A stretch of DNA of 64,000 nt from Streptomyces sp. NBC_01723 (GTDB taxonomy: Bacteria > Actinomycetota > Actinomycetes > Streptomycetales > Streptomycetaceae): positions 1,414,001-1,478,000 of the forward strand of contig NZ_CP109171.1 in NCBI RefSeq assembly GCF_036246005.1, given 5' to 3'. A program made the position numbers and the translations under genes. Positions 1 through 64,000 of the stretch are shown piece by piece. Each line of letters begins with the position of its first letter. Positions within the stretch are counted from its first letter, which is position 1. The notes beneath the pieces were generated by a model. That model was not told the DNA's origin and made no database searches. It worked only from the letters and a program-made list of their open reading frames with translations.

Positions 1-137
1 AGCTTGATCACCCAGCTCGCGACGACGGCGAGCACGATCAGCGCGAGCACCGTGATCTGCACCCAGTCGGGCAGGAAGCCCAGTACGGCTTCGAAGATCT
101 GGGTCTTGACGGAGGCCAGCGGCACACCGGTGTCCAT
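1..137 (-). CDS. small membrane protein, N-terminal part only
   Basis: The first 45 codons of a minus-strand gene are present; the rest lies left of the window. The ATG at 137 is preceded by a GGAGGGGAAG ribosome site. The peptide begins MDTGVPLASVKTQIFEAV and then has one hydrophobic segment (about residues 26-43) ending in a Lys, so it looks like an N-terminal membrane anchor. It lies 48 bp downstream of aroE on the same strand and is probably cotranscribed with it. I do not recognise the family. Confidence 0.6.
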   Translation of the reverse strand, partial: MDTGVPLASVKTQIFEAVLGFLPDWVQITVLALIVLAVVASWVIK

Positions 138-185
138 GGGTCGTTCTTCCCCTCCCGTTCCGCCCCCTGCGGAACCGGACGGATC

Positions 186-1025
186 CTAACGGTCCGCGAG
201 CGCGCGTTCTCCCGCTTTTCGCATGGCGGCGAGGGGGGCGGGCGCGCGGCCCGTCATCCGCTCCACCTGGAGGACCGCCTGGTGGACGAGCAGGTCGAGG
301 CCGCTGACGACGGCGCCGCCGGACAGTGACCAGCGGGCGGCCAGCGCGGTGGGCCAGGGGTCGTAGAGCACGTCGAAGAGGGTGGCGGGCATCTCCGGGA
401 CCGCCGCGGCGAGGGCGTCGGTGGTGCCGGCCGGGGTGGTGGCCACGACCAGCGGGGCGTGCAGCGCCTCCTCGGCGTCCGCCCAGTCCGCGACGCGCAC
501 ACCGATGTCGAGGCGTTCCGCCCAGCCGCGCATCTCGGCGGCGCGCGCCGCGCTGCGGACGTAGACGGTGATCTCGCCGGTGCAGATCCGGGCCAGGGCG
601 GCGAGCGCGGAGGACGCGGTGGCGCCTGCGCCCAGGACCGCCGCGGTCTCGACCTTCTCGATGCCGTGCTCGCGCAGGGCGGCGACCATGCCGGGGATGT
701 CGGTGTTGTCGCCGGTCCTGCGGCCGTCGTCGGTGAGGACGACGGTGTTGACCGCGTCCACGGAGGCCGCCGTCTCGCTGATGCCGTCGAGCAGCGGGAT
801 CACCGCCCGCTTGAGCGGCATCGTCAGCGACAGCCCCGCCCACTCGGGCCCCAGCTCTTCGAGGAAGCCGGGCAGCGTCGCCTCGTCGACGTCGAAGCTC
901 TCGTACGTCCAGTCCGCCAGCCCCAGCTCCGCGTAGGCGGTGCGGTGCAGTACCGGCGAGAGTGAGTGGGCGATCGGGGAGCCGAGAACGGCGGCCCGGC
1001 GACGGTCAGTTGCCGGAGCTGGCAT
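186..1025 (-). CDS. aroE: shikimate dehydrogenase
   Basis: This 279-residue protein should reduce 3-dehydroshikimate to shikimate with NADPH in the cytoplasmic shikimate pathway. Visible family features are the substrate-binding SLSP (residues 21-24), the catalytic Lys at about 72 in LTMPLKRA, Asn93, the DNTD motif with Asp109, and a GAGATA nucleotide-binding loop near 131. The length is normal. Its start overlaps the end of mltG by 20 bp, which suggests translational coupling. The alternative NAD(P)H-dependent quinate dehydrogenase is possible but less likely for a lone housekeeping copy. Confidence 0.93.
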   Translation of the reverse strand: MPAPATDRRRAAVLGSPIAHSLSPVLHRTAYAELGLADWTYESFDVDEATLPGFLEELGPEWAGLSLTMPLKRAVIPLLDGISETAASVDAVNTVVLTDDGRRTGDNTDIPGMVAALREHGIEKVETAAVLGAGATASSALAALARICTGEITVYVRSAARAAEMRGWAERLDIGVRVADWADAEEALHAPLVVATTPAGTTDALAAAVPEMPATLFDVLYDPWPTALAARWSLSGGAVVSGLDLLVHQAVLQVERMTGRAPAPLAAMRKAGERALADR

Positions 1026-2739
1026 CGAACTTTTCCTTCAGCTTCAAGAACTCGTCGTGCGTCTTGGCGAACTCGGTCTTGGCCACGCCGTCCGTGGCCA
1101 CGAAGTAGATCCAGCCGTCGGTCGTGGGGTTCAGGGCGGCTTGCAGGGCTTCTTCGCCGGGGTTGCCGATGGGTCCGGGCGGCAGGCCCTTGTTGGTGTA
1201 GGTGTTGTACGGGTCCGTGTTGCTGTTGATCTCGGACTCGCTGATGTTGATGTTGCTCTGGCCCTTGAGATAGTTGAAGGACGAGTCGAACTGGAGCTTC
1301 TGGTTCGTCTCGGTGTTGGTGGGCTTGAGCCGGTTGTAGATGACCTCGGACATCTTGCGGAAGTCGTCGTGGGTCTTGCCCTCCGCCTGCAAGAGGCTCG
1401 CGACCGTGAGCAGTTCCCACGGACCCTTGAGGCCCAGGCCCTCCGCCTTCTCCTCCAGGCCGATCCGCTGGTACTGCTCGCTGGCCCGGGACACCATCTG
1501 CTTCAGCACGTCCTCGGGCTTCTGGCCCTTGGCCGCCGAGTAGCTGGACGGGTAGAGGAAGCCCTCCAGGGGGTCCTTGACGTTCTTGTGGTTCAGCGCC
1601 CAGTCGGGCAGGCCCAGGCTGTCCGACTCGGTCTTGGCGACCTTGGCGGTGGTGCCTTCCTTCACTCCGAGGCGCTTGTCGATCAGCTTGTAGACGTCGA
1701 CGTTGCGCCTGCCCTCGGCGATGATCAGGTTGCTGCGGCTGCCGGGGCTGAGCAGGAGTTCGACCGCGCTCTCGGCGGACATCTCCTTCTGCAGCGTGTA
1801 CACGCCGTCCTGGATGCTCTTGCCGCGGGGGTTGCTCTGCTGGGCGGCGATGAAGGCGTCGACGCTCTTCACCACGCCCTGCCGCTTCAGCTCCTGGCCG
1901 ATCGTGGAGCCGCCCGCGCCCTTGGGGATGGTGACGGTGACTTCCTCGCCGTTGCCGTCGCCCGCGAAGTTCGGGGCGGCGCCGAAACGGTCCTGGTAGA
2001 ACTGGTAGCCGAAATAGCCGACGCCCGCGACACCGCCGCCCAGCACCAGGCAGACCACCAGGCAGGCACATCCGCTGCGACGTTTCTTCGGCTTGCCGCC
2101 ACGCCCCCTGCGGTCGTCGCGGCCGTCGTCCGCCGGGTCGTCGTCGCTGTCGGCGTCCCGGCCGGCGAAGAACGCGTGTTCGCCCTCGTCGGGTCCGGGG
2201 TCCCAGTCGGTGCGCTGCGGCTCGGGCTCGGTGCGCCGGCGGCCGGGCGGCTCAGGCGGGGGATACGCCTCCGGCGTGCCGTAGAAGTCGGGCTGTTCGG
2301 CCGGGTAGCCGGCGGGCTGCCGGCCGTAGGGGTCCGACGGGTCGCCCGGGTACTGCGCGTGGGGATGCGCGCCGGTGTCCCAGTTGCCGTTGTCGTATCC
2401 CTGCTGGGGGTGCGCCTGGGGCGCGTACTGCTGGCAGTACTGCTGCTGGTCATACTGCCGCTGGTCGTACTGCGGCTGACCGTACTGGTCGTACTGCGGC
2501 TCGGGGTGCTGCCGCCCGTACTCGTCGTACTGGGGCTGGTTGCCGTACGCGGACTGGCCGCCGTCGCTCCAGTCGGCGTACTGCTGCTGGGCGTGCTGCT
2601 GCTCCGGATACTGTGGCTGGCCGCCGTAGGGGGACTGCCCGCCCGCGTGGGCCTGCTGTCCTCCCCATCCGCCGTCCCCGTACAACGGGTCCTCCGGATG
2701 CCACGGTTCGGAGCCTGGGCCCCGGCCATAGTCAGTCAT
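1006..2739 (-). CDS. mltG: endolytic murein transglycosylase MltG (YceG family)
   Basis: The 577-residue protein has three parts. Residues 1-215 form a low-complexity cytoplasmic tail rich in Gln, Tyr, Gly and Pro with YDQxQYDQ-type repeats. A basic stretch precedes one membrane helix at about 223-248, and an extracytoplasmic YceG domain fills the rest. The LLQAEG segment aligns with the family's catalytic Glu region. MltG cleaves nascent glycan strands and ends their elongation. E. coli MltG lacks the long tail; tails of this kind occur in actinobacterial homologues and may interact with growth-pole proteins (inference). It lies between ruvX and aroE on the same strand. Confidence 0.92.
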   Translation of the reverse strand: MTDYGRGPGSEPWHPEDPLYGDGGWGGQQAHAGGQSPYGGQPQYPEQQHAQQQYADWSDGGQSAYGNQPQYDEYGRQHPEPQYDQYGQPQYDQRQYDQQQYCQQYAPQAHPQQGYDNGNWDTGAHPHAQYPGDPSDPYGRQPAGYPAEQPDFYGTPEAYPPPEPPGRRRTEPEPQRTDWDPGPDEGEHAFFAGRDADSDDDPADDGRDDRRGRGGKPKKRRSGCACLVVCLVLGGGVAGVGYFGYQFYQDRFGAAPNFAGDGNGEEVTVTIPKGAGGSTIGQELKRQGVVKSVDAFIAAQQSNPRGKSIQDGVYTLQKEMSAESAVELLLSPGSRSNLIIAEGRRNVDVYKLIDKRLGVKEGTTAKVAKTESDSLGLPDWALNHKNVKDPLEGFLYPSSYSAAKGQKPEDVLKQMVSRASEQYQRIGLEEKAEGLGLKGPWELLTVASLLQAEGKTHDDFRKMSEVIYNRLKPTNTETNQKLQFDSSFNYLKGQSNINISESEINSNTDPYNTYTNKGLPPGPIGNPGEEALQAALNPTTDGWIYFVATDGVAKTEFAKTHDEFLKLKEKFDASSGN

Positions 2740-2867
2740 CGATCCCCTAGAGCCGCGAGGGGACGGGGGGCGGGGCCTGTGAACGAGGGCCTGCTTCCGT
2801 TCCGCCTCTTGCTGTGCGGTGGCTGTTCGAATGCCTCCGCATCGCGCGGAACGTTACCGTATCGCGA

Positions 2868-3383
2868 TCAGATGACCACTTCGACGCCCTCGCCGGGTGG
2901 TCTGCCTGACACCCGTTCGGATTCCAGCGCCTGCTGGAGGATGATCACAGCGGCGGCCTGGTCGATGACGGAGCGGCCCTTCTTGGACTTCACGCCCGAG
3001 GCGCGCAGCCCCTGGGTGGCGGTCACCGTGGTCATGCGCTCGTCGACGAGCCTGACCGGCACCGGCGCGATGCCCCGGGCCAGCTCCTGCGCGAAGCGCC
3101 GCACCTTGGCCGCGGCCGGGCCCTCGCCCCCCTTGAGGGAGCGCGGGAGACCGACGACGACCTCGATCGGGTCGTACTCCTCCACCAGCAGCCTGAGCCT
3201 GCGGTGCGCGGCGGGCACGTCGCGTCCGGGGACGGTCTCCACCGGTGTGGCGAGGATCCCGTCGGGGTCGCAGGAGGCGACCCCGATCCGGGCGTCCCCG
3301 ACGTCGACGGCCAGGCGGCGGCCGCGGCGCATGGCCGGGCCCTCCGCCTGGTCCCCCACCTGAGGGTGCTCCGGACCGTTCAC
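2868..3383 (-). CDS. ruvX: YqgF/RuvX-family putative Holliday junction resolvase
   Basis: RNase H-fold protein of 171 residues; the family is implicated in 16S pre-rRNA processing and was first predicted to resolve Holliday junctions. The acidic and fold motifs [27 protein letters not shown] and SVIDQAAA are present. The GTG at 3383 overlaps the alaS stop codon (GTGA). An internal ATG at 3332, just before [11 protein letters not shown], would remove 17 poorly conserved residues and is a credible alternative start. The alaS-ruvX-mltG-aroE order is common in actinobacteria and supports the call. Confidence 0.88.
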
Positions 3384-6052
3384 TTGGCGGTGTCCGCCAC
3401 GAGGCGCTCCACGGCGTCCACGGCGTCGCCGATGGCGGCCGGATTCTGGCCGCCGCCCTGGGCGACGTCCGGCTTGCCGCCACCGCCGCCGCCGAGGGTC
3501 TTGGCGGCGGTGCGCACCAGGTCGCCCGCCTTGAGGCCGCGCTCGCGGGCGGCGTCGTTGGTGGCGATGACGGTCAGCGGCTTGCCGTTGACCGTCGTGA
3601 ACAGGGCCACGACCGCGGCCCGGCCGCCCTGGATGCGGCCGCGCACGTCGAGGACCAGCTTGCGCAGGTCGTCGGCGGTGGTGCCGTCCGGGACCTGCCC
3701 GGTCACCAGGGCCACGCCGCGCACGTCCTTGGCGGACTCGGCGAGTCCGGCGGCGGCCTGGAGGACCTTCTCCGCGCGGAACTTCTCGATCTCCTTCTCG
3801 GCGTCCTTGAGCTTGCCGAGCATCGCGGAGACCTTCTCCGGCAGTTCCTCCGGGCGGCCCTTGATCAGCTCCTGGAGCTGGGCGACGACCGTGTGCTCAC
3901 GGGCGAGGAAGTTGTAGGCGTCCACGCCGACCAGGGCCTCGATGCGGCGCACGCCCGAGCCGATGGACGACTCGCCGAGCAGCTTGACCAGGCCGAGCTG
4001 GGCGGTGTTGTGCACGTGAGTGCCGCCGCACAGCTCCTTGGAGAAGTCGCCGATGGTGACGACCCGCACCCGCTCGCCGTACTTCTCGCCGAACTCGGCG
4101 ATGGCGCCCTGCTTCTTGGCCTCGTCGATGCCCATGACCTCGGCCTGCACGTCGAGATCGCGCGCGAGTACCTCGTTGATCTTCTGCTCGACGTCGGTCA
4201 TCACGGCCGTCGGCACGGCGGAGGGCGAGCCGAAGTCGAAGCGGAAGCGGCCGGGCTGGTTCTCGGAACCGGCCTGGGCGGCCGTCGGGCCGAGGGCGTC
4301 GCGCAGGGCCTGGTGCGTGAGGTGGGTGGCCGAGTGGGCGCGGGCGATGGCGTGGCGGCGCCGGTCGTCGATGGAGGCGTGGGCCTTGGCACCGACGGTG
4401 ACCTCGCCGACCTGGACGACGCCCTTGTGGACGTACACGCCGGGGACCGGCTTCTGGCAGTCCCGGACCTCGATCACGGCGCCGGTGTCGACCCGGATCC
4501 GGCCGGTGTCGCCGATCTGGCCGCCGCCCTCGGCGTAGAACGGGGTGCGGTCCAGCACGACCTCGACCTCGTCGCCCTCGGTGGCGGCCGGGGAGGAGGC
4601 GCCGTCGACGAGGATGCCGACGATGGTGGACTCGCTCTCGGTGTGGCTGTAGCCGACGAAGTCGGTGGCACCGGCCTGGTCGGCGATCGCGCGGTAGGCG
4701 CCGGCGCCGGCGTGCCCGGTCTTCTTGGCCTGGGCGTCGGCCTTGGCGCGCTCCCGCTGCTCCTTCATCAGGCGGCGGAAGCCGTCCTCGTCCACGGACA
4801 GGCCCTGCTCGGCGGCCATCTCCAGGGTGAGGTCGATCGGGAAGCCCCAGGTGTCGTGGAGCAGGAAGGCCTTGTCGCCGGCGAGCACCGTGCCGCCGCC
4901 GGCCTTGGTGTCGCTGACGGCGGTGTCGAGGATGTTGGTGCCGGCCTTCAGCGTCTTGAGGAAGGCGTTCTCCTCGGCGAGCGCGACCTTCTCGATCCGC
5001 TCCCGGTCGGTGATCAGCTCGGGGTACTGCTGCCCCATCATGCCGATCACGACGTCGATCAGGTCCTTGACGACCGGGCCGGTGGCGCCGAGCAGCCGCA
5101 TGTTGCGGATGGCGCGGCGCATGATGCGGCGCAGCACGTAGCCGCGGCCCTCGTTGCCGGGGGTGACGCCGTCACCGATGAGCATCACGGAGGTGCGCAT
5201 GTGGTCGGTGACCACGCGCAGGGAGACGTCCGAGTCGTGGGCGTCGCCGTAGGCCACGCCGGTCAGTTCGGTGGCCTTGTCGATGACCGCCATGGAGGTG
5301 TCGATCTCGTACATGTTCTGCACGCCCTGCAGAATCATGGCGAGGCGCTCCAGGCCGAGGCCCGTGTCGATGTTCTTGCTCGGCAGCTCGCCGAGGATCT
5401 CGAACTCCTCCTTGCCGATCCCCTCGCCCCGCTCGTACTGCATGAAGACGAGGTTCCAGATCTCCACGTACCGCTCGTCGTTGACGGCGGGGCCGCCCTC
5501 GACGCCGAACGCGGGGCCGCGGTCGTAGTTGATCTCGGAGCAGGGGCCGCAGGGGCCGGGGACGCCCATGGACCAGTAGTTGTCCTTCTTGCCGAGGCGC
5601 TGGATGCGCTCGGTGGGCACGCCCACGACGTCGTGCCAGATGCGCTCGGCCTCGTCGTCGTCCTTGTAGACGGTGATCCACAGGCGCTCGGGGTCGAGGC
5701 CGTAACCGCCCTTGTCCTGGGGGCTGGTGAGCAGCTCCCAGGCGTACTTGATGGCGCCTTCCTTGAAGTAGTCGCCGAAGGAGAAATTGCCGCACATCTG
5801 GAAGAACGTGCCGTGGCGCGTGGTCTTGCCGACCTCTTCGATGTCGGGCGTGCGCACGCACTTCTGCACGCTCGTGGCGCGGTCGAAGGGCGGCTTGACC
5901 TCACCCAGGAAGTAAGGCTTGAACGGCACCATGCCGGCCGGGACCAGCAGCAGAGTCGGGTCGTCCGCGATGAGCGACGCCGAAGGGACCACGGTGTGAC
6001 CGCGCTCCTCGAAGAAGCTCAACCAGCGGCGGCGAATCTCGGCCGACTCCAT
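3380..6052 (-). CDS. alaS: alanyl-tRNA synthetase
   Basis: Full-length 890-residue class II enzyme that charges tRNA-Ala. The aminoacylation domain carries [17 protein letters not shown], the editing domain has the zinc-site HSATH and CGGTH motifs, and the C-terminus has the oligomerisation/C-Ala domain ending in a [15 protein letters not shown] stretch. The ATG at 6052 overlaps the stop of the upstream small gene by one base (TGATG), so the two are probably translated together. No T-box or other leader is visible because the gene is internal to an operon. Confidence 0.98.
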
Positions 6053-6396
6053 CAGTGGTCCTCATTCCGGTTGTACGAGTACGTCGTCCTGTCGACGTAC
6101 GTCGGGTTGTTCTCGATGGCGTTGCGGCGCCGGGGTGCGGGGAGTTCGCGGTCGACGGGGGCGTTCAGCCCGAGCGCGTCGTCCAGTTCGGCCTCCCGCT
6201 GGGCCATGTTGTCGCGGACGTCGAGGGCGAAGCCGACCGCGCGGTCCTTGAGCCGGGTGCCCGCGTCTAGCGCCTTGTTGGCCGCGGTCGCGGCGAGGCT
6301 GTCGGGGGTCAGCTGCTTGAGCTTCCGGTTGACCTTGGTGGTGGCCCAGACACCGGCGGCCATGCCGGTGCCGAACCAGAAGGTACGGCGGAACAT
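6052..6396 (-). CDS. conserved small protein, DUF6167-like
   Basis: A 114-residue protein with a short hydrophobic N-terminus ([18 protein letters not shown]) followed by a basic and then charged helical region ([22 protein letters not shown]). It is conserved in my memory of Streptomyces next to alaS, but the function is unknown. The ATG is preceded by an AAGGA site. It sits 7 bp after the DUF948 gene and overlaps alaS, so it belongs to the alaS operon. The single N-terminal anchor and amphipathic body suggest a membrane-associated protein. Confidence 0.75.
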
Positions 6397-6403
6397 CGCT
6401 GGA

Positions 6404-6844
6404 TCAGTCCTTCTTCCGCTTCGTCCGCCGCGCGGCCGGAATCGTACGGCCCACGATCACGGTGCGCCGTTCCCTGGCCGGCCCGGCGGGCAGGTCGTCC
6501 TTGCGACCGCCGAGTGCCCGGCGCACGCCGTATCCGAACGCCGCGACCTTGACCAGCGGGCCGCCGAAGGTGGAGGCCACGGTGGTGGACAGGGCGGAGG
6601 CGTTCGACGTGACCTCCTGGACGTCGGAGGCGATCGCGTCGACCCGGTCGATCTGGGTCTGCGCGGAGCGCACCGCCGACGAGGCGTCGGACAGCAGCGG
6701 GACGGCCTGGTCGGTCACGTCCGCCACCAGCTTGGTGGTCGCCCTGAGCGTCTGGGCCAGCCTCGCCAGCGCGACGGCGAGGAAGGAGACCAGGATCGCC
6801 CAGAAGACCGCCACCAGGATCCCGGCCACCTCGCCACCGGACAC
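6404..6844 (-). CDS. DUF948 membrane protein
   Basis: About 146 residues from a GTG at 6844 (SGGEVAGILVAVFW). One membrane helix at residues 6-28 is followed by an amphipathic, coiled-coil-like region rich in Ser, Thr and Ala (VADVTDQAVPLLSDASSAVRSAQTQ is its style) and a basic C-terminus ending RRTKRKKD. DUF948 proteins are small general-stress-type membrane proteins of unknown role. The open frame extends to 6916, and a GTG at 6853 is closer to an AGGGAG site, so the exact start is uncertain. It is the first gene of the alaS operon in this window. Confidence 0.78.
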   Translation of the reverse strand: MSGGEVAGILVAVFWAILVSFLAVALARLAQTLRATTKLVADVTDQAVPLLSDASSAVRSAQTQIDRVDAIASDVQEVTSNASALSTTVASTFGGPLVKVAAFGYGVRRALGGRKDDLPAGPARERRTVIVGRTIPAARRTKRKKD

Positions 6845-7017
6845 TGTGTGCACCCGCTCCCTGAAAGACGTGCCTGAACATCGGGAAAGTCGTGCACCGA
6901 GCCTATCGCGCCGCACGCGGCGCTCCGTACCGGATTCCGTCGGCGCGCGGCGCGATCCGGTCGAGTTGCGTGAAGCGATTGTACGGAGTGAATACGGTTC
7001 AGTACGCTCCGTGTCTT

Positions 7018-9204
7018 ATGCGAGACCATCGGCGCGACGGCGTCCCGCCCGGCAACCTCCCGCTGGAACTCGACAGTTTCGTGGGGAGAGGGAGGGAGCT
7101 CGCACAGCTGGGCCGGGCGCTGGACGCCGGGCGGCTGGTGACCGTCACCGGCGCCGGCGGCGCCGGCAAGTCACGGCTCGCCGCGCGGGCGGGCGCCGGG
7201 CGCGCACCCCGGGACGGGGTGTGGCGGGTGGAGCTGGCACCGGTGCGGGACGCGGAGTTCGTCGACTACGCGGTCGTGGAGGCGCTGGGCCTGACCGACC
7301 ACACGACCCGGCTGCCGCGCGAGACCCTGTTCACCTACCTCGGCGAGCGGGACCTGCTGCTGCTCCTGGACGGGGTCGAGCACCTGGTCGACGCCTGTGC
7401 CGGGCTGGTGACCGACCTGCTGGGCCGCGCGCCGGGGCTGCGGGTGCTGGCGGTGGGACGCCGGCCGCTGGGCGTGGCCGGGGAGCTGCTGGTTCCGCTG
7501 GCGCCGCTGGGCCCTGAGGAGGCGCTGGAACTGCTGACGGTCCGGGCCAGGCAGCGGAACGTGCCGCGCCGGCCGGAGGGTGGTGACCACGGGGACGGGG
7601 GCGAGATGCGCGAGCTGTGCCGGCGTCTGGACGGGATCCCGCTGGCGATCGAACTGGCGGCGGGGCGGCTCGGCGCGCTGTCGCCGCGGCAGGTGCTGCA
7701 ACGGCTCGACGACCGCTTCCGGCTGCTGACCGGCGGCGACCGCAGCGCGCTCCCCCGGCACCGGACGCTGCGCACGGCGATCGGCTGGAGCCACGAGCTG
7801 TGCACGCCTCAGGAGCGCCTGCTGTGGGCCCGGCTGTCGGTGTTCACCGGGCCGTTCGACCTGGAGGCCGCCGAGTACGTGTGCAGCGGCGACGGGCTGC
7901 CCGCCGGGGACGTCCTCGACGTGCTCTCGGCACTGCTCGCGCAGTCCGTGCTGGCCCGCGAGGAGACCCCGGCGGGGGTGCGCTACCGGATGCTCGACAC
8001 GGTCCGGGCGTACGGCGCCGACTGGCTGGAGGCGATGGGCGACGCGGCCCGGCTGCGGCGGCGGCACCGGGACTGGTACGTGGGTCTGGCGACATGGTGC
8101 GAGCTGGAGTGGTTCTCACCGCGCCAGGGCGAGGTCGCCGCGCGGGTGGACGCGGAGCTGCCGAACCTGCGCAGCGCCCTGGAGCACTGCCTGACCGAGC
8201 CGGACGGGGCGCACCTGGGCCAGTATCTGGCCGGTGCCCTGTGGTTCCACTGGGTGGGCTGCGGGCGGCTGTCGGAGGGCCGGCGCTGGCTGGAGCAGGC
8301 GGTGCGGCTCGACGCGGAGCCCACGGCGGGCGAGCAGTCCCGGCTGAAGGCGTTGTGGGTGCTTGCCTACGTGGCGATCCTCCAGGGCGACACGGTGCCC
8401 GCGCTGGCGGCGCTCCAGGAGTGCCGCGAGGAGGCGGAGCGGTCGGCGAACCCCACGGCGGTGGCGTACGCGGAGCACCGCGCCGGCTGTCTGGCGCTGG
8501 TGACGGACGACATGCCGCGCGCGGAGCGGCTGTTGCGCTCGGCGCTGGAGCGCTACCAGGAGATCGGCGAACTCAACAGCAACGTCCTGATGGGCCAGGT
8601 GGAGCTGGCGATGACCCGGGCGTTCCAGGGCGATCTGCCGGACGCGGTGCGCCTGTGCGAGGACGTGCGCCGGGTCTGCGAGGACCACGGCGAGCGCTGG
8701 GCCCGGGGCTACGCCCTGTACGTGCTGGCGTACGCGGCCTGGAGCGAGGGCGACCCGATGCGCGCCCGTGAGCTGCTGGCGGACTGCCTGAGCGGCGCCC
8801 ATGGTTTCCGGGACCAGCTGGGCTCGGTGCTGGCGGTGGAGCTGCTGGCGCTGGTCACGGTGGCGGAGGGCGACCCGGCGGAGGCCGCGGTGCTCCAGGG
8901 CGCCGCGGGCCGGATGTGGCCTTCGGTGGGGCTGCGGCTGTTCGGCTCGGCGCACTACAACGCGCCGCACGAGCTGTGCGAGGCGGCCGCCCGGGAGCAG
9001 TTGGGCGACGAGCGGTACGAGGAGTGCGTGGGGCACGGGGCGCTGCTCGGCCGCCCGGAGGCGGTGTCGCGGGCGCTGCGCAGGCCCGGGGTGCGGGCCT
9101 CGCTGCCGGCGCCGCGCGGGACGGGGCGGCGGGCCGCGCCGGGCGCGCGGACGGCGAAGCCCGCCGCCCCGCCCACCCGTAGGGGTGGGGAGACGGCGGG
9201 CTGA
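7018..9204 (+). CDS. NB-ARC/TPR ATPase without an effector domain (AfsR/LuxR-related)
   Basis: This 728-residue protein has a P-loop GAGGAGKS near residue 44, a Walker B stretch LLLLLDGVEH, and the GIPLAIELAA motif typical of NB-ARC regulators such as AfsR. The C-terminal half is helical and Ala/Leu/Glu-rich and reads like tetratricopeptide repeats. There is no SARP/OmpR-type DNA-binding domain at the N-terminus and no LuxR helix-turn-helix at the C-terminus. It might therefore act as a signalling ATPase on a partner. The ATG has little ribosome site; TTGCGT and TGAATA 17 bp apart (from 6966) could be its promoter. It converges on rpsD. Confidence 0.85.
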   Translation: MRDHRRDGVPPGNLPLELDSFVGRGRELAQLGRALDAGRLVTVTGAGGAGKSRLAARAGAGRAPRDGVWRVELAPVRDAEFVDYAVVEALGLTDHTTRLPRETLFTYLGERDLLLLLDGVEHLVDACAGLVTDLLGRAPGLRVLAVGRRPLGVAGELLVPLAPLGPEEALELLTVRARQRNVPRRPEGGDHGDGGEMRELCRRLDGIPLAIELAAGRLGALSPRQVLQRLDDRFRLLTGGDRSALPRHRTLRTAIGWSHELCTPQERLLWARLSVFTGPFDLEAAEYVCSGDGLPAGDVLDVLSALLAQSVLAREETPAGVRYRMLDTVRAYGADWLEAMGDAARLRRRHRDWYVGLATWCELEWFSPRQGEVAARVDAELPNLRSALEHCLTEPDGAHLGQYLAGALWFHWVGCGRLSEGRRWLEQAVRLDAEPTAGEQSRLKALWVLAYVAILQGDTVPALAALQECREEAERSANPTAVAYAEHRAGCLALVTDDMPRAERLLRSALERYQEIGELNSNVLMGQVELAMTRAFQGDLPDAVRLCEDVRRVCEDHGERWARGYALYVLAYAAWSEGDPMRARELLADCLSGAHGFRDQLGSVLAVELLALVTVAEGDPAEAAVLQGAAGRMWPSVGLRLFGSAHYNAPHELCEAAAREQLGDERYEECVGHGALLGRPEAVSRALRRPGVRASLPAPRGTGRRAAPGARTAKPAAPPTRRGGETAG
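9159..9201. terminator. hairpin between convergent ATPase gene and rpsD
   Basis: An 8-bp outer stem (GCCCGCCG/CGGCGGGC) and a 7-bp inner stem (CCCACCC/GGGTGGG) with a 4-base loop form an interrupted hairpin at the end of the ATPase coding sequence. It also lies about 37 bases past the rpsD stop, so it could serve both genes. It has no U-tract, which is usual in Streptomyces. Confidence 0.4.
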
Positions 9205-9237
9205 GGTACCGCTGGTGGTACTGCGCCGGGGCTGGGA

Positions 9238-9852
9238 TCAGCGGGCGTAGTACTCGACGACGAGCTGCTCGTCGCAGATCACCGGGATCTCCTTGCGGTT
9301 CGGCTCGCGGTCCAGGCGGAACGCCAGGGCCTTGAGGTTCACCTGGAGGTAGCGCGGGGTCTCGCCGTCGGGGGCGAAGCCACCCTCGCGGGCGATGGTG
9401 AAGAGCGTCTTCTCCTTGGAGCGGTCGCGCACCTGCACGACGTCGTCCGGGCGGACGCGGAAGGACGGCTTGTCGACCTTCTGGCCGTTGACCTGGATGT
9501 GGCCGTGGACGACCATCTGGCGGGCCTGGTAGATCGTGCGGGCGATGCCCGAACGCAGGACCAGCGCGTCGAGACGGCGCTCGAGCTCGATGACCAGGGC
9601 CTCGCCGGTCTTCATGTTGGTCTTGGAGGCACGCTCGTAGGCGCGGACGAGCTGGCGCTCGCTGAGGTCGTACTGCGCGCGCAGACGCTGCTTCTCCAGC
9701 AGACGGACCTTGTAGTCCGAGTTCTGCTTGCGGCCGCGGCCGTGCTCACCCGGCGGGTAGGGGCGGGCCTCGAAGTACTTGACGGCCTTCGGGGTCAGCG
9801 CGATGCCGAGGGCACGCGACTTCTTGACCTTGGGGCGGGGCTGGTTCGCCAC
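9238..9852 (-). CDS. rpsD: 30S ribosomal protein S4
   Basis: A 204-residue S4 from a GTG at 9852 ([15 protein letters not shown]), preceded by AGGAAAGAG. The S4 RNA-binding domain ([29 protein letters not shown]) is clear. The N-terminus has no cysteine cluster, so this is the zinc-independent form of S4. The gene stands alone rather than in an rpsM-rpsK-rpoA operon, as in other Streptomyces. The open frame continues upstream to 10113 but that part lacks S4 similarity. S4 is an assembly initiator protein and often controls its own mRNA. Confidence 0.97.
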
Positions 9853-10069
9853 TGTCTGTGTCTCTTTCCTGGTTTCCGGCTTGTCAGGGTTGAGGGAGGT
9901 CGCAATCCGCAGCCGGGGAAACCCGTCCGGTCCCTCGCGGGACCTGTCGGGCAGCCGCTCCCTGGTCTGGGCACATACGTGCAGCACGCGAGTGGCCCAC
10001 CGGCCGCTCCCGGGACTCCGGGTGGTGGTGGGCTGCCCGCGACACCTATCGACGGTGCGCGACGCTCCT

Positions 10070-10087
10070 GGAACCCCGAAGGGTTCC
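10070..10087 (-). terminator. UUCG-loop hairpin between rarA and rpsD
   Basis: On the minus strand this reads GGAACCC-TTCG-GGGTTCC, a perfect 7-bp stem closed by a very stable UUCG tetraloop. It lies 60 bases past the rarA stop and 218 bases before the rpsD start. It most likely terminates rarA, leaving the rest of the 295-base gap for the rpsD promoter and leader, where I saw nothing else definite. Confidence 0.6.
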
Positions 10088-10147
10088 GGCTGGTTGTCCC
10101 GTTCTGACGGCACGGGACTCAGCGCTTCCGGTGATTCTACAGGCTGC

Positions 10148-11503
10148 TCAGGACCGCTTGCGACCGAGGTGTCCGCGGGTCCACTCCACGGCGTCCGCGT
10201 AGCGGGCCTCGGCGCCGTGCCGGGTGGGCTCGTAGTACGTCCGGTCCTTCAGCTCGTCCGGGGCGTACTGCTGGGCGGCGATGCCCTCCGGCAGGTCGTG
10301 CGGATACACGTACCCCTGCCCGTGGCCGAGTTTGCCCGCGCCCTTGTAGTGGCTGTCCCGCAGGTGCGCGGGGACCGGCCCGGCGTGCCCCTTGCGTACG
10401 TCGTCCAGGGCGGCGCCGATGGCGGTGGTCGCGGCGTTGGACTTGGGAGCGAGGGCGAGGGCGATGGTGGCGTGGCTCAGGGTGAGGGCGGCCTCCGGGA
10501 AGCCGATCATGGCGACGGCCTGGGCGGCGGCGACGGCGACCGGCAGTGCGTTCGGGTCGGCCAGGCCGATGTCCTCGCTGGCGGAGATCATCAGGCGCCG
10601 GGCGATGAAGCGGGGGTCCTCGCCGGCCTCGATCATCCGGGCCAGGTAGTGCAGCGCGGCGTCCACGTCGGAGCCGCGGATGGACTTGATCAGGGCGCTG
10701 GCGACGTCGTAGTGCTGGTCGCCGTCGCGGTCGTACTTCACCGCGGCCCGGTCGACCGTCTCCTCCAGGGTCGTCAGGGAGACCTCGGACTCGCCCTTGT
10801 CGAGCGCGGCCCCGGCAGCGGCCTCCAGGGCGGTCAGGGCCCGGCGGGCGTCGCCGCCCGCGATGCGCAGGAGGTGCTCCTCGGTGTCCTCGGGCAGCCC
10901 CACCGCCTCCTTGAGGCCGCGCTCGTCGGTCAGGGCGCGGCGGATCAGGCCCCGCACGTCGTCGTCGGTGAGGGGTTCCAGGGTGAGCAGCAGGGAGCGG
11001 GAGAGCAGCGGGGAGATCACCGAGAAGTACGGGTTCTCGGTGGTGGCGGCGATCAGGGTGACCCAGCGGTTCTCGACGGCCGGGAGCAGGGAGTCCTGCT
11101 GGGCCTTGCTGAAGCGGTGGATCTCGTCGAGGAAGAGGACGGTCTCCTTGCCGTACCCGCCGACCGCGCGGCGGGCGCCGTCGATGACCGCGCGGACCTC
11201 CTTGACGCCCGCGGTGATCGCGGACAGCTCCACGAAGCGCTTGTTGGTGGCCTTGGACACGACGTACGCCAGGGTGGTCTTGCCGGTGCCCGGCGGGCCC
11301 CAGAGGATGACGGAGGAGGGACCGGCGGGGCCGGAGCCGCCCTCGCCGACCAGGCGGCGCAAGGGGGATCCGGGCTTGAGCAGGTGCTGCTGGCCGACGA
11401 CCTCGTCGAGGGTGCGCGGACGCATCCGCACGGCGAGGGGGCTGCCGGTCGGGTCCTTCTCCTGGCGTTCTTCGGCTGCGGCGGTGAACAGGTCGGGCTC
11501 CAC
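10148..11503 (-). CDS. rarA: replication-associated recombination ATPase RarA/MgsA
   Basis: A 451-residue AAA+ ATPase of the MgsA/RarA/WRNIP1 family, which acts at stalled replication forks. Walker A is GPPGTGKTT at residues 69-77, Walker B is LFLDEIHRF, sensor 1 is TTENPYF, and the C-terminal tetramerisation/MgsA domain (LKSI-type segment [31 protein letters not shown]) is present. It starts with GTG at 11503. The length fits the family. It is not the clamp-loader gamma subunit, which lacks this C-terminal domain. Confidence 0.93.
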
Positions 11504-11547
11504 GCTCTGAACCCTAAATCACGGCACTGACAACCCGGCGGGGCAGG

Positions 11548-12210
11548 TCAGCTGGTCCAGAAGTCCCACCAGCGCGTCAGGATCATCATGCCGATGATGC
11601 CGACGTGCAGCACCGGGAGGACCCAGGTGAACTCGCCGAAGAAGCCGCGCAGCCAGCTCGGCGCGGGCAGGAAGCCCTTGCGGACGTTGAAGGACGTCAC
11701 GTACCAGAACATCAGGATCGTGGCGACCCAGGCGAGGCAGCACCACAGGCACAGCGCGTTGATCCGGTACAGGGACTGGAACTGCAGCCAGGTGCAGAAG
11801 CCCACGCCGAAGAGCGTGCCGGCGTTGAAGGTGAGCCAGTACCAGCGCGGGAAGCGGGCGCGGGCGAGCAGGCTCACGCCGACGGCGACGACGATGCCGT
11901 AGGTCACCAGGCCCAGCATCGGGTTGGGGAAGCCGAAGACGGCCGCCTGGTCGCTCTCCATGACGCTGCCGCAGGAGACGACGGGGTTGAGGCTGCACCC
12001 GGGGGTGAAGGTCGTCCCGGCGACCTTGGCCTCGAGCAGCTTGAACTTGTCGAGCGTGATGACCCACGCGGCGAGCAGTCCGGCCGCGCCGGTGATCACC
12101 AGCAGCAGCGCGAAGGCGCGGCTGCCGCCCTCGATGCGCGGTGTTCCGGATGCGGGTTCCGGCGCGGGCTCCGCCACGGTGGAGACGTCCTTCACTGTCG
12201 TCTTGCTCAT
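11548..12210 (-). CDS. vitamin K epoxide reductase (VKOR) family membrane protein
   Basis: A 220-residue integral membrane protein from the ATG at 12210. It has four or five hydrophobic segments, the loop pair Cys72...Cys80 (GCSLNPVVSCGS) and the redox centre CLWC at 154-157. Bacterial VKOR proteins reoxidise DsbA-like oxidases using menaquinone, so it probably drives disulfide formation in secreted proteins. No DsbA is adjacent; the DsbA-fold protein in this window is at 52.8 kb and looks cytoplasmic. The open frame extends 25 codons further up without similarity. It follows hisS after a terminator. Confidence 0.88.
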   Translation of the reverse strand: MSKTTVKDVSTVAEPAPEPASGTPRIEGGSRAFALLLVITGAAGLLAAWVITLDKFKLLEAKVAGTTFTPGCSLNPVVSCGSVMESDQAAVFGFPNPMLGLVTYGIVVAVGVSLLARARFPRWYWLTFNAGTLFGVGFCTWLQFQSLYRINALCLWCCLAWVATILMFWYVTSFNVRKGFLPAPSWLRGFFGEFTWVLPVLHVGIIGMMILTRWWDFWTS

Positions 12211-12356
12211 CACGCCGATTCCGTCACTGGTGAGTCGGACCTGCTTCGGGCAGGGCCATTGTGCCGCACCACCCTGTATGGGCACCGTTCGATGAACATA
12301 TGAACGGTCTGGCGATCACCCCGGAGCGGCCCCTTCTGGCCAACACCCGTTCCCCG

Positions 12357-12386
12357 GGGGCACGCGCGGACGAACACGCGCGCCCC
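12357..12386 (-). terminator. hairpin downstream of hisS
   Basis: On the minus strand a 12-pair stem (GGGGCGCGCGTG with CGCGCGTGCCCC, including two G-U pairs) encloses the loop TTCGTC. It starts 27 bases after the hisS stop and precedes the VKOR gene, so it probably ends the metallo-hydrolase/hisS transcript. Confidence 0.55.
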
Positions 12387-12412
12387 TGGAGGGGACCGGA
12401 CGTACCGGCGCG

Positions 12413-13675
12413 CTAGCCGAGCCTGGACTCCAGCTCGGCCACGATCTCGTTGACGCCGATCGCGGTCTGCTCGCCGGACTCCATGTCCTTGAGCTGGACG
12501 ACGCCGTCGGCCAGGTCGCGCTCGCCCAGGACCAGGGCGTAGCGGGCGCCCGAGCGGTTGGCCGCCTTCATCGCGGCCTTGAGGCCCTTGCCGCCGTAGG
12601 AGAAGTCGGCGGCGACGCCGTTCTTGCGCAGCTCGGTGACCTTGGCGAAGAGGATCCGGCGGGCCTCCTCGCCGAGCGGCACCGCGTAGACGGAGGTGGC
12701 GGACGGAATGTCCAGTTCGATGCCCTCCGCCTCCAGGGCGAGGACGGTGCGGTCGACGCCGAGGGCCCAGCCCACGGACGGCAGGGCCGGGCCGCCGATC
12801 ATCTCGGAGAGCCCGTCGTACCGCCCGCCGCCGCCCACCGCGGACTGGGAGCCGAGGCCGTCGTGGACGAACTCGAACGTAGTGCGCGTGTAGTAGTCCA
12901 GGCCGCGCACCAGCTTCGGGTCGTCCTCGAAGACGACGCCCGCCGCCGTGATCAGGTCGCGCACCTCCTCGTGGTACGCCTTGCAGGCGTCGCACAGGTA
13001 GTCGCGCAGCAGCGGGGCGTCGGTGAGCTGCTTCTGCACGTCGGGGCGCTTGTCGTCCAGCACGCGCAGCGGGTTGATCTCGGCCCGGCGCAGGGTGTCC
13101 TCGTCCAGGTCGAGGCCGCGCAGGAAGTCCTGGAGCGCGGCCCGGTAGACGGGGCGGCACTCCTGGTCGCCCAGGCTGTTGAGCAGGATGCGGAAGTTCC
13201 GCAGGCCCAGCGCGCGGTACGACTGGTCGGCCAGGATGATCAGCTCGGCGTCGAGGGCCGGGTCCTCGGCACCGATCGCCTCGGCGCCGACCTGGGAGAA
13301 GTGGCGGTAACGGCCCTTCTGGGGGCGCTCGTAGCGGTACTGCGAGCCCGAGTACCAGACCTTGACCGGGAGGTTGCCCGCCTTGTGCAGGTTGGCCTCC
13401 AGGACCGCGCGCAGCACGGGGGCGGTCGTCTCCGGGCGCAGGGCGAGCCGGTCGCCGCCCTTGGTCTCGAAGACGTACATCTCCTTGGTCACGATGTCGG
13501 TCGACTCGCCGACACCGCGCGCGAACAGCTCGACGTTCTCGAAGCCGGGCGTCTCGATGTAGCCGTAGCCGGAGTTGCGCAGGGGGGCCGCGATCGCCTC
13601 GCGGACCGCCAGGTACTTGGCGGAGTCGGGGGGCAGTAGGTCGTACGTGCCCTTGGGGGCCTTGAAGGTGCTCAC
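12413..13675 (-). CDS. hisS: histidyl-tRNA synthetase
   Basis: A 420-residue class II synthetase from a GTG at 13675 ([15 protein letters not shown]). The motifs [41 protein letters not shown] and GWALGVDR (histidine-site and motif 3 regions) are all present. It starts 13 bp after the metallo-hydrolase stop and is presumably cotranscribed with it. The longer open frame up to 13882 is an out-of-family extension running over the hydrolase gene. No regulatory leader is visible. Confidence 0.97.
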
Positions 13676-13688
13676 GGAAGGTCTCTCG

Positions 13689-14405
13689 TCACATTCCTCG
13701 TCGGGGCGCGCCGGGCGCGCTGTGCTCCTGGCGGCCCGCCGCCACCTGCCGCAGATACGGGTTGGTGGCGCGCTCCTGGCCGATGGTCGTGTAGTCGTTG
13801 TGACCGGGCAGCACCACGGTGGCGTCGTCGAGCGGCAGGACCACGCGGGCCAGGGACTCGAGCATGTCGTCCATGGAGCCACCGGGGAAGTCGGTGCGTC
13901 CGATGGAGCCGGCGAACAGCAGGTCGCCCGAGAACATGACCGGCGGGATGTCCGCCGACTCGGGCAGACCGAAGGTCACCGACCCCTTCGTATGGCCCGG
14001 CGCGTGCGCGACGGTCAGCTCCAGGCCCGCCAGTTCCAGCTTGGCGCCGTCGGTCAGCTCCTTGACGTCGTCCGGCTCCCCGACCGTCAGCTCGCCCATG
14101 AGCGGCATGCCGATGGTGCGGCCGATGCCCTTCTCGGGGTCGCTCATCATGTACCGGTCCTCGGGGTGGATCCAGGCGGGCACGTCGTGCGCGCCGCACA
14201 CCGGGACGACCGAGGCGACGTGGTCGATGTGGCCGTGGGTGAGGACGACGGCGACGGGCTTGAGCCGATGCTTCCTGATCGCTTCCTCGACTCCGGGGGC
14301 CGCCTGGTGGCCCGGGTCGATGATCACGCACTCCTCACCGGCGGCGGGGGCGACGAGATAACAGTTCGTCCCCCAGGCCCCGGCGGGGAACCCGGCAATG
14401 AGCAC
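13689..14405 (-). CDS. MBL-fold metallo-hydrolase, glyoxalase II-like
   Basis: A 238-residue zinc hydrolase from a GTG at 14405, which has a GAAGGACG site five bases before it; the frame could extend to 14459 but that adds only basic residues. THGHIDH at 56-62 is the first metal-binding motif, followed by [23 protein letters not shown] and [12 protein letters not shown], the glyoxalase II-type order. The natural substrate cannot be named. It usually sits beside hisS in actinobacteria (recalled) and is arranged as the first gene of a two-gene unit here. Confidence 0.88.
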
Positions 14406-14588
14406 GATCGTCCTTCGTTTGTGTCGGTACGGGTGGGCTTGCGAACGGGCCGCGCCCATGGTCAGAGCCTACCGGCGGTGCCGTTTCCTCAGCGAACCCA
14501 TATACGGTACGGGGCTACACGCCCACGGTCGGCTCATCGCACCCACGCGTACCGGTCGGCACACGAAGACGCATGAGGAGAGAAACCG

Positions 14589-15413
14589 GTGGTCAGCCAG
14601 GAGCAGCGGCGGCGTCAGCTCGCCCGGGAGAAGTTCTTGCGGCAGCAGCAGCGACGTACCTCCGCGCGGCGCAAGGCGCGCACCCGCAACGCGGCGATCG
14701 CGTCGGTGCTCGGCGTGATTCTGATCGGCAGCGTCGCGCTGTACACGACCGGAGTGGTCCTCAAGGACGACGACGACAAGACGAACGCCAACGCGGAGGT
14801 CACGCCGAGCCCTTCGGCGAGCAAGAAGGCCGAGGACCCGTGCGACAAGCCCGCCGAGGGCAAGGTCAAGACGCAGACCTGGAAGAAGGAACCTGCGATG
14901 ACCATCGACAAGTCGGCGAAGTACGCGATGAAACTGTCGACGACCTGCGGTGACATAGGGATCGACCTGAAGACGTCGGCGGCGCCGCACACCGTCAACT
15001 CGTTCAACTTCCTTGCGGGGAAGGGGTTCTTCGACCACACGCCGTGCCACCGGCTCACCACCAACGGGATCTTCGTGCTCCAGTGCGGCGACCCGACGGG
15101 CCAGGGCAACGGTGGACCGGGCTACAACATCCCGGACGAGAACCTGAAGGACAAGAGCCTGAAGAAGAACACGTACCCGGCGGGCACGATCGCGATGGCG
15201 AACACCGGGCAGCCGAACTCCGGCGGCAGCCAGTTCTTCCTCGTGTACCAGGACAGTCCGCTGCCGCCCAGCTACACGCCGTTCGGCACGATTTCCGAGG
15301 ACGGCATGACCGTGCTCAAGAAGATCGCGGCGGCCGGCGAGAGCACCGGCGCGGGTGACGGGGCACCCAACGCGACGGTCGTGATCGACAAGGCCACCGT
15401 CTCGAAATCCTGA
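14589..15413 (+). CDS. membrane-anchored peptidyl-prolyl cis-trans isomerase (cyclophilin)
   Basis: A 274-residue protein from a GTG at 14589 with GAGGAGAG six bases before it. A very basic Arg/Gln-rich N-terminus is followed by a membrane helix (about 36-57), a Lys/Asp/Ser-rich linker, and a cyclophilin domain from about 105 with FFDHTPCHRL, GDPTGQGNGGPGY and NSGGSQFFLVY. The domain faces outward, so it probably assists folding of exported proteins at the membrane. It is transcribed divergently from the hisS unit. Confidence 0.93.
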   Translation: MVSQEQRRRQLAREKFLRQQQRRTSARRKARTRNAAIASVLGVILIGSVALYTTGVVLKDDDDKTNANAEVTPSPSASKKAEDPCDKPAEGKVKTQTWKKEPAMTIDKSAKYAMKLSTTCGDIGIDLKTSAAPHTVNSFNFLAGKGFFDHTPCHRLTTNGIFVLQCGDPTGQGNGGPGYNIPDENLKDKSLKKNTYPAGTIAMANTGQPNSGGSQFFLVYQDSPLPPSYTPFGTISEDGMTVLKKIAAAGESTGAGDGAPNATVVIDKATVSKS

Positions 15414-15548
15414 CCCTCATCAGCGAAAGTTCGGTCGCGCGGGATGCGGACAGGCCACCCGCCGGTCGCCTATCTTGGCCGTGACGAAACTGTGGACGAT
15501 GCCCGGGGGAAGCGAATCCCTCCGTCGGCATCATGTGGAGGAGGCGCT

Positions 15549-16778
15549 GTGAGCAGCGACCCGTGGGGCCGCGTCGACGAGACGGGCACCGTGTACGTGC
15601 GTACGGCCGACGGCGAGCAGGTCGTCGGTTCCTGGCAGGCGGGCTCCCCCGAGGAAGCGCTGGCCTATTTCGAACGCAAGTACGAAGGCCTGGTTGTCGA
15701 GATCGGCCTCCTCGAAAAGCGGGTGAAGACCACCGACCTGTCGGCGAAGGACGCCCAGACCGCCGTCGACCACCTGCGCGAGCAGGTGGACGCGCACCAC
15801 GCGGTCGGCGACCTGGACGCGCTGCGGGCCCGGCTGGACAAGCTCGTCGGCCTCGTGGAGACACGGCGCGAGGAGCGCAAGGCCCAGCGGGCCAAGCAGT
15901 CCGACGAGGCGCGCGGGGCCAAGGAGGCGCTGGTCGCCGAGGCGGAGGAGCTGGCGCGCTCCGACCAGTGGCGGGTGGCCGGTGAACGGCTGCGCGCCCT
16001 GGTGGACACCTGGAAGGGCCTGCCGCGCCTGGACCGCAAGTCCGACGACGAGCTGTGGCACCGCTTCTCGCACGCGCGCTCGGCGTTCTCCAAGCGCCGC
16101 AAGCAGCACTTCGCCCAGCTCGACGCGCAGCGCGAGGAGGCCCGGCAGACCAAGGAACGGCTGGTCTCCGAGGCCGAGGCGCTGTCGAACTCCACGGACT
16201 GGGGGCCGACGGCCGCGCGCTACCGCGACCTCATGTCCGAGTGGAAGGCCGCCGGCCGTGCGCAGCGCGAGCACGAGGACGACCTGTGGAACCGCTTCCG
16301 CGGCGCCCAGGACGTGTTCTTCGCCGCCCGCGGCTCGGTCTTCGCCGAGCGGGACGCCGAGCAGGCGGAGAACCTGAAGCTCAAGGAGGAGCTGGTCGAG
16401 GAGGCCGAGAAGCTCGTCCCGGTCAAGGACCTGAAGTCGGCCCGGGCCGCGTTCCGCTCGGTCAACGAGCGCTGGGAGGCCATCGGCCACGTCCCGCGCG
16501 ACGCCCGCCCGAAGGTCGAGGGGCGGATGCACGCGGTCGAGCGCGCGCTCCAGGACGCCGAGGAGACCGAGTGGCGCCGGACCAACCCGGAGGCACGCGC
16601 GCGTGCCGAGGGGCTGACCGGACAGCTGCAGGCCGCCGTCGACAAGCTGCGCTCCCAGATCGACCAGGCGCGTGCCCAGGGCAACAACGCCAAGGCCGAC
16701 AAGCTGGAGCGCGAGCTGGAGGGCCGGCAGGCGCTGCTGGACCAGGCGCTGAAGGGCCTGCACGAGTTCGGCGGCTGA
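15549..16778 (+). CDS. DUF349 repeat protein
   Basis: A 409-residue, almost entirely helical, charged protein from a GTG at 15549 preceded by GGAGGAGG. After a short N-terminal beta-like part (VYVRTADGEQVVGSW), three DUF349 repeats can be seen, each ending in a D-x-LW-x-RF or similar segment (DDELWHRFSHAR, DDLWNRFRGAQ). Long coiled-coil segments flank them. The function of DUF349 proteins is not settled. It converges on rel and the two share a strong terminator. Confidence 0.85.
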   Translation: MSSDPWGRVDETGTVYVRTADGEQVVGSWQAGSPEEALAYFERKYEGLVVEIGLLEKRVKTTDLSAKDAQTAVDHLREQVDAHHAVGDLDALRARLDKLVGLVETRREERKAQRAKQSDEARGAKEALVAEAEELARSDQWRVAGERLRALVDTWKGLPRLDRKSDDELWHRFSHARSAFSKRRKQHFAQLDAQREEARQTKERLVSEAEALSNSTDWGPTAARYRDLMSEWKAAGRAQREHEDDLWNRFRGAQDVFFAARGSVFAERDAEQAENLKLKEELVEEAEKLVPVKDLKSARAAFRSVNERWEAIGHVPRDARPKVEGRMHAVERALQDAEETEWRRTNPEARARAEGLTGQLQAAVDKLRSQIDQARAQGNNAKADKLERELEGRQALLDQALKGLHEFGG

Positions 16779-16785
16779 CACCGCG

Positions 16786-16834
16786 CATACGAGAGGGGCT
16801 CCCGTACGGTGCGTACGGGAGCCCCTCTCGTATG
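16786..16834. terminator. 23-bp perfect inverted repeat between DUF349 gene and rel
   Basis: Two perfectly complementary 23-base arms (left 16786-16808, right 16812-16834) are separated by three bases (GTG). The arms begin CATACGAGAGGGGC. It lies 8 bp after the DUF349 stop and 25 bp from the rel stop on the other strand, so it is placed to act on both convergent transcripts. Confidence 0.88.
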
Positions 16835-16858
16835 TGTCGTACGGGCCCGTGCGGGCCG

Positions 16859-19402
<2,544 letters not shown>

Positions 19403-19517
19403 GAGGACTCCTCGTGCGCGATCCGGGTCCCCCGGTCAGGCTCCGGAGATCCCATGGTAGCGATCCTGCCCCCGAGGATCGCCTTCAGGCCAATGTGAAG
19501 GCCTTCAACTGGGGAAA

Positions 19518-19560
19518 CGCCTGAGGCGGGCACCGGATTCCTCCGGGCCCGCCTCAGGCG
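19518..19560 (-). terminator. hairpin downstream of apt
   Basis: A perfect 14-bp stem (CGCCTGAGGCGGGC with its complement) carries a further CCGG/CCGG stem and a 6-base loop. It begins 24 bases past the apt stop on the minus strand and would separate the sec-apt unit from rel. Confidence 0.75.
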
Positions 19561-19583
19561 CGCGGTGTGCGCGGTGTGCGCGG

Positions 19584-20132
19584 TCAGACGGTGAGCAGCG
19601 CCTTCAGCGGCGCCCCCGCCAGGGCCGTCTCCAGGCGGGCCCGGCCGCCGAGGAAGCCCAGCTCCATCAGGACGGCGAGGCCGGCGACCTGGGCGCCGGC
19701 CCGGCGGATCAGCTCCAGGGACGCCTCGGCGGTGCCGCCGGTGGCGAGGACGTCGTCGACGACCAGCACGCGGTCGCCCGCGTCCAGGTCCTCGGCGTGC
19801 ACCTCGATCTCGGCGGAGCCGTACTCCAGGTCGTACGCCTGGCCGAGGGTGGCTCCGGGGAGCTTGCCCGCCTTGCGTACGGGGATGAAGCCGAGGCCCG
19901 CCCGCAGGGCCACCGGGGCGCCCAGGATGAAGCCGCGGGCCTCCAGGCCGACGACCTTGGTGGCGCCGGTCTGCCCGGCGACCTCGGCGAGCGCGTCGGT
20001 CAGGACCGTGAAGGCCGCGGGGTCGGCCAGGAGCGGGGTGATGTCCTTGAACACCACACCCGGCTCCGGGTAGTCGGCCACGTCCCGGATGCGGCTGAGC
20101 AGCAGCTCCGTGATGTCGGTCGTGCCGGTCAT
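19584..20132 (-). CDS. apt: adenine phosphoribosyltransferase
   Basis: A 182-residue purine salvage enzyme converting adenine and PRPP to AMP. The PRPP-binding motif VLVVDDVLATGGTA and the YPEPGVVFKDITPLL N-terminal signature are clear. The ATG at 20132 overlaps the secF stop codon (ATGA), so it is translated with secF. The secD-secF-apt-rel order is the usual actinobacterial arrangement. The longer frame to 20768 is a shadow of secF. Confidence 0.96.
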   Translation of the reverse strand: MTGTTDITELLLSRIRDVADYPEPGVVFKDITPLLADPAAFTVLTDALAEVAGQTGATKVVGLEARGFILGAPVALRAGLGFIPVRKAGKLPGATLGQAYDLEYGSAEIEVHAEDLDAGDRVLVVDDVLATGGTAEASLELIRRAGAQVAGLAVLMELGFLGGRARLETALAGAPLKALLTV

Positions 20133-21250
20133 CGCCGCTTCCCCGAGGGACGGCCGCGACCCCGGCCGCGGGAGGCGGGCTGGTTGCGGGGGCCCACGAC
20201 CGCGGCGGCGGCGTCGTCGGGTTCCTCGTCCGCGTAGGACTCCCCGTCGTCCGCGGAATGCGCCGGCTCGCCCTTGGCCGCGGCCTGGGCGCGCTTGGCC
20301 AGGACCCGCTTCCTGAGGGCCTTCATCTGCGGCTCGGCCTCCTTGAGGTCGGCGACGAGCGGCGTGGCGATGAAGATCGACGAGTAGGCACCCGCGGCGA
20401 GACCGACGAACAGCGACAGCGAGATGTCGTTGAGCATGCCGGCGCCGAGGACACCGCCACCGATGAACAGCAGACCGCCCACCGGCAGCAGCGCGACCAC
20501 CGTGGTGTTGATGGAGCGGACCAGGGTGCTGTTGATCGAGCGGTTGGCGATCTCGCCATAGGTCCAGCGAGTCTGCTTGGTGATGTCCCTCGTCTGCTCC
20601 TTGAGACTGTCGAAGACGACGACGGTGTCGTAGAGCGAGTAACCGAGAATGGTCAGCAGACCGATCACCGTGCCCGGTGTGACCTCGAAGCCGACGAGGG
20701 CGTAGATCCCGACCGTGATGGTGATGTCGTGGATCAGTGCGACGAACGCGGCGAGGGCCATGCGCCACTCGAACGCGATCGCCAGATAGATCACCACCAG
20801 GACCATGAAGATCCCGAGGCCCTGCCAGGCCTTGTTCGCGATCTGGTCACCCCAGCTGGGGCCGACCAGGTCGGCGTTGATCTTCTCCGCGGGGACGTCC
20901 AGGTCCTCGGAGAGCTGCTGCTTGATCTGGTCCGACGCCCCGGTGTCGGTGCCCGCGATCTGGATACGGAGGCTGCCGTCGCCCAGCTTCTGGACGATCG
21001 CGTCGTGCCCGGAGGCGTCCTCCGCCCAGGTCTCCGCCTGGGAGACCGAGGCGCTCATGTTCTTCGGGGTGGTGAAGACCGCGCCGCCCTGGAACTCGAT
21101 GCCCATGTGCAGGCCGCGCACCGCCAGGCCGACGATGGCCGTGATGGTGATGAGGATCGAGATGCCGTACCAGAGCTTGCGGTTCTTGACGAAGTCGTAG
21201 CCGACCTCGCCGTGGTGCAGTCGGGCGCCGAGGTTGCCGAGCTTTCCCAT
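20129..21250 (-). CDS. secF: protein translocase subunit SecF
   Basis: A 373-residue RND-type membrane protein that works with SecD to use the proton-motive force late in Sec export. The first helix (about 29-49), the GIEFQGGAVF motif, a periplasmic domain and five C-terminal helices with the conserved DTVVVFDSLKE and RSINTTVVALLP segments are present. The hydrophilic C-terminus is longer than in E. coli and ends in basic GRGRGRPSGK. It starts 1 bp after the secD stop. Confidence 0.97.
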   Translation of the reverse strand: MGKLGNLGARLHHGEVGYDFVKNRKLWYGISILITITAIVGLAVRGLHMGIEFQGGAVFTTPKNMSASVSQAETWAEDASGHDAIVQKLGDGSLRIQIAGTDTGASDQIKQQLSEDLDVPAEKINADLVGPSWGDQIANKAWQGLGIFMVLVVIYLAIAFEWRMALAAFVALIHDITITVGIYALVGFEVTPGTVIGLLTILGYSLYDTVVVFDSLKEQTRDITKQTRWTYGEIANRSINSTLVRSINTTVVALLPVGGLLFIGGGVLGAGMLNDISLSLFVGLAAGAYSSIFIATPLVADLKEAEPQMKALRKRVLAKRAQAAAKGEPAHSADDGESYADEEPDDAAAAVVGPRNQPASRGRGRGRPSGKRR

Positions 21251-21251
21251 C

Positions 21252-23042
21252 TCACGCCTCCTTCGGGTCGACGGGGCCGGCGGCGGGACGGGAGGGACGG
21301 CGGGTGCGGCGCAGCGGCGGCTTGGCGCCCAGGCTCTTCGGGTCGAGGCCGGACCACTTGTGACCGCTCGCGAAGAACTTGCGGCGGGCCATCAGCGTCA
21401 GCAGCGGCTTGGTGAAGAGGAACACCACCACCACGTCGAGCAGGGTGGTCAGACCCAGCGTGAACGCGAAGCCCTGCACCTTGCCGACGGTGACGATGAA
21501 GAGCACCGCGGCGGCGAGGAACGACACGAAGTCGGAGACCAGGATGGTGCGCCGGGCGCGCGGCCAGGCCCGCTCGACGGCGGGACGCAGGGTGCGGCCC
21601 TCCCGGATCTCGTCGCGGACGCGTTCGAAGTACACGATGAACGAGTCCGCCGTGATGCCGATGGCGACGATGGCTCCGCAGACGGCCGGCAGGTTCAGCG
21701 CGAAGCCGATGGTCGGGCCGAGCAGCGACATGATCACGTACGTCAGACCCGCGGAGACCAGCAGCGAGGTGACGGCGATGAAGGACAGGCCGCGGTAGTA
21801 GACCAGCAGGTAGAGGACGACCAGCGCGAGGCCGATGGCGCCCGCGATCAGACCCGCCTTGAGCTGCTCACCGCCGAGCGCGGCGGTGACGGTGGTGACG
21901 CTGTCCTCCTTGAAGGTCAGCGGCAGGGCGCCGTAGGACAGCATGTTGGCGAGGCCCTGGGCCTCGTCCTGGTCGAAGTTGCCGGAGATCTCCGCGCTGC
22001 CGCCGGTGAGCGCCTGGCTGACGTACGGGTCGGAGACGACCTCGTTGTCCAGGACGATGGCGAACTGGTTCTGCGGGGACTGGTTCTTCGCCAGCTTGCC
22101 GGTGATGTCGGCGAACTTCTTGCCGCCCTTGTCCGTGAACTTCATGGTCACGGTCCAGCCGGCGCCGGTCTGGGTGTTGAGGACGGCCTCGGACTTGTCG
22201 ATGTCGGTGCCGTCGACCGACGCGGGGCCGAGGACGTACTTCTGCCACTGGCCCTGCGAGTTCTGTCCGCAGGCCACCATCGAGTCGCCGGGCTTGGAGC
22301 CGTCACCGGCCTTGGCGCGGTCGGCGGCGTTCGTGCAGTCCAGCGCCGCGTACTGCTGCTGGAGCTTGGCGTCGCCGGCGGCGCCGCTCGGGGACGGGGA
22401 GGCGCCGTCGGAGGTCTTGGCGGACGGGCTGGGGTCGGCCTTGAGGGCGTCGGACGCGGCGCGGCCCTGGCTGGTGGCGCTCGCCGAGGCGGAGTCGGAG
22501 GGCGTGGAGCTCGCGCCGTCCTTGTCGGTCGCCTTGTCCTGCCCGTCGGTGGCCTTGTCGGTGGCCTTGTCGCTCGCCTTGTCCGAGGGGTTGCCGGTGG
22601 CGCTCGGCGACGGGCTGCCCGTCGCGTTGGCACCGGAGAGCTCGGTGGCTACGACCGGGCGGAAGTACAGCTTGGCGGTGGTGCCGACCTGCTGGCGGGC
22701 TTCCTCGGAGTTCGTCCCCTTGGGGATGTTGACGATGATGTTCCGGTCGCCCTGAGTCTGGACCTCGGACTCGGAGACACCCAGACCATTGACACGGCGC
22801 TCCATGATGTCGACCGCGGTGTCCATGTTGGTCTTGTTGATCGCGGACTCCTGGCCCGCCTCCGGGACCGCCCGGAGTGTGATGCTGGTGCCGCCGGCCA
22901 GGTCGATACCGAGACGCGGAGTCGTGTGTCCGGTGGCGAACATGCCTCCGGTGAGCGCCACGATGGCGATCAGAATCAGGGCCAGCGAGCGCCCGGGCTT
23001 ACTCGGAGCGCTCGCATTCTTTCCCTTTTTAGGTGCTACCAC
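21252..23042 (-). CDS. secD: protein translocase subunit SecD
   Basis: A 596-residue SecD from a GTG at 23042. The N-terminal helix (19-38), GIDLAGGTSITL motif, the P1 domain and the five-helix C-terminal block with ADSFIVYFERVRDE are present. Between about residues 134 and 227 there is a Ser/Asp/Lys/Ala-rich low-complexity insert (repeats such as SDKATDKATD) that breaks the extracytoplasmic P1 region; E. coli SecD has none. SecD forms a complex with SecF and YajC, whose genes flank it. Confidence 0.97.
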   Translation of the reverse strand: MVAPKKGKNASAPSKPGRSLALILIAIVALTGGMFATGHTTPRLGIDLAGGTSITLRAVPEAGQESAINKTNMDTAVDIMERRVNGLGVSESEVQTQGDRNIIVNIPKGTNSEEARQQVGTTAKLYFRPVVATELSGANATGSPSPSATGNPSDKASDKATDKATDGQDKATDKDGASSTPSDSASASATSQGRAASDALKADPSPSAKTSDGASPSPSGAAGDAKLQQQYAALDCTNAADRAKAGDGSKPGDSMVACGQNSQGQWQKYVLGPASVDGTDIDKSEAVLNTQTGAGWTVTMKFTDKGGKKFADITGKLAKNQSPQNQFAIVLDNEVVSDPYVSQALTGGSAEISGNFDQDEAQGLANMLSYGALPLTFKEDSVTTVTAALGGEQLKAGLIAGAIGLALVVLYLLVYYRGLSFIAVTSLLVSAGLTYVIMSLLGPTIGFALNLPAVCGAIVAIGITADSFIVYFERVRDEIREGRTLRPAVERAWPRARRTILVSDFVSFLAAAVLFIVTVGKVQGFAFTLGLTTLLDVVVVFLFTKPLLTLMARRKFFASGHKWSGLDPKSLGAKPPLRRTRRPSRPAAGPVDPKEA

Positions 23043-23136
23043 CTTTGCGTACTCCCTCTCGGGCCGCTTCGCGCCGGGGAGGCGTCACCCGCGGCCATCA
23101 CATGGTGTCCGGATCCGTGCGAGCCACGCGTCACAC

Positions 23137-23175
23137 GGGGTGCGCGGGGACGTCCTGGACGTCTCCGCGCACCCC
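23137..23175 (-). terminator. hairpin between yajC and secD
   Basis: A 17-pair stem with one G-U pair and a 5-base loop spans most of the 143-base gap; the left arm begins GGGGTGCGCGG. It lies 11 bases after the yajC stop on the minus strand. It could end some yajC transcripts or act as a processing site that sets yajC and secDF levels apart. Confidence 0.6.
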
Positions 23176-23185
23176 GGGGCACGGC

Positions 23186-23692
23186 TTACTTCGCCTCGGA
23201 ACCGCCGTCGGACTTCTTCGCCTGCTCGTCGGCCTTCGCCTCGGCGGGCGCGGCGTCGACCGTCGGCTCGCCGGCCGGCTCGTCGGCCGTGTCCTTCTTG
23301 CCGAGGTCGACGGGCTGGTCGTCGGAGGCGGCGTCGGTGGCGGCGTCGGACTCGGTGAGGGAGGAGGCGTCGTCCGGGACGACGTCGGCGTCCGACTTCA
23401 GGTCGTGCTCGATGCCGTGGACGATGCGGTTGTACTCGTCGTCGGTCAGGACGGCACCGATGCTGTTCTTGGCGAAGAGCAGGTCGACACCCGGACCGGC
23501 GTCGAGGAGGACCGTGTCGTCGTTGACCTCCTTGACGGTGGCGTACATGCCCCCGATGGTGCGGACACCGGATCCGGGCTGCATCTCGTTCCGCATGTTG
23601 GCGGCCTGCTGCTGCTTCTTCTTCGCCGACCGGGTCATCAGGAACATGGCCCCGATGAGCACGATGAACGGGAGGAGGGTCACGAGACTCAC
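23186..23692 (-). CDS. yajC: preprotein translocase subunit YajC
   Basis: A 168-residue protein from a GTG at 23692. One N-terminal membrane helix (residues 3-20) is followed by the basic stretch SAKKKQQQ and the small YajC domain (MQPGSGVRTIGGMYATVKEV). The C-terminal 70 residues are acidic and disordered (Asp, Glu, Ser, Ala) and make it longer than the roughly 110-residue E. coli protein. YajC associates with SecDF, encoded next. Confidence 0.95.
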   Translation of the reverse strand: MSLVTLLPFIVLIGAMFLMTRSAKKKQQQAANMRNEMQPGSGVRTIGGMYATVKEVNDDTVLLDAGPGVDLLFAKNSIGAVLTDDEYNRIVHGIEHDLKSDADVVPDDASSLTESDAATDAASDDQPVDLGKKDTADEPAGEPTVDAAPAEAKADEQAKKSDGGSEAK

Positions 23693-23867
23693 GGGTCGGT
23701 ACTTCCTTCACACGACCGCGATGGTGAGCGGCCTGATGGTTGGGGGTGTGTACGCCGCCGACAAGGGCGGCATCGGCGGAGTCTAAGCGAGTCCGCGCGC
23801 ATGGAACAACGCTCAGCATGGCACTGGGGTTCCTGCTCGGGCGAATGCCCTCGTCGTGACGGGGACG

Positions 23868-24965
<1,098 letters not shown>

Positions 24966-24996
24966 GTGGTGTGCCTCGGGGGTCGGTGGTGGCGGT

Positions 24997-25602
24997 TCAG
25001 CGGGCGCGGTTCAGGGTCTGGAGGGCCGCCTTCAGCAGTTGCCCCACCTGGGGCGTGCCCCCGGCGGCCTCGGCCTGGGGGGTCACGGCGGACACGGCCT
25101 CGTCGGCCTCGCGGGTCGCGTACCCGAGGCCGATCAGGGCGGCGTGCAGCTGGTCGCGCCAGCCGGTGCTGACGGGGGCTCCGACGGCGGGGGCGCCGAT
25201 GGGCTCGCCGAGGCGGTCCCGCAGCTCCAGCAGCAGCTTCTGCGCGCCCTTCTTGCCGATGCCGGGGACGGCGGTGAGCGCCTTCTCGTCGCCGGTGGAG
25301 ACGGCTCTGCGCAGGGCGTCGGGGCTGTGCACGGCGAGCATCGCCTGGGCCAGGCGGGGGCCGACGCCGCTGGCCGTCTGGAGCAGCTCGAAGACCTGGC
25401 GCTCGTCGTCGTCGGCGAAGCCGTACAGCGTGAGCGAGTCCTCGCGGACGACGAGGGAGGTGGCGAGTTTGGCGGGCTTGCCGAGGCGGAGGGTGGAGAG
25501 GGTGTTCGGCGTGCACTGGACGGCCATGCCGACGCCGCCGACCTCCACCACGGCGGCGTCCGGGGCGAGGGCGGCGACGGTGCCGCTGACGAAGGCGATC
25601 AT
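24997..25602 (-). CDS. ruvA: Holliday junction DNA-binding protein RuvA
   Basis: A 201-residue protein with the N-terminal OB domain ([15 protein letters not shown]), two helix-hairpin-helix motifs ([37 protein letters not shown]) and the C-terminal RuvB-binding domain III. The ATG at 25602 overlaps the ruvC stop (ATGA). The long open frame up to 26232 continues only as a shadow over ruvC. Confidence 0.98.
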
Positions 25603-26174
25603 GCCGTGGTGCCTTTCGACGGGTGAGGGGTGTGCGGGCTCCGGGGGCCGGCCGGGCCCCGGGAGGTGTGCAGAGCGACGGCCTGCTGGAGCCGGTTCTG
25701 CGCGGGGGCGCGCCAGATGTGGCAGATGGCGAGCGCGAGGGCGTCGGCGGCGTCGGCGGGCTTCGGGGGCGCGGAGAGCCGCAGCAGCCGGGTGACCATG
25801 GCGCCGACCTGCGCCTTGTCCGCCCGGCCGCTGCCGGTGACGGCGGCCTTGACCTCGCTGGGGGTGTGCAGGGCGACGGGGATGCCGCGGCGGGAGGCGC
25901 AGAGGATCGCGACGGCGCTGGCCTGGGCGGTGCCCATGACGGTGCGCACGTTGTGCTGGCTGAAGACGCGCTCCACGGCGACGCGGTCCGGCCGGTGCTC
26001 GTCCAGCCACTGCTCGATGCCCTGCTCGACGGCGACCAGCCGGTGGCCGAGGTCGTCGTCCGCGCGGGTGCGGACGACGCCGACGCCGATCATGCTGAGC
26101 GGCCGGCCCGCGACGCCCTCCACGACGCCGACCCCGCAGCGGGTCAGCCCCGGGTCCACCCCCAGAACGCGCAT
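25599..26174 (-). CDS. ruvC: Holliday junction resolvase RuvC
   Basis: A 191-residue endonuclease; the catalytic acidic residues lie in [13 protein letters not shown] (Asp7), [11 protein letters not shown] (Glu near 70) and the C-terminal [12 protein letters not shown] (Asp pair). It is the first gene of ruvC-ruvA-ruvB and follows yebC after a terminator, so a promoter is expected within 26175-26237. Confidence 0.98.
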
Positions 26175-26237
26175 GCCCGACCCCCCTCTCCTCGATCACC
26201 TGTTTGTGCAGGCTATCGGGTGCCACCGACAAAGCGA

Positions 26238-26268
26238 CGGGCCGACGGGGTGTGTCCCCGTCGGCCCG
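26238..26268 (-). terminator. hairpin between yebC and ruvC
   Basis: A perfect 13-bp stem (CGGGCCGACGGGG and complement) with a 5-base loop starts 15 bases after the yebC stop. It separates the pdx-yebC genes from ruvCAB. Confidence 0.78.
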
Positions 26269-26283
26269 CTGAGCTGGGGCGCG

Positions 26284-27036
26284 TTACGCGTCGACCTTCT
26301 CCATGACCTCGTCGCTCACGTCGAAGTTGGCGAAGACGTTCTGCACGTCGTCGCTGTCCTCCAGGGCGTCGATGAGCCGGAAGATCTTCCGGGCGCCGTC
26401 CTCGTCCAGCTCCACCTGCATGGTGGGGACGAAGTTGGCGTCGGCGGACTCGTAGTCGATGCCGGCGTCCTGGAGGGCGGTGCGGACCGCGACCAGGTCG
26501 GTCGCCTCGCTGAGCACCTCGAAGGACTCGCCGAGGTCGTTGACCTCCTCGGCGCCCGCGTCCAGGACGGCGGCGAGGACGTCGTCCTCACCCAGCTCGC
26601 CCTTGGGGACGATCACGACGCCCTTGCGGTGGAACAGGTACGACACGGAGCCCGGGTCGGCCATGGAGCCGCCGTTGCGGGTCATGGCGACGCGGACGTC
26701 GGAGGCGGCGCGGTTGCGGTTGTCGGTGAGGCACTCGATGAGCACCGCGACGCCGTTCGGCCCGTAGCCCTCGTACATGATCGTCTCGTAGTCGGCGCCG
26801 CCGGCCTCCAGACCACCGCCGCGCTTGACCGCGGAGTCGATGTTCTTGTTGGGCACCGACTGCTTCTTCGCCTTCTGGATGGCGTCGTACAGGGTCGGGT
26901 TGCCCTCGATGTCGACGCCGCCCATGCGGGCCGCGACCTCGATGTTCTTGATCAGCTTCGCGAAGAGCTTGCCGCGCTTGGCGTCGATCACGGCCTTCTT
27001 GTGCTTCGTCGTAGCCCATTTAGAGTGGCCGGACAT
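26284..27036 (-). CDS. yebC: YebC/PmpR family regulatory or translation-rescue protein
   Basis: A 250-residue protein from the ATG at 27036; the start [14 protein letters not shown] is the family hallmark, followed by [17 protein letters not shown] and [11 protein letters not shown]. YebC proteins were described as DNA-binding regulators (PmpR) and more recently as ribosome-associated factors relieving proline stalling, so the role here is left open. Upstream on this strand are pdxT and pdxS, as in other actinobacteria. Confidence 0.95.
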
Positions 27037-27115
27037 CTGCCTGTCTCCTTCGCGTAACCCGTCTTTGTACGAACTCCCCCAGCGCTTGCGGAGCCTGGGA
27101 GGTACCCGGGGAATC

Positions 27116-27724
27116 CTACAAGGACTCCGCCTCCCGGTTCGCGCGCACCATGTCGGCGAAGAGGCGGTGCACACGGTGGTCGCCGGTCAGCTCCGGGTGG
27201 AAGGACGTCGCCAGCGCGTTGCCCTGGCGGACGGCGACGATGTGGCCCTCGTGCTCGGCGAGCACCTCGGCCGTGGCGCCGACGGACTCCACCCAGGGGG
27301 CGCGGATGAACACGCCCTCCACGGGGTCGCCGGGGACGCCCTCGAGGTCGACGGCCGCCTCGAAGGACTCGTTCTGGCGGCCGAAGGCGTTGCGGCGCAC
27401 GATCATGTCGATGCCGCCGACCGTCTCCTGCCCGGAGCGCGGGTCGAGGATCTTGTCGGCCAGCATGATCATGCCGGCGCAGGTGCCGTAGACGGGCAGA
27501 CCGTTCCGCACGCGCGCGCGGAGGGGCTCCATCACTCCGAAGAGGACGGCCAGCTTCGAGATGGTGGTGGACTCGCCGCCCGGGATGACCAGGCCGTCCA
27601 CCTCGGCGAGCTCCTCGGGGCGCCTGACCGGCCTGGCCACGGCGTCGGCCGCGGCCAGGGCCACGAGGTGCTCCCGTACGTCGCCCTGGAGGGCCAGGAC
27701 GCCGATGACGGGGGTGTCGTTCAT
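27116..27724 (-). CDS. pdxT: pyridoxal 5'-phosphate synthase glutaminase subunit
   Basis: A 202-residue class I glutaminase that feeds ammonia to PdxS. The nucleophile Cys82 lies in GTCAGMIML, the GGESTT oxyanion region at 49-54, and the His-Glu pair in SFHPELTGD completes the triad. It starts 13 bp after pdxS on the same strand. Streptomyces uses this DXP-independent PLP route. Confidence 0.97.
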
Positions 27725-27737
27725 GTGATCAGGTGCC

Positions 27738-28649
27738 TTACCAGCCGCGGTTGGCGTAGCGCTCGGTCTCGGGGAGGGTGTCGCAGTTGATGCCGACCAT
27801 GGCCTCGCCGAGGTTGCGGGAAGTGTCCGCGATGATCTTCGGGTCGTCGTAGAAGGTGGTCGCCTTCACGATGGCGGCGGCGCGCTTGGCCGGGTCGCCG
27901 GACTTGAAGATGCCGGAGCCGACGAAGACGCCCTCGGCGCCGAGCTGGCGCATCAGCGCGGCGTCGGCCGGGGTGGCGACGCCGCCCGCGGAGAAGAGCA
28001 CCACGGGGAGGCGGCCCAGCTCGGAGACCTCCTTGACCAGCTCGTAGGGGGCGCGCAGGTCCTTGGCGGCGGCGTACAGCTCGTTGTTGTCGTAGCCGCG
28101 CAGACGGGCGATCTCGTTCTTGATCTGGCGCAGGTGACGGACGGCCTCGACGACGTTGCCGGTGCCGGCCTCGCCCTTGGAGCGGATCATCGCGGCGCCC
28201 TCGGCGATGCGGCGCAGGGCCTCGCCGAGGTTGGTGGCGCCACAGACGAACGGGGTGGTGAAGGCGAACTTGTCGCTGTGGTTGACCTCGTCGGCCGGGG
28301 TGAGGACCTCGGACTCGTCGATGTAGTCGACGCCGAGGGACTGCAGGACCTGGGCCTCGACGAAGTGGCCGATGCGGGACTTCGCCATCACGGGGATGGA
28401 GACCGCGCCGATGATGCCCTCGATCATGTCCGGGTCGGACATCCGGGCCACGCCGCCGTCCTTGCGGATGTCGGCCGGGACCCGCTCCAGGGCCATGACG
28501 GCGACGGCGCCCGCGTCCTCGGCGATCTTCGCCTGCTCCGGCGTGACGACGTCCATGATCACGCCGCCCTTGAGCTGCTCGGCCATGCCGCGCTTCACGC
28601 GGGCGGTGCCGGTCTCGGGGGCCTGGTTTTCGGAGAGCGTGCTGGACAC
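27738..28649 (-). CDS. pdxS: pyridoxal 5'-phosphate synthase lyase subunit
   Basis: A 303-residue TIM-barrel enzyme that builds PLP from ribose 5-phosphate, glyceraldehyde 3-phosphate and ammonia. MDVVTPEQA (Asp33), [12 protein letters not shown] and the active-site Lys90 in [10 protein letters not shown] are present. The start is GTG at 28649 with GCGAGG upstream; the open frame to 28895 has no family similarity. It forms a pair with pdxT. Confidence 0.97.
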
Positions 28650-28785
28650 GGGTACCTCGCTGAGGGGAAGGGGGTTTGTGCAGCACCGAGGAAACGCGAG
28701 GGGACCAGGCCACAGCAAGGGCCAATGGGAAGCCGGTGGATCGTTTTGGCGCGGGCGGCGACGGAAGCGGGCAAGCGGCGACGGC

Positions 28786-29328
28786 TCAGGCGGCCCGGTC
28801 AACCAGGGCCGCCGGCGGCTCGTCGTCCATCTCGAAGGCGAGCGGGAAGGGGGCGTGGCCCGCGAGGCGGAACCAGCGGACCTTGCGGTGCTCACGCAGC
28901 CGGCGGGCCGCGCCCACCGCGTCGTTGTGGAAGCGCCGGGCCATCGGGACCCGCCGTACGGCCTCGGCCAGCTCGTGCGCCGTCTCCTCTCCCCCGGGTG
29001 CCTCGCGCAACACGTCGACCTGCGGCGGATCGGCGAAGACGGCCCGCAGAGCCTGGCTCAGCTCGCTCTCGGCCACCTCCCGCAGCTCCTCCTCGGCCTG
29101 CCGGGCGGCGTGCGTGGCCTCGTACAGCACCATGGAGGCGGCCGGGTCGAGCACGCCCGAGGTGGCGAGTTCCTGGGCGACGGAGGCTCTGCGCAGCAAC
29201 TGCGCGTCGAGGGCGGCGCGGGCGGCGTCGATCCGGGCGTGCAGCCGGTCGAGCCGTCCCGCCGTCCAGCTGAGATACAGGCCGACGGCGACGAGGACGA
29301 CCAGGATCCAGATCAGGGTTGCGGTCAC
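28786..29328 (-). CDS. LemA-like membrane protein
   Basis: About 180 residues from a GTG at 29328 (AGGG nine bases before); a TTG at 29337 is also possible. A single N-terminal membrane helix (4-22) is followed by a long helical region, and the segment [19 protein letters not shown] resembles the YNxAVxxYN signature of LemA proteins. The C-terminus ends with a Pro-rich FEMDDEPP. LemA function is unknown. It lies between the PIM-synthesis genes and pdxS. Confidence 0.72.
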
Positions 29329-29359
29329 GGGCCGCAACCCTATCGGTGGGGCCGGCCGG

Positions 29360-30523
29360 TCAGTCCCGGGCCAGCCCGAAGCGTGCCCTGAGCCCGGTCG
29401 CCCGCTCGTCGGCCGCCACCGCCGCGGCGCCCGCCGTCACCGTCTCGTAGACGGAGAGGATGTCCGCGCCGACCGTGGACCAGTCGAAGCGCCGTACGTG
29501 GGCGCTGCCCCGCTCCCGCAGCGCGGCGCGGCGCTCCGGGTCGGCGAGCAGCCGCACCGCGGCGTCGGCCAGCGCGTCGGCGTCCTCGTTGGGGAACAGC
29601 TCGCCCGCCGCGCCCCGGTCGAGGACCTGGGCGAAGGCGTCCAGGTCGGAGGCGAGGACGGGGGCACCGGCCGACATGGCCTCGACGAGGATGATGCCGA
29701 AGCTCTCGCCGCCGGTGTTGGGCGCCACGTACAGGTCGACGCTGCGCAGGAAGCGGGCCTTGTCCTCGTCGCTGACCATGCCGAGGAACTCCACCCGGGA
29801 GCGCAGTTCCTTCGGCAGGCTCTCGACGGCCTCCTCCTCGTCGCCGCGCCCGGCGACCAGCAGCCGGGTCTGCGGACGGGCGGCGAGGATCTTCGGCAGG
29901 GCCCGCATCAGCACCGGCAGCCCCTTGCGGGATTCGTCGATGCGCCCCATGAAGCCGATCGTGTCGCCCTGCCACTCGGACTTGGGCTCGGCGCCGGCGA
30001 AGAAGTCGACGTCGACGCCGTTGGGGATGACGACCGCGTCCCCGCCGAGGTGCTCGACGAGGGTGCGGCGGGCGTACTCGCTCACCGCGATCCGGGCGCT
30101 GATCTTCTCCAGGGCGGCCTGGAGGATCGAGTACGCGGCGATCATCGCGCGGGAGCGCGGGTTGGACGTGTGGAAGGTGGCCACGATCGGGCCCTGCGCC
30201 GCCCAGCAGGTGAGCAGGCCCAGCGAGGGCGAGGTCGGCTCGTGGATGTGGATGACGTCGAAGGCGCCGTCGTGCAGCCAGCGCCGCACCCGGGCGGCCG
30301 AGAGGAAGCCGAAGTTCAGCCGGGCCACCGAGCCGTTGTACGGCACCGGCACGGCGCGCCCGGCGGAGACGACGTACGGGGGCAGGGGCGTTTCGTCGTC
30401 CGCGGGGGCGAGGACGGACACCTCGTGGCCCAGGCGGACGAAGTACTCGGCGAGGTCCCGGATGTGGAACTGGACGCCGCCGGGCACGTCCCAGGAGTAC
30501 GGGCAGACGATGCCGATCCTCAC
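29360..30523 (-). CDS. pimA: GT4 glycosyltransferase, phosphatidylinositol mannosyltransferase PimA type
   Basis: A 387-residue GT-B enzyme from a GTG at 30523 that overlaps the acyltransferase stop (GTGA). The N-terminal domain has the PYSWDVPGGVQFHIRDLAE donor/acceptor loop and IHIHEPTSPSLG; the C-terminal domain has GRIDESRKGL and GGESFGIILVEAMSAG. PimA transfers the first mannose from GDP-mannose to phosphatidyl-myo-inositol at the cytoplasmic face. The gene order pgsA-acyltransferase-pimA is that of mycobacteria, which supports the specific call. Confidence 0.9.
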   Translation of the reverse strand: MRIGIVCPYSWDVPGGVQFHIRDLAEYFVRLGHEVSVLAPADDETPLPPYVVSAGRAVPVPYNGSVARLNFGFLSAARVRRWLHDGAFDVIHIHEPTSPSLGLLTCWAAQGPIVATFHTSNPRSRAMIAAYSILQAALEKISARIAVSEYARRTLVEHLGGDAVVIPNGVDVDFFAGAEPKSEWQGDTIGFMGRIDESRKGLPVLMRALPKILAARPQTRLLVAGRGDEEEAVESLPKELRSRVEFLGMVSDEDKARFLRSVDLYVAPNTGGESFGIILVEAMSAGAPVLASDLDAFAQVLDRGAAGELFPNEDADALADAAVRLLADPERRAALRERGSAHVRRFDWSTVGADILSVYETVTAGAAAVAADERATGLRARFGLARD

Positions 30524-31452
30524 GAGGCGCCCCGTCCGTCGGCCGCCGCGGGTGCCTTGGCGGGGTCGAGGTCCTTCAGCCACAAGCGCTGGAGCATGTG
30601 CCAGTCCTCCGGGTGGTCGGCGATCCCCGTGGCGAAGGCGTCGGCCAGCGCCTGTGTCATGACGGACGTCTTCTCGGCCCGGGTGCCTGACTCCGGGACC
30701 GCGACCGGCGGGTGCACCCGGCCGCGCATGATCGGTGAGTCGTCGTACCAGAGCGTCACCGGCAGCAGCCGCGCGCCGGTCTGCTGGGCGAGCAGGGCTG
30801 GTCCGGCCGGCATGCGGGCCGTCTCGCCGAAGAAGTCGACCTCCACGCCGGAGGCGGACAGGTCGCGGTCGGCGACCAGGCAGACCAGGCCGCCGTCGCG
30901 CAGCCGCCTGGCCAGGGTGCCGAACGCGGCGCCGCCGCTGTGCGGGAGCACCTCCATGCCGAGGGACTCGCGGTAGGCGACGAAACGGTCGTACAGGGTC
31001 TCCGGCTTGAGCCGCTCGGCGACCGTGGTGAAGGGGATGCCCAGTTTCGTGGTGACCCAGGCGCCCGCGAGGTCCCAGTTGGCCAGGTGCGGCAGGGCGA
31101 GGATCACGCCCTTTCCGGCGTCCATGCCGTCGGTGAGGTGGTGCAGGTCCTTGGCGGTGAAGCCGGACTCGATCCGCTCGGTGCTCCACGCCGGGAGCCG
31201 GAAGGACTCCATCCAGTAGCGCAGGTACGAGCGCATGCCCGCGCGCGAGAGGGCGGCGAGGCGTTCCGGGCCGGCACCCGGCACCACGCGCGCGTAGTTG
31301 CTCTCCAGGCGCCGCACGCCCGCGCCGCGCTGCTTCCAGGCCAGGTCCGCGACGGTGCGCCCGAGCCGTACGGCGGCCGGTTCGGGGAGCTTCTTCACGG
31401 TGCTCCAGCCGGCGCCGTACAGGGCGTCGGTCAGCCGGTCGCGAGCGCTCAC
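30520..31452 (-). CDS. phosphatidylinositol mannoside acyltransferase (LpxL/HtrB fold)
   Basis: A 310-residue membrane-associated acyltransferase from a GTG at 31452 that overlaps the pgsA stop (GTGA). The HX4D catalytic motif is HLANWD; the LVCLVADRDLSASGVEVDFFGE and RMPAGPALLAQQTGARLLPV segments are typical of the family. Between pgsA and pimA it should acylate a mannose of PIM1/PIM2, like mycobacterial PatA. The substrate is inferred from context. Confidence 0.88.
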   Translation of the reverse strand: MSARDRLTDALYGAGWSTVKKLPEPAAVRLGRTVADLAWKQRGAGVRRLESNYARVVPGAGPERLAALSRAGMRSYLRYWMESFRLPAWSTERIESGFTAKDLHHLTDGMDAGKGVILALPHLANWDLAGAWVTTKLGIPFTTVAERLKPETLYDRFVAYRESLGMEVLPHSGGAAFGTLARRLRDGGLVCLVADRDLSASGVEVDFFGETARMPAGPALLAQQTGARLLPVTLWYDDSPIMRGRVHPPVAVPESGTRAEKTSVMTQALADAFATGIADHPEDWHMLQRLWLKDLDPAKAPAAADGRGAS

Positions 31453-32117
31453 TTGGCCGCCTCGGTGCCCTGGCTCTCCTGCGCGGCGGCGTCGGCCTCG
31501 GCGGCCTCCCGGCGGACCGTGACGACCCGCTGGACGAGCGTGACGAGGCTGCCGACGGCGACGATCCACAGGGCGATCGGCAGGAGGTACTGGATGCCGG
31601 GGACACCGAACTTGTGCAGGCCCGCGAGTCCGGCCGCGACCAGGGAGACGACGAGCCGCTCGGCCCGCTCGACCAGGCCGTTGACGGCGACCGGCAGACC
31701 GATCGACTCGCCGCGCGCCTTGGTGTACGACACCACCTGGCCGCTGGCCAGGCAGAAGATCGACACCGCGCACAGGATGTTGTCGTCGCCGGCGCCCGCG
31801 TACCAGAGGGCGAACCCGCCGAAGATGGCGCCGTCGGCGACCCGGTCCAGGGTGGAGTCCAGGAACGCGCCCCAGCGGCTGGAGCGGCCGAGCTGGCGGG
31901 CCATGTTGCCGTCGACGAGGTCCGAGAAGACGAAGAGCGTGATCACCACCGTGCCCCAGAAGAACTCACCCATGGGGTAGAAGACCAGCGCACCCGCGAC
32001 CACGCCGGCGGTGCCGAGGAGCGTGACCGTGTCCGGGCTGACCCCCCGGCGGATGAGAAACGCGGCGAACGGTGTGAGGACACGCGTGAAGAATGCACGC
32101 GCGTACTTGTTCAGCAT
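31449..32117 (-). CDS. pgsA: phosphatidylinositol phosphate synthase (CDP-alcohol phosphatidyltransferase)
   Basis: A 222-residue membrane enzyme. The eight-residue-spaced motif D-x2-DG-x2-AR-x8-G-x3-D-x3-D is complete in DLVDGNMARQLG...GAFLDSTLD. In actinobacteria this protein makes PI-phosphate from CDP-diacylglycerol and inositol 3-phosphate. It is the first gene of the PIM unit, and a promoter should lie in the 262-base divergent gap with the EF-G-like gene. Confidence 0.92.
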   Translation of the reverse strand: MLNKYARAFFTRVLTPFAAFLIRRGVSPDTVTLLGTAGVVAGALVFYPMGEFFWGTVVITLFVFSDLVDGNMARQLGRSSRWGAFLDSTLDRVADGAIFGGFALWYAGAGDDNILCAVSIFCLASGQVVSYTKARGESIGLPVAVNGLVERAERLVVSLVAAGLAGLHKFGVPGIQYLLPIALWIVAVGSLVTLVQRVVTVRREAAEADAAAQESQGTEAAK

Positions 32118-32379
32118 GGCCTTCCCGACGGTCGCTGTGGCCGCGGCCCCTGCTGGCCACCGGCTGGCCCATCGTAGTCACGCGCGCGCGTGGGCGGGGG
32201 CCGGGCACCCGGACCCAGCGTCCCGGCGGCCGGTGGGCGGTGGGATCGGGTCCTTCGTATGGACGCGGCGTGAAGGGAGTGGAAAGCTCGAAGGACCGCG
32301 GGCGTCGCCGGAGCCGCCAGTGCACGCGGTCCCGCGTGTCCGCGCCCACAGGGACCTCACCGTGCACGGGAGGCAGGAC

Positions 32380-34590
32380 ATGGGCGACAAGGCACACCAC
32401 ACCCGTCCCGGAGCCGCCGGAAGGGCAACGGCGGCCGACCATCCCGCATCCGTACGGAATGTGGTGCTGGTCGGCCACTCCGGATCGGGCAAGACGACTT
32501 TGGTGGAGGCTCTCGCGCTGACCGCGGGAGCGGTGAACCGGGCGGGCCGCGTGGAGGACGGCGGCTGCGTCTCGGACTACGACGAGATGGAGCACCGGCA
32601 GCAGCGCTCCGTGCAGCTCTCCCTGGTGCCGGTCGAATGGGGCGGCATCAAGATCAATCTCTTGGACACTCCCGGGTACGCCGACTTCGTCGGTGAGCTG
32701 AGGGCCGGTCTGCGCGCGGCGGACGCGGCCCTCTTCGTCGTCTCGGCCTCCGACGGGGTGGGCGGCTCGACCCGCATGGCGTGGGAGGAGTGCGCCGCCG
32801 TCGGGATGCCGCGCGCCATCGTGATCACGCATCTGGAGGCCGCCCGCGCGGACTTCGAGGAGATGACGCGGATCTGCGCGGAGGCCTTCGGCGGGGACGA
32901 TCCGGACGCGGTGCTGCCGCTGTACCTGCCGCTGCGGGGAACCCCGGCGCCCGACGGGCACGCGCCCGTGACCGGGCTCATCGGCCTGCTGTCGCGGAAA
33001 CTGTTCGACTACGCGTCGGGCGAGCGCGAGGAGTCCGAGCCGGGCGAGGCGGAGCTGCCGGTGATCGACGAGGCCCGCTCCATGCTGATCGAGGGGATCA
33101 TCTCGGAGAGCGAGGACGAGACCCTCATGGAGCGCTATCTCGGCGGTGAGCAGGTCGACGTCAAGACGCTCATCGAGGACCTGGAACGGGCCGTCGCGCG
33201 CGGCGTGTTCTTTCCGGTGCTGGCCGCGGCTCCCGCGGCGGAGGGCGCCCGGCAGGGACTGGGCACGGTCGAGTTGCTGGAGCTGATCACCCGTGGCTTT
33301 CCGACGCCGCTGGAGCGGGCGGCACCCCGGGTGACCACGCCCGAGGGCGCCGGGCGCGAGCTGCGGATGTGCGATCCCGGGGAGTCGCTGGTCGCGGAGG
33401 TCGTCAAGACGTCGTCCGACCCGTACGTCGGCCGGATCTCGATGGTCCGGGTGTTCTCCGGCACCCTGCGCGCCGACCAGACGGTGCACGTCTCCGGACA
33501 CGGGCTGGCCGACCGCGGCCACGAGGGCCGTGCCCTCCACGAAGCAGACGAGCGGATCGGCGCCCTGTCGACGCCGTTCGGCAAGCAGCAGCGGCCGGTC
33601 TCGCACGTGATCGCGGGCGACCTGGCGTGCGTGGCCAAGCTGAGCCGCGCGGAGACCGGGGACACGCTCTCGGCCAAGGAGGACCCGCTGCTGATGGCTC
33701 CCTGGGAGATGCCCGATCCGCTGCTGCCGCTCGCCATCGAGGCGCACAGCAAGCCCGACGAGGACAAGCTGTCCCAGGGGCTTGCGCGGCTGGTCGCCGA
33801 GGATCCGACGATGCGCCTGGAGCACAACCAGGACACGCACCAGGTGGTCCTGTGGTGCCTGGGGGAGGCGCACGCCGACGTGGCCCTGGAGCGGCTGCGC
33901 AGCCGCTACGGCGTCCAGGTCGACGTCGTACCCCACCGGGTGTCCCTGCGGGAGACGTTCGGGGACCGTGCGGGCGGGCGCGGGCGGCACGTGAAGCAGT
34001 CCGGCGGGCACGGGCAGTACGCCATCTGCGAGATCGAGGTGGAGCCGCTGCCGAACGGCTCGGGCGTCGAGTTCGTGGACAAGGTGGTCGGCGGCGCCGT
34101 GCCCCGGCAGTTCATCCCGTCCGTCGAGAAGGGCGTGCGCGCGCAGGCCGCCAAGGGCGTCGCGGCGGGCCATCCCCTGATCGACGTGCGGGTCACGCTG
34201 CTTGACGGCAAGGCGCACTCGGTGGACTCCTCCGACGCCGCCTTCCAGACGGCCGGCGCCCTGGCGCTGCGGGAGGCCGCGGCGCAGGCCCGGATCCATC
34301 TGCTGGAGCCGGTGGCCGAGGTGAGCGTCCTGGTCGGCGACGACTACGTGGGCGCGGTGATGAGCGACCTGTCGGGGCGGCGCGGCAAGGTGCTCGGCAC
34401 CGAGCAGACGAGCGGGGGCCGGACCCTGATCCGGGCCGAGGTGCCCGAGATCGAGATCGGCCGTTACGCGGTCGACCTGCGCTCCCTCTCGCACGGCACC
34501 GCGCGCTTCGACCGCCGTTACGCGCGCCACGAACCGATGCCGCAGCAGGTCGCCGACCGGCTGCCCGAGGAGGTGCGCGCGGCGTCGTAG
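32380..34590 (+). CDS. EF-G-like translational GTPase paralogue (EF-G2 type) with degenerate G motifs
   Basis: A 736-residue protein with all EF-G domains, from an ATG at 32380 with GGGAGG upstream. G1 is intact (GHSGSGKT). G2 lacks the RGITI box (reads EHRQQRSVQLS), G3 is DTPGYADF with Tyr in place of the catalytic His, and the G4 NKxD position reads THLE. Domains III-V are recognisable (GHGQYAICEIEVEP, GVAAGHPLIDVRV). It is not the cell's main EF-G. The related mycobacterial EF-G2 is reported to lack ribosome-stimulated GTPase activity (recalled). It stands alone, divergent from pgsA. Confidence 0.88.
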   Translation: MGDKAHHTRPGAAGRATAADHPASVRNVVLVGHSGSGKTTLVEALALTAGAVNRAGRVEDGGCVSDYDEMEHRQQRSVQLSLVPVEWGGIKINLLDTPGYADFVGELRAGLRAADAALFVVSASDGVGGSTRMAWEECAAVGMPRAIVITHLEAARADFEEMTRICAEAFGGDDPDAVLPLYLPLRGTPAPDGHAPVTGLIGLLSRKLFDYASGEREESEPGEAELPVIDEARSMLIEGIISESEDETLMERYLGGEQVDVKTLIEDLERAVARGVFFPVLAAAPAAEGARQGLGTVELLELITRGFPTPLERAAPRVTTPEGAGRELRMCDPGESLVAEVVKTSSDPYVGRISMVRVFSGTLRADQTVHVSGHGLADRGHEGRALHEADERIGALSTPFGKQQRPVSHVIAGDLACVAKLSRAETGDTLSAKEDPLLMAPWEMPDPLLPLAIEAHSKPDEDKLSQGLARLVAEDPTMRLEHNQDTHQVVLWCLGEAHADVALERLRSRYGVQVDVVPHRVSLRETFGDRAGGRGRHVKQSGGHGQYAICEIEVEPLPNGSGVEFVDKVVGGAVPRQFIPSVEKGVRAQAAKGVAAGHPLIDVRVTLLDGKAHSVDSSDAAFQTAGALALREAAAQARIHLLEPVAEVSVLVGDDYVGAVMSDLSGRRGKVLGTEQTSGGRTLIRAEVPEIEIGRYAVDLRSLSHGTARFDRRYARHEPMPQQVADRLPEEVRAAS

Positions 34591-34603
34591 CGGCGCCCGG
34601 CCG

Positions 34604-34629
34604 GCCGGCGCGGGAACGCCCGCGCCGGC
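34604..34629 (+). terminator. hairpin downstream of the EF-G-like gene
   Basis: A perfect 11-bp GC stem (GCCGGCGCGGG/CCCGCGCCGGC) with an AACG loop starts 13 bases after the stop. The remainder of the 222-base gap to the next gene shows no further clear element. Confidence 0.75.
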
Positions 34630-34812
34630 GGCACTCCGCCCCGCGCACGACGGCGTGCCCGGCGGCTCGACCCGCGCGCGTGGGGGCGCCTTCCGGCGTC
34701 CGGTGACGCGTGCCGCCGGCTGCGGATACGCTGATGACCAGATCAACAGGTGTGCGGGGCAGGGAAGTCGGGAAGGCCGCAGGAGCGACAGTGGTGGCGA
34801 TCGGGGGCGGGA

Positions 34813-36474
34813 ATGGCCGTTGACGGCGGTTACGCGGACTTCTTCGGACCGCAGGTGCCGCGCACGGACGAAGGTGGCCAGACGGCCACCTTCGCGCTGG
34901 CGTCGGCCGCCTACCGGGACAGCGAGTTGGCGGAGATCAAGAAGGCCGACAACGAGTGGCACCAGACGACCCTCAACGCGGGCCGGTCCTGGGCCACGAT
35001 CTTCCGGCCCAACCTCGGCGAGGCCTTCTCCCGCGCGGTGGCCGACCGCATGCTGGGCAGCGGCCGCAAGCCGCTCATCCAGTCCTTCGGGGCGGAGCCG
35101 CAGGTGGTCGTCGAGCACTGCCTGGCGGCCAACGGCATCCGCAGGGCACGCGACGCCCGGCTCTCCCTGGTCATCCTGCTGTGCGGCGTGCTCTTCCTGC
35201 CCGGGATGCTGATCTGGCTGCTGGGCTTCCAGATCCGCACCACCGTCGCCAAGTCGGAGAACAAGCAGGCCGGTGCGCTGGGCACCGCGGTGCTGCTCGC
35301 GGTCGCCGCGCTGGCCGTGCTGTTCCTCGTGAAGATGCCCTTCACCGGTTTCTGGGCCTGGTACGCCCGCGCGGCGGTCGTCCTGCCGGTCGTGGGCTGG
35401 TTCTGGGCCAAGCGGATCTGCGAGGGCACCGCGAGGGACCTCCGCGAGCGCTGGGACGGCCTCCTGTCGGGCAGCGGCGTCGGCGCCAAGGTGCCCGAGG
35501 CGGTCCCCAGCAACCCGAACGAGACCTCTGCCGAGCAGCTGCGCCAGTCCCTGGCCAAGCTCGGCGCCGAGCAGCAGTCCAACTCCGTGTTCTACGCCGG
35601 TCCCAAGGGCATACTCGGCATGGGCACGCGCTGGGGCAGCTGGCAGCTCGCCGAGAACCTGGCACCGGCCGACCCGGCGCGCGAGATCCACCCCTTCCGC
35701 AGCTGGGACGTCGTGAAGTCCATCCACGACCAGCTGCGCATGCTGGAACGCGGTCCGCTGAACACCGGCGGTTTCACCAAGCCGTCCATACGGCACTGGG
35801 TGGTCACGCCGATCGGGGAGAACGCGAAGGCGGTGTCCCGTCCGGAGGGCACGGACGTCGAGGCGTACCAGGTCAAGACGCACGCGATACAGGAGATCTG
35901 CAACAAGCAGCAGTTCGGTGCCGGTGACCGGCACTACCTGGGTGTGCAGTGGACGCTGTGGGACGGCCAGTTGGTCATCACCATGCTGATCACGGTGACC
36001 GTGCTGCACGAGACGCTGCGCATCGAGGTCACCGGCCATGCGCTCGGTCCGGTGAACCCGCTGTTCACCGCCAAGCCCGAGGCGCCCTCCAAGGAGGTCG
36101 CCAAGTCGTTCAAGCCGTGGGAGACGCGCAAGGTGATGCTCCCGCTGGTCACCGCGGGCGAGGTGGTCCGCCTCGCCGTCCGCGCACCGCTCACCTGGTA
36201 TCCGCCGCTGCTGAACTGGCTCGGCGGCACGATCGGGCTGCCGGAGCCGTTCGGGCTGCGGCACGCGTGGGCGGACCAGCCGTGGCGGCACCGCTTCATG
36301 GCCGACGACGCGTTGCGCGCGGCGGCGCCGGTGCTGCGGGTGGTGCACGCGGCGTCGATCAAGGTGCTGGAGGAGAACGGCGTGGACACGGAGAAGTTCG
36401 GCACGCGGTCGGCGTTCCTGAGTACGGCCGTGCAGGATGCGACGCCCGGGAAGGCCGACCTCTACAACGCGTAG
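34813..36474 (+). CDS. integral membrane protein of unknown function
   Basis: A 553-residue protein from an ATG at 34813 with GGGGGCGGGA before it. A soluble N-terminus (about 1-115) is followed by three hydrophobic segments near 120-140, 152-172 and 180-200 and a long soluble C-terminal half of about 350 residues containing no motif I recognise. A further hydrophobic stretch near 395 (VITMLITVTVLHET) may be a membrane dip. It converges on the HIT gene with only 16 bp between stops. It may be an actinobacterium-specific membrane protein. Confidence 0.75.
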   Translation: MAVDGGYADFFGPQVPRTDEGGQTATFALASAAYRDSELAEIKKADNEWHQTTLNAGRSWATIFRPNLGEAFSRAVADRMLGSGRKPLIQSFGAEPQVVVEHCLAANGIRRARDARLSLVILLCGVLFLPGMLIWLLGFQIRTTVAKSENKQAGALGTAVLLAVAALAVLFLVKMPFTGFWAWYARAAVVLPVVGWFWAKRICEGTARDLRERWDGLLSGSGVGAKVPEAVPSNPNETSAEQLRQSLAKLGAEQQSNSVFYAGPKGILGMGTRWGSWQLAENLAPADPAREIHPFRSWDVVKSIHDQLRMLERGPLNTGGFTKPSIRHWVVTPIGENAKAVSRPEGTDVEAYQVKTHAIQEICNKQQFGAGDRHYLGVQWTLWDGQLVITMLITVTVLHETLRIEVTGHALGPVNPLFTAKPEAPSKEVAKSFKPWETRKVMLPLVTAGEVVRLAVRAPLTWYPPLLNWLGGTIGLPEPFGLRHAWADQPWRHRFMADDALRAAAPVLRVVHAASIKVLEENGVDTEKFGTRSAFLSTAVQDATPGKADLYNA

Positions 36475-36490
36475 GTCCCGTCGCCGGGCG

Positions 36491-37039
36491 CTAGGCGGAG
36501 GGCCAGGCCTCCGCCAGCATCTTGCGGGTGTCGCCCAGAAGCTGCGGCAGCACCTTCGTGTGGCCGACCACCGGCATGAAGTTGGTGTCGCCGCCCCAGC
36601 GGGGCACGATGTGCTGGTGGAGGTGGGCGGCGATGCCCGCGCCGGCCACCGTGCCCTGGTTCATGCCGATGTTGAAGCCGTGGGCGCCGGACGCGGTGCG
36701 CAGCGCCGTCATCGCCTGCTTGGTCAGCTCGGCGAGTTCCGCGGTCTCCACGTCGGTCAGGTCGGTGTAGTCGGCGACGTGGCGGTACGGCACGGTCATC
36801 AGGTGGCCGCCGTTGTACGGGTACAGGTTGAGCACCGCGTACACGTGCTCACCGCGGCGGACGACCAGCCCGTCCTCGTCGGATTTGGCCGGGATCGAGC
36901 AGAAGGGGCAGCCGTCGTCGGCGCCCGGGCCGCTCGGCTTGTTCTCGCCCTGGATGTAGGCCATCCGGTGGGGCGTCCACAGGCGCTGGAACGCGTCCTG
37001 CGTCCCCACTCCCGACTGCTGCTCCGGCTCACTCGTCAT
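36491..37039 (-). CDS. HIT-family protein, probable diadenosine tetraphosphate phosphorylase
   Basis: A 182-residue histidine-triad protein with HLHQHIV (His139, 141, 143) and an N-terminal CPFC pair (44-47). The mycobacterial protein in the same place between thrS and the PIM genes (Rv2613c) is an Ap4A phosphorylase, and the length and CPFC element agree. Ap4A is a by-product of synthetases, which fits the thrS neighbour. The ribosome site is weak. It follows thrS after a terminator, so it may have its own promoter or depend on readthrough. Confidence 0.85.
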   Translation of the reverse strand: MTSEPEQQSGVGTQDAFQRLWTPHRMAYIQGENKPSGPGADDGCPFCSIPAKSDEDGLVVRRGEHVYAVLNLYPYNGGHLMTVPYRHVADYTDLTDVETAELAELTKQAMTALRTASGAHGFNIGMNQGTVAGAGIAAHLHQHIVPRWGGDTNFMPVVGHTKVLPQLLGDTRKMLAEAWPSA

Positions 37040-37077
37040 GCGTGCAGCATATGGCGTCGTGTACGGCGACAGGGAAA

Positions 37078-37101
37078 GGCCCCCGGGAGGTCCCGGGGGC
37101 C
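37078..37101 (-). terminator. hairpin between thrS and the HIT gene
   Basis: A GGCCCCCGGGA/TCCCGGGGGCC stem of 10-11 pairs with a minimal loop starts 15 bases after the thrS stop. Confidence 0.7.
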
Positions 37102-37115
37102 CCGCAAGCCCGCGA

Positions 37116-39095
37116 TCAGACCTGCACCCGCTCCTCGACCACCTTCGCGATCTTCGCGATGGCCTCGTCGACGGGGATGCCGTTCTCCTGGGAGCCGTCG
37201 CGGTAGCGGAAGGAGACCGCGTCGTTCGCCATGTCCTCGTCGCCCGCGATGACCATGAAGGGCACCTTCTGTTTCTGGGCGTTGCGGATCTTCTTCTGCA
37301 TCCGGTCGGAGGAGGTGTCGACCTCGACGCGCAGGCCCGCGGCCCGGGCCTTCTCGGCGAAGTCGTGCAGGTACGGCACGTGGGCGTCGCCGATCGGGAT
37401 GCCGAGCGCCTGGACGGGGGCCAGCCAGGCCGGGAAGGCTCCCGCGTAGTGCTCCAGCAGGACGCCGAAGAACCGCTCGATGGAGCCGAACAGCGCCCGG
37501 TGGATCATGACGGGCTGCTGACGCGAGCCGTCTGCGGCGGTGTACTCGAGGCCGAACCGCTTCGGCTGGTTGAAGTCGACCTGGATGGTCGACATCTGCC
37601 AGGACCGACCGATCGCGTCCTTGGCCTGGACGGAGATCTTCGGGCCGTAGTACGCGGCGCCGCCCGGGTCCGGAACCAGCGGCAGGTTCTGCTTCTCGGC
37701 GGCCTGGCGCAGTGCCTCGGTGGCCTCCGCCCAGTCTTCCTCGGAGCCGATGAACTTGTCGGAGTCGTCGCGGGTGGACAGCTCCAGCTCGAACTCGTTC
37801 AGGCCGTAGTCGCGCAGCAGGTCGAGGACGAAGGTCAGGAGCGTGTCCAGCTCCTGGGGCATCTGCTCCTTGGTGCAGTAGATGTGCGAGTCGTCCTGGG
37901 TGAAGCCGCGCGAGCGGGTCAGGCCGTGCACGACACCCGACTTCTCGTACCGGTACACGGTCCCGAACTCGAAGAGCCGCAGCGGCAGCTCGCGGTAGGA
38001 GCGGCCGCGGGACTTGAAGATCAGATTGTGCATCGGGCAGTTCATCGCCTTGAGGCGGTAGTTCTGCTCGTCGAACTGGATGGGCGGGAACATGCCCTCC
38101 GCATAGTGCGGCAGGTGCCCGGAGATCTCGAAGAGGTGTTCCTTCGAGATGTGCGGGGTGTTCACGAACTCGTAGCCGGAGACCTCGTGCCGACGGCGCG
38201 AGTAGTCCTCCATGACCTTGCGGATCACCCCGCCCTTGGGGTGGAACACCGCGAGGCCGGGACCCAGCTCGTCGGGGAAGGAGAACAGATCCAGTTCGGT
38301 TCCGAGCTTGCGGTGGTCGCGCTTCTCAGCCTCGGCCAGGAACTCCAGGTACGCCTTCAGCTCGTCCTTGGTCGGCCATGCGGTGCCGTAGATGCGCTGA
38401 AGCTGCGGGTTCTTCTCACTGCCGCGCCAGTAGGCGGCGGCCGAGCGCATCAGCTTGAAGGCCGGGATGGCGCGGGTGGTCGGCAGGTGCGGTCCCCGGC
38501 ACAGGTCCTTCCAGCACAGCTCGCCGGTCTTGGCGTCGAGGTTGTCGTAGATGGTCAGCTCACCACTGCCCACCTCGGCGTCGGCGCCGTCGGCGGCCTG
38601 CGCGGCGTTGCCCTTGAGGCCGATCAGCTCCAGCTTGTACGGCTCCTTGGCCAGCTCCTCGCGGGCGGCCTCGTCGCTGGTGACGCGGCGCGAGAACCGC
38701 TGGCCGCGCTTCTGGATCTCCTGCATCTTCTTCTCGATGGCCTTGAGGTCATCGGGGTGGAAGGGCTTCTCGACGTCGAAGTCGTAGTAGAAGCCGTCCT
38801 TGACCGGCGGGCCGATGCCCAGCTTGGCCTCGGGGAACAGCTCCTGCACGGCCTGCGCCATGACGTGCGCGGTGGAGTGCCGCAGGATGTTCAGGCCGTC
38901 CTCGGAGGAGATCTCGACGCCCTCGACGGTCTCGCCGTCGCCGACCTCGTAGGCGAGGTCCTTGAGCTCACCGGCCACCCGCGCCGCGACGATCGAGCGC
39001 TCGCCGGCGAAGAGCTCGGCGGCCGTAGTGCCCGTCGTCACCACGCGTTCTTCCCGCTCGGAATCGCGTTGGATGATCACACGGACGTCTGACAC
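37116..39095 (-). CDS. thrS: threonyl-tRNA synthetase
   Basis: A 659-residue class II enzyme from a GTG at 39095 with AGGAGAG upstream. It has the TGS domain, the editing domain with the [10 protein letters not shown] motif and [10 protein letters not shown] zinc-type region, the catalytic core with [11 protein letters not shown] and [16 protein letters not shown], and the anticodon-binding C-terminus. All four parts are complete. No T-box leader is visible in the 111 bp before the gene. Confidence 0.98.
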
Positions 39096-39206
39096 CGGTC
39101 TCTCCTGACTGAAGGTGGGGCCGCGGCGCCATACCGGAGCGCACGCATGAGGGCGATCGTACCGACCCGGACCCGTGCACCGCGAAATCATTCCCGGCGG
39201 CGGCCC

Positions 39207-40475
39207 TCACCCCGCGTCGTAGTCCTCGGCGGTCTCGCCGTCACCGCCGCAGGTCTCCTCGAAGAAGGCCGCCACCTCCACGTGCTCCTGGACCGCCTTG
39301 AGCAGCCGGTCCCGCTCCGCGTCGTCGACCTGCACCGGTGCGATCTCGCAGGCCCCGGTGAGCCGGCGGAAGCCGCCCCGGCTCTCCAGCCGCCCGAGCA
39401 CCCGCACCGGAAGTCCGACGAGGTGGGCGTGGCCCGCGATCCGGTAGGCGTCCTCGTCCAGGGTGATCCGCACGTGCGGCACCTCGGCACCGGCCAGCAC
39501 CCGCAGCCGTACGGTGCCCGTGCCGCGCGGTCCGGAACGGCGCATGCGGACGACGGTGCCGGTGATCCGCACCGGCACGGAGGGCTCCGCGCGCAGATAG
39601 CGGGCGGCGGCCTCGCGCAGGGCGGGCAGGTCGCCGGGGGAGAACTCGACGGCTTCGGCGAGGGCGCCGCAGCCGTCGGGGACGCCCGCGGCGGGCGCCC
39701 AGTCGACGGCGATCCTGGCTCCCTGGGTGCCGCGGACCAGGGCGACCAGCGCCTCGGTCAGCTCGTGGCTGACGCCGGCCCCGACGGCGGCGTCGAAGGC
39801 TTCCATGCCGCCGGTGGCCCGCCGGTAGTCGACGGCCTCACGCGCGGCGTACAGGGCCTGGTGGAGGGTTACGGCGAGCGGGCGGCCGCTGGTGACCGGC
39901 ACGAACGCCGTCAGCCGGCGGCCGCCCGGGGCCGTGCCGACCAGCACGTCCTCCAGGGCGGTGGCGGCGGTGCGCCGGTGCCGGGCGCCGAAGTAGCCCG
40001 CACGCGCGCGTGTGGCGAGCGCTCCGGCGAGCAGCATCCGGCGGGCGGCGGCGCGCAGCTGTTCCTCGGCGGTCCAGGAGGCGGTGTCGCCGGGTCCGGT
40101 CGGCACGTCGCGTGCCCAGCGGATCTCGTCGCTGGGGACGGCGAGTGAGACGAGGATCTCGCGGGCGGCGGGGGTGGCGCTGCGGGACAGGGCGAGCAGC
40201 GCCTCGCCCAGCAGGTCCTCGCTGTCGGGGAAGGCGCGGCTGACGGGCACCAGCAGGCTGGTGGCTCCGGCCGCCGGGCCGGGTGGTGTCCAGCGGCCGT
40301 AGCGGCCGGGGGCGCCGCCGCGCCGCTGCCAGCCGTGCCGGTGGAGCAGCGCGGTCAGGACGGCCGGGTCGACGGCGGCGGACTCGGGCGGACGGCCGTC
40401 GTCCCAGGCGGAGTCGTCACCGGCGGGGTGCGGCCGTACGGCGCGCAGGGGTTCGCCGGTCGGGCGGTGCGTCAT
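39207..40475 (-). CDS. unknown 422-residue protein paired with the DUF4365 gene
   Basis: I do not recognise the family. The protein is soluble, rich in Ala, Arg and Gly, with a helical middle (EEQLRAAARRMLLAGALATRARAG) and a beta-rich C-terminal third (VPVRITGTVVRMRRSG, GTVRLRVLAG) that could be an OB-like fold. The ATG at 40475 overlaps the stop of the DUF4365 gene (ATGA), so the two are translated together and may form one functional unit. The longer frame to 40652 is a shadow of that gene. Confidence 0.75.
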   Translation of the reverse strand: MTHRPTGEPLRAVRPHPAGDDSAWDDGRPPESAAVDPAVLTALLHRHGWQRRGGAPGRYGRWTPPGPAAGATSLLVPVSRAFPDSEDLLGEALLALSRSATPAAREILVSLAVPSDEIRWARDVPTGPGDTASWTAEEQLRAAARRMLLAGALATRARAGYFGARHRRTAATALEDVLVGTAPGGRRLTAFVPVTSGRPLAVTLHQALYAAREAVDYRRATGGMEAFDAAVGAGVSHELTEALVALVRGTQGARIAVDWAPAAGVPDGCGALAEAVEFSPGDLPALREAAARYLRAEPSVPVRITGTVVRMRRSGPRGTGTVRLRVLAGAEVPHVRITLDEDAYRIAGHAHLVGLPVRVLGRLESRGGFRRLTGACEIAPVQVDDAERDRLLKAVQEHVEVAAFFEETCGGDGETAEDYDAG

Positions 40476-41038
40476 GGTTTCCCTCCCGTACCGACCCGCG
40501 TCATGATCTCGCACAGCGCCCGGTCGTCGAAGACCCGCGCGGTCGGTATCCGCACGGTGGTGCGCCGCCGGCCGGTGACCGGGTGTCCGGCGAGGTTGGT
40601 CCAGTAGCAGCAGTGCCTGAGGTCGAGCCGGTCGTGGCCGGCCCGCAGCCACTGGTCCCTGGACCGCGGGACGATCATCACGACCAGGATCTTGTGCACG
40701 GAGACCGGGGTGCGGGCGAGCTTCGCCAGGTGGTCGTTGTCGAGCGTGAAGGAGAAGAAGCGGCCGGGCGGCTGCGGCGGGATCTGGTACGTCGCCTTGA
40801 GCTGCACCTTGATGGTGACCTCGTCGTCGACCGTGTGCCCGGGGGCGCTGTGGCTGACGTGCCAGTCGATGCCGTTGTCCGGGAAGGGCTGCGAGAGCGA
40901 GCAGCCCGCGGCGGCGGCGACCGCGTGGAGGTAGCCGACCTGCAGGGTCTCCATGCAGGCGGTGGTGGCGAGGGAGCCGCGGGTGGGCGCGGTGCGCTCC
41001 GGCAGCAGCCCGCCCCGTTCGGGCTGCGCGATGGCCAT
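40472..41038 (-). CDS. DUF4365 protein, predicted PD-(D/E)XK-fold nuclease-like
   Basis: About 188 residues from an ATG at 41038 (MAIAQPERGGLLPER), with AAGG nine bases before it. The segments GIDWHVSH (Asp58) and KVQLKAT (Gln79-x-Lys81) look like the D...(E/Q)xK core of the restriction-endonuclease fold to which DUF4365 is assigned. Substrate and role are unknown. A region with Cys143-Cys144 follows. It is transcribed divergently from a DEDDh exonuclease 171 bp away and overlaps the unknown gene downstream. Confidence 0.8.
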   Translation of the reverse strand: MAIAQPERGGLLPERTAPTRGSLATTACMETLQVGYLHAVAAAAGCSLSQPFPDNGIDWHVSHSAPGHTVDDEVTIKVQLKATYQIPPQPPGRFFSFTLDNDHLAKLARTPVSVHKILVVMIVPRSRDQWLRAGHDRLDLRHCCYWTNLAGHPVTGRRRTTVRIPTARVFDDRALCEIMTRVGTGGKP

Positions 41039-41209
41039 GGCCAACAGCCTTCCAGAACTGGTGTGTCCGTGTCGCGGGTCGCTGAACTGCGATGACCCGT
41101 AATCCTGTTGTGTCCTTCCGGCGTACGTCGCAAACAGCCCGGGTATCACCGAACCGGGACAGAGGACGGCGCGTCAGTCGGCGTGTGTGGACGAGGAGTT
41201 GAGTGCCCT

Positions 41210-41935
41210 ATGGCGAGCTGGTTCGAGGGGCCGCTGGCCGCCTTCGACACGGAGACGACGGGTGTGGACGTCGAGACCGACCGGATAGTGTCGGCGGCGC
41301 TCGTCGTCCAGGACGCGCCCGGGCTCCGGCCGCGCGTCACCCGGTGGCTGGTGAACCCGGGCGTGCCGGTGCCGGAGTCGGCGACGGCGGTGCACGGGCT
41401 GACCGACGAGCATCTGCAGCGCCACGGCCGCTGGCCGGCGCCGGTGATGTACGAGATGGCGGAGGCGCTGGCCGAGCAGGCCCGCGCCGGTCGTCCGCTG
41501 GTGGTGATGAACGCGCCGTTCGATCTCACGCTGCTGGACCGCGAGTTGCGCCGCCACCGCGCCTCGTCCCTGGGCCGCTGGCTGGAGCGGACGTCGCTGC
41601 ACGTGCTGGACCCGAGGGTGCTCGACAAGCACCTGGACCGGTACCGCAAGGGCCGCCGCACCCTCACCGACCTGTGCGCGCACTACGGCGTCGAGCTGGC
41701 GGAGGCGCACGACGCGGCGGCCGACGCGCAGGCCTCGCTGGAGGTGGTGCGGGCGGTGGGGCGGTGCTTCCCGGGCCGGCTGGAGCGCCTGTCCCCCGCC
41801 GAGCTGCACACGCTCCAGGCGGTGTGGCACGCGGGGCAGGCGCGGGGACTGCAGGCGTGGTTCGCGCTCAACGGCACCGAGGAGCCGGTGGACCCGGCCT
41901 GGCCACTGCGGCCGGACCTGCCCGCCGCGGCGTGA
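41210..41935 (+). CDS. DEDDh 3'-5' exonuclease (DnaQ-like)
   Basis: A 241-residue exonuclease with the four acidic positions and the His: FDTETTG (Asp13, Glu15), NAPFDLTLLD, and AHDAAADA near 170-177. A C-terminal 50-residue extension (LHTLQAVWHAGQARGLQAWF) follows the domain. It could be a repair or RNA-processing nuclease; a polymerase III epsilon role is unlikely since no clamp-binding motif was evident. The ATG at 41210 has GAGGAG 11 bases before it. Confidence 0.88.
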   Translation: MASWFEGPLAAFDTETTGVDVETDRIVSAALVVQDAPGLRPRVTRWLVNPGVPVPESATAVHGLTDEHLQRHGRWPAPVMYEMAEALAEQARAGRPLVVMNAPFDLTLLDRELRRHRASSLGRWLERTSLHVLDPRVLDKHLDRYRKGRRTLTDLCAHYGVELAEAHDAAADAQASLEVVRAVGRCFPGRLERLSPAELHTLQAVWHAGQARGLQAWFALNGTEEPVDPAWPLRPDLPAAA

Positions 41936-41966
41936 GCCCGGACGCGCACGCGTCGGCACACGAAGA

Positions 41967-41994
41967 AGCCGGTCCGTCGTGCAACGGACCGGCT
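41967..41994. terminator. hairpin between exonuclease gene and tRNA-Val
   Basis: An 11-bp stem (AGCCGGTCCGT/ACGGACCGGCT) with a 6-base loop lies 31 bases past the exonuclease stop and 9 bases past the 3' end of the minus-strand tRNA, so it can end both. Confidence 0.7.
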
Positions 41995-42003
41995 CTTCCC
42001 GGG

Positions 42004-42075
42004 TGGGCGATACTGGGTTCGAACCAGTGACCTCTTCGGTGTGAACGAAGCGCTCTCCCACTGAGCTAATCGCCC
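42004..42075 (-). tRNA. tRNA-Val (CAC)
   Basis: 72-nt tRNA with acceptor stem GGGCGAT/ATCGCCC, A discriminator, anticodon stem CTTCG/CGAAG and loop TTCACAC, giving anticodon CAC. The CCA end is not encoded (CCC follows). It is identical to the copy at 49723-49794. Confidence 0.97.
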
Positions 42076-42088
42076 GGGAACGCACCGA

Positions 42089-42118
42089 ACAATACAGGGC
42101 CCGGCGCGCTTCCATCAA
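42089..42118 (-). promoter_or_regulatory. promoter of tRNA-Val (CAC), first copy
   Basis: On the minus strand TTGATG (42113-42118) and TATTGT (42089-42094) are 18 bases apart and the tRNA begins 14 bases later. The -35 element overlaps the last codon of the SRPBCC gene. The match to a housekeeping sigma promoter is good but untested. Confidence 0.55.
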
Positions 42119-42573
42119 ACCGCTTGCCGACCGCCTTCCAGGTACGCGGCGAGGCCGCGCCGCCCCGCCCGCATCATCAGCCGGTGGTTGGCCCGGAACA
42201 GCGGCCGCCCCGGCACGGCGAGCCGGCGCAGCAGCGGCTTGCGCACGTCGACCTCCTGGTCGTAGCGGGCGAGGGTGCCGGATCCGCGCGGGGTGACCGT
42301 CCAGCGCGCCCATCCCTCCATGTCGCCGCGCATCGCGACCTCCAGGACCCCGGCCGCCGGGTCGCGGTGCCCCTCGTACAGGGTCGCGGTGAGGTCGTAC
42401 GGGAGCAGGGAGCGGAAGCGGAGGAGTCCGCTGGTGTCGTCGAGCCGGGTGACCTCGCGCACCTGCGGCCACCAGCGGGGATAGTCCTCGATCCGTTCCA
42501 GCGCGCGGTAGACGTCCGGGGCGGGCGCGGGCAGCGCCCACAGGCTGCGGAATCGGTACTGGTTCCAGTCCAC
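42115..42573 (-). CDS. SRPBCC (polyketide cyclase/dehydrase-like) protein
   Basis: A 152-residue START-like domain protein beginning MDWNQYRFRSLWALPAPAPDVYRALERIEDYPRWWPQV, which is read here in short as the usual SRPBCC opening helix and YPRWWP loop. Such domains bind hydrophobic ligands; the ligand here is unknown. The GTG start at 42573 has no good ribosome site. It ends where the tRNA-Val promoter begins and lies 39 bp downstream of the PL26 gene; whether it belongs to that cassette is uncertain. Confidence 0.8.
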   Translation of the reverse strand: MDWNQYRFRSLWALPAPAPDVYRALERIEDYPRWWPQVREVTRLDDTSGLLRFRSLLPYDLTATLYEGHRDPAAGVLEVAMRGDMEGWARWTVTPRGSGTLARYDQEVDVRKPLLRRLAVPGRPLFRANHRLMMRAGRRGLAAYLEGGRQAV

Positions 42574-42612
42574 CTGTGGAGTGTGCCCGTACCCGCCCGT
42601 GTCACGTGCCGT

Positions 42613-45336
42613 CTAGGGCATCCTGTCGCCGAGGAGTGCCAGGTTCTCGATGGCGGCGAGGCCGTAGAGGGCGGTGTCGTTGGTGGACACCCAGCTCGCC
42701 TCGCTGCCCGGCACCAGGGCGACGGGGCCGGTCAGCTTCTCCGTCGTCCAGGGCGCCGACTCCTTGTAGCCGTCGGAGTCGTAGAACTTGGCCCACGCGC
42801 GCGTGGCGAGCTTCTCGTCGCCGGTCCGCACGGCCGCGTAGGCGTCGAGGCGCGAGTGGCCCTGGAAGAGGATGAGGCTGCCGAAGTCCTTGCCGTACCG
42901 GGCCGCTTGTTCGGCCTTGGAGGCGTTGAAGTAGCGGCAGTAGTCGTAGTACGCCTCGTGGAACGCGGGCATGTCGACGAGGTCGATCAGCTCGGCGCAG
43001 AGTTCGCCCAGGCCGAAGACGGCCGACAGGTGGGACACCTCGACCTTCGGCGTGTCGGCGACGGCGAACCTCCCGGTGTCCAGGTCGTACAGGCCGCTGC
43101 CCTGGACGAAGCCGTTGGGCTGGGCGGCGATGGTCTCCATGGTGGACAGGACGCGGTCCCGGGCCTTCTCCCACTTGGGTCCCCTGCGTTCCCACTCGGT
43201 CAGCCAGGCCGACGCCAGGCCGCTCCAGTCGGTGCCGAAGCCGATCGACAGGGCGTGCCGGTCGGGTGTGTACGGCTCGGTGCGGATCTTTCGCAGCGGG
43301 TCGAGGGCGAGGAACGTCTCGTCGGAGTCGACGTTGGCGTGCATGAGGTCGCCGACGCGTTCGTCGGCGGTGAGGAAGTAGTAGAAGCGGCGGTAGGTGG
43401 TGTTGGCGATGCGTTGCTGCTTGGCGCTGTCCGCGTAGTGCTGGACGCCGTGCCGGGTGCCGAGGCCGGCCCATTCGCCCAGGTGGTAGACGTCGACCTC
43501 GCCGGTGTGCCGGGTCATGGCCTCGGCGAAGCGGAAGATGTCGGCCCGGCCGGAGCGCAGGTAGGCGTACCAGAGCCACAGGTCCGGGGAGAGTTCGGAG
43601 TTGTCCCAGGCGTAGCCGCCCACGTCGTAGCGCCACTGATGGCGGGCGGTGTCGTAGGAGTGCATGACGTCGCCGTGGTCCCAGAAGCCGTACCAGCGTC
43701 GCTGCTCCACCTGGTCCTTGTAGTAGGTGAAGAGGAAGTCGAGGTGGTCCTCGATCCTGGCCTTGGCGGGCGTGGAACGGTCGGGTTCGGAGTAGAGGCC
43801 GGGACCGAAGACCCGGGACCTGATGAGCTGTGCGGGCGGGGCGGCGAGCTGCGGCGGTGTCCGCACGGCCCGGACCTGTTCGGCGAGCGTCTCCGCGCTC
43901 GGGGTGGCGGCGTTGGCCCAGAACATCAGCTCGCTGGTGCGAGCGATGCCGTACGGGGTGCCGAAGCCGGGTTCGTAGTCCTCGTAGGTGATGTTGAGCC
44001 CTTCGAGCTGTTCGGCGTAGCTGTCCTGGCCCATGCCGTCGTGGTAGAAGCGCAGGTCCATGGGCTGGGCCTCGGGTGACCAGAGCCAGAGGGTGACCTC
44101 GGCCGCGTCGGTCCGGGCGTCGCGGATGTCGAGCTGGGCGGGGAACTTCTCCCAGAAGTCGCGCAGGCCGAAGGAGAGGCCGCCGCTCACGCCGCCGACG
44201 TAGCCGAAGCCGGAGGCGCGTCGTCCGCCGCCGGCGCCGATCCAGCCGTGGCCCTTCCTGGTGCGCTTGCGGACGGTGAAGCCGTCGGCGGACAGCTGGG
44301 AGAGGGTGTGGTCGCCCCACTCGGGGATGTACTGGAGCCGGGTGGTGACGCGCTGGTCCCAGGTGGCGGGGTCGGGCAGTTGCTCACCGGCGAACTGCGC
44401 CGCCTGTACGGCCGCCCCGGGGTCGCGGCGCAGTCCGGTGATGCCCTTGACGGCCTCGCGCAGCAGGCCGGTGCCCTCGCCGCCGAGGCGGATGTGGCGG
44501 TCGTAGGACTCGTCGCGCATCGGGACGGTGAAGCGGACGCCGAGGCCCCGGACGAAGTCGCCGTTCGCCTTCCCGGGCTCCTGCTTCCCGTCGAACGTGA
44601 TGGTGTGCACCATGCGGAAGGAGTCGGCGCCCGCGTAGAAGTAGAGGCGGACGGAGAAGGGCAGCAGGCCGCGGCGTCCCTTGCGGTGCTCGCCGTCGAC
44701 ACGGACCACGGCGCGGACGGGCCCCTCCTGTTCCACCTTCACCTCGTGGATCGCGCCGTCGAAGCGTTCGGACCTGACCGTGCCCTGCTCGTCGTCCTCG
44801 ATCTCGGGCCTGCGCAGCACGACGAGGCGGCCGTTCCTGGCGATCTCGGTGGAGCCGCGGACGACCGACTTGACGAGCGTCGATCCCGAGGTGCCGATCC
44901 GCGCGGTGATGACACCGGTCGATATGTCGATGATGCCGCCGCGCCGGTCAACGGTGATCTTCCGGGTGGGTGCGGCGGGCGTGCCGGCGGCCAGGGTGAG
45001 CGCGCCGGTGCCCGAACCGACGGCGTGCGCGGTCCACTTCAGGGAGCCGTCCGGCCACTGGGCGAGCGGCCAGGACTGCACGGGCACGTCCTTGCCGTCG
45101 GCGTCCGTGACCGCGAAGGACTGGTCCGCCCGGAAGGTGCCCCGGGGCCAGGGGACGCCTACGGTGGAGCCGGGTGCGGCGCCGAGGCCGCCGTCCTCCA
45201 GCCAGGTCAGCGTGACGGGGCTGTCGTCGGCCACCGCGGCCTGCGCGTTCTTCGTGCCCAGTGCCCAGCTGAACTGGGCGGCGGCGCCGGCGACGGCGGC
45301 CGCCTTGAGGAGGGACCTGCGGGGGATGCGGGACAT
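42613..45336 (-). CDS. Tat-exported PL26/YetA-like exo-rhamnogalacturonan lyase family protein
   Basis: A 907-residue secreted protein. The N-terminus has a twin-arginine signal (PRRSLLKAAAVAG) with a likely cleavage after AQA at about residue 32. The body begins with a beta-rich domain (VTLTWLEDGG, GVPWPRGTF, SLKWTAHAV) and contains a long alpha/alpha-type region, the architecture of PcRGLX/YetA proteins (PL26), which release disaccharides from rhamnogalacturonan ends. This family assignment is from recalled signatures. The ATG at 45336 has GAAAGGAAGG before it. The DUF624, permease and binding-protein genes upstream on the same strand support a glycan-use role. Confidence 0.8.
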   Translation of the reverse strand: MSRIPRRSLLKAAAVAGAAAQFSWALGTKNAQAAVADDSPVTLTWLEDGGLGAAPGSTVGVPWPRGTFRADQSFAVTDADGKDVPVQSWPLAQWPDGSLKWTAHAVGSGTGALTLAAGTPAAPTRKITVDRRGGIIDISTGVITARIGTSGSTLVKSVVRGSTEIARNGRLVVLRRPEIEDDEQGTVRSERFDGAIHEVKVEQEGPVRAVVRVDGEHRKGRRGLLPFSVRLYFYAGADSFRMVHTITFDGKQEPGKANGDFVRGLGVRFTVPMRDESYDRHIRLGGEGTGLLREAVKGITGLRRDPGAAVQAAQFAGEQLPDPATWDQRVTTRLQYIPEWGDHTLSQLSADGFTVRKRTRKGHGWIGAGGGRRASGFGYVGGVSGGLSFGLRDFWEKFPAQLDIRDARTDAAEVTLWLWSPEAQPMDLRFYHDGMGQDSYAEQLEGLNITYEDYEPGFGTPYGIARTSELMFWANAATPSAETLAEQVRAVRTPPQLAAPPAQLIRSRVFGPGLYSEPDRSTPAKARIEDHLDFLFTYYKDQVEQRRWYGFWDHGDVMHSYDTARHQWRYDVGGYAWDNSELSPDLWLWYAYLRSGRADIFRFAEAMTRHTGEVDVYHLGEWAGLGTRHGVQHYADSAKQQRIANTTYRRFYYFLTADERVGDLMHANVDSDETFLALDPLRKIRTEPYTPDRHALSIGFGTDWSGLASAWLTEWERRGPKWEKARDRVLSTMETIAAQPNGFVQGSGLYDLDTGRFAVADTPKVEVSHLSAVFGLGELCAELIDLVDMPAFHEAYYDYCRYFNASKAEQAARYGKDFGSLILFQGHSRLDAYAAVRTGDEKLATRAWAKFYDSDGYKESAPWTTEKLTGPVALVPGSEASWVSTNDTALYGLAAIENLALLGDRMP

Positions 45337-45436
45337 GGCCTTCCTTTCGTGTGACAGGGCTCTTGCGACAGGGCATGAGCGGCATGGGCATGACAGACAG
45401 AACTGTGGGTGGGGCACCGCGGCCGGGACGGGCCCG

Positions 45437-46048
45437 TCAGCGGCGCCGGTGGCGCTCCTCCACGGCGACGGCAGCCGCCGCCACCGCGCCCAGGACGGCG
45501 ACCGCCAGCGGTGCGCTGAACCAGGCGGAGCAGACCACGAGGGCCAGTCCGCCCACGAGGAGGAAGGAACCGGCGGGGTCGAGCACGGTGCGCCGGGCGG
45601 CACCCGCGAGCAGCGAACGCCAAGAGGCACCCGGGTGCCAGGCCGCCGCCGCGCGCAGTCCCGCGACGGCCGCGCCGATGAGGGCCATGACCCCGACGGC
45701 ACCGACGAAGGCGCCGCCCGGCAGTCCGTCCCGGACCGCCCGCACGTCCACCCACACCACCGCCAGGGCGGCCCATCCGCCGACCCCGACGAGCCACCCG
45801 CGGCGCGCCGCGGCCCGGAAGTCGGCCGCGAACTCCCGCAGGCCGCCGCGCTCGTGGGCGAGCCGGCGTCCGAGGTGGCGCGCGCCGGCCGCGAACGCGG
45901 CGGGGTAGGTGACCAGCGGCAGGGCCGCCACCGCGATCCACACGCCGGTGAGCAGGCACTCGGCGAACAGGGCGAAGCCCTCGGCGAACCGCGACTCGCC
46001 CCGCTCCCCCGCCCGCTCCGTACGGGCCTTCGCACGCGCCTGGGTCAT
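45437..46048 (-). CDS. DUF624 (YesL-like) membrane protein
   Basis: A 203-residue protein with four or five hydrophobic segments (about 25-50, 85-105, 112-132 and 160-185) and the GESRFAEGFALFAECLLTG opening. The DUF624 family includes Bacillus YesL, encoded in a rhamnogalacturonan cluster, and such genes often accompany sugar ABC permeases. Its function is not known. It starts 12 bp after the second permease gene and is followed by the lyase gene 100 bp on. Confidence 0.8.
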   Translation of the reverse strand: MTQARAKARTERAGERGESRFAEGFALFAECLLTGVWIAVAALPLVTYPAAFAAGARHLGRRLAHERGGLREFAADFRAAARRGWLVGVGGWAALAVVWVDVRAVRDGLPGGAFVGAVGVMALIGAAVAGLRAAAAWHPGASWRSLLAGAARRTVLDPAGSFLLVGGLALVVCSAWFSAPLAVAVLGAVAAAAVAVEERHRRR

Positions 46049-46060
46049 GATCGGCTCACC

Positions 46061-46951
46061 TCAGCCCTTCAGGCCGGACGTCGCCATGCCGTCGATCAGA
46101 TAGCGCTGGAAGGCCAGGAAGAAGGCGAGCACGGGCAGCAGCGCGACGAGGGACATGGCGATCATGCCGCCGTAGTTCGCCAGCCCTTCCTGGTCCACGA
46201 ACATCTTCAGACCGAGCGAGACGGTGTACTTGCCGGGTTCGTTGAGGTAGATCAGCGGGCCCATGAAATCGTTCCAGGAGTTGATGAAGGTGAAGATCGC
46301 GCTGGTGATCAGGGCCGGACGGCACAGCGGGAGCACGATCGACCAGTAGATCCGGAAGTGCCCGCAGCCGTCGAGGCGGGCCGCCTCGTCCAGTTCCCTG
46401 GGCAGGTTGCGCATGAACTGGACCATCAGGAAGACGAAGAACGCCTCGGTGGCCAGGTACTTCCCCAGCAGCAGCGGAGTGTACGTGTTGATCATGTCCA
46501 GGTTGCGGAAGAGCACGTACTGCGGGATCAGCAGCACGTGGTACGGGAGCAGCAGCGTGCCGATCATCAGCGTGAACAGCAGATTGCGCCCGGCGAACCT
46601 GATCTTCGCGAAGGCGTAGGCCGTGAGCGAGCAGGACACCACGATCCCGATCACGGAACCGACGGCCAGGAACAGCGAGTTGAGGAAGAAGGTGGAGATC
46701 GAGATGTCCGCGATGCCGTCGGCGAGGCTCGTGTAGTTGGAGACGATCGGGTCGCCCGGGAAGAGGTCCAGGCTGCCGACGATGTCACCGCTCTCCTTGA
46801 AGGAGCCGCCGACGACCCAGAGCACCGGGTAGAGGATCACCGCGAGGATCGCCAGCGACCCGAGGTGCCAGGCGAGCGAACCCGGCAGCCGGCGCCGCAC
46901 GGCCCCCTTCGTGGCGGTGGTCGGCGTGACCTCCGTGGCCTGCGCGCTCAT
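46061..46951 (-). CDS. carbohydrate ABC transporter permease, second subunit
   Basis: A 296-residue permease with six membrane segments and the cytoplasmic EAA loop at ELDEAARLDGCGHFRIYWSIVLPLCRPAL. It belongs to the LplC/YtcP/MalG class. The ATG at 46951 overlaps the stop of the first permease (ATGA). No ATPase gene is present in the cassette; in Streptomyces the shared ATPase MsiK usually energises such systems. Confidence 0.92.
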   Translation of the reverse strand: MSAQATEVTPTTATKGAVRRRLPGSLAWHLGSLAILAVILYPVLWVVGGSFKESGDIVGSLDLFPGDPIVSNYTSLADGIADISISTFFLNSLFLAVGSVIGIVVSCSLTAYAFAKIRFAGRNLLFTLMIGTLLLPYHVLLIPQYVLFRNLDMINTYTPLLLGKYLATEAFFVFLMVQFMRNLPRELDEAARLDGCGHFRIYWSIVLPLCRPALITSAIFTFINSWNDFMGPLIYLNEPGKYTVSLGLKMFVDQEGLANYGGMIAMSLVALLPVLAFFLAFQRYLIDGMATSGLKG

Positions 46952-47937
46952 CGGCCGCCCTCCTCGTAGTGCACCCAGCGTTTCTGGGACCAGAACAGCA
47001 CCGCGGTGACCAGGGCGACCGCGACCAGCAGCATCCACGCCATGGCGGAGGCCAGGCCCATGCGGCTGTTCTCGAAGCCCTGGACGTACAGGTAGCAGGT
47101 GTAGACCATCGTGCCGTCCGCGGGACCGCAGGCGTTGCCCCCGGCGCCGCCGCCGACGATGTAGGCGGAGCTGAAGATCTGGAACGAGTGGATCGTCTCC
47201 AGCAGGACGTTGAAGAAGAGCACCGGGGAGATCATCGGGAGGGTGATGTTCCAGAACTGGCGCAGCTTGCCCGCCCCGTCGACGTCGGCCGCCTCGTACA
47301 GCTCGCGCGGCACCTGCTTGAGGCCGGCCAGGAAGATGACCATGGGGGCGCCGAACTGCCAGACGGTGAGTGCCACCAGACTGTAGATGATCAGTTCCGG
47401 GTCGCCGGTCCAGCCTCCGGCGCCGATCCCGAAGAACTGCTGGGTCCGGTCGACGACCGCGTCGTCCGAGAAGATCGCCTTCCACACGATGGCGATGGAG
47501 ACGCTCGCGCCGATCAGCGAGGGCGCGTAGAAGGCGGCCCGGTAGAAGGCCTGCCCGCGCCGCTTCTGTGCCAGCAGCAGCGCGACGCCGAGCGCCGCGA
47601 GCAGCTTGATCGGCGTACCGACGACGACGTACCAGAGGGTGATCCGCACCGAGTGGCGCCAGCGGGGGTCGCCGAACATCTCGGAGAAATTGTCCAGGCC
47701 GATCCACCTGGGCGCGTCGAACAGGTTGTAGTCGGTGAACGCGAAGTAGAGCGAGGCGACCATCGGTCCCGCCGTCAGCAGCAGGAATCCGGCGATCCAG
47801 GGGGACATGAAGAGGTAGCCGGCCAGGTTCTCCCGACGGCCCCGCCGTTTCTGCGCGGCGGAGCGCACAGGCTTCTCCGGGGCGGGCCGCGGCCGGGATT
47901 CCCGGGCCGGGCCCGCCATCGCGGGGGCGTGTGTCAC
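46948..47937 (-). CDS. carbohydrate ABC transporter permease, first subunit
   Basis: A 329-residue permease from a GTG at 47937 with GAGGGGACG before it. A basic N-terminus of about 38 residues precedes six membrane segments; the EAA loop is ELYEAADVDGAGKLRQFWNITLPMISPVL. It is the MalF/LplB/YesP-type partner of the next gene and lies 13 bp after the binding-protein gene. The open frame to 48129 upstream is only a shadow. Confidence 0.92.
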   Translation of the reverse strand: MTHAPAMAGPARESRPRPAPEKPVRSAAQKRRGRRENLAGYLFMSPWIAGFLLLTAGPMVASLYFAFTDYNLFDAPRWIGLDNFSEMFGDPRWRHSVRITLWYVVVGTPIKLLAALGVALLLAQKRRGQAFYRAAFYAPSLIGASVSIAIVWKAIFSDDAVVDRTQQFFGIGAGGWTGDPELIIYSLVALTVWQFGAPMVIFLAGLKQVPRELYEAADVDGAGKLRQFWNITLPMISPVLFFNVLLETIHSFQIFSSAYIVGGGAGGNACGPADGTMVYTCYLYVQGFENSRMGLASAMAWMLLVAVALVTAVLFWSQKRWVHYEEGGR

Positions 47938-47950
47938 GGTGCTCGTCCCC

Positions 47951-49253
47951 TCAGCCGGCGAGAGCCGTCTTCGACTCGGTGAAGAACTGCTCGACGGCGT
48001 CCCCGACGGAGCGTGAGCCGAGCGCCATCTCCTCGGCGATGCGCAGGAAGGCGGCCTCGCAGATGTCCGCGCCGTTCGGGTGCGGGGTGATCGGCTCCAG
48101 CACGCCCGACTCGACCAGCGACTCCTCATAGGCGGCGATGGCCTTGTTCACCGGGTCGGTCGGCCGGTAGGCGTCGTACTGGGCCTGGGTCGTGGGAACA
48201 CCGCGGTCATATCCCATGATCTTGGCGACCTCGGGGTCGTGGACCATGAAGTCGATGAACTGGGCGACCTCCTTGGGATGCTGGGTGCGCTTGTAGGCGC
48301 TCAGCATCAGCGAGCCCAGGTACTGGCCGGTCTTCTTGCCGTCCGTGGTGGGGATCGGCGCGAGTCCGTACTCGCTCTTGCCCTCCGCCGTGTAGCGGAC
48401 GGTGAAGTTGTCCCAGGTGAACTCACTGCCGGCCAGTTCGGCGGAGAGCGCCGACTTGGGCTTGATCTGGGCGACCTTCTTGGGGTCGGCGAAGAGGCCG
48501 GACCGCACGGCCTTGTCCGCCTTGGTCCACCAGGCGGTCAGATCGGCCTCGGTGAAGCCGAGTCCGTCCTCGGTGAAGAATGCCTTGCCGTTCTGCCGCA
48601 GGTACAGGTCGTAGAGGTACATGACTCCGTACATGCCGCTGTCACCGGCGCGGCCCGTGCGGTCCCGGACCCTCGTCATCGCCTCGTCGAAGTCGTCCCA
48701 CGTCCAGCCCTGTTCGGGCCTGACGCCGGCCCGGGTGTAGACGGGCTTGTCGATGACCAGGGCCATGGAGTTCGAACCGACGGGCACGCCCAGGAGTTTG
48801 CCGTCGATCTCGCCGAACTTCTCCAGGCCCGCGCGGAATCCGTCCATGGAGAGGTTTCCGGCCTCGACCTGCCCGCCGAGGTCGAGCAGGACATTCTTCG
48901 CGTCGTATTTGCGAAGGAATCCGATGGCATTCTGGAAGACGTCCGGCGGATTCCCCCCGGAAGCCTGCGTGTTGAACTTCTTCCAGAAGTCGGTGTACGG
49001 CTGAAAGTCCGTCTTGACCTTGATCTTCGGGTACTTCTTCTCGAAGAGCGCGATGGTCTTGTTGATGCGCTCGGCCCGGTCCTCGGCACCCCACCAGGAG
49101 TAACGGATCGTCACCGAACCGTCTCCCGAAACCGCTCCCGCCGCCGCACGCGGTGGCCGCGGCCCCCAGCCCCGTGACGGCCAGCGAAGCTCCCGCCGCC
49201 TTGAGGACCGTGCGCCTCCCGACCTGCCTCCGCGCATTCCCGCCCTGCTGCAT
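47951..49253 (-). pseudogene. solute-binding lipoprotein of the sugar ABC system, with an apparent one-base frameshift
   Basis: The ATG at 49253 has GGGGAGG five bases upstream and opens a Tat-type lipoprotein signal (GRRTVLKAAG) with the lipobox GAAATAC, Cys36. The mature protein (SGDGSVTIRYSWWGAEDRAE onward, family 1 extracellular sugar-binding) is in a different frame, running to 47951. Dropping one base from the AAA run at 49129-49131 joins the two into CGGGSGSGDGS with no other change, giving 433 residues. This is either a sequencing error or a real inactivation. Only the signal-peptide frame has a ribosome site. Confidence 0.85.
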
Positions 49254-49285
49254 ACGAGCCTCCCCGCGACGCGGCCTTCGCCTCA

Positions 49286-49308
49286 TGAATCGTTTCAAGT
49301 AAGCGCTT
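49286..49308. promoter_or_regulatory. LacI-type operator-like palindromes upstream of the sugar cassette
   Basis: TGAATCGTTTCA (49286-49297) is close to the TGAAACGTTTCA form bound by LacI-family regulators, and AAGCGCTT (49301-49308) is a perfect palindrome with a central AGCGCT. They lie 33-55 bases before the binding-protein ATG, where a repressor would block transcription. No LacI-family gene is in the window. Confidence 0.5.
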
Positions 49309-49679
49309 GCTGGCACAAGGTACGGAGGGCCCGGAAGCTCGTCAACGATTAGGACAGGAATTTACGGGCGCCCGGCGCGACGAGCCGGAGGCGCCGTTTC
49401 GGGGGCGGCGTCGGAAGCACCCGAGAACAGCCAGGTGGGCGCCGCGCGACCGACGGACCGAACACCGGGGAGCCCGCCGGCACGCGGGTCGCGGAAGGTC
49501 ACGGTTGGATGACGGCACACGGAAGCGGAACCGTCGCGCGAGCGCGCCGGCGGACACCGGGAGCGACCGGCGGACCCGGGGCGGACCCGCCGGGGGCGGA
49601 CACGTACGCACCAGGTGACGGGCACGTACGTACCGGGCGGCGGACGCCGACCCGCGCACCGGACGACGACACGACAGAA

Positions 49680-49709
49680 CGGCCCGGCTCACGATCGTGA
49701 GCCGGGCCG
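49680..49709 (-). terminator. 30-base perfect palindrome after tRNA-Val (second copy)
   Basis: A 15-base arm beginning CGGCCCGGCTCACGA is followed at once by its complement, so the RNA can form a 13-bp stem with a small loop. It starts 14 bases past the tRNA 3' end. Confidence 0.75.
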
Positions 49710-49722
49710 CCTGATGATCCGG

Positions 49723-49794
49723 TGGGCGATACTGGGTTCGAACCAGTGACCTCTTCGGTGTGAACGAAGCGCTCTCCCACTGAGCTAATCGCCC
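49723..49794 (-). tRNA. tRNA-Val (CAC), second copy
   Basis: 72 nt, identical over its length to the tRNA at 42004-42075, with the same CAC anticodon and no encoded CCA. Flanking sequences differ. TAATGT about 13 bases upstream on the minus strand could be its -10 element; no good -35 was seen. Confidence 0.97.
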
Positions 49795-49873
49795 GGACGC
49801 AGGAAGAACATTACCCCATGTCAGAGGCGCTCGTGACCAGCCGGTACCGGGACGCCGCGCCCGTCGCGGGCGG

Positions 49874-50326
49874 TCACTGGTCCTTGATCTTCCAAGGCAT
49901 CTCGAGGCCGAACTTCCACAGGTAGATCCCGGCGAGCACGGCGAAGATCAGCATCCCGATCGAGGTCAGGATGATGTTCCTGCGGCGCACCCTGGGGTCG
50001 AGGGCGCGCTGCGCCGCCTCGGTGACCTTGCGCTTGGTCCAGCGCAGCACCAGCTGGGCCCAGACGAACTCGGTCGCCCAGATCGCCATGCCGCCGAAGA
50101 TCACGACCCAGCCCGGTCCGGGCAGCGGCAGCATGATGATGCCGGCCACCACCACGGCCAGGCCGACGATGAACACGCCGACCTGCCAGCTCAGGTGCAG
50201 GGCGCGGCGCGCCTTGATGAAATCCGGTGCCCGCGAGCCGAGCGCGCGCTCGCCCGTGGCGTCGTCCGTCCCCGTACGGTCTTCCGCCACGGCCGCCTCG
50301 CCGGGCTTGTTACTCCCCGTGTTCAT
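49874..50326 (-). CDS. TIGR02611/PGPGW-type membrane protein
   Basis: A 150-residue protein with three hydrophobic segments: about 48-64, 70-88 around the LPLPGPGWVVIFGG motif, and 122-142 near the C-terminus. The PGPGW motif defines a family of small membrane proteins of unknown role. The ATG at 50326 has no good ribosome site; the frame is open to a GTG at 50359. It is divergent from ssgB. Confidence 0.8.
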   Translation of the reverse strand: MNTGSNKPGEAAVAEDRTGTDDATGERALGSRAPDFIKARRALHLSWQVGVFIVGLAVVVAGIIMLPLPGPGWVVIFGGMAIWATEFVWAQLVLRWTKRKVTEAAQRALDPRVRRRNIILTSIGMLIFAVLAGIYLWKFGLEMPWKIKDQ

Positions 50327-50432
50327 ACGGCCAAACACTACCTGAGCGAAACCTGTCACCGGAATGGGCGCAGGACTCGAACGATCACTCGGCCAGAAGA
50401 GTTACGTAAACGCACGCAAAACACTCAGAGGG

Positions 50433-50458
50433 GTTTACAACGGCACCGTAGGTGGCAT
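50433..50458 (+). promoter_or_regulatory. candidate ssgB promoter
   Basis: GTTTAC at 50433 and GGTGGCAT at 50451 lie about 15 bases apart and 60-85 bases before the ssgB ATG. The GTTT element and spacing resemble promoters of the SigB/SigH class, and ssgB of S. coelicolor is reported to depend on SigH (recalled). The -10 match is weak. Confidence 0.4.
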
Positions 50459-50517
50459 GTCGATTTCGCCGACGTGCGAATCCCCGAGCGCACACTGAGC
50501 GAAAGGCCCTGGCGCTT

Positions 50518-50931
50518 ATGAACACCACGGTCAGCTGCGAGCTGCACCTGCGCCTCGTTGTGTCGAGCGAGTCCTCCCTGCCTGTCCCCGCAGGCCTGCG
50601 GTACGACACGGCCGACCCCTACGCCGTGCACGCCACCTTCCACACCGGAGCCGAGGAAACCGTCGAGTGGGTGTTCGCCCGCGACCTCCTCGCCGAAGGG
50701 CTCCACCGTCCCACCGGGACCGGCGACGTCCGTGTCTGGCCGTCCCGCAGTCACGGCCAGGGCGTCGTGTGCATCGCTCTCAGCTCTCCGGAGGGCGAGG
50801 CACTGCTCGAGGCCCCCGCGAGGGCCCTGGAGTCCTTCCTGAAGCGCACAGACGCCGCCGTGCCCCCCGGCACGGAGCACCGGCACTTCGATCTCGATCA
50901 GGAGCTCTCGCACATCCTGGCGGAAAGCTAG
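50518..50931 (+). CDS. ssgB: sporulation-specific cell division protein SsgB
   Basis: A 137-residue SsgA-like protein, the exact length of S. coelicolor SsgB. It starts MNTTVSCELHLRLV, has the conserved LRYDTADPYAVHATFHTG and VEWVFARDLLAEGL segments, and ends ELSHILAES. SsgB recruits FtsZ to future septum sites in aerial hyphae and is essential for sporulation. GAAAGG lies before the ATG. It is monocistronic, divergent from the PGPGW gene. Confidence 0.96.
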   Translation: MNTTVSCELHLRLVVSSESSLPVPAGLRYDTADPYAVHATFHTGAEETVEWVFARDLLAEGLHRPTGTGDVRVWPSRSHGQGVVCIALSSPEGEALLEAPARALESFLKRTDAAVPPGTEHRHFDLDQELSHILAES

Positions 50932-51208
50932 GGAGAGGGCTCCGCGTGAAGCCGCCCGTCGCCGTCGACTCGGGGTGACGGCACGGGCCGGGACAACCGC
51001 ATACGGCACACACGGCGTCGTCGCCGCGGTTCTCCGCGGGGACGGCGCCGACGCGTGTTCCCGCCGGGGAACGAAGGCCGGTCCGGCCCCGTTGTAAGGG
51101 CAACCGGCGGCCGGGGGCGCGATCGCGGCCGGTCCGCCCGCCGCGGATGGCACTACCATCGGCCAGCATCGGCGGGCGCCCGCCCGACCCCAGGCCAGGG
51201 AGCTAAGT

Positions 51209-51769
51209 GTGCTGATCACCCACGACATCCGGTGCGCGCTCGACACCGTGGTCGATCTGGTGAACTCCGTACCGGAGGACGACACGGCTCCGGACGGGCT
51301 GCCGGACGTCGCCGCCCTCCAGGAATTCGTGGGAACGCACGAAATCAGCGACGTCGGCGTGCTCTCGGAACTCGATCTCTCGGCGGTCCTCAAGATCCGT
51401 GGGAGGTTCGCCGCGGTCTTCGCGGCTCCCGACGCCCGGGCCGCCGCCGGACTGATCAACGACCTGGTCGCGGCCGCCGGCACCACGCCCCGTCTCACCG
51501 ACCACGACGGCTACGACTGGCACATCCACTACTTCGCGCCCGGTGCCTCCGTCGCGGACCATCTGGCCGCCGACTGCGGGATGGCCCTGGCCTTCTTCGT
51601 GGTCGCCGGTGAGCAGGAGCGGCTGCGGCGCTGTGAGGCCCCTGACTGTCGGCGTGCCTTCGTCGATCTCTCCCGCAACCGGTCGCGGCGGTACTGCGAC
51701 AGCCGGACGTGCGGAAACCGTTTGCATGTGGCGGCCTACCGGGCCCGGCGCAAGGAGGCCGCGGGCTGA
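51209..51769 (+). CDS. CGNR zinc-finger protein (ABATE-like N-terminus)
   Basis: A 186-residue protein from a GTG at 51209 with AGGGAG seven bases before it. The C-terminus has a CGNR zinc finger, CEAPDCRRAFVDLSRNRSRRYCDSRTCGNRLHVAAYRAR in outline (Cys-x4-Cys and Cys-x4-Cys-GNR), typical of small stress-response transcription factors. The N-terminal part resembles the ABATE domain. It is probably DNA-binding; the target is unknown. Confidence 0.85.
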   Translation: MLITHDIRCALDTVVDLVNSVPEDDTAPDGLPDVAALQEFVGTHEISDVGVLSELDLSAVLKIRGRFAAVFAAPDARAAAGLINDLVAAAGTTPRLTDHDGYDWHIHYFAPGASVADHLAADCGMALAFFVVAGEQERLRRCEAPDCRRAFVDLSRNRSRRYCDSRTCGNRLHVAAYRARRKEAAG

Positions 51770-51858
51770 GCCGTCGGCGCGGTCGGGCGGACGCGTGGAC
51801 CCGCCCGGGCGGTGTGTCGCGGCCCCCGGCGGGTGGCGCCGGGGAGCGCGGGTACGGC

Positions 51859-52038
51859 TCACAGCAACAGCAGATCGTGCAACGCAGCCATGAGCAGCAG
51901 ACACCCGATCACCGCTAGGAAGATCATGAGCGGTGGCTGGGAAAGGGCGAAGAGGCAGCCGCGTGGTTCACTCCGTGTCCGCGCGGTTTCGCTCTGTCTC
52001 GTGTCCAGCTGGGGATCCAGCTGAGTGGTGTCCGGCAT
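51859..52038 (-). CDS. 59-residue single-span membrane protein
   Basis: A short gene from the ATG at 52038 to a TGA at 51859-51861. Residues 1-26 are polar (MPDTTQLDPQLDTRQSE at the start), then GCLFALSQPPLMIFLAVIG leads into one hydrophobic helix of about 20 residues ending AALHDLLLL. Codon use is Streptomyces-like at third positions. The ribosome site is poor (CGCCGCGAG). I recall similar small proteins in Streptomyces, but no function. It converges on the CGNR gene. Confidence 0.65.
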   Translation of the reverse strand: MPDTTQLDPQLDTRQSETARTRSEPRGCLFALSQPPLMIFLAVIGCLLLMAALHDLLLL

Positions 52039-52201
52039 CTCGCGGCGATGATGACGCAGCGGAGCGGGCCTTCGCGATCAGCACGCCCGTAACGACCGGG
52101 AGTTCGTTGAATGTCGCAATGTCCGGTCGGATCGTGATCGTTACGGAGCACGCGCTGTCGGCCTGGGACCGCTGTGTCGCTTCAGCCCGGGACGACGGAG
52201 G

Positions 52202-52651
52202 TCATATGCCGTGCTTCTTGAGGATGGCCTCGATGTCGCTGAAGTCGTCCTCACCACGGGACGCGTTCGCCGGCTTGGGCGCGGGCTTGGCGGCCGGGCT
52301 CGCACCGGCGCCCAGCGAGGGTGCGGAGGCGCCCGGCGCCACCGCGTCGCGCTGTGCCGCCGCCCTGGCCTGCTTGCGCTCCTTGCGGGTGCCGCCGCGG
52401 CGGCGCTCGACCGTGCGCGTGATCATGAAGAGCACCCAGGCCACGCCCAGGACTCCGAATCCGGCCCAGGCCACCGGGCTGAAGGCGGTGTCGGCCAGCC
52501 ACTCCACGACCCCGGTCATCACCAGGCCGATCGGAACCAGCGCGTAGGCGGCGACACGGACGGCGGTGAGGAAACGCCTGCGGTACGCGGTGACCGCCGC
52601 GATGCCCAGGCCCGCCGCGGACACCGCGGAGCAGACGGTCTCGGCAATCAT
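52202..52651 (-). CDS. hypothetical membrane protein with disordered C-terminus
   Basis: About 149 residues from an ATG at 52651 with GGAGG five bases before it. Three hydrophobic stretches (about 3-20, 29-51 and 60-80) are followed by a basic RRRGGTRKERKQAR stretch, an Ala/Pro-rich linker and the ending DDFSDIEAILKKHGI, an ending seen on several Streptomyces membrane proteins (recalled). The function is unknown. The larger open frame to 53197 is a shadow of the DsbA-like gene on the other strand. Confidence 0.75.
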   Translation of the reverse strand: MIAETVCSAVSAAGLGIAAVTAYRRRFLTAVRVAAYALVPIGLVMTGVVEWLADTAFSPVAWAGFGVLGVAWVLFMITRTVERRRGGTRKERKQARAAAQRDAVAPGASAPSLGAGASPAAKPAPKPANASRGEDDFSDIEAILKKHGI

Positions 52652-52840
52652 CCGGTCCTCCAGAGCTGGGCCAGGTCGGGCATGAGTACTTCGTCCCTTC
52701 CATCCTGCACCGCCCGCACGCGGTGAGGCCATGCCGTGGCCCGAGATCAGGGAGATCTCCGGGTCGACTCCTCCCCAGGTGCCGGTGCCGGAGGAGGACC
52801 GCGGTCGGGGTGCCGCCCCGTGGGCTGGGAGGATGGGGCC

Positions 52841-53365
52841 ATGAGTGACTCCTCCCCCGCCGGGCCCGCCGCGCCCGTACTCGACGTCTGGTGCGAGCTC
52901 CAGTGCCCGGACTGCCACGCCGCCCTGGACGACCTGCGCGCCCTTCGCGCCCGCTACGGCGACCGGCTGGAGCTGCGGCTGCGGCACTTCCCGCTGGAGA
53001 AGCACAAGCACGCCTTCGCCGCCGCGCAGGCCGCCGAGGAGGCCGTCGCCCAGGGCAGCGGATGGCCGTACGCCGAGGCCGTGCTGGGCCGCGTGGCGGA
53101 GCTGGACCGCAAGGGCGAGGCGCTGCTGGTGGAGGTCGCGGGCGACCTCGGACTGGACGCGGAGGAGTTCGACACCGCCCTCGTCGACGGCCGGCACATC
53201 CTGATCGTCGACGCCGACCAGGCCGAGGGCAAGGCGATCGGCGTGACCGGCACGCCGACCTACGTGATCGGCGGCGAGCGCCTCGACGGCGGCAAGAGCC
53301 AGGAGGGGCTGCGCGAGCGGATCGAGGAGATCGCGGACCGGCTGCTGGCCGAGCGGCAGGGCTGA
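52841..53365 (+). CDS. DsbA-family thioredoxin-fold protein (FrnE-like)
   Basis: A 174-residue protein with the redox motif CPDC (22-25), the helical insertion typical of DsbA/FrnE proteins and the cis-Pro loop TGTPTYVIGG near 142-151. There is no signal peptide, so it probably acts in the cytoplasm as a disulfide isomerase or oxidoreductase. The ATG at 52841 has GGGAGG upstream. Confidence 0.88.
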   Translation: MSDSSPAGPAAPVLDVWCELQCPDCHAALDDLRALRARYGDRLELRLRHFPLEKHKHAFAAAQAAEEAVAQGSGWPYAEAVLGRVAELDRKGEALLVEVAGDLGLDAEEFDTALVDGRHILIVDADQAEGKAIGVTGTPTYVIGGERLDGGKSQEGLRERIEEIADRLLAERQG

Positions 53366-53402
53366 GACCCGTAAGCCGTCCCGTGCCGGTCCCCCACCGC
53401 GC

Positions 53403-54227
53403 TTACAGCAGGGGTTTGTAGAACAGGGACCGCGTGGTCCGGTAGCCGAGCGACTCGTAGAGGCGCTCGGCCGCGGTGTTCCCCGCGAACACGTTGAGGC
53501 CGATCAGGGGCCGGCCGGCGCCGATCGCCCGGCTCTCGGCCAGCAGCATCAGGGTGCGGCCGTGCCCCCGGCCCCGGTGGGCCTCGTCGGCCTCGACGTC
53601 GAAGACGAAGGCCCGGTCCTCGTGCAGCGCGAGCCAGAGGATCCCGACCCTGGTCCCCTCGTGCTCCAACACGTTGAACAGCGTGTTCTCCGTGGCCAGA
53701 CCCTGTGGCAGGAGCACCTCGTGGTCACGGCGGGCCTTGGTGCGCGCTTCGGCCTCCGGCAGCCCCCGCTCCATCCAGGTGCGGGCGTACTGCTCGGACT
53801 CGTAGGCCTGCCAGGTGTCGAACTCGTCCGGTGTCATCGGCCGGGCGCGGCTGCCCTCGGGCAGGGCGGGCGGGGTGCCGCCGAGCTGCTTGGTCATGCC
53901 GCGGTTGCGCAGGACGTACCCGAGCGCCTGCGTGAGGCGGGCGCCGGCCTCCGCGTCGGCGGCGACGCCCACCTCGATCTGCTGGCAGCCCCAGCCGCGC
54001 GCGATCTCCTCGGCGGCGAGCGCGGCCACCGTGCCCCGGCCCCGCCGGCGGTCCGGTTCGTCGATGCGCAGCCGGTGGATCACGGCCACCGAGTCGCCGA
54101 GGGAGCGCGAGGTGCCGAGGTGTATGGCACCGACGGGGCGGCTGTTCACGCACACCTGGTAGCGGCGGGAGCGCGTCCCGTCGGCGGCGCGCTGGAGCGG
54201 CTCGGTCGGCCGCAGGGTCGTGGTCAT
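53403..54227 (-). CDS. GNAT acetyltransferase with two GNAT-like domains
   Basis: A 274-residue protein from an ATG at 54227. The N-terminal half has RIDEPDRRRGRGTVAALAAEE and the C-terminal half VEADEAHRGRGHGRTLMLLAE, both of the acetyl-CoA-binding R/Q-x-x-G-x-G/A type, so this is a tandem GNAT. The substrate cannot be inferred. It converges on the DsbA-like gene and ends 37 bp from it. The ribosome site is weak and longer starts to 54269 exist. Confidence 0.85.
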   Translation of the reverse strand: MTTTLRPTEPLQRAADGTRSRRYQVCVNSRPVGAIHLGTSRSLGDSVAVIHRLRIDEPDRRRGRGTVAALAAEEIARGWGCQQIEVGVAADAEAGARLTQALGYVLRNRGMTKQLGGTPPALPEGSRARPMTPDEFDTWQAYESEQYARTWMERGLPEAEARTKARRDHEVLLPQGLATENTLFNVLEHEGTRVGILWLALHEDRAFVFDVEADEAHRGRGHGRTLMLLAESRAIGAGRPLIGLNVFAGNTAAERLYESLGYRTTRSLFYKPLL

Positions 54228-54278
54228 CAGGGCAGTTCTACCCATCAAAGAGGCCGAAGGGCAGCCCAATATCCGCGC

Positions 54279-55100
54279 TCAGGGATCCAGGTCGTCCCCG
54301 GAGCGCTCCTCGAAGACCCGCATGGCCTTGGCGGTCACCGGTCCGGGAGCGCCCGGAAGTTCGCGGTCGTCGACCCGGTGCACGGCCTGCACGTCCCGCA
54401 GCGTGGAGGTCAGGAAGACCTCGTCGGCGCGTTCCAGTACGTCCAGCGGGAGGTCGGTCTCGCGGGCGCCGCTCCACTCGACGGCCAGGGCGCGGGTGAT
54501 TCCGGCGAGGCAGCCGGAGGCGACCGGCGGGGTGTGGATCTCTCCGTCGAGGACGACGAAGACGTTGGAGCCGGTGCCCTCGCAGAGCTGCCCGACCGTG
54601 TTGGCGAACAGCGCCTCCGAGGCGCCCCGCTCCCGGGCGCGGGCCAGGGCGACGACGTTCTCGGCGTAGGAGGTGGTCTTGAGGCCGGTCAGCGCGCCGC
54701 GTTCGTTGCGGGTCCACGGCACCGTGACGACGGCCGTGGAATCGGGGCGGCGGCTCGTCTCCCCGAGGGCGACGACGAGGGTCGGGCCGTGCTCGCCGCG
54801 GTCGGAGCCGAGGGGGCCGTGGCCGCCGGTGTAGGTGATGCGGAGCCGTCCCAGCGGCACCGGGTCGGCCGCCAGGACGGCGGCGCAGGCGCGGCGGACC
54901 TCGTCGAGGTCGGGGTCGGGCAGGCCCAGGCCGCGGGCCGATCGGGTCAGCCGGTCCAGGTGGCGGGTGAGCGCGAACGGCCGGCCGGCCACCGCCTTCA
55001 CCGTCTCGAAGATGCCGTCGCCCACGGTGAGCCCGTGGTCGAGGACGGAGACGCGGGCGGATTCCATGTCCTGCAGCCCGCCGTCGAGCCAGATCTTCAC
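54279..55100 (-). CDS. pabC: class IV aminotransferase, probable aminodeoxychorismate lyase
   Basis: A 273-residue PLP enzyme from a GTG at 55100 that overlaps the pabB stop (GTGA). DHGLTVGDGIFETVKAV and the PLP lysine Lys141 in LTGLKTTSYAENV followed by EALFANTVGQLCEGTGSNVF are class IV signatures. The overlap with pabB points to 4-amino-4-deoxychorismate lyase, making p-aminobenzoate for folate. A branched-chain or D-amino acid role is less likely. Confidence 0.87.
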   Translation of the reverse strand: MKIWLDGGLQDMESARVSVLDHGLTVGDGIFETVKAVAGRPFALTRHLDRLTRSARGLGLPDPDLDEVRRACAAVLAADPVPLGRLRITYTGGHGPLGSDRGEHGPTLVVALGETSRRPDSTAVVTVPWTRNERGALTGLKTTSYAENVVALARARERGASEALFANTVGQLCEGTGSNVFVVLDGEIHTPPVASGCLAGITRALAVEWSGARETDLPLDVLERADEVFLTSTLRDVQAVHRVDDRELPGAPGPVTAKAMRVFEERSGDDLDP

Positions 55101-56149
55101 GTCGGTAGCGCCTCTCCACTTCCGGTGACCTCGTACACCCCCGACGCTACCGCGAGCAGCCGGGACGCCTTCAGTTCGGTCTCCCGCCATTCGCCGTCCG
55201 GGTCGGACCCCCAGGTGATGCCGGCGCCGGTGCCGAAGCGCAGCAGCCCCTCGGTCCGGTCGGTCCAGAACGTCCGGATGCCGACGGCCAGCTCGCCGGT
55301 GCCCCGGTCCGCGTCGACCCAGCCGACGCCCCCGCAGTACGGGCCGCGCGGCGCGGTCTCCAGGGCGTCGATGATCCGCAGGGCGCTCGACTTGGGCGCA
55401 CCGGTGACGGACCCGGGAGGGAAGGCCGCGTCGAACAGCTCCGGCCAGCCGGCGTCCGCGCGCAGTTCGCCGCGTACGGTCGACACCAGGTGGACGAGGC
55501 CGGGGTGCTTCTCGACGGCGCACAGGTCGGGGACGGTCACACTGCCCGTGGCGCAGACCCGTCCGACGTCGTTGCGGACCAGGTCCACGATCATGACGTT
55601 CTCGGCGTAGTCCTTCTCCAGCAGGTCTCCCTCGGTCAGCCCGGTCCCCTTGATCGGCCCGGACTCCACGGTCCGGCCGTCCCGGCGCAGGAACAGCTCG
55701 GGCGAGGCGGTGGCGATCTCGACGCCGTGTCCGGGCAGCCTGATCGTGCCGCCGTACGGCGCCGGGTTGCCCCGGGCCAGCAGGGCGGTGAGGGCGTCCA
55801 CGTCGGCGTCGGGGGCGAGAGGCGCCGAGAGGACCCGGCAGAGGTTGGCCTGGTAGACCTCGCCGGCCGCTATGTGCTCGCGGATGCGCCGGACCGCCGA
55901 CGTGTACGCGGCGCGGTCGAGGGAGGACGTCCAGTCACCGACGGCCGGTCCGTGCCACCGCCCCGGTGCGGGCGCCGGCACCGGCTCGGTCCGTACGTCC
56001 GCGAAGCGTGCGCAGGTCGTACGGCCCTCGAAGTCCGCGCAGACGGCCCAGAAACCCTCGGACTCCAGAGCGGCGGGATCGCTCGTGACGTCGAGGAGAC
56101 CGGTGGCGACGCGGTCGCCGAAGCGGGCGAGAGGAGGGAGGTCGTGCAC
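55097..56149 (-). CDS. pabB: aminodeoxychorismate synthase component I
   Basis: A 350-residue chorismate-binding enzyme. PIKGT (Lys167) is the ADC-synthase form of the motif (anthranilate synthases have PIAGT), followed by DLVRNDVGRVC, EKHPGLVHLVSTVRGEL, PPGSVTGAPK and GVGWVDADRG. It lacks the extra N-terminal part of E. coli PabB and has no fused glutaminase, so ammonia or an amidotransferase encoded elsewhere is needed. The start is GTG at 56149; it overlaps pabC. Confidence 0.9.
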   Translation of the reverse strand: MHDLPPLARFGDRVATGLLDVTSDPAALESEGFWAVCADFEGRTTCARFADVRTEPVPAPAPGRWHGPAVGDWTSSLDRAAYTSAVRRIREHIAAGEVYQANLCRVLSAPLAPDADVDALTALLARGNPAPYGGTIRLPGHGVEIATASPELFLRRDGRTVESGPIKGTGLTEGDLLEKDYAENVMIVDLVRNDVGRVCATGSVTVPDLCAVEKHPGLVHLVSTVRGELRADAGWPELFDAAFPPGSVTGAPKSSALRIIDALETAPRGPYCGGVGWVDADRGTGELAVGIRTFWTDRTEGLLRFGTGAGITWGSDPDGEWRETELKASRLLAVASGVYEVTGSGEALPT

Positions 56150-56257
56150 GTGCCCGAGTCTAGGCCGGTGTCCCGGAGGGCACCCGAACGTGTCCTTCCG
56201 GGAGCCCTGACCAGGTCCGCGAGCGGACGCACCGCAGCACGCTGCACAAACGCGTTT

Positions 56258-56285
56258 TTGTACTGGCCCCGGTATCCGCTAGAGT
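56258..56285 (+). promoter_or_regulatory. promoter of the tRNA array
   Basis: TTGTAC (56258-56263) and TAGAGT (56280-56285) are 16 bases apart, about 40 bases before tRNA-Gly, the usual layout for a housekeeping sigma promoter. It would drive all five tRNA genes. Confidence 0.65.
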
Positions 56286-56326
56286 TCATCACGTCGCCGG
56301 GCCGCGCAAGCGGACCGAACCGACAG

Positions 56327-56399
56327 GCGGACGTAGCTCAGTTGGTAGAGCGCAACCTTGCCAAGGTTGAGGTCGCGAGTTCGAGCCTCGTCGTCCGCT
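56327..56399 (+). tRNA. tRNA-Gly (GCC)
   Basis: 73 nt with acceptor stem GCGGACG/CGTCCGC, anticodon stem CAACC/GGTTG and loop TTGCCAA, so anticodon GCC. First gene of the array; CCA is not encoded. Confidence 0.97.
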
Positions 56400-56437
56400 C
56401 GCAGGAACAGGGGGTCTCCCGGGCCTCCTACACTCCT

Positions 56438-56508
56438 GGTGGAGTGGCCGAGAGGCGAGGCAACGGCCTGCAAAGCCGTCTACACGGGTTCAAATCCCGT
56501 CTCCACCT
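56438..56508 (+). tRNA. tRNA-Cys (GCA)
   Basis: 71 nt with acceptor stem GGTGGAG/CTCCACC, anticodon stem ACGGC/GCCGT, loop CTGCAAA, anticodon GCA and T-arm GGGTTCAAATCCC. CCA is not encoded. Confidence 0.97.
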
Positions 56509-56512
56509 CCAA

Positions 56513-56584
56513 GGACGATTAGCTCAGCGGGAGAGCGCTTCCCTGACACGGAAGAGGTCACTGGTTCAATCCCAGTATCGTCCA
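56513..56584 (+). tRNA. tRNA-Val (GAC), copy 1
   Basis: 72 nt with acceptor stem GGACGAT/ATCGTCC, anticodon stem CTTCC/GGAAG and loop CTGACAC, anticodon GAC. It lies four bases after tRNA-Cys. Confidence 0.97.
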
Positions 56585-56620
56585 CTGGTCCGCAAGGATC
56601 ACCGGTCCGTAAGGATCCCC

Positions 56621-56692
56621 GCGCGATTAGCTCAGCGGGAGAGCGCTTCCCTGACACGGAAGAGGTCACTGGTTCAATCCCAGTATCGCGCA
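56621..56692 (+). tRNA. tRNA-Val (GAC), copy 2 with altered acceptor stem
   Basis: Same body as copies 1 and 3, but the acceptor stem is GCGCGAT/ATCGCGC. Both strands of pairs 2:71 and 3:70 changed together, so pairing is kept. Anticodon GAC. Confidence 0.97.
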
Positions 56693-56723
56693 CGCAGTAC
56701 GTCGCACCATCGCATCACTCCCA

Positions 56724-56795
56724 GGACGATTAGCTCAGCGGGAGAGCGCTTCCCTGACACGGAAGAGGTCACTGGTTCAATCCCAGTATCGTCCA
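56724..56795 (+). tRNA. tRNA-Val (GAC), copy 3
   Basis: 72 nt, identical to copy 1, with acceptor stem GGACGAT/ATCGTCC and anticodon GAC. Last tRNA of the array. Confidence 0.97.
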
Positions 56796-56802
56796 CACCC
56801 AC

Positions 56803-56837
56803 CGAAGCCCCGGCCGTCTCGTACGGCCGGGGCTTCG
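56803..56837. terminator. terminator of the tRNA array
   Basis: A perfect 15-bp stem (CGAAGCCCCGGCCGT and complement) with a 5-base loop begins 8 bases after the last tRNA. It also faces the end of the zinc-ribbon gene on the other strand, 29 bases away, so it may be bidirectional. Confidence 0.88.
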
Positions 56838-56865
56838 TCGTGTCCGGATCAGCCGGAGAGCCGGA

Positions 56866-57165
56866 TCAGCTGGAGAAGAGCATCCGGCCGAAGCCCTTCT
56901 GACGGTGGTGACCGTAGTGGCCGTGCCCGTGACCGTGACCGCCGTGCGGGGCACCCCAGGCGGGCTGCTGCGCGGCCGGGTACGCCTGCGGGGCGGCGGG
57001 CGGGGCCGGCGGCGGAGCGGACTGGGACCACTGGGCCTCCAGGCGGGTCAGCGACTCCAGCTCGCCGTAGTCGAGGAAGATGCCGCGGCAGCCGCTGCAC
57101 TGCTCGATCTGAACGCCGTTGCGGTTGTAGGTGTGCATCGGTGCGTGGCACTTGGGGCACTGCAT
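56866..57165 (-). CDS. zinc-ribbon (TFIIB-type) protein with a His/Gly-rich tail
   Basis: A 99-residue protein: an N-terminal zinc ribbon CPKC (3-6) and CSGC (23-26) with the RGIFLDYGELE segment of the zf-TFIIB family, a Pro/Ala/Gln linker, and a C-terminal HGGHGHGHGHYGHH stretch that may bind metal. GGAG precedes the ATG. The function is unknown; the His-rich tail suggests metal storage or sensing (inference). Confidence 0.85.
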   Translation of the reverse strand: MQCPKCHAPMHTYNRNGVQIEQCSGCRGIFLDYGELESLTRLEAQWSQSAPPPAPPAAPQAYPAAQQPAWGAPHGGHGHGHGHYGHHRQKGFGRMLFSS

Positions 57166-57266
57166 GGACGGCTCAACTCCTCGCCGGTCGGTCCTGCTTC
57201 GCGTATCGCCAGGACAGACTCTGTCCGGCCGCGGGTCGGTTGCACCCTACTTCGCGGAAATTCGGC

Positions 57267-58205
57267 TCAACCGCCTGGGGCGCAGGGGCGGACGGCGGCC
57301 ATGCGGGCGCAGGCGTCGACCAGGGGCAGCTCCACCTCGTCCAGGGGCCGGCCCGCCGCGAGCGCCTTGGTGACGGAGCGGGCCGCGGTCTGCACGGTGA
57401 GGGCGCGGGCCGGGACGTCCAGCGCGGGCCAGGGATCGCCGTCGGACGGGACGGCGGGGCCGCCGGCTGCGCGGTAGGCGGTCAGGAAGCGGTGCCACTC
57501 CTCGGGCAGGAGCAGTCCACAGGCGTACCAGGCCGCCGGACGCGCCAGGTCCCAGGCCGGGACGCCGGTGCCGAGGTCGTCGACGTCTATCAGCAGCCAG
57601 GGCCCTCCGGGGGCGGGGTGGCGGACGAGCTGGCCGAGGTGGAAGTCGCCGTGGACCAGGCCGGCCGCCGTCGGCGGGGCGGCCTCGCCGCGCGCCCAGG
57701 CGGGCAGGTCCGCCCAGGCCCGGAGCACGGGGTCGGTGGCGGGGTGGTCCGGGGCGCCGGCCCGGAGGCGGGCGACGGCCTGGGCCGCCTTCGCGGGTCC
57801 GCGCATCGCGGGAACGGCGGCGGGCACCGGCGCCCGGTGAAGGCGCGCGAGGAGTACGGCCGCAGCCTCCCAGGGCGCCGCGTCCGGATCCTCGGGGTCC
57901 ACGGGGGTGCCGTACGGCCAGGAGGTGACGAGCCGCCCGTGCAGCGTCACGGGCGCCAGGGCGAGCGGCGGCAGGAGGACGCCGGGGAGCCGGGCGGCGA
58001 CCTCGACGCGGAGGGCCAGGGCGGCGGGGTCGGCGTCCTCCGCGTGGGCCTTGGCGACGGCGCCTGCGTGCCGGACGACGGTGGCGTCCGGACGGTCGGC
58101 CAGGGTGGTGAGGGTGGCCGCGCCGCAGGCACAGGCCGGAGTGCCGGCGTGGGCCGTGGCCCTGACGCGGGCCGCGAGGGCGAGGAGGAGGGCGTCCGTG
58201 GTCAC
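57267..58205 (-). CDS. aminoglycoside phosphotransferase (APH) family kinase
   Basis: A 312-residue kinase-fold protein from a GTG at 58205. LVHGDFHLGQLV holds the catalytic Asp and IDVDDLGTG the metal-binding Asp of the APH/choline-kinase family; the N-lobe Lys region is VVRHAGAVAKAHAED. The natural substrate is unknown, and resistance to aminoglycosides should not be assumed. The ribosome site is weak. It is separated from the small membrane gene upstream by a hairpin. Confidence 0.85.
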   Translation of the reverse strand: MTTDALLLALAARVRATAHAGTPACACGAATLTTLADRPDATVVRHAGAVAKAHAEDADPAALALRVEVAARLPGVLLPPLALAPVTLHGRLVTSWPYGTPVDPEDPDAAPWEAAAVLLARLHRAPVPAAVPAMRGPAKAAQAVARLRAGAPDHPATDPVLRAWADLPAWARGEAAPPTAAGLVHGDFHLGQLVRHPAPGGPWLLIDVDDLGTGVPAWDLARPAAWYACGLLLPEEWHRFLTAYRAAGGPAVPSDGDPWPALDVPARALTVQTAARSVTKALAAGRPLDEVELPLVDACARMAAVRPCAPGG

Positions 58206-58240
58206 CGGGTGAGGGTACGCACCGCTTCCTCGGACACGGC

Positions 58241-58274
58241 AATGCCGGCGCAGCTCCCCAGCTGCGCCGGCATT
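58241..58274 (-). terminator. 15-bp hairpin downstream of the 60-residue gene
   Basis: AATGCCGGCGCAGCT and its perfect complement flank a 4-base loop. The stem lies 86 bases past the small gene's stop and 36 bases before the APH gene start, so it should separate the two. Confidence 0.8.
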
Positions 58275-58360
58275 CTTGCCGTCCGCCGCACCCCCGTCCC
58301 CACGGGGTTTCATGGATGGATGTCCCCGCCCGGACCGCTCTTCCGGGCCCGGGGCGCCGC

Positions 58361-58543
58361 TCAGCGCCCCAGCACCACACCCACGGACGACGCTTGTGTG
58401 GCCACTGTCTCCCACCCGTCGAAGACGAGGAGGAGCAGGACCGCCAGGGGCAGGGCCATGAGCGTCGCCACCGCGGGGTGGCGGCGGCCCTGACTGCGGG
58501 TCTCCCGCGTGCGGACCAGCGTCCGCGGCAGCGTCTGGGCCAT
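58361..58543 (-). CDS. 60-residue single-span membrane protein
   Basis: Start ATG at 58543 with GGAGAGG five bases upstream; stop at 58361. A basic N-terminus (MAQTLPRTLVRTRETRSQGRR in outline, residues 1-21) is followed by one hydrophobic helix (about 28-42) and a short tail GWETVATQASSVGVVLGR. It looks like an inside-positive single-span membrane protein. I do not recognise a family. Confidence 0.7.
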   Translation of the reverse strand: MAQTLPRTLVRTRETRSQGRRHPAVATLMALPLAVLLLLVFDGWETVATQASSVGVVLGR

Positions 58544-59132
58544 GGTCCCTCTCCTGACCGATTCCGTTGTCCTTGGCAGCGGCGGGTGTCTGACCTCGGG
58601 GGACGAGTGCTGCCACCCGCCGCTTGACCTCAAATCTAGGTGCCCGGGGATCGCCGGGCGTCATGCCCTCGTACCGATTGCCGGGCCTCCCGGAGGATGA
58701 GCCATGACCAGCCGAGTACTCCCCTGGGTGGAGACCGCGTCCCGGGACTCGGGGTCTTCCCGGACGGGGTGCCCGCCCTGCCCCGGTATCGCCGGGCCGT
58801 CCGGTGACTTCGCTCACTTCCGACAGCGCCCCGTGCGCCCCCGTCTCCACCGGCCGTCCGACCCGGACCGGCCCGCACGGCAGGCACCCGGCGTCCTCCC
58901 GGCGTCCTCCACCCGCACCGCCCGGCCTCCCGTCCCGGACCCAATCCCCCGCCCTTGACGGTCGGTTGGGATCACCGGCGGGCCGGGGGCGGATCGCCCG
59001 CCCGTTTCCTGACCGCCCCTCAACTGTCGCACCCCGCACTGACAATCCGTCGTCGCGAGAGGGCGCGGCCTCTGCGCGCGGGCGGCCGTGGAAACGTAAG
59101 CTGTGGCTCGTCACAGGGACCGGGCAGCGGGG
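58544..59132. other. intergenic region without a supported gene
   Basis: The 589 bases between the 60-residue gene and the kinase hold no tRNA, hairpin or open frame I can support. One plus-strand frame at 58704-58958 has a good GGAGGATG site but a Pro/Arg/Ser-rich product without recognisable features. Confidence 0.5.
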
Positions 59133-60533
59133 ATGAACATGGCGATGATGCGCCTGAGGCGCGAGGACCCGCGCGTCGTCGGCTCGTTCAGGCTTCACAG
59201 GCGGCTCGGCGCGGGTGGAATGGGCGTGGTCTACCTGGGCTCCGACAAGAAGGGGCAGCGGGTCGCGCTGAAGGTCATCCGGCCGGACCTGGCCGAGGAC
59301 CAGGAGTTCCGGTCGCGCTTCGCGCGTGAGGTCTCGGCGGCCCGGCGGATCCGGGGCGGCTGCACCGCCCGGCTGGTCGCCGCCGACCTGGACGCCGACC
59401 GCCCCTGGTTCGCCACGCAGTACGTGCCCGGCCCCTCCCTGCACGACAAGGTCGTCGACGGGGGCCCGCTCGGCGCGGCGGACGTCGCCGCCGTGGGCGC
59501 CGCCCTCTCCGAGGGGCTGGTCGCGGTGCACGAGGCCGGGGTGGTGCACCGGGACCTGAAGCCGTCCAACATCCTGCTGTCCCCGAAGGGGCCGCGGATC
59601 ATCGACTTCGGCATCGCCTGGGCGACGGGCGCCTCCACCCTCACCCACGTGGGCACCGCGGTCGGCTCCCCCGGGTTCCTCGCGCCGGAGCAGGTGCGCG
59701 GGGCGGCGGTCACGCCGGCCACGGACGTGTTCTCGCTCGGTGCCACGCTGGCGTACGCCTCGATGGGCGACTCGCCCTTCGGGCACGGCAGTTCCGAGGT
59801 GATGCTGTACCGCGTGGTGCACGAGGAGGCCCAGCTGCACGGCGTTCCCGACGCGCTGGCCCCGCTGGTGCGGGCGTGCCTGGCCAAGGACCCCGAGGAG
59901 CGCCCCAGCACGCTGCAACTGTCGCTGCGGCTGAAGGAGATCGCCGCCCGCGAGGCCCAGGGCCTGGCCGACGCCCGGCCGCCGGCGCCGCGCAGCGCGG
60001 AGGCCGACCTGCCGACGGGACGGCTCGCCGACACCTACCCCGAGCGCGCGCCACGGCGTACGCAGGGCACCCCGGCGCCGCGGAGCACCCCGGGGTCCCG
60101 TGGGCCGGCGCCCCGGCGCGCCACTCCGTCGCGTGGGGGTACGCCCGCGCGCGGGGGTACGCCGTCGCGCAACGGCGGTACGGGCGCCCGGTCCTCGTCC
60201 CGGTCCACGCCCGCCCCCCGCGACGGCACCGGCCGCGGCAACACACGCAACGACGGCGGCCGGCCGGGGCCGCGCAGCGGGACCGGCCGCACCGGGCCGA
60301 GAACCACGGGAACCGGGCGGCGCCGCCCCGCGAACCCGCGGCTGCTGCGGCAGCGCCTGTTCGTCTTCGTGGTGGTGACGCTGCTGGTCGCGCTGGGTAT
60401 CGCCGTCGCGCAGGGCTGCCAGGGGCCGTCGCAGGGGCTCGGCGACGACCGCGGTGTCGTACGGGCGGCTCAGGAGCGGGTGCAGGTGCCCGGCGGCGGA
60501 TCCCGCTCCGGGGACCCGGCACCGGGGCGGTAG
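59133..60533 (+). CDS. membrane-anchored Ser/Thr protein kinase without PASTA repeats
   Basis: A 466-residue kinase. The glycine loop GAGGMGVVYLG, Lys47 in VALKVI, HRDLKPSN (139-146), DFG (158-160) and APEQVRG are intact, so it should be active. Residues about 285-405 are a Pro/Arg/Thr/Gly-rich linker with TPxRGGTP repeats, followed by one membrane helix (about 407-427) and a 39-residue exterior tail with no sensor domain. The ATG at 59133 follows CAGCGGGG; another ATG at 59139 is possible. It converges on the methyltransferase gene, 7 bp away. Confidence 0.93.
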   Translation: MNMAMMRLRREDPRVVGSFRLHRRLGAGGMGVVYLGSDKKGQRVALKVIRPDLAEDQEFRSRFAREVSAARRIRGGCTARLVAADLDADRPWFATQYVPGPSLHDKVVDGGPLGAADVAAVGAALSEGLVAVHEAGVVHRDLKPSNILLSPKGPRIIDFGIAWATGASTLTHVGTAVGSPGFLAPEQVRGAAVTPATDVFSLGATLAYASMGDSPFGHGSSEVMLYRVVHEEAQLHGVPDALAPLVRACLAKDPEERPSTLQLSLRLKEIAAREAQGLADARPPAPRSAEADLPTGRLADTYPERAPRRTQGTPAPRSTPGSRGPAPRRATPSRGGTPARGGTPSRNGGTGARSSSRSTPAPRDGTGRGNTRNDGGRPGPRSGTGRTGPRTTGTGRRRPANPRLLRQRLFVFVVVTLLVALGIAVAQGCQGPSQGLGDDRGVVRAAQERVQVPGGGSRSGDPAPGR

Positions 60534-60540
60534 CCGCGGG

Positions 60541-61359
60541 CTACGCCGTGGGGCGGCCCACCGTCACCGCGTAGAAGGCGACCGCCGCCGCCGCGCCCAC
60601 GTTCAGGGAGTCGACGCCGTGGGACATCGGGATGCGGACCCAGGTGTCGGACGCGGCCAGCGCCCGACGGGACAGCCCGTCACCCTCGGCGCCCAGCATG
60701 AGGGCCACCCGGTCCATGCGGTGCGGGGCGACCTCGTCGAGGGGCTCGGCCCGTGCGTCCGGCGTGAGGGCGAGCAGCGAGAAGCCTCCCTCGCGGACCG
60801 TCTCCAGCCCGGCCGGCCAGGTGTCGAGGCGGGCGTAGGGCACGGAGAAGACCGCGCCCATGGAGACCTTCACGCTGCGCCGGTACAGGGGGTCGGCGCA
60901 GTCCGGGGAGAGCAGGACCGCGTCCATTCCGAGGGCGGCGGCGGAGCGGAAGATCGCGCCGATGTTGGTGTGGTCGTTGACCGACTCCATGACCACGACG
61001 CGCCGGGCGGTGCGCAGCAGGTCGGCGGTGGCCGGGAGCGGCCTGCGCCGCATGGAGGCGAGGGCGCCGCGGTGGACGTGGTAGCCGGTGACCCGCTCGG
61101 CGAGCACGGGGTCCACGACGTACACGGGGGCGGGGGCCTCTTCGATGACGTCGCGCATGGTGTCGACCCACTTGGCGGACAGCAGCATCGAGCGCATCGC
61201 GTAGCCCGCCTCGCCGGCCCTGCGGATGACCTTCTCGCCCTCGGCGATGAACAGGCCCTCGGCGGGTTCGCGGCGACGGCGCAGTTCGACGTCGGTCAGG
61301 TTCGTGTAGTCGTGCAGTCGCGGGTCGCCGGGGTCGTCGACGGTGACGATGTCGCCCAT
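60541..61359 (-). CDS. SPOUT-family (TrmH/SpoU) RNA 2'-O-methyltransferase
   Basis: A 272-residue methyltransferase: an N-terminal substrate-binding part (GLFIAEGEKVI), then the three SpoU motifs ESVNDHTNIGAIFRSAAALG, ALMLGAEGDGL and RIPMSHGVDSLNVGAAAAV, which form the knotted SAM site. The target is a tRNA or rRNA ribose; which one cannot be read from sequence. It starts 1 bp after the cobA-type gene stop and is cotranscribed. Confidence 0.92.
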   Translation of the reverse strand: MGDIVTVDDPGDPRLHDYTNLTDVELRRRREPAEGLFIAEGEKVIRRAGEAGYAMRSMLLSAKWVDTMRDVIEEAPAPVYVVDPVLAERVTGYHVHRGALASMRRRPLPATADLLRTARRVVVMESVNDHTNIGAIFRSAAALGMDAVLLSPDCADPLYRRSVKVSMGAVFSVPYARLDTWPAGLETVREGGFSLLALTPDARAEPLDEVAPHRMDRVALMLGAEGDGLSRRALAASDTWVRIPMSHGVDSLNVGAAAAVAFYAVTVGRPTA

Positions 61360-61360
61360 G

Positions 61361-62593
61361 TCAGACCGTCCCGTGCGGGCCCACGCCGACGACCTCGCCG
61401 ACGACGATGACGGCCGGGGGCCTGACGCCCTCGGAGACGACCCGGTCGGCGACGGTGGCGAGGGTCGCGTCCACCCGGCGCTGGGCGGCCGTCGTGCCCT
61501 CCTGGACCAGGGCGACCGGCGTCTCGGGGGACCTGCCGTGCGCGACGAGGGTCTCGGCGATCCGGCCGATCTTGTCGACGCCCATCAGGATCACGAGGGT
61601 GCCGGTGAGCTTGGCGAGGGACGCCCAGTCGACCAGGGAGCGCTCGTCGTCGGGGGCGACATGGCCGCTGACCACGGTGAACTCGTGGGCGACGCCGCGG
61701 TGGGTGACCGGGATGCCGACCGCGCCGGGCACCGAGATGGAGCTGGAGATGCCGGGGACCACGGTGCACGGGATGCCCGCCTCGGCCAGCGCCTGCGCCT
61801 CCTCCATGCCCCTGCCGAAGACGAACGGGTCGCCGCCCTTCAGCCGGACCACGGCCTTGCCCTGCTTGGCGTGCTCGATCAGCGCGTTGTTGATGGCCTC
61901 CTGGGCCATGAAACGGCCGTACGGGATCTTCGCGGCGTCGATGACCTCGACGTGCGGCGGCAGCTCGGCGAGCAGGTCGCGCGGGCCGAGCCGGTCGGCG
62001 ATGACGACGTCGGCCTCGGCGAGCAGGCGGCGTCCCCGGACGGTGATCAGGTCCGGGTCGCCGGGGCCGCCGCCGACGAGGGCGACGCCGGTGGCCCGGG
62101 TGCGCTGGTGCGGGGCGACGAGCGTCCCGTCGCGCAGGCCCTCCACGACCGCGTCGCGGATGGCGGCGGTGTGGCGGGGGTCCCGGTCGCGCGCGTCGGT
62201 GGTGAGCACGGCCACGGTCACGCCCGCGCTGTGGCCGGACGCCGGGGTCCACGCGGTGGCCCGGTCGGCGTCGTCGGCGCGGACGCACCAGACGCGGCGC
62301 CGCTCGCCCTCGGCGGAGGCGGCGGCGTTGGCCTCGGCGTCACTGGTGGCGATCAGGGCGTACCAGGCGTCCGTGAGGTCGCCTTCCGCGTACCGGCGTC
62401 GCTCCCAGGTGAGTTCGCCCGCGTCCACCATCGCCTCGACCGACGCGGTCGCCGAGGGAGAGACGAGGAGGACGTCGGCGCCCGCCGCGATCAGCGCGGG
62501 CAGGCGGCGCTGGGCGACCTGACCGCCGCCGAGGACGACCACGCGACGGCCGGTGAGGCGGAGGCCTACGGGGTAGGCGGGGTGTTCGGCCAT
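61361..62593 (-). CDS. cobA: CysG-like fusion: precorrin-2 dehydrogenase + uroporphyrinogen-III C-methyltransferase
   Basis: A 410-residue protein. Residues 1-150 form the NAD-binding precorrin-2 dehydrogenase/sirohydrochlorin ferrochelatase part (VVVLGGGQVAQRRLPAL, ATSDAEANAA), and about 165-410 the SUMT domain (VALVGGGPGDPDLITV, VVRLKGGDPFVFGRGMEE, PGISSSISVPGAVGIPVTHRG). It makes precorrin-2 for siroheme and cobalamin. The ATG at 62593 has GAGGAG upstream. Streptomyces annotation calls it cobA. The partner cobT lies upstream. Confidence 0.92.
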   Translation of the reverse strand: MAEHPAYPVGLRLTGRRVVVLGGGQVAQRRLPALIAAGADVLLVSPSATASVEAMVDAGELTWERRRYAEGDLTDAWYALIATSDAEANAAASAEGERRRVWCVRADDADRATAWTPASGHSAGVTVAVLTTDARDRDPRHTAAIRDAVVEGLRDGTLVAPHQRTRATGVALVGGGPGDPDLITVRGRRLLAEADVVIADRLGPRDLLAELPPHVEVIDAAKIPYGRFMAQEAINNALIEHAKQGKAVVRLKGGDPFVFGRGMEEAQALAEAGIPCTVVPGISSSISVPGAVGIPVTHRGVAHEFTVVSGHVAPDDERSLVDWASLAKLTGTLVILMGVDKIGRIAETLVAHGRSPETPVALVQEGTTAAQRRVDATLATVADRVVSEGVRPPAVIVVGEVVGVGPHGTV

Positions 62594-62798
62594 CAGGGTG
62601 GGCTCCTCGTCCTGACATGCGGGGGGGGCGCTGCGTCGGTGGAGCGGCCCTGACGTGCGGATACGTGCGGATTGTAAAAGACGTGCACGGGCGGCACGAG
62701 GTCGGTCCAGCGTACGGCCGGCCCGGGGCGGTGGCGGGACGGTGGCGACGGATCTGCCGCCGCCCGCTCCCGCTCCGCCCGTCCGGCGCGTCGCGGTG

Positions 62799-64000
62799 CT
62801 ACTTCTCGGTGACCCCGGCCGAGTCGAAGGTCGCCACCTCGTGCATCGCCCGCGCGGTGCTCTGCACCATCGGCAGGGCCAGCAGCGCGCCGGTGCCCTC
62901 GCCGAGGCGGAGGTCCAGGTCGACCAGGGGACGCAGGCCGAGCTTGTTGAGCGCGGCGACGTGTCCCGGCTCGGCGCTGCGGTGGCCCGCGATGCAGGCC
63001 GCGAGGACCTCGGGGGCGATCGCCCGGGCCACCAGGGCGGCGGCGCCGGCGCTGACACCGTCCAGGATCACCGGCGTGCGCAGGGAGGCGCCGCCGAGGA
63101 GCAGGCCGACGATGGCGGCGTGCTCGAATCCTCCGATGGCGGCGAGGACGCCCAGCGGGTCGGCCGGGTCCGGCTGGTGGAGTTCCAGGGCGCGGCGGAC
63201 GACCTCGGTCTTGCGGGCCAGCGTCTCGTCGTTGATGCCGGTGCCCCGGCCGGTGACCTCGGCGGGGTCGGCGCCGGTGAAGACCGAGATCAGCGCAGCG
63301 GACGCGGTGGTGTTGGCGATGCCCATCTCGCCGGTGAGCAGCGCCTTGTTGCCCGCCGCCACCAGGTCGCGGGCGGTCTCGATGCCGACCTCGACGGCCT
63401 GCTTGGCCTCCTCGCGGGTCATCGCGGGGCCGGTGGTCATGTCGGACGTGCCGGCCCGGACCTTACGGGGCAGCAGGCCGGGCGTGGCGGGCAGGTCGGT
63501 GGCGACGCCGACGTCCACGACGCAGACCTCGGCGCCGACCTGGGTCGCGAACGCGTTGCAGACCGCTCCCCCGCCGAGGAAGTTGGCCACCATCTGGGCG
63601 GTGACCTCCTGCGGCCAGGGGGTGACGCCCTGGGCGTGCACTCCGTGGTCACCGGCGAAGACCGCGACGGCCGCGGGCTCCGGGATGGGCGGCGGGCACT
63701 GCCGGGAGAGCCCGGAGAGCTGGGCGGAGATGATCTCCAGCATGCCGAGCGCGCCGGCCGGCTTGGTCATCCGCTTCTGCCGCTCCCACGCCTCGCCGAG
63801 CGCCTTGGCGTCCAGCGGGCGGATCTGCGCGACGGTCTCGGCGAGCAGGTCGTGCGGCGCCTCGCCGGGCAGGGCGCGACGGCCGTACGTCTCCTCGTGC
63901 ACGACCCAGGACAGCGGGCGGCGCTTGGACCAGCCGGCCTGCATCAGCTCGGGCTCGTCCGGGAACTCGTCGACGTAGCCGACGCACAGGTAGGCGACGA
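62799..64000 (-). CDS. cobT: CobT fused to a BluB-like domain; N-terminus outside the window
   Basis: Nicotinate-nucleotide:dimethylbenzimidazole phosphoribosyltransferase: GALGMLEIIS, FAGDHGVHAQGVTPWP, GEMGIANTTASAALI and the Glu-containing EGTGALLALPM are clear. The frame stays open past the internal ATG at 63944 to the window edge, where it reads VAYLCVGYVDEFPDEPEL and then KRRPLSWVVHEETYG, the C-terminus of BluB/nitroreductase proteins that make dimethylbenzimidazole. The two enzymes would act in succession in the lower-ligand branch. A start inside at 63944 cannot be excluded. The 205 bp to cobA hold no riboswitch I could see. Confidence 0.85.
   Translation of the reverse strand, partial: VAYLCVGYVDEFPDEPELMQAGWSKRRPLSWVVHEETYGRRALPGEAPHDLLAETVAQIRPLDAKALGEAWERQKRMTKPAGALGMLEIISAQLSGLSRQCPPPIPEPAAVAVFAGDHGVHAQGVTPWPQEVTAQMVANFLGGGAVCNAFATQVGAEVCVVDVGVATDLPATPGLLPRKVRAGTSDMTTGPAMTREEAKQAVEVGIETARDLVAAGNKALLTGEMGIANTTASAALISVFTGADPAEVTGRGTGINDETLARKTEVVRRALELHQPDPADPLGVLAAIGGFEHAAIVGLLLGGASLRTPVILDGVSAGAAALVARAIAPEVLAACIAGHRSAEPGHVAALNKLGLRPLVDLDLRLGEGTGALLALPMVQSTARAMHEVATFDSAGVTEK

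Follow-up and report, generated by a model that had tools for sequence, protein, structure and literature searches.

Background

In Bacillus subtilis the PL26-like gene is presumably yetA, which we take to be grouped with lplABC, and among PL26 enzymes PcRGLX of Penicillium chrysogenum is represented in the PDB (5xq3). Among the open-access papers searched we found none joining rhamnogalacturonan, Streptomyces and PL26. As for import, the sections of PMC7596534 drawn on here describe YesO, a B. subtilis protein that binds the rhamnogalacturonan I (RG-I) trisaccharide dGalUA-Rha-Gal and contacts its unsaturated uronate through Trp20, Arg25, Asn127 and Ser286, and according to the portion of PMC5730181 used here importers of this kind are served in B. 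subtilis by the ATPase MsmX. With regard to chromosomal setting, the Streptomyces AICEs and islands borne on tRNA genes, as presented in the part of PMC9513070 used here, resemble the locus reported below in lying in a conserved chromosomal region with terminal tRNA genes.

This locus lies in a 64,000-nt window (the whole stretch of DNA that was analysed) of the chromosome of Streptomyces sp. NBC_01723 (NZ_CP109171.1, positions 1,414,001 to 1,478,000). A first-pass annotation had singled it out as a rhamnogalacturonan-type cassette bracketed by two identical tRNA-Val(CAC) genes and suggested that the cassette was inserted at, or carried with a duplication of, a tRNA gene. We consider a different history quite probable, namely that the tRNA pair marks a lasting chromosomal address from which an RG-I operon has repeatedly been lost, and at which the transporter genes of that operon have been replaced in place.

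The locus and its genes

Both tRNA-Val(CAC) genes lie on the minus strand in the same orientation, copy 1 at 42002..42075 and copy 2 at 49721..49794; ARAGORN and Rfam (RF00005, 69.9 bits each) agree on them, and the direct repeat at the bracket ends is identical over 76 of 76 nt, so the bracket itself is confirmed. This repeat is the sole direct-repeat family in 40-52 kb (seed 14, at least 18 nt), and the window's genome (G000) holds exactly two copies of the gene at 100%, the next-best matches being three at 88%, tRNA-Val(GAC) genes in a cluster at 56.5-56.8 kb. Outside the pair stand the core flanks: on the left a DEDD exonuclease gene (exo; RNase_T, PF00929; 41210..41935, plus strand), which served as synteny anchor, and on the right the gene of a PGPGW membrane protein (PF09656; 49874..50359, minus strand). 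The genes in between are all read from the minus strand and encode, from promoter to end, a binding lipoprotein, two permeases, a DUF624-like protein, a PL26-type lyase and an SRPBCC protein. The last of these, a polyketide-cyclase-like gene and old resident of the interval (42115..42573; PF03364, E 9.7e-14), was absent from the first gene list. In agreement with the earlier remark that no integrase is visible, none was found among the window ORFs scanned by profile search; among the ORFs scanned in the interval there was neither a replicase nor traB, and no regulator gene was seen in the window's interval.

The lyase gene (42613..45336, with its ATG at 45336 placed by eye) encodes RIFT-barrel, beta-sandwich and alpha/alpha toroid domains in that order (89, 504 and 615 bits in Pfam; PF19501, PF21345, PF21346), and residues 47-913 of its product align to PcRGLX (PDB 5xq3; 886 bits, E 2.6e-265), which bears out the earlier PL26/YetA-like call. 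PF21346 was also matched in B. subtilis among the control genomes. The N-terminus is arginine-rich and, judged by eye, has a twin-arginine-dependent look. For the DUF624 (YesL)-like membrane protein (45437..46048) the earlier call holds in part: PF04854 matched 3 of 11 aligned relatives (best E 1.3e-4), and the window copy itself gave no match.

Permease 1 (46948..47937), permease 2 (46061..46951; both PF00528, starts placed by eye) and the binding lipoprotein (47951..49253; PF01547, ATG at 49253 by eye) correspond to the importer genes first reported, with two BPD_transp_1 matches and one SBP_bac_1 match. Among solved structures the binding protein is closest to YesO (5z6b, E 6.8e-46). In one representative each of the transporter types A, B and C defined below, the four YesO residues Trp20, Arg25, Asn127 and Ser286 are kept; YesO contacts 52, 75, 178-180, 284 and 287 are different in these types, Asn254 is kept only in type C within a stretch (235-260) where the alignment is unsure, and positions 172, 175 and 176, near Gal and Rha, vary between transporter types. 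No ATPase gene was seen in the operon; MsiK is the Streptomyces counterpart of MsmX. In the window strain the signal peptide and the mature part of the binding protein lie in different frames, as against one frame at eight other loci including the same-species L036, and the break may stem from a recent mutation or from an error in the assembly.

From these gene contents we infer an operon for secreted exolysis of RG-I and import of the unsaturated oligosaccharides. There is a small but real chance that it serves some other pectic or uronic polymer: the Rha- and Gal-facing contacts of YesO are mostly not kept, and no hydrolase, in particular no GH105/GH88 gene, was seen in the operon (PF07470 gave two low matches in the genome that passed the cut-off, with neighbours in frame). 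The full-length match of the lyase to PcRGLX argues against such a polymer, however, as does the fact that YesO, to which the binding protein is closest among solved structures, binds an RG-I trisaccharide in the sections of PMC7596534 used here.

The probable RG-I operon also carries a candidate control site. On the 5′ side of the binding-protein gene lies an operator-like motif, AGCGCTTACTTGAAACGATTCA (49286..49307, minus strand), in which a GCAAGCGCTT core is followed by a GAAACG-like or AAAACG-like stretch and which, we assume, resembles LacI-type operators. The motif was found at 72 of 78 loci and in all six transporter types, the other six loci ending before the site; the different transporter alleles thus appear to share one control signal. 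The genome holds one site at up to 2 mismatches, and a search at up to 3 mismatches gave no signal of a wider regulon (6 matches against 4 for the reversed control).

The tRNA pair across Streptomyces and the family

The tRNA was matched by BLAST in 294 of 295 Streptomyces genomes. When copies were counted with a pattern specific for the CAC anticodon and tallied by hand, 277 of the 295 genomes had two copies, nine had one, three had three and six had none, and a family draw of 101 genomes from 17 genera (21 of them Streptomyces) gave two copies in 86, one in seven, three in one and none in seven; the pattern undercounts, scoring none in G322, which holds two copies at 92%, and one in G352 and G363, whose loci hold two. 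A pair this widespread speaks against the proposal that the cassette was inserted at a tRNA gene. Nor was the cassette evidently carried along with a tRNA duplication: 80 loci were retrieved through the exonuclease gene and not through the tRNA, and of these 35 extend to both exo and PGPGW; every one of the 35 has exactly two tRNAs in between, with the cassette present in 23 and absent in 12. Two tRNAs likewise occur at 77 of 79 further Streptomyces loci (three at the other two), most of which were fetched by the tRNA, and at seven of seven outgroup loci. The notion that all relatives carry both tRNAs and the cassette thus nearly holds for the tRNAs but fails for the cassette, whose presence varies without regard to theirs. 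Real as it is, the tRNA bracket is nothing unusual in this family; it is old and family-wide, and not an insertion scar.

For comparison of the intervals we mapped 201 loci: the 80 fetched by the exonuclease gene (the best 80 by exonuclease match among the matches listed), 80 further Streptomyces loci (also from the matches listed, a sample that favours exact tRNA matches and smaller genomes), 40 from two later fetches, and the window. Two same-orientation tRNAs lay within the fetched stretch at 144 of these, the other 57, which were cut by the stretch or differed, being left uncounted; after identical intervals were dropped, 139 remained, 118 from the genus and 21 from outgroups. The spacer between the tRNAs of the outgroup intervals ranges from 166 to 7491 nt, with a median of 633 and an upper quartile of 677. 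Several loci depart from the usual arrangement. L153 carries a tRNA plus SRPBCC unit in tandem, its three tRNAs being separated by two spacers of 604 nt each; at L161 a third tRNA lies 3 nt past the second; and in L252, from an outgroup genus, the second tRNA-Val(CAC) points the opposite way to the first. At L057 the 10 kb that follow the exonuclease gene (L057:10724-20723) hold other genes and yielded no tRNA; possibly an element sits at the 3′ end of tRNA 1, with its far end beyond the locus.

The first-pass annotation had proposed a synteny check for strains with a single tRNA and no cassette; the single-tRNA loci that we fetched show a changed neighbourhood and not a clean empty site. In G037, G271, G156 and G120, four of the nine single-copy Streptomyces genomes (L194-L196 and L263, 15-20 kb), the tRNA stands without exo, PGPGW or cassette genes in the stretch, and L194-L196 have a distant SRPBCC gene (48-49%) on the interval side of the lone tRNA. 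Genus g5 has one copy by the pattern in all four of its genomes in the family draw, and at its loci L254 and L255 the single tRNA-Val(CAC) adjoins PGPGW, which may represent a pre-duplication state or a loss.

Entry of an island at a tRNA-Val gene, leaving a duplicated tRNA behind, would account for full-length identical tRNAs at both ends, and both the existence of single-copy genomes and the AICEs hosted by tRNA-Val genes in Streptomyces (according to the part of PMC9513070 used here) lend it some plausibility. It conflicts, however, with a pair that is family-wide and mostly without the cassette in outgroups, with the lack of an integrase among the ORFs scanned, and with the position of the SRPBCC gene, which separates tRNA 1 from the cassette and occurs in 96 of the 118 genus and 13 of the 21 outgroup intervals. 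Together with the family-wide pair, the cassette-free locus L166, which keeps both tRNAs and a remnant of the cassette (described below), led us to reject tRNA insertion. For the genus Streptomyces this model is largely refuted, and we regard it as very improbable; the pair would instead be older than the cassette.

Alternatively, the whole interval might be exchanged homologously or excised with the twin tRNAs as its ends, making the cassette an integrase-less one. The 76-nt direct repeats would suit such a process, as would the tandem unit of L153 and the third tRNA of L161, and within a genome the two copies resemble each other more than shuffled pairs do: identical pairs number 30 of 36 against a shuffle mean of 21.9 in the exonuclease-fetched set, and 13 of 19 against a mean of 4.4 in the outgroup set, in shuffles that ignore relatedness. 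The further Streptomyces loci were left out of this test, many having been picked for exact tRNA matches. The excess likeness fits gene conversion between the two copies, to judge from these identities. A crossover between the tRNAs would leave one tRNA, however, and two are kept at all 12 cassette-free loci that reach both flanks; only nine of 295 genomes have one copy, even by a pattern that undercounts; the lone tRNA of L194-L196 still has the SRPBCC gene on its interval side; and the excess divergence between transporter types ends at about 49.2 kb, short of tRNA 2. We therefore hold exchange or excision through the tRNAs to be improbable, somewhat less so than island entry.

Presence and loss of the cassette

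By tblastn, the full cassette is present in 46 of the 118 genus intervals, part of it in two and a remnant in 11, while the 59 intervals with no trace are an upper bound, as L166 and L065 were missed by tblastn yet hold scraps in finer comparison. Of the 21 outgroup intervals 20 have no cassette, and one (L236, genus g7) has part. Gene order is constant across the mapped loci, namely exo, tRNA, SRPBCC, membrane protein, (PucR, PLP enzyme), lyase, DUF624, permeases, binding protein, tRNA and PGPGW, with various genes missing and with L153 (tandem unit) and L252 (inverted tRNA) as exceptions. We rejected a hotspot for random cargo, as the mapped loci hold various parts of a single gene series in fixed order. 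In other lineages the interval also houses a large membrane protein with weak DUF2157 similarity (L054:11402-13870) and a regulator of PucR type together with a PLP-dependent enzyme of decarboxylase fold (L050:13954-17219); by eye, L256 has TetR-like and dehydrogenase-like ORFs in the interval, and L113 another ORF. Among the 80 further Streptomyces genomes, 23 have a lyase match, which by hand inspection falls within the interval in 20 (three of them fragments) and outside it in G006, G263 and G271. A PL26/YesO-type operon belongs to the tRNA address in many Streptomyces.

On the exo tree of 128 loci the cassette traces need 11 changes, and such change counts cannot tell gain from loss. The exonuclease gene of L166 is 95.3% identical to that of the window in DNA and 98% in protein, and its cassette is absent: L166 aligns with the window to 42589 and resumes at 49671, with both tRNAs kept. 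Between the tRNAs lie two scraps, one of 121 aligned bases at 72% that corresponds to 48892-49011 in the binding-protein gene and a second of 22 bases at 95% that corresponds to 49100-49121. By these alignments the L166 interval is a deletion scar and not an empty site, and a crossover between the tRNAs would have left one, where L166 keeps two. Binding-protein scraps were found at six of the eight cassette-free loci compared (L166, L044, L051, L065, L176 and L200, that of L065 being 55 bases only) and not at L100 and L193, and a ninth locus, L045, has lost the lyase alone. On this alignment evidence, the cassette has been lost repeatedly in relatives of the window strain.

Discordance of the transporter genes

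Within the operon, the transporter genes appear to have a history apart from that of their neighbours. Across 75 loci the protein distances of permease 2, permease 1 and the binding protein (SBP) correlate at r 0.94-0.97 among themselves, as against 0.38-0.48 with those of exo, SRPBCC and lyase, which in turn correlate at 0.66-0.73 with each other; DUF624 is intermediate. A cut at 20% SBP distance sorts 78 loci into six transporter types, with 32 loci in A (the window included), 27 in B, 13 in C, four in D and one each in E and F. On the transporter tree (74 rows, after removal of three repeats) A, B and D each form one clade with support of 100 and C with 55, whereas on the lyase tree (77 rows, repeats included) type requires 17 changes against a minimum of five. 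The lyase data reject A and B as clades (AU 2.9e-46 and 1.2e-10), as do exo (74 rows; AU 1.2e-36 and 4.7e-40) and thrS (the 53 rows whose loci hold thrS; AU 3.6e-52 and 5.8e-5).

Conversely, two lyase clades are rejected by the transporter data (AU 2.2e-21 and 1.4e-3). Exo rejects a lyase clade of 11 rows (p 3e-54), recovers one of 10 rows and does not reject a third (seven rows tested, p 0.42), while with thrS the rejection is strong for the first two and weak for the third (p 0.017). The clade rejected by exo is a second lyase allele group (L054, L055, L056, L102, L168, L188, L267, L052, L260, L217 and L218). It is probable from these topologies that the lyase has been exchanged too, and by the same reckoning lyase and thrS have recombined as well, so that no gene here gives a clean species tree.

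The extent of the transporter discordance can be placed approximately at 45467..49216, from divergence between types in 150-nt windows across 33 loci and from ten cross-type pairs. At matched lyase distance, the A-B excess begins at about 45467, near the DUF624 gene, and rises over the permeases and SBP; it is 0.01 at 49217-49366 and in tRNA 2, and about zero in PGPGW. A smaller between-type excess, up to 0.064, occurs left of the lyase at 41.6-42.6 kb. Nine of the ten cross-type pairs have data at 49.1-49.3 kb, and eight of these recover to 80-92% there, the exception being L262-L046 (68%, no recovery). On the left the edge of the block is more blurred, DUF624 being variable in any case. The operator-like motif, tRNA 2 and the greater part of the lyase fall outside the block, and we rejected the tRNAs as ends of the transporter exchange on the ground that the between-type excess stops before tRNA 2.

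Taken together, these comparisons make it likely that the transporter genes were swapped in place between lineages by homologous recombination. Without any exchange, the types might have diverged fast under selection or be the sorted remains of an old tandem duplication; in keeping with this, the types are deep, their within-type order partly follows the lyase tree, and a tandem ancestor is compatible with the sequence. Yet L054 is nearer to the window in SBP (87% in protein) than in lyase (80%), and L060 and L080, which are close in the lyase tree, share 88-98% of DNA positions over the lyase as against 66-80% over the mature SBP. Moreover, when 13 genomes chosen for known intervals were searched with a type-B query, each had one close copy and none had two, the next best by score being 33% identical, for which reason paralogues were rejected as the source of the types. 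With the 17 changes of type on the lyase tree also to be explained, divergence or sorting without exchange seems to us unlikely.

A further case of allelic replacement may lie nearby. The thrS gene of the window (37116-39191) is 89% identical to that of the same-species L036, the other segments compared being 93-99%, and it groups with other species on the thrS tree; thus it is probably another replaced allele. Threonyl-tRNA synthetase is reported to be the target of borrelidin, which is one possible pressure behind this replacement.

A probable lasting address and its closest counterparts

Under the history that we favour, the interval between the old tRNA-Val(CAC) pair would be a lasting chromosomal address that commonly holds a small SRPBCC gene and often a membrane-protein gene, and that holds the putative RG-I operon in many Streptomyces and, outside the genus, in at least one genome. 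The secreted PL26 exolyase would release unsaturated rhamnogalacturonyl oligosaccharides, and the YesO-like lipoprotein and two permeases would import them with a multi-sugar ATPase encoded elsewhere. Losses of the cassette would reflect repeated deletions inside the interval that spared both tRNAs, and replacement of the transporter genes would have come about by homologous recombination with ends near the DUF624 gene on one side and the binding-protein leader on the other, so that differing allele types came to work with one operator and a lyase of shared kind.

More tentatively, and with somewhat less than even confidence, the types may be old, mutually exclusive importer alleles that cross species, a multi-allelic and possibly balanced trans-species polymorphism maintained by differences in RG-I side chains or by some external pressure on the binding protein, for instance recognition by phages or competitors. 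Among the open-access papers searched we found no description of in-place exchange of the transporter half of such an operon. With one close transporter copy to a genome, and with operator and kind of lyase in common, the locus offers a natural setting for asking why bacteria swap the transporter half of a carbohydrate locus.

Among known systems, PcRGLX shares with the lyase the same three domains in the same order and a full-length match, the lyase here differing in being bacterial and in its twin-arginine-like signal (by eye). The likeness to lplABC-yetA of B. subtilis lies in the PL26-like gene, which a profile match shows to be present in the B. subtilis control genome. YesOPQ of B. subtilis (5z6b) is matched in its binding protein and two permeases and in the four unsaturated-uronate contacts kept in types A, B and C; in contrast, the other sugar contacts differ and allelic types exist here, and the exolyase paired with YesO in the sections of PMC7596534 used here is YesX and not a PL26 gene in the operon. 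Finally, unlike the Streptomyces AICEs and islands as presented in the part of PMC9513070 used here, the present interval is without integrase, replicase or traB among the ORFs scanned, and both of its tRNAs are full length and family-wide. An identical tRNA pair around a cassette therefore need not signal insertion, as here the bracket occurs throughout the family, independently of the cassette that it encloses.
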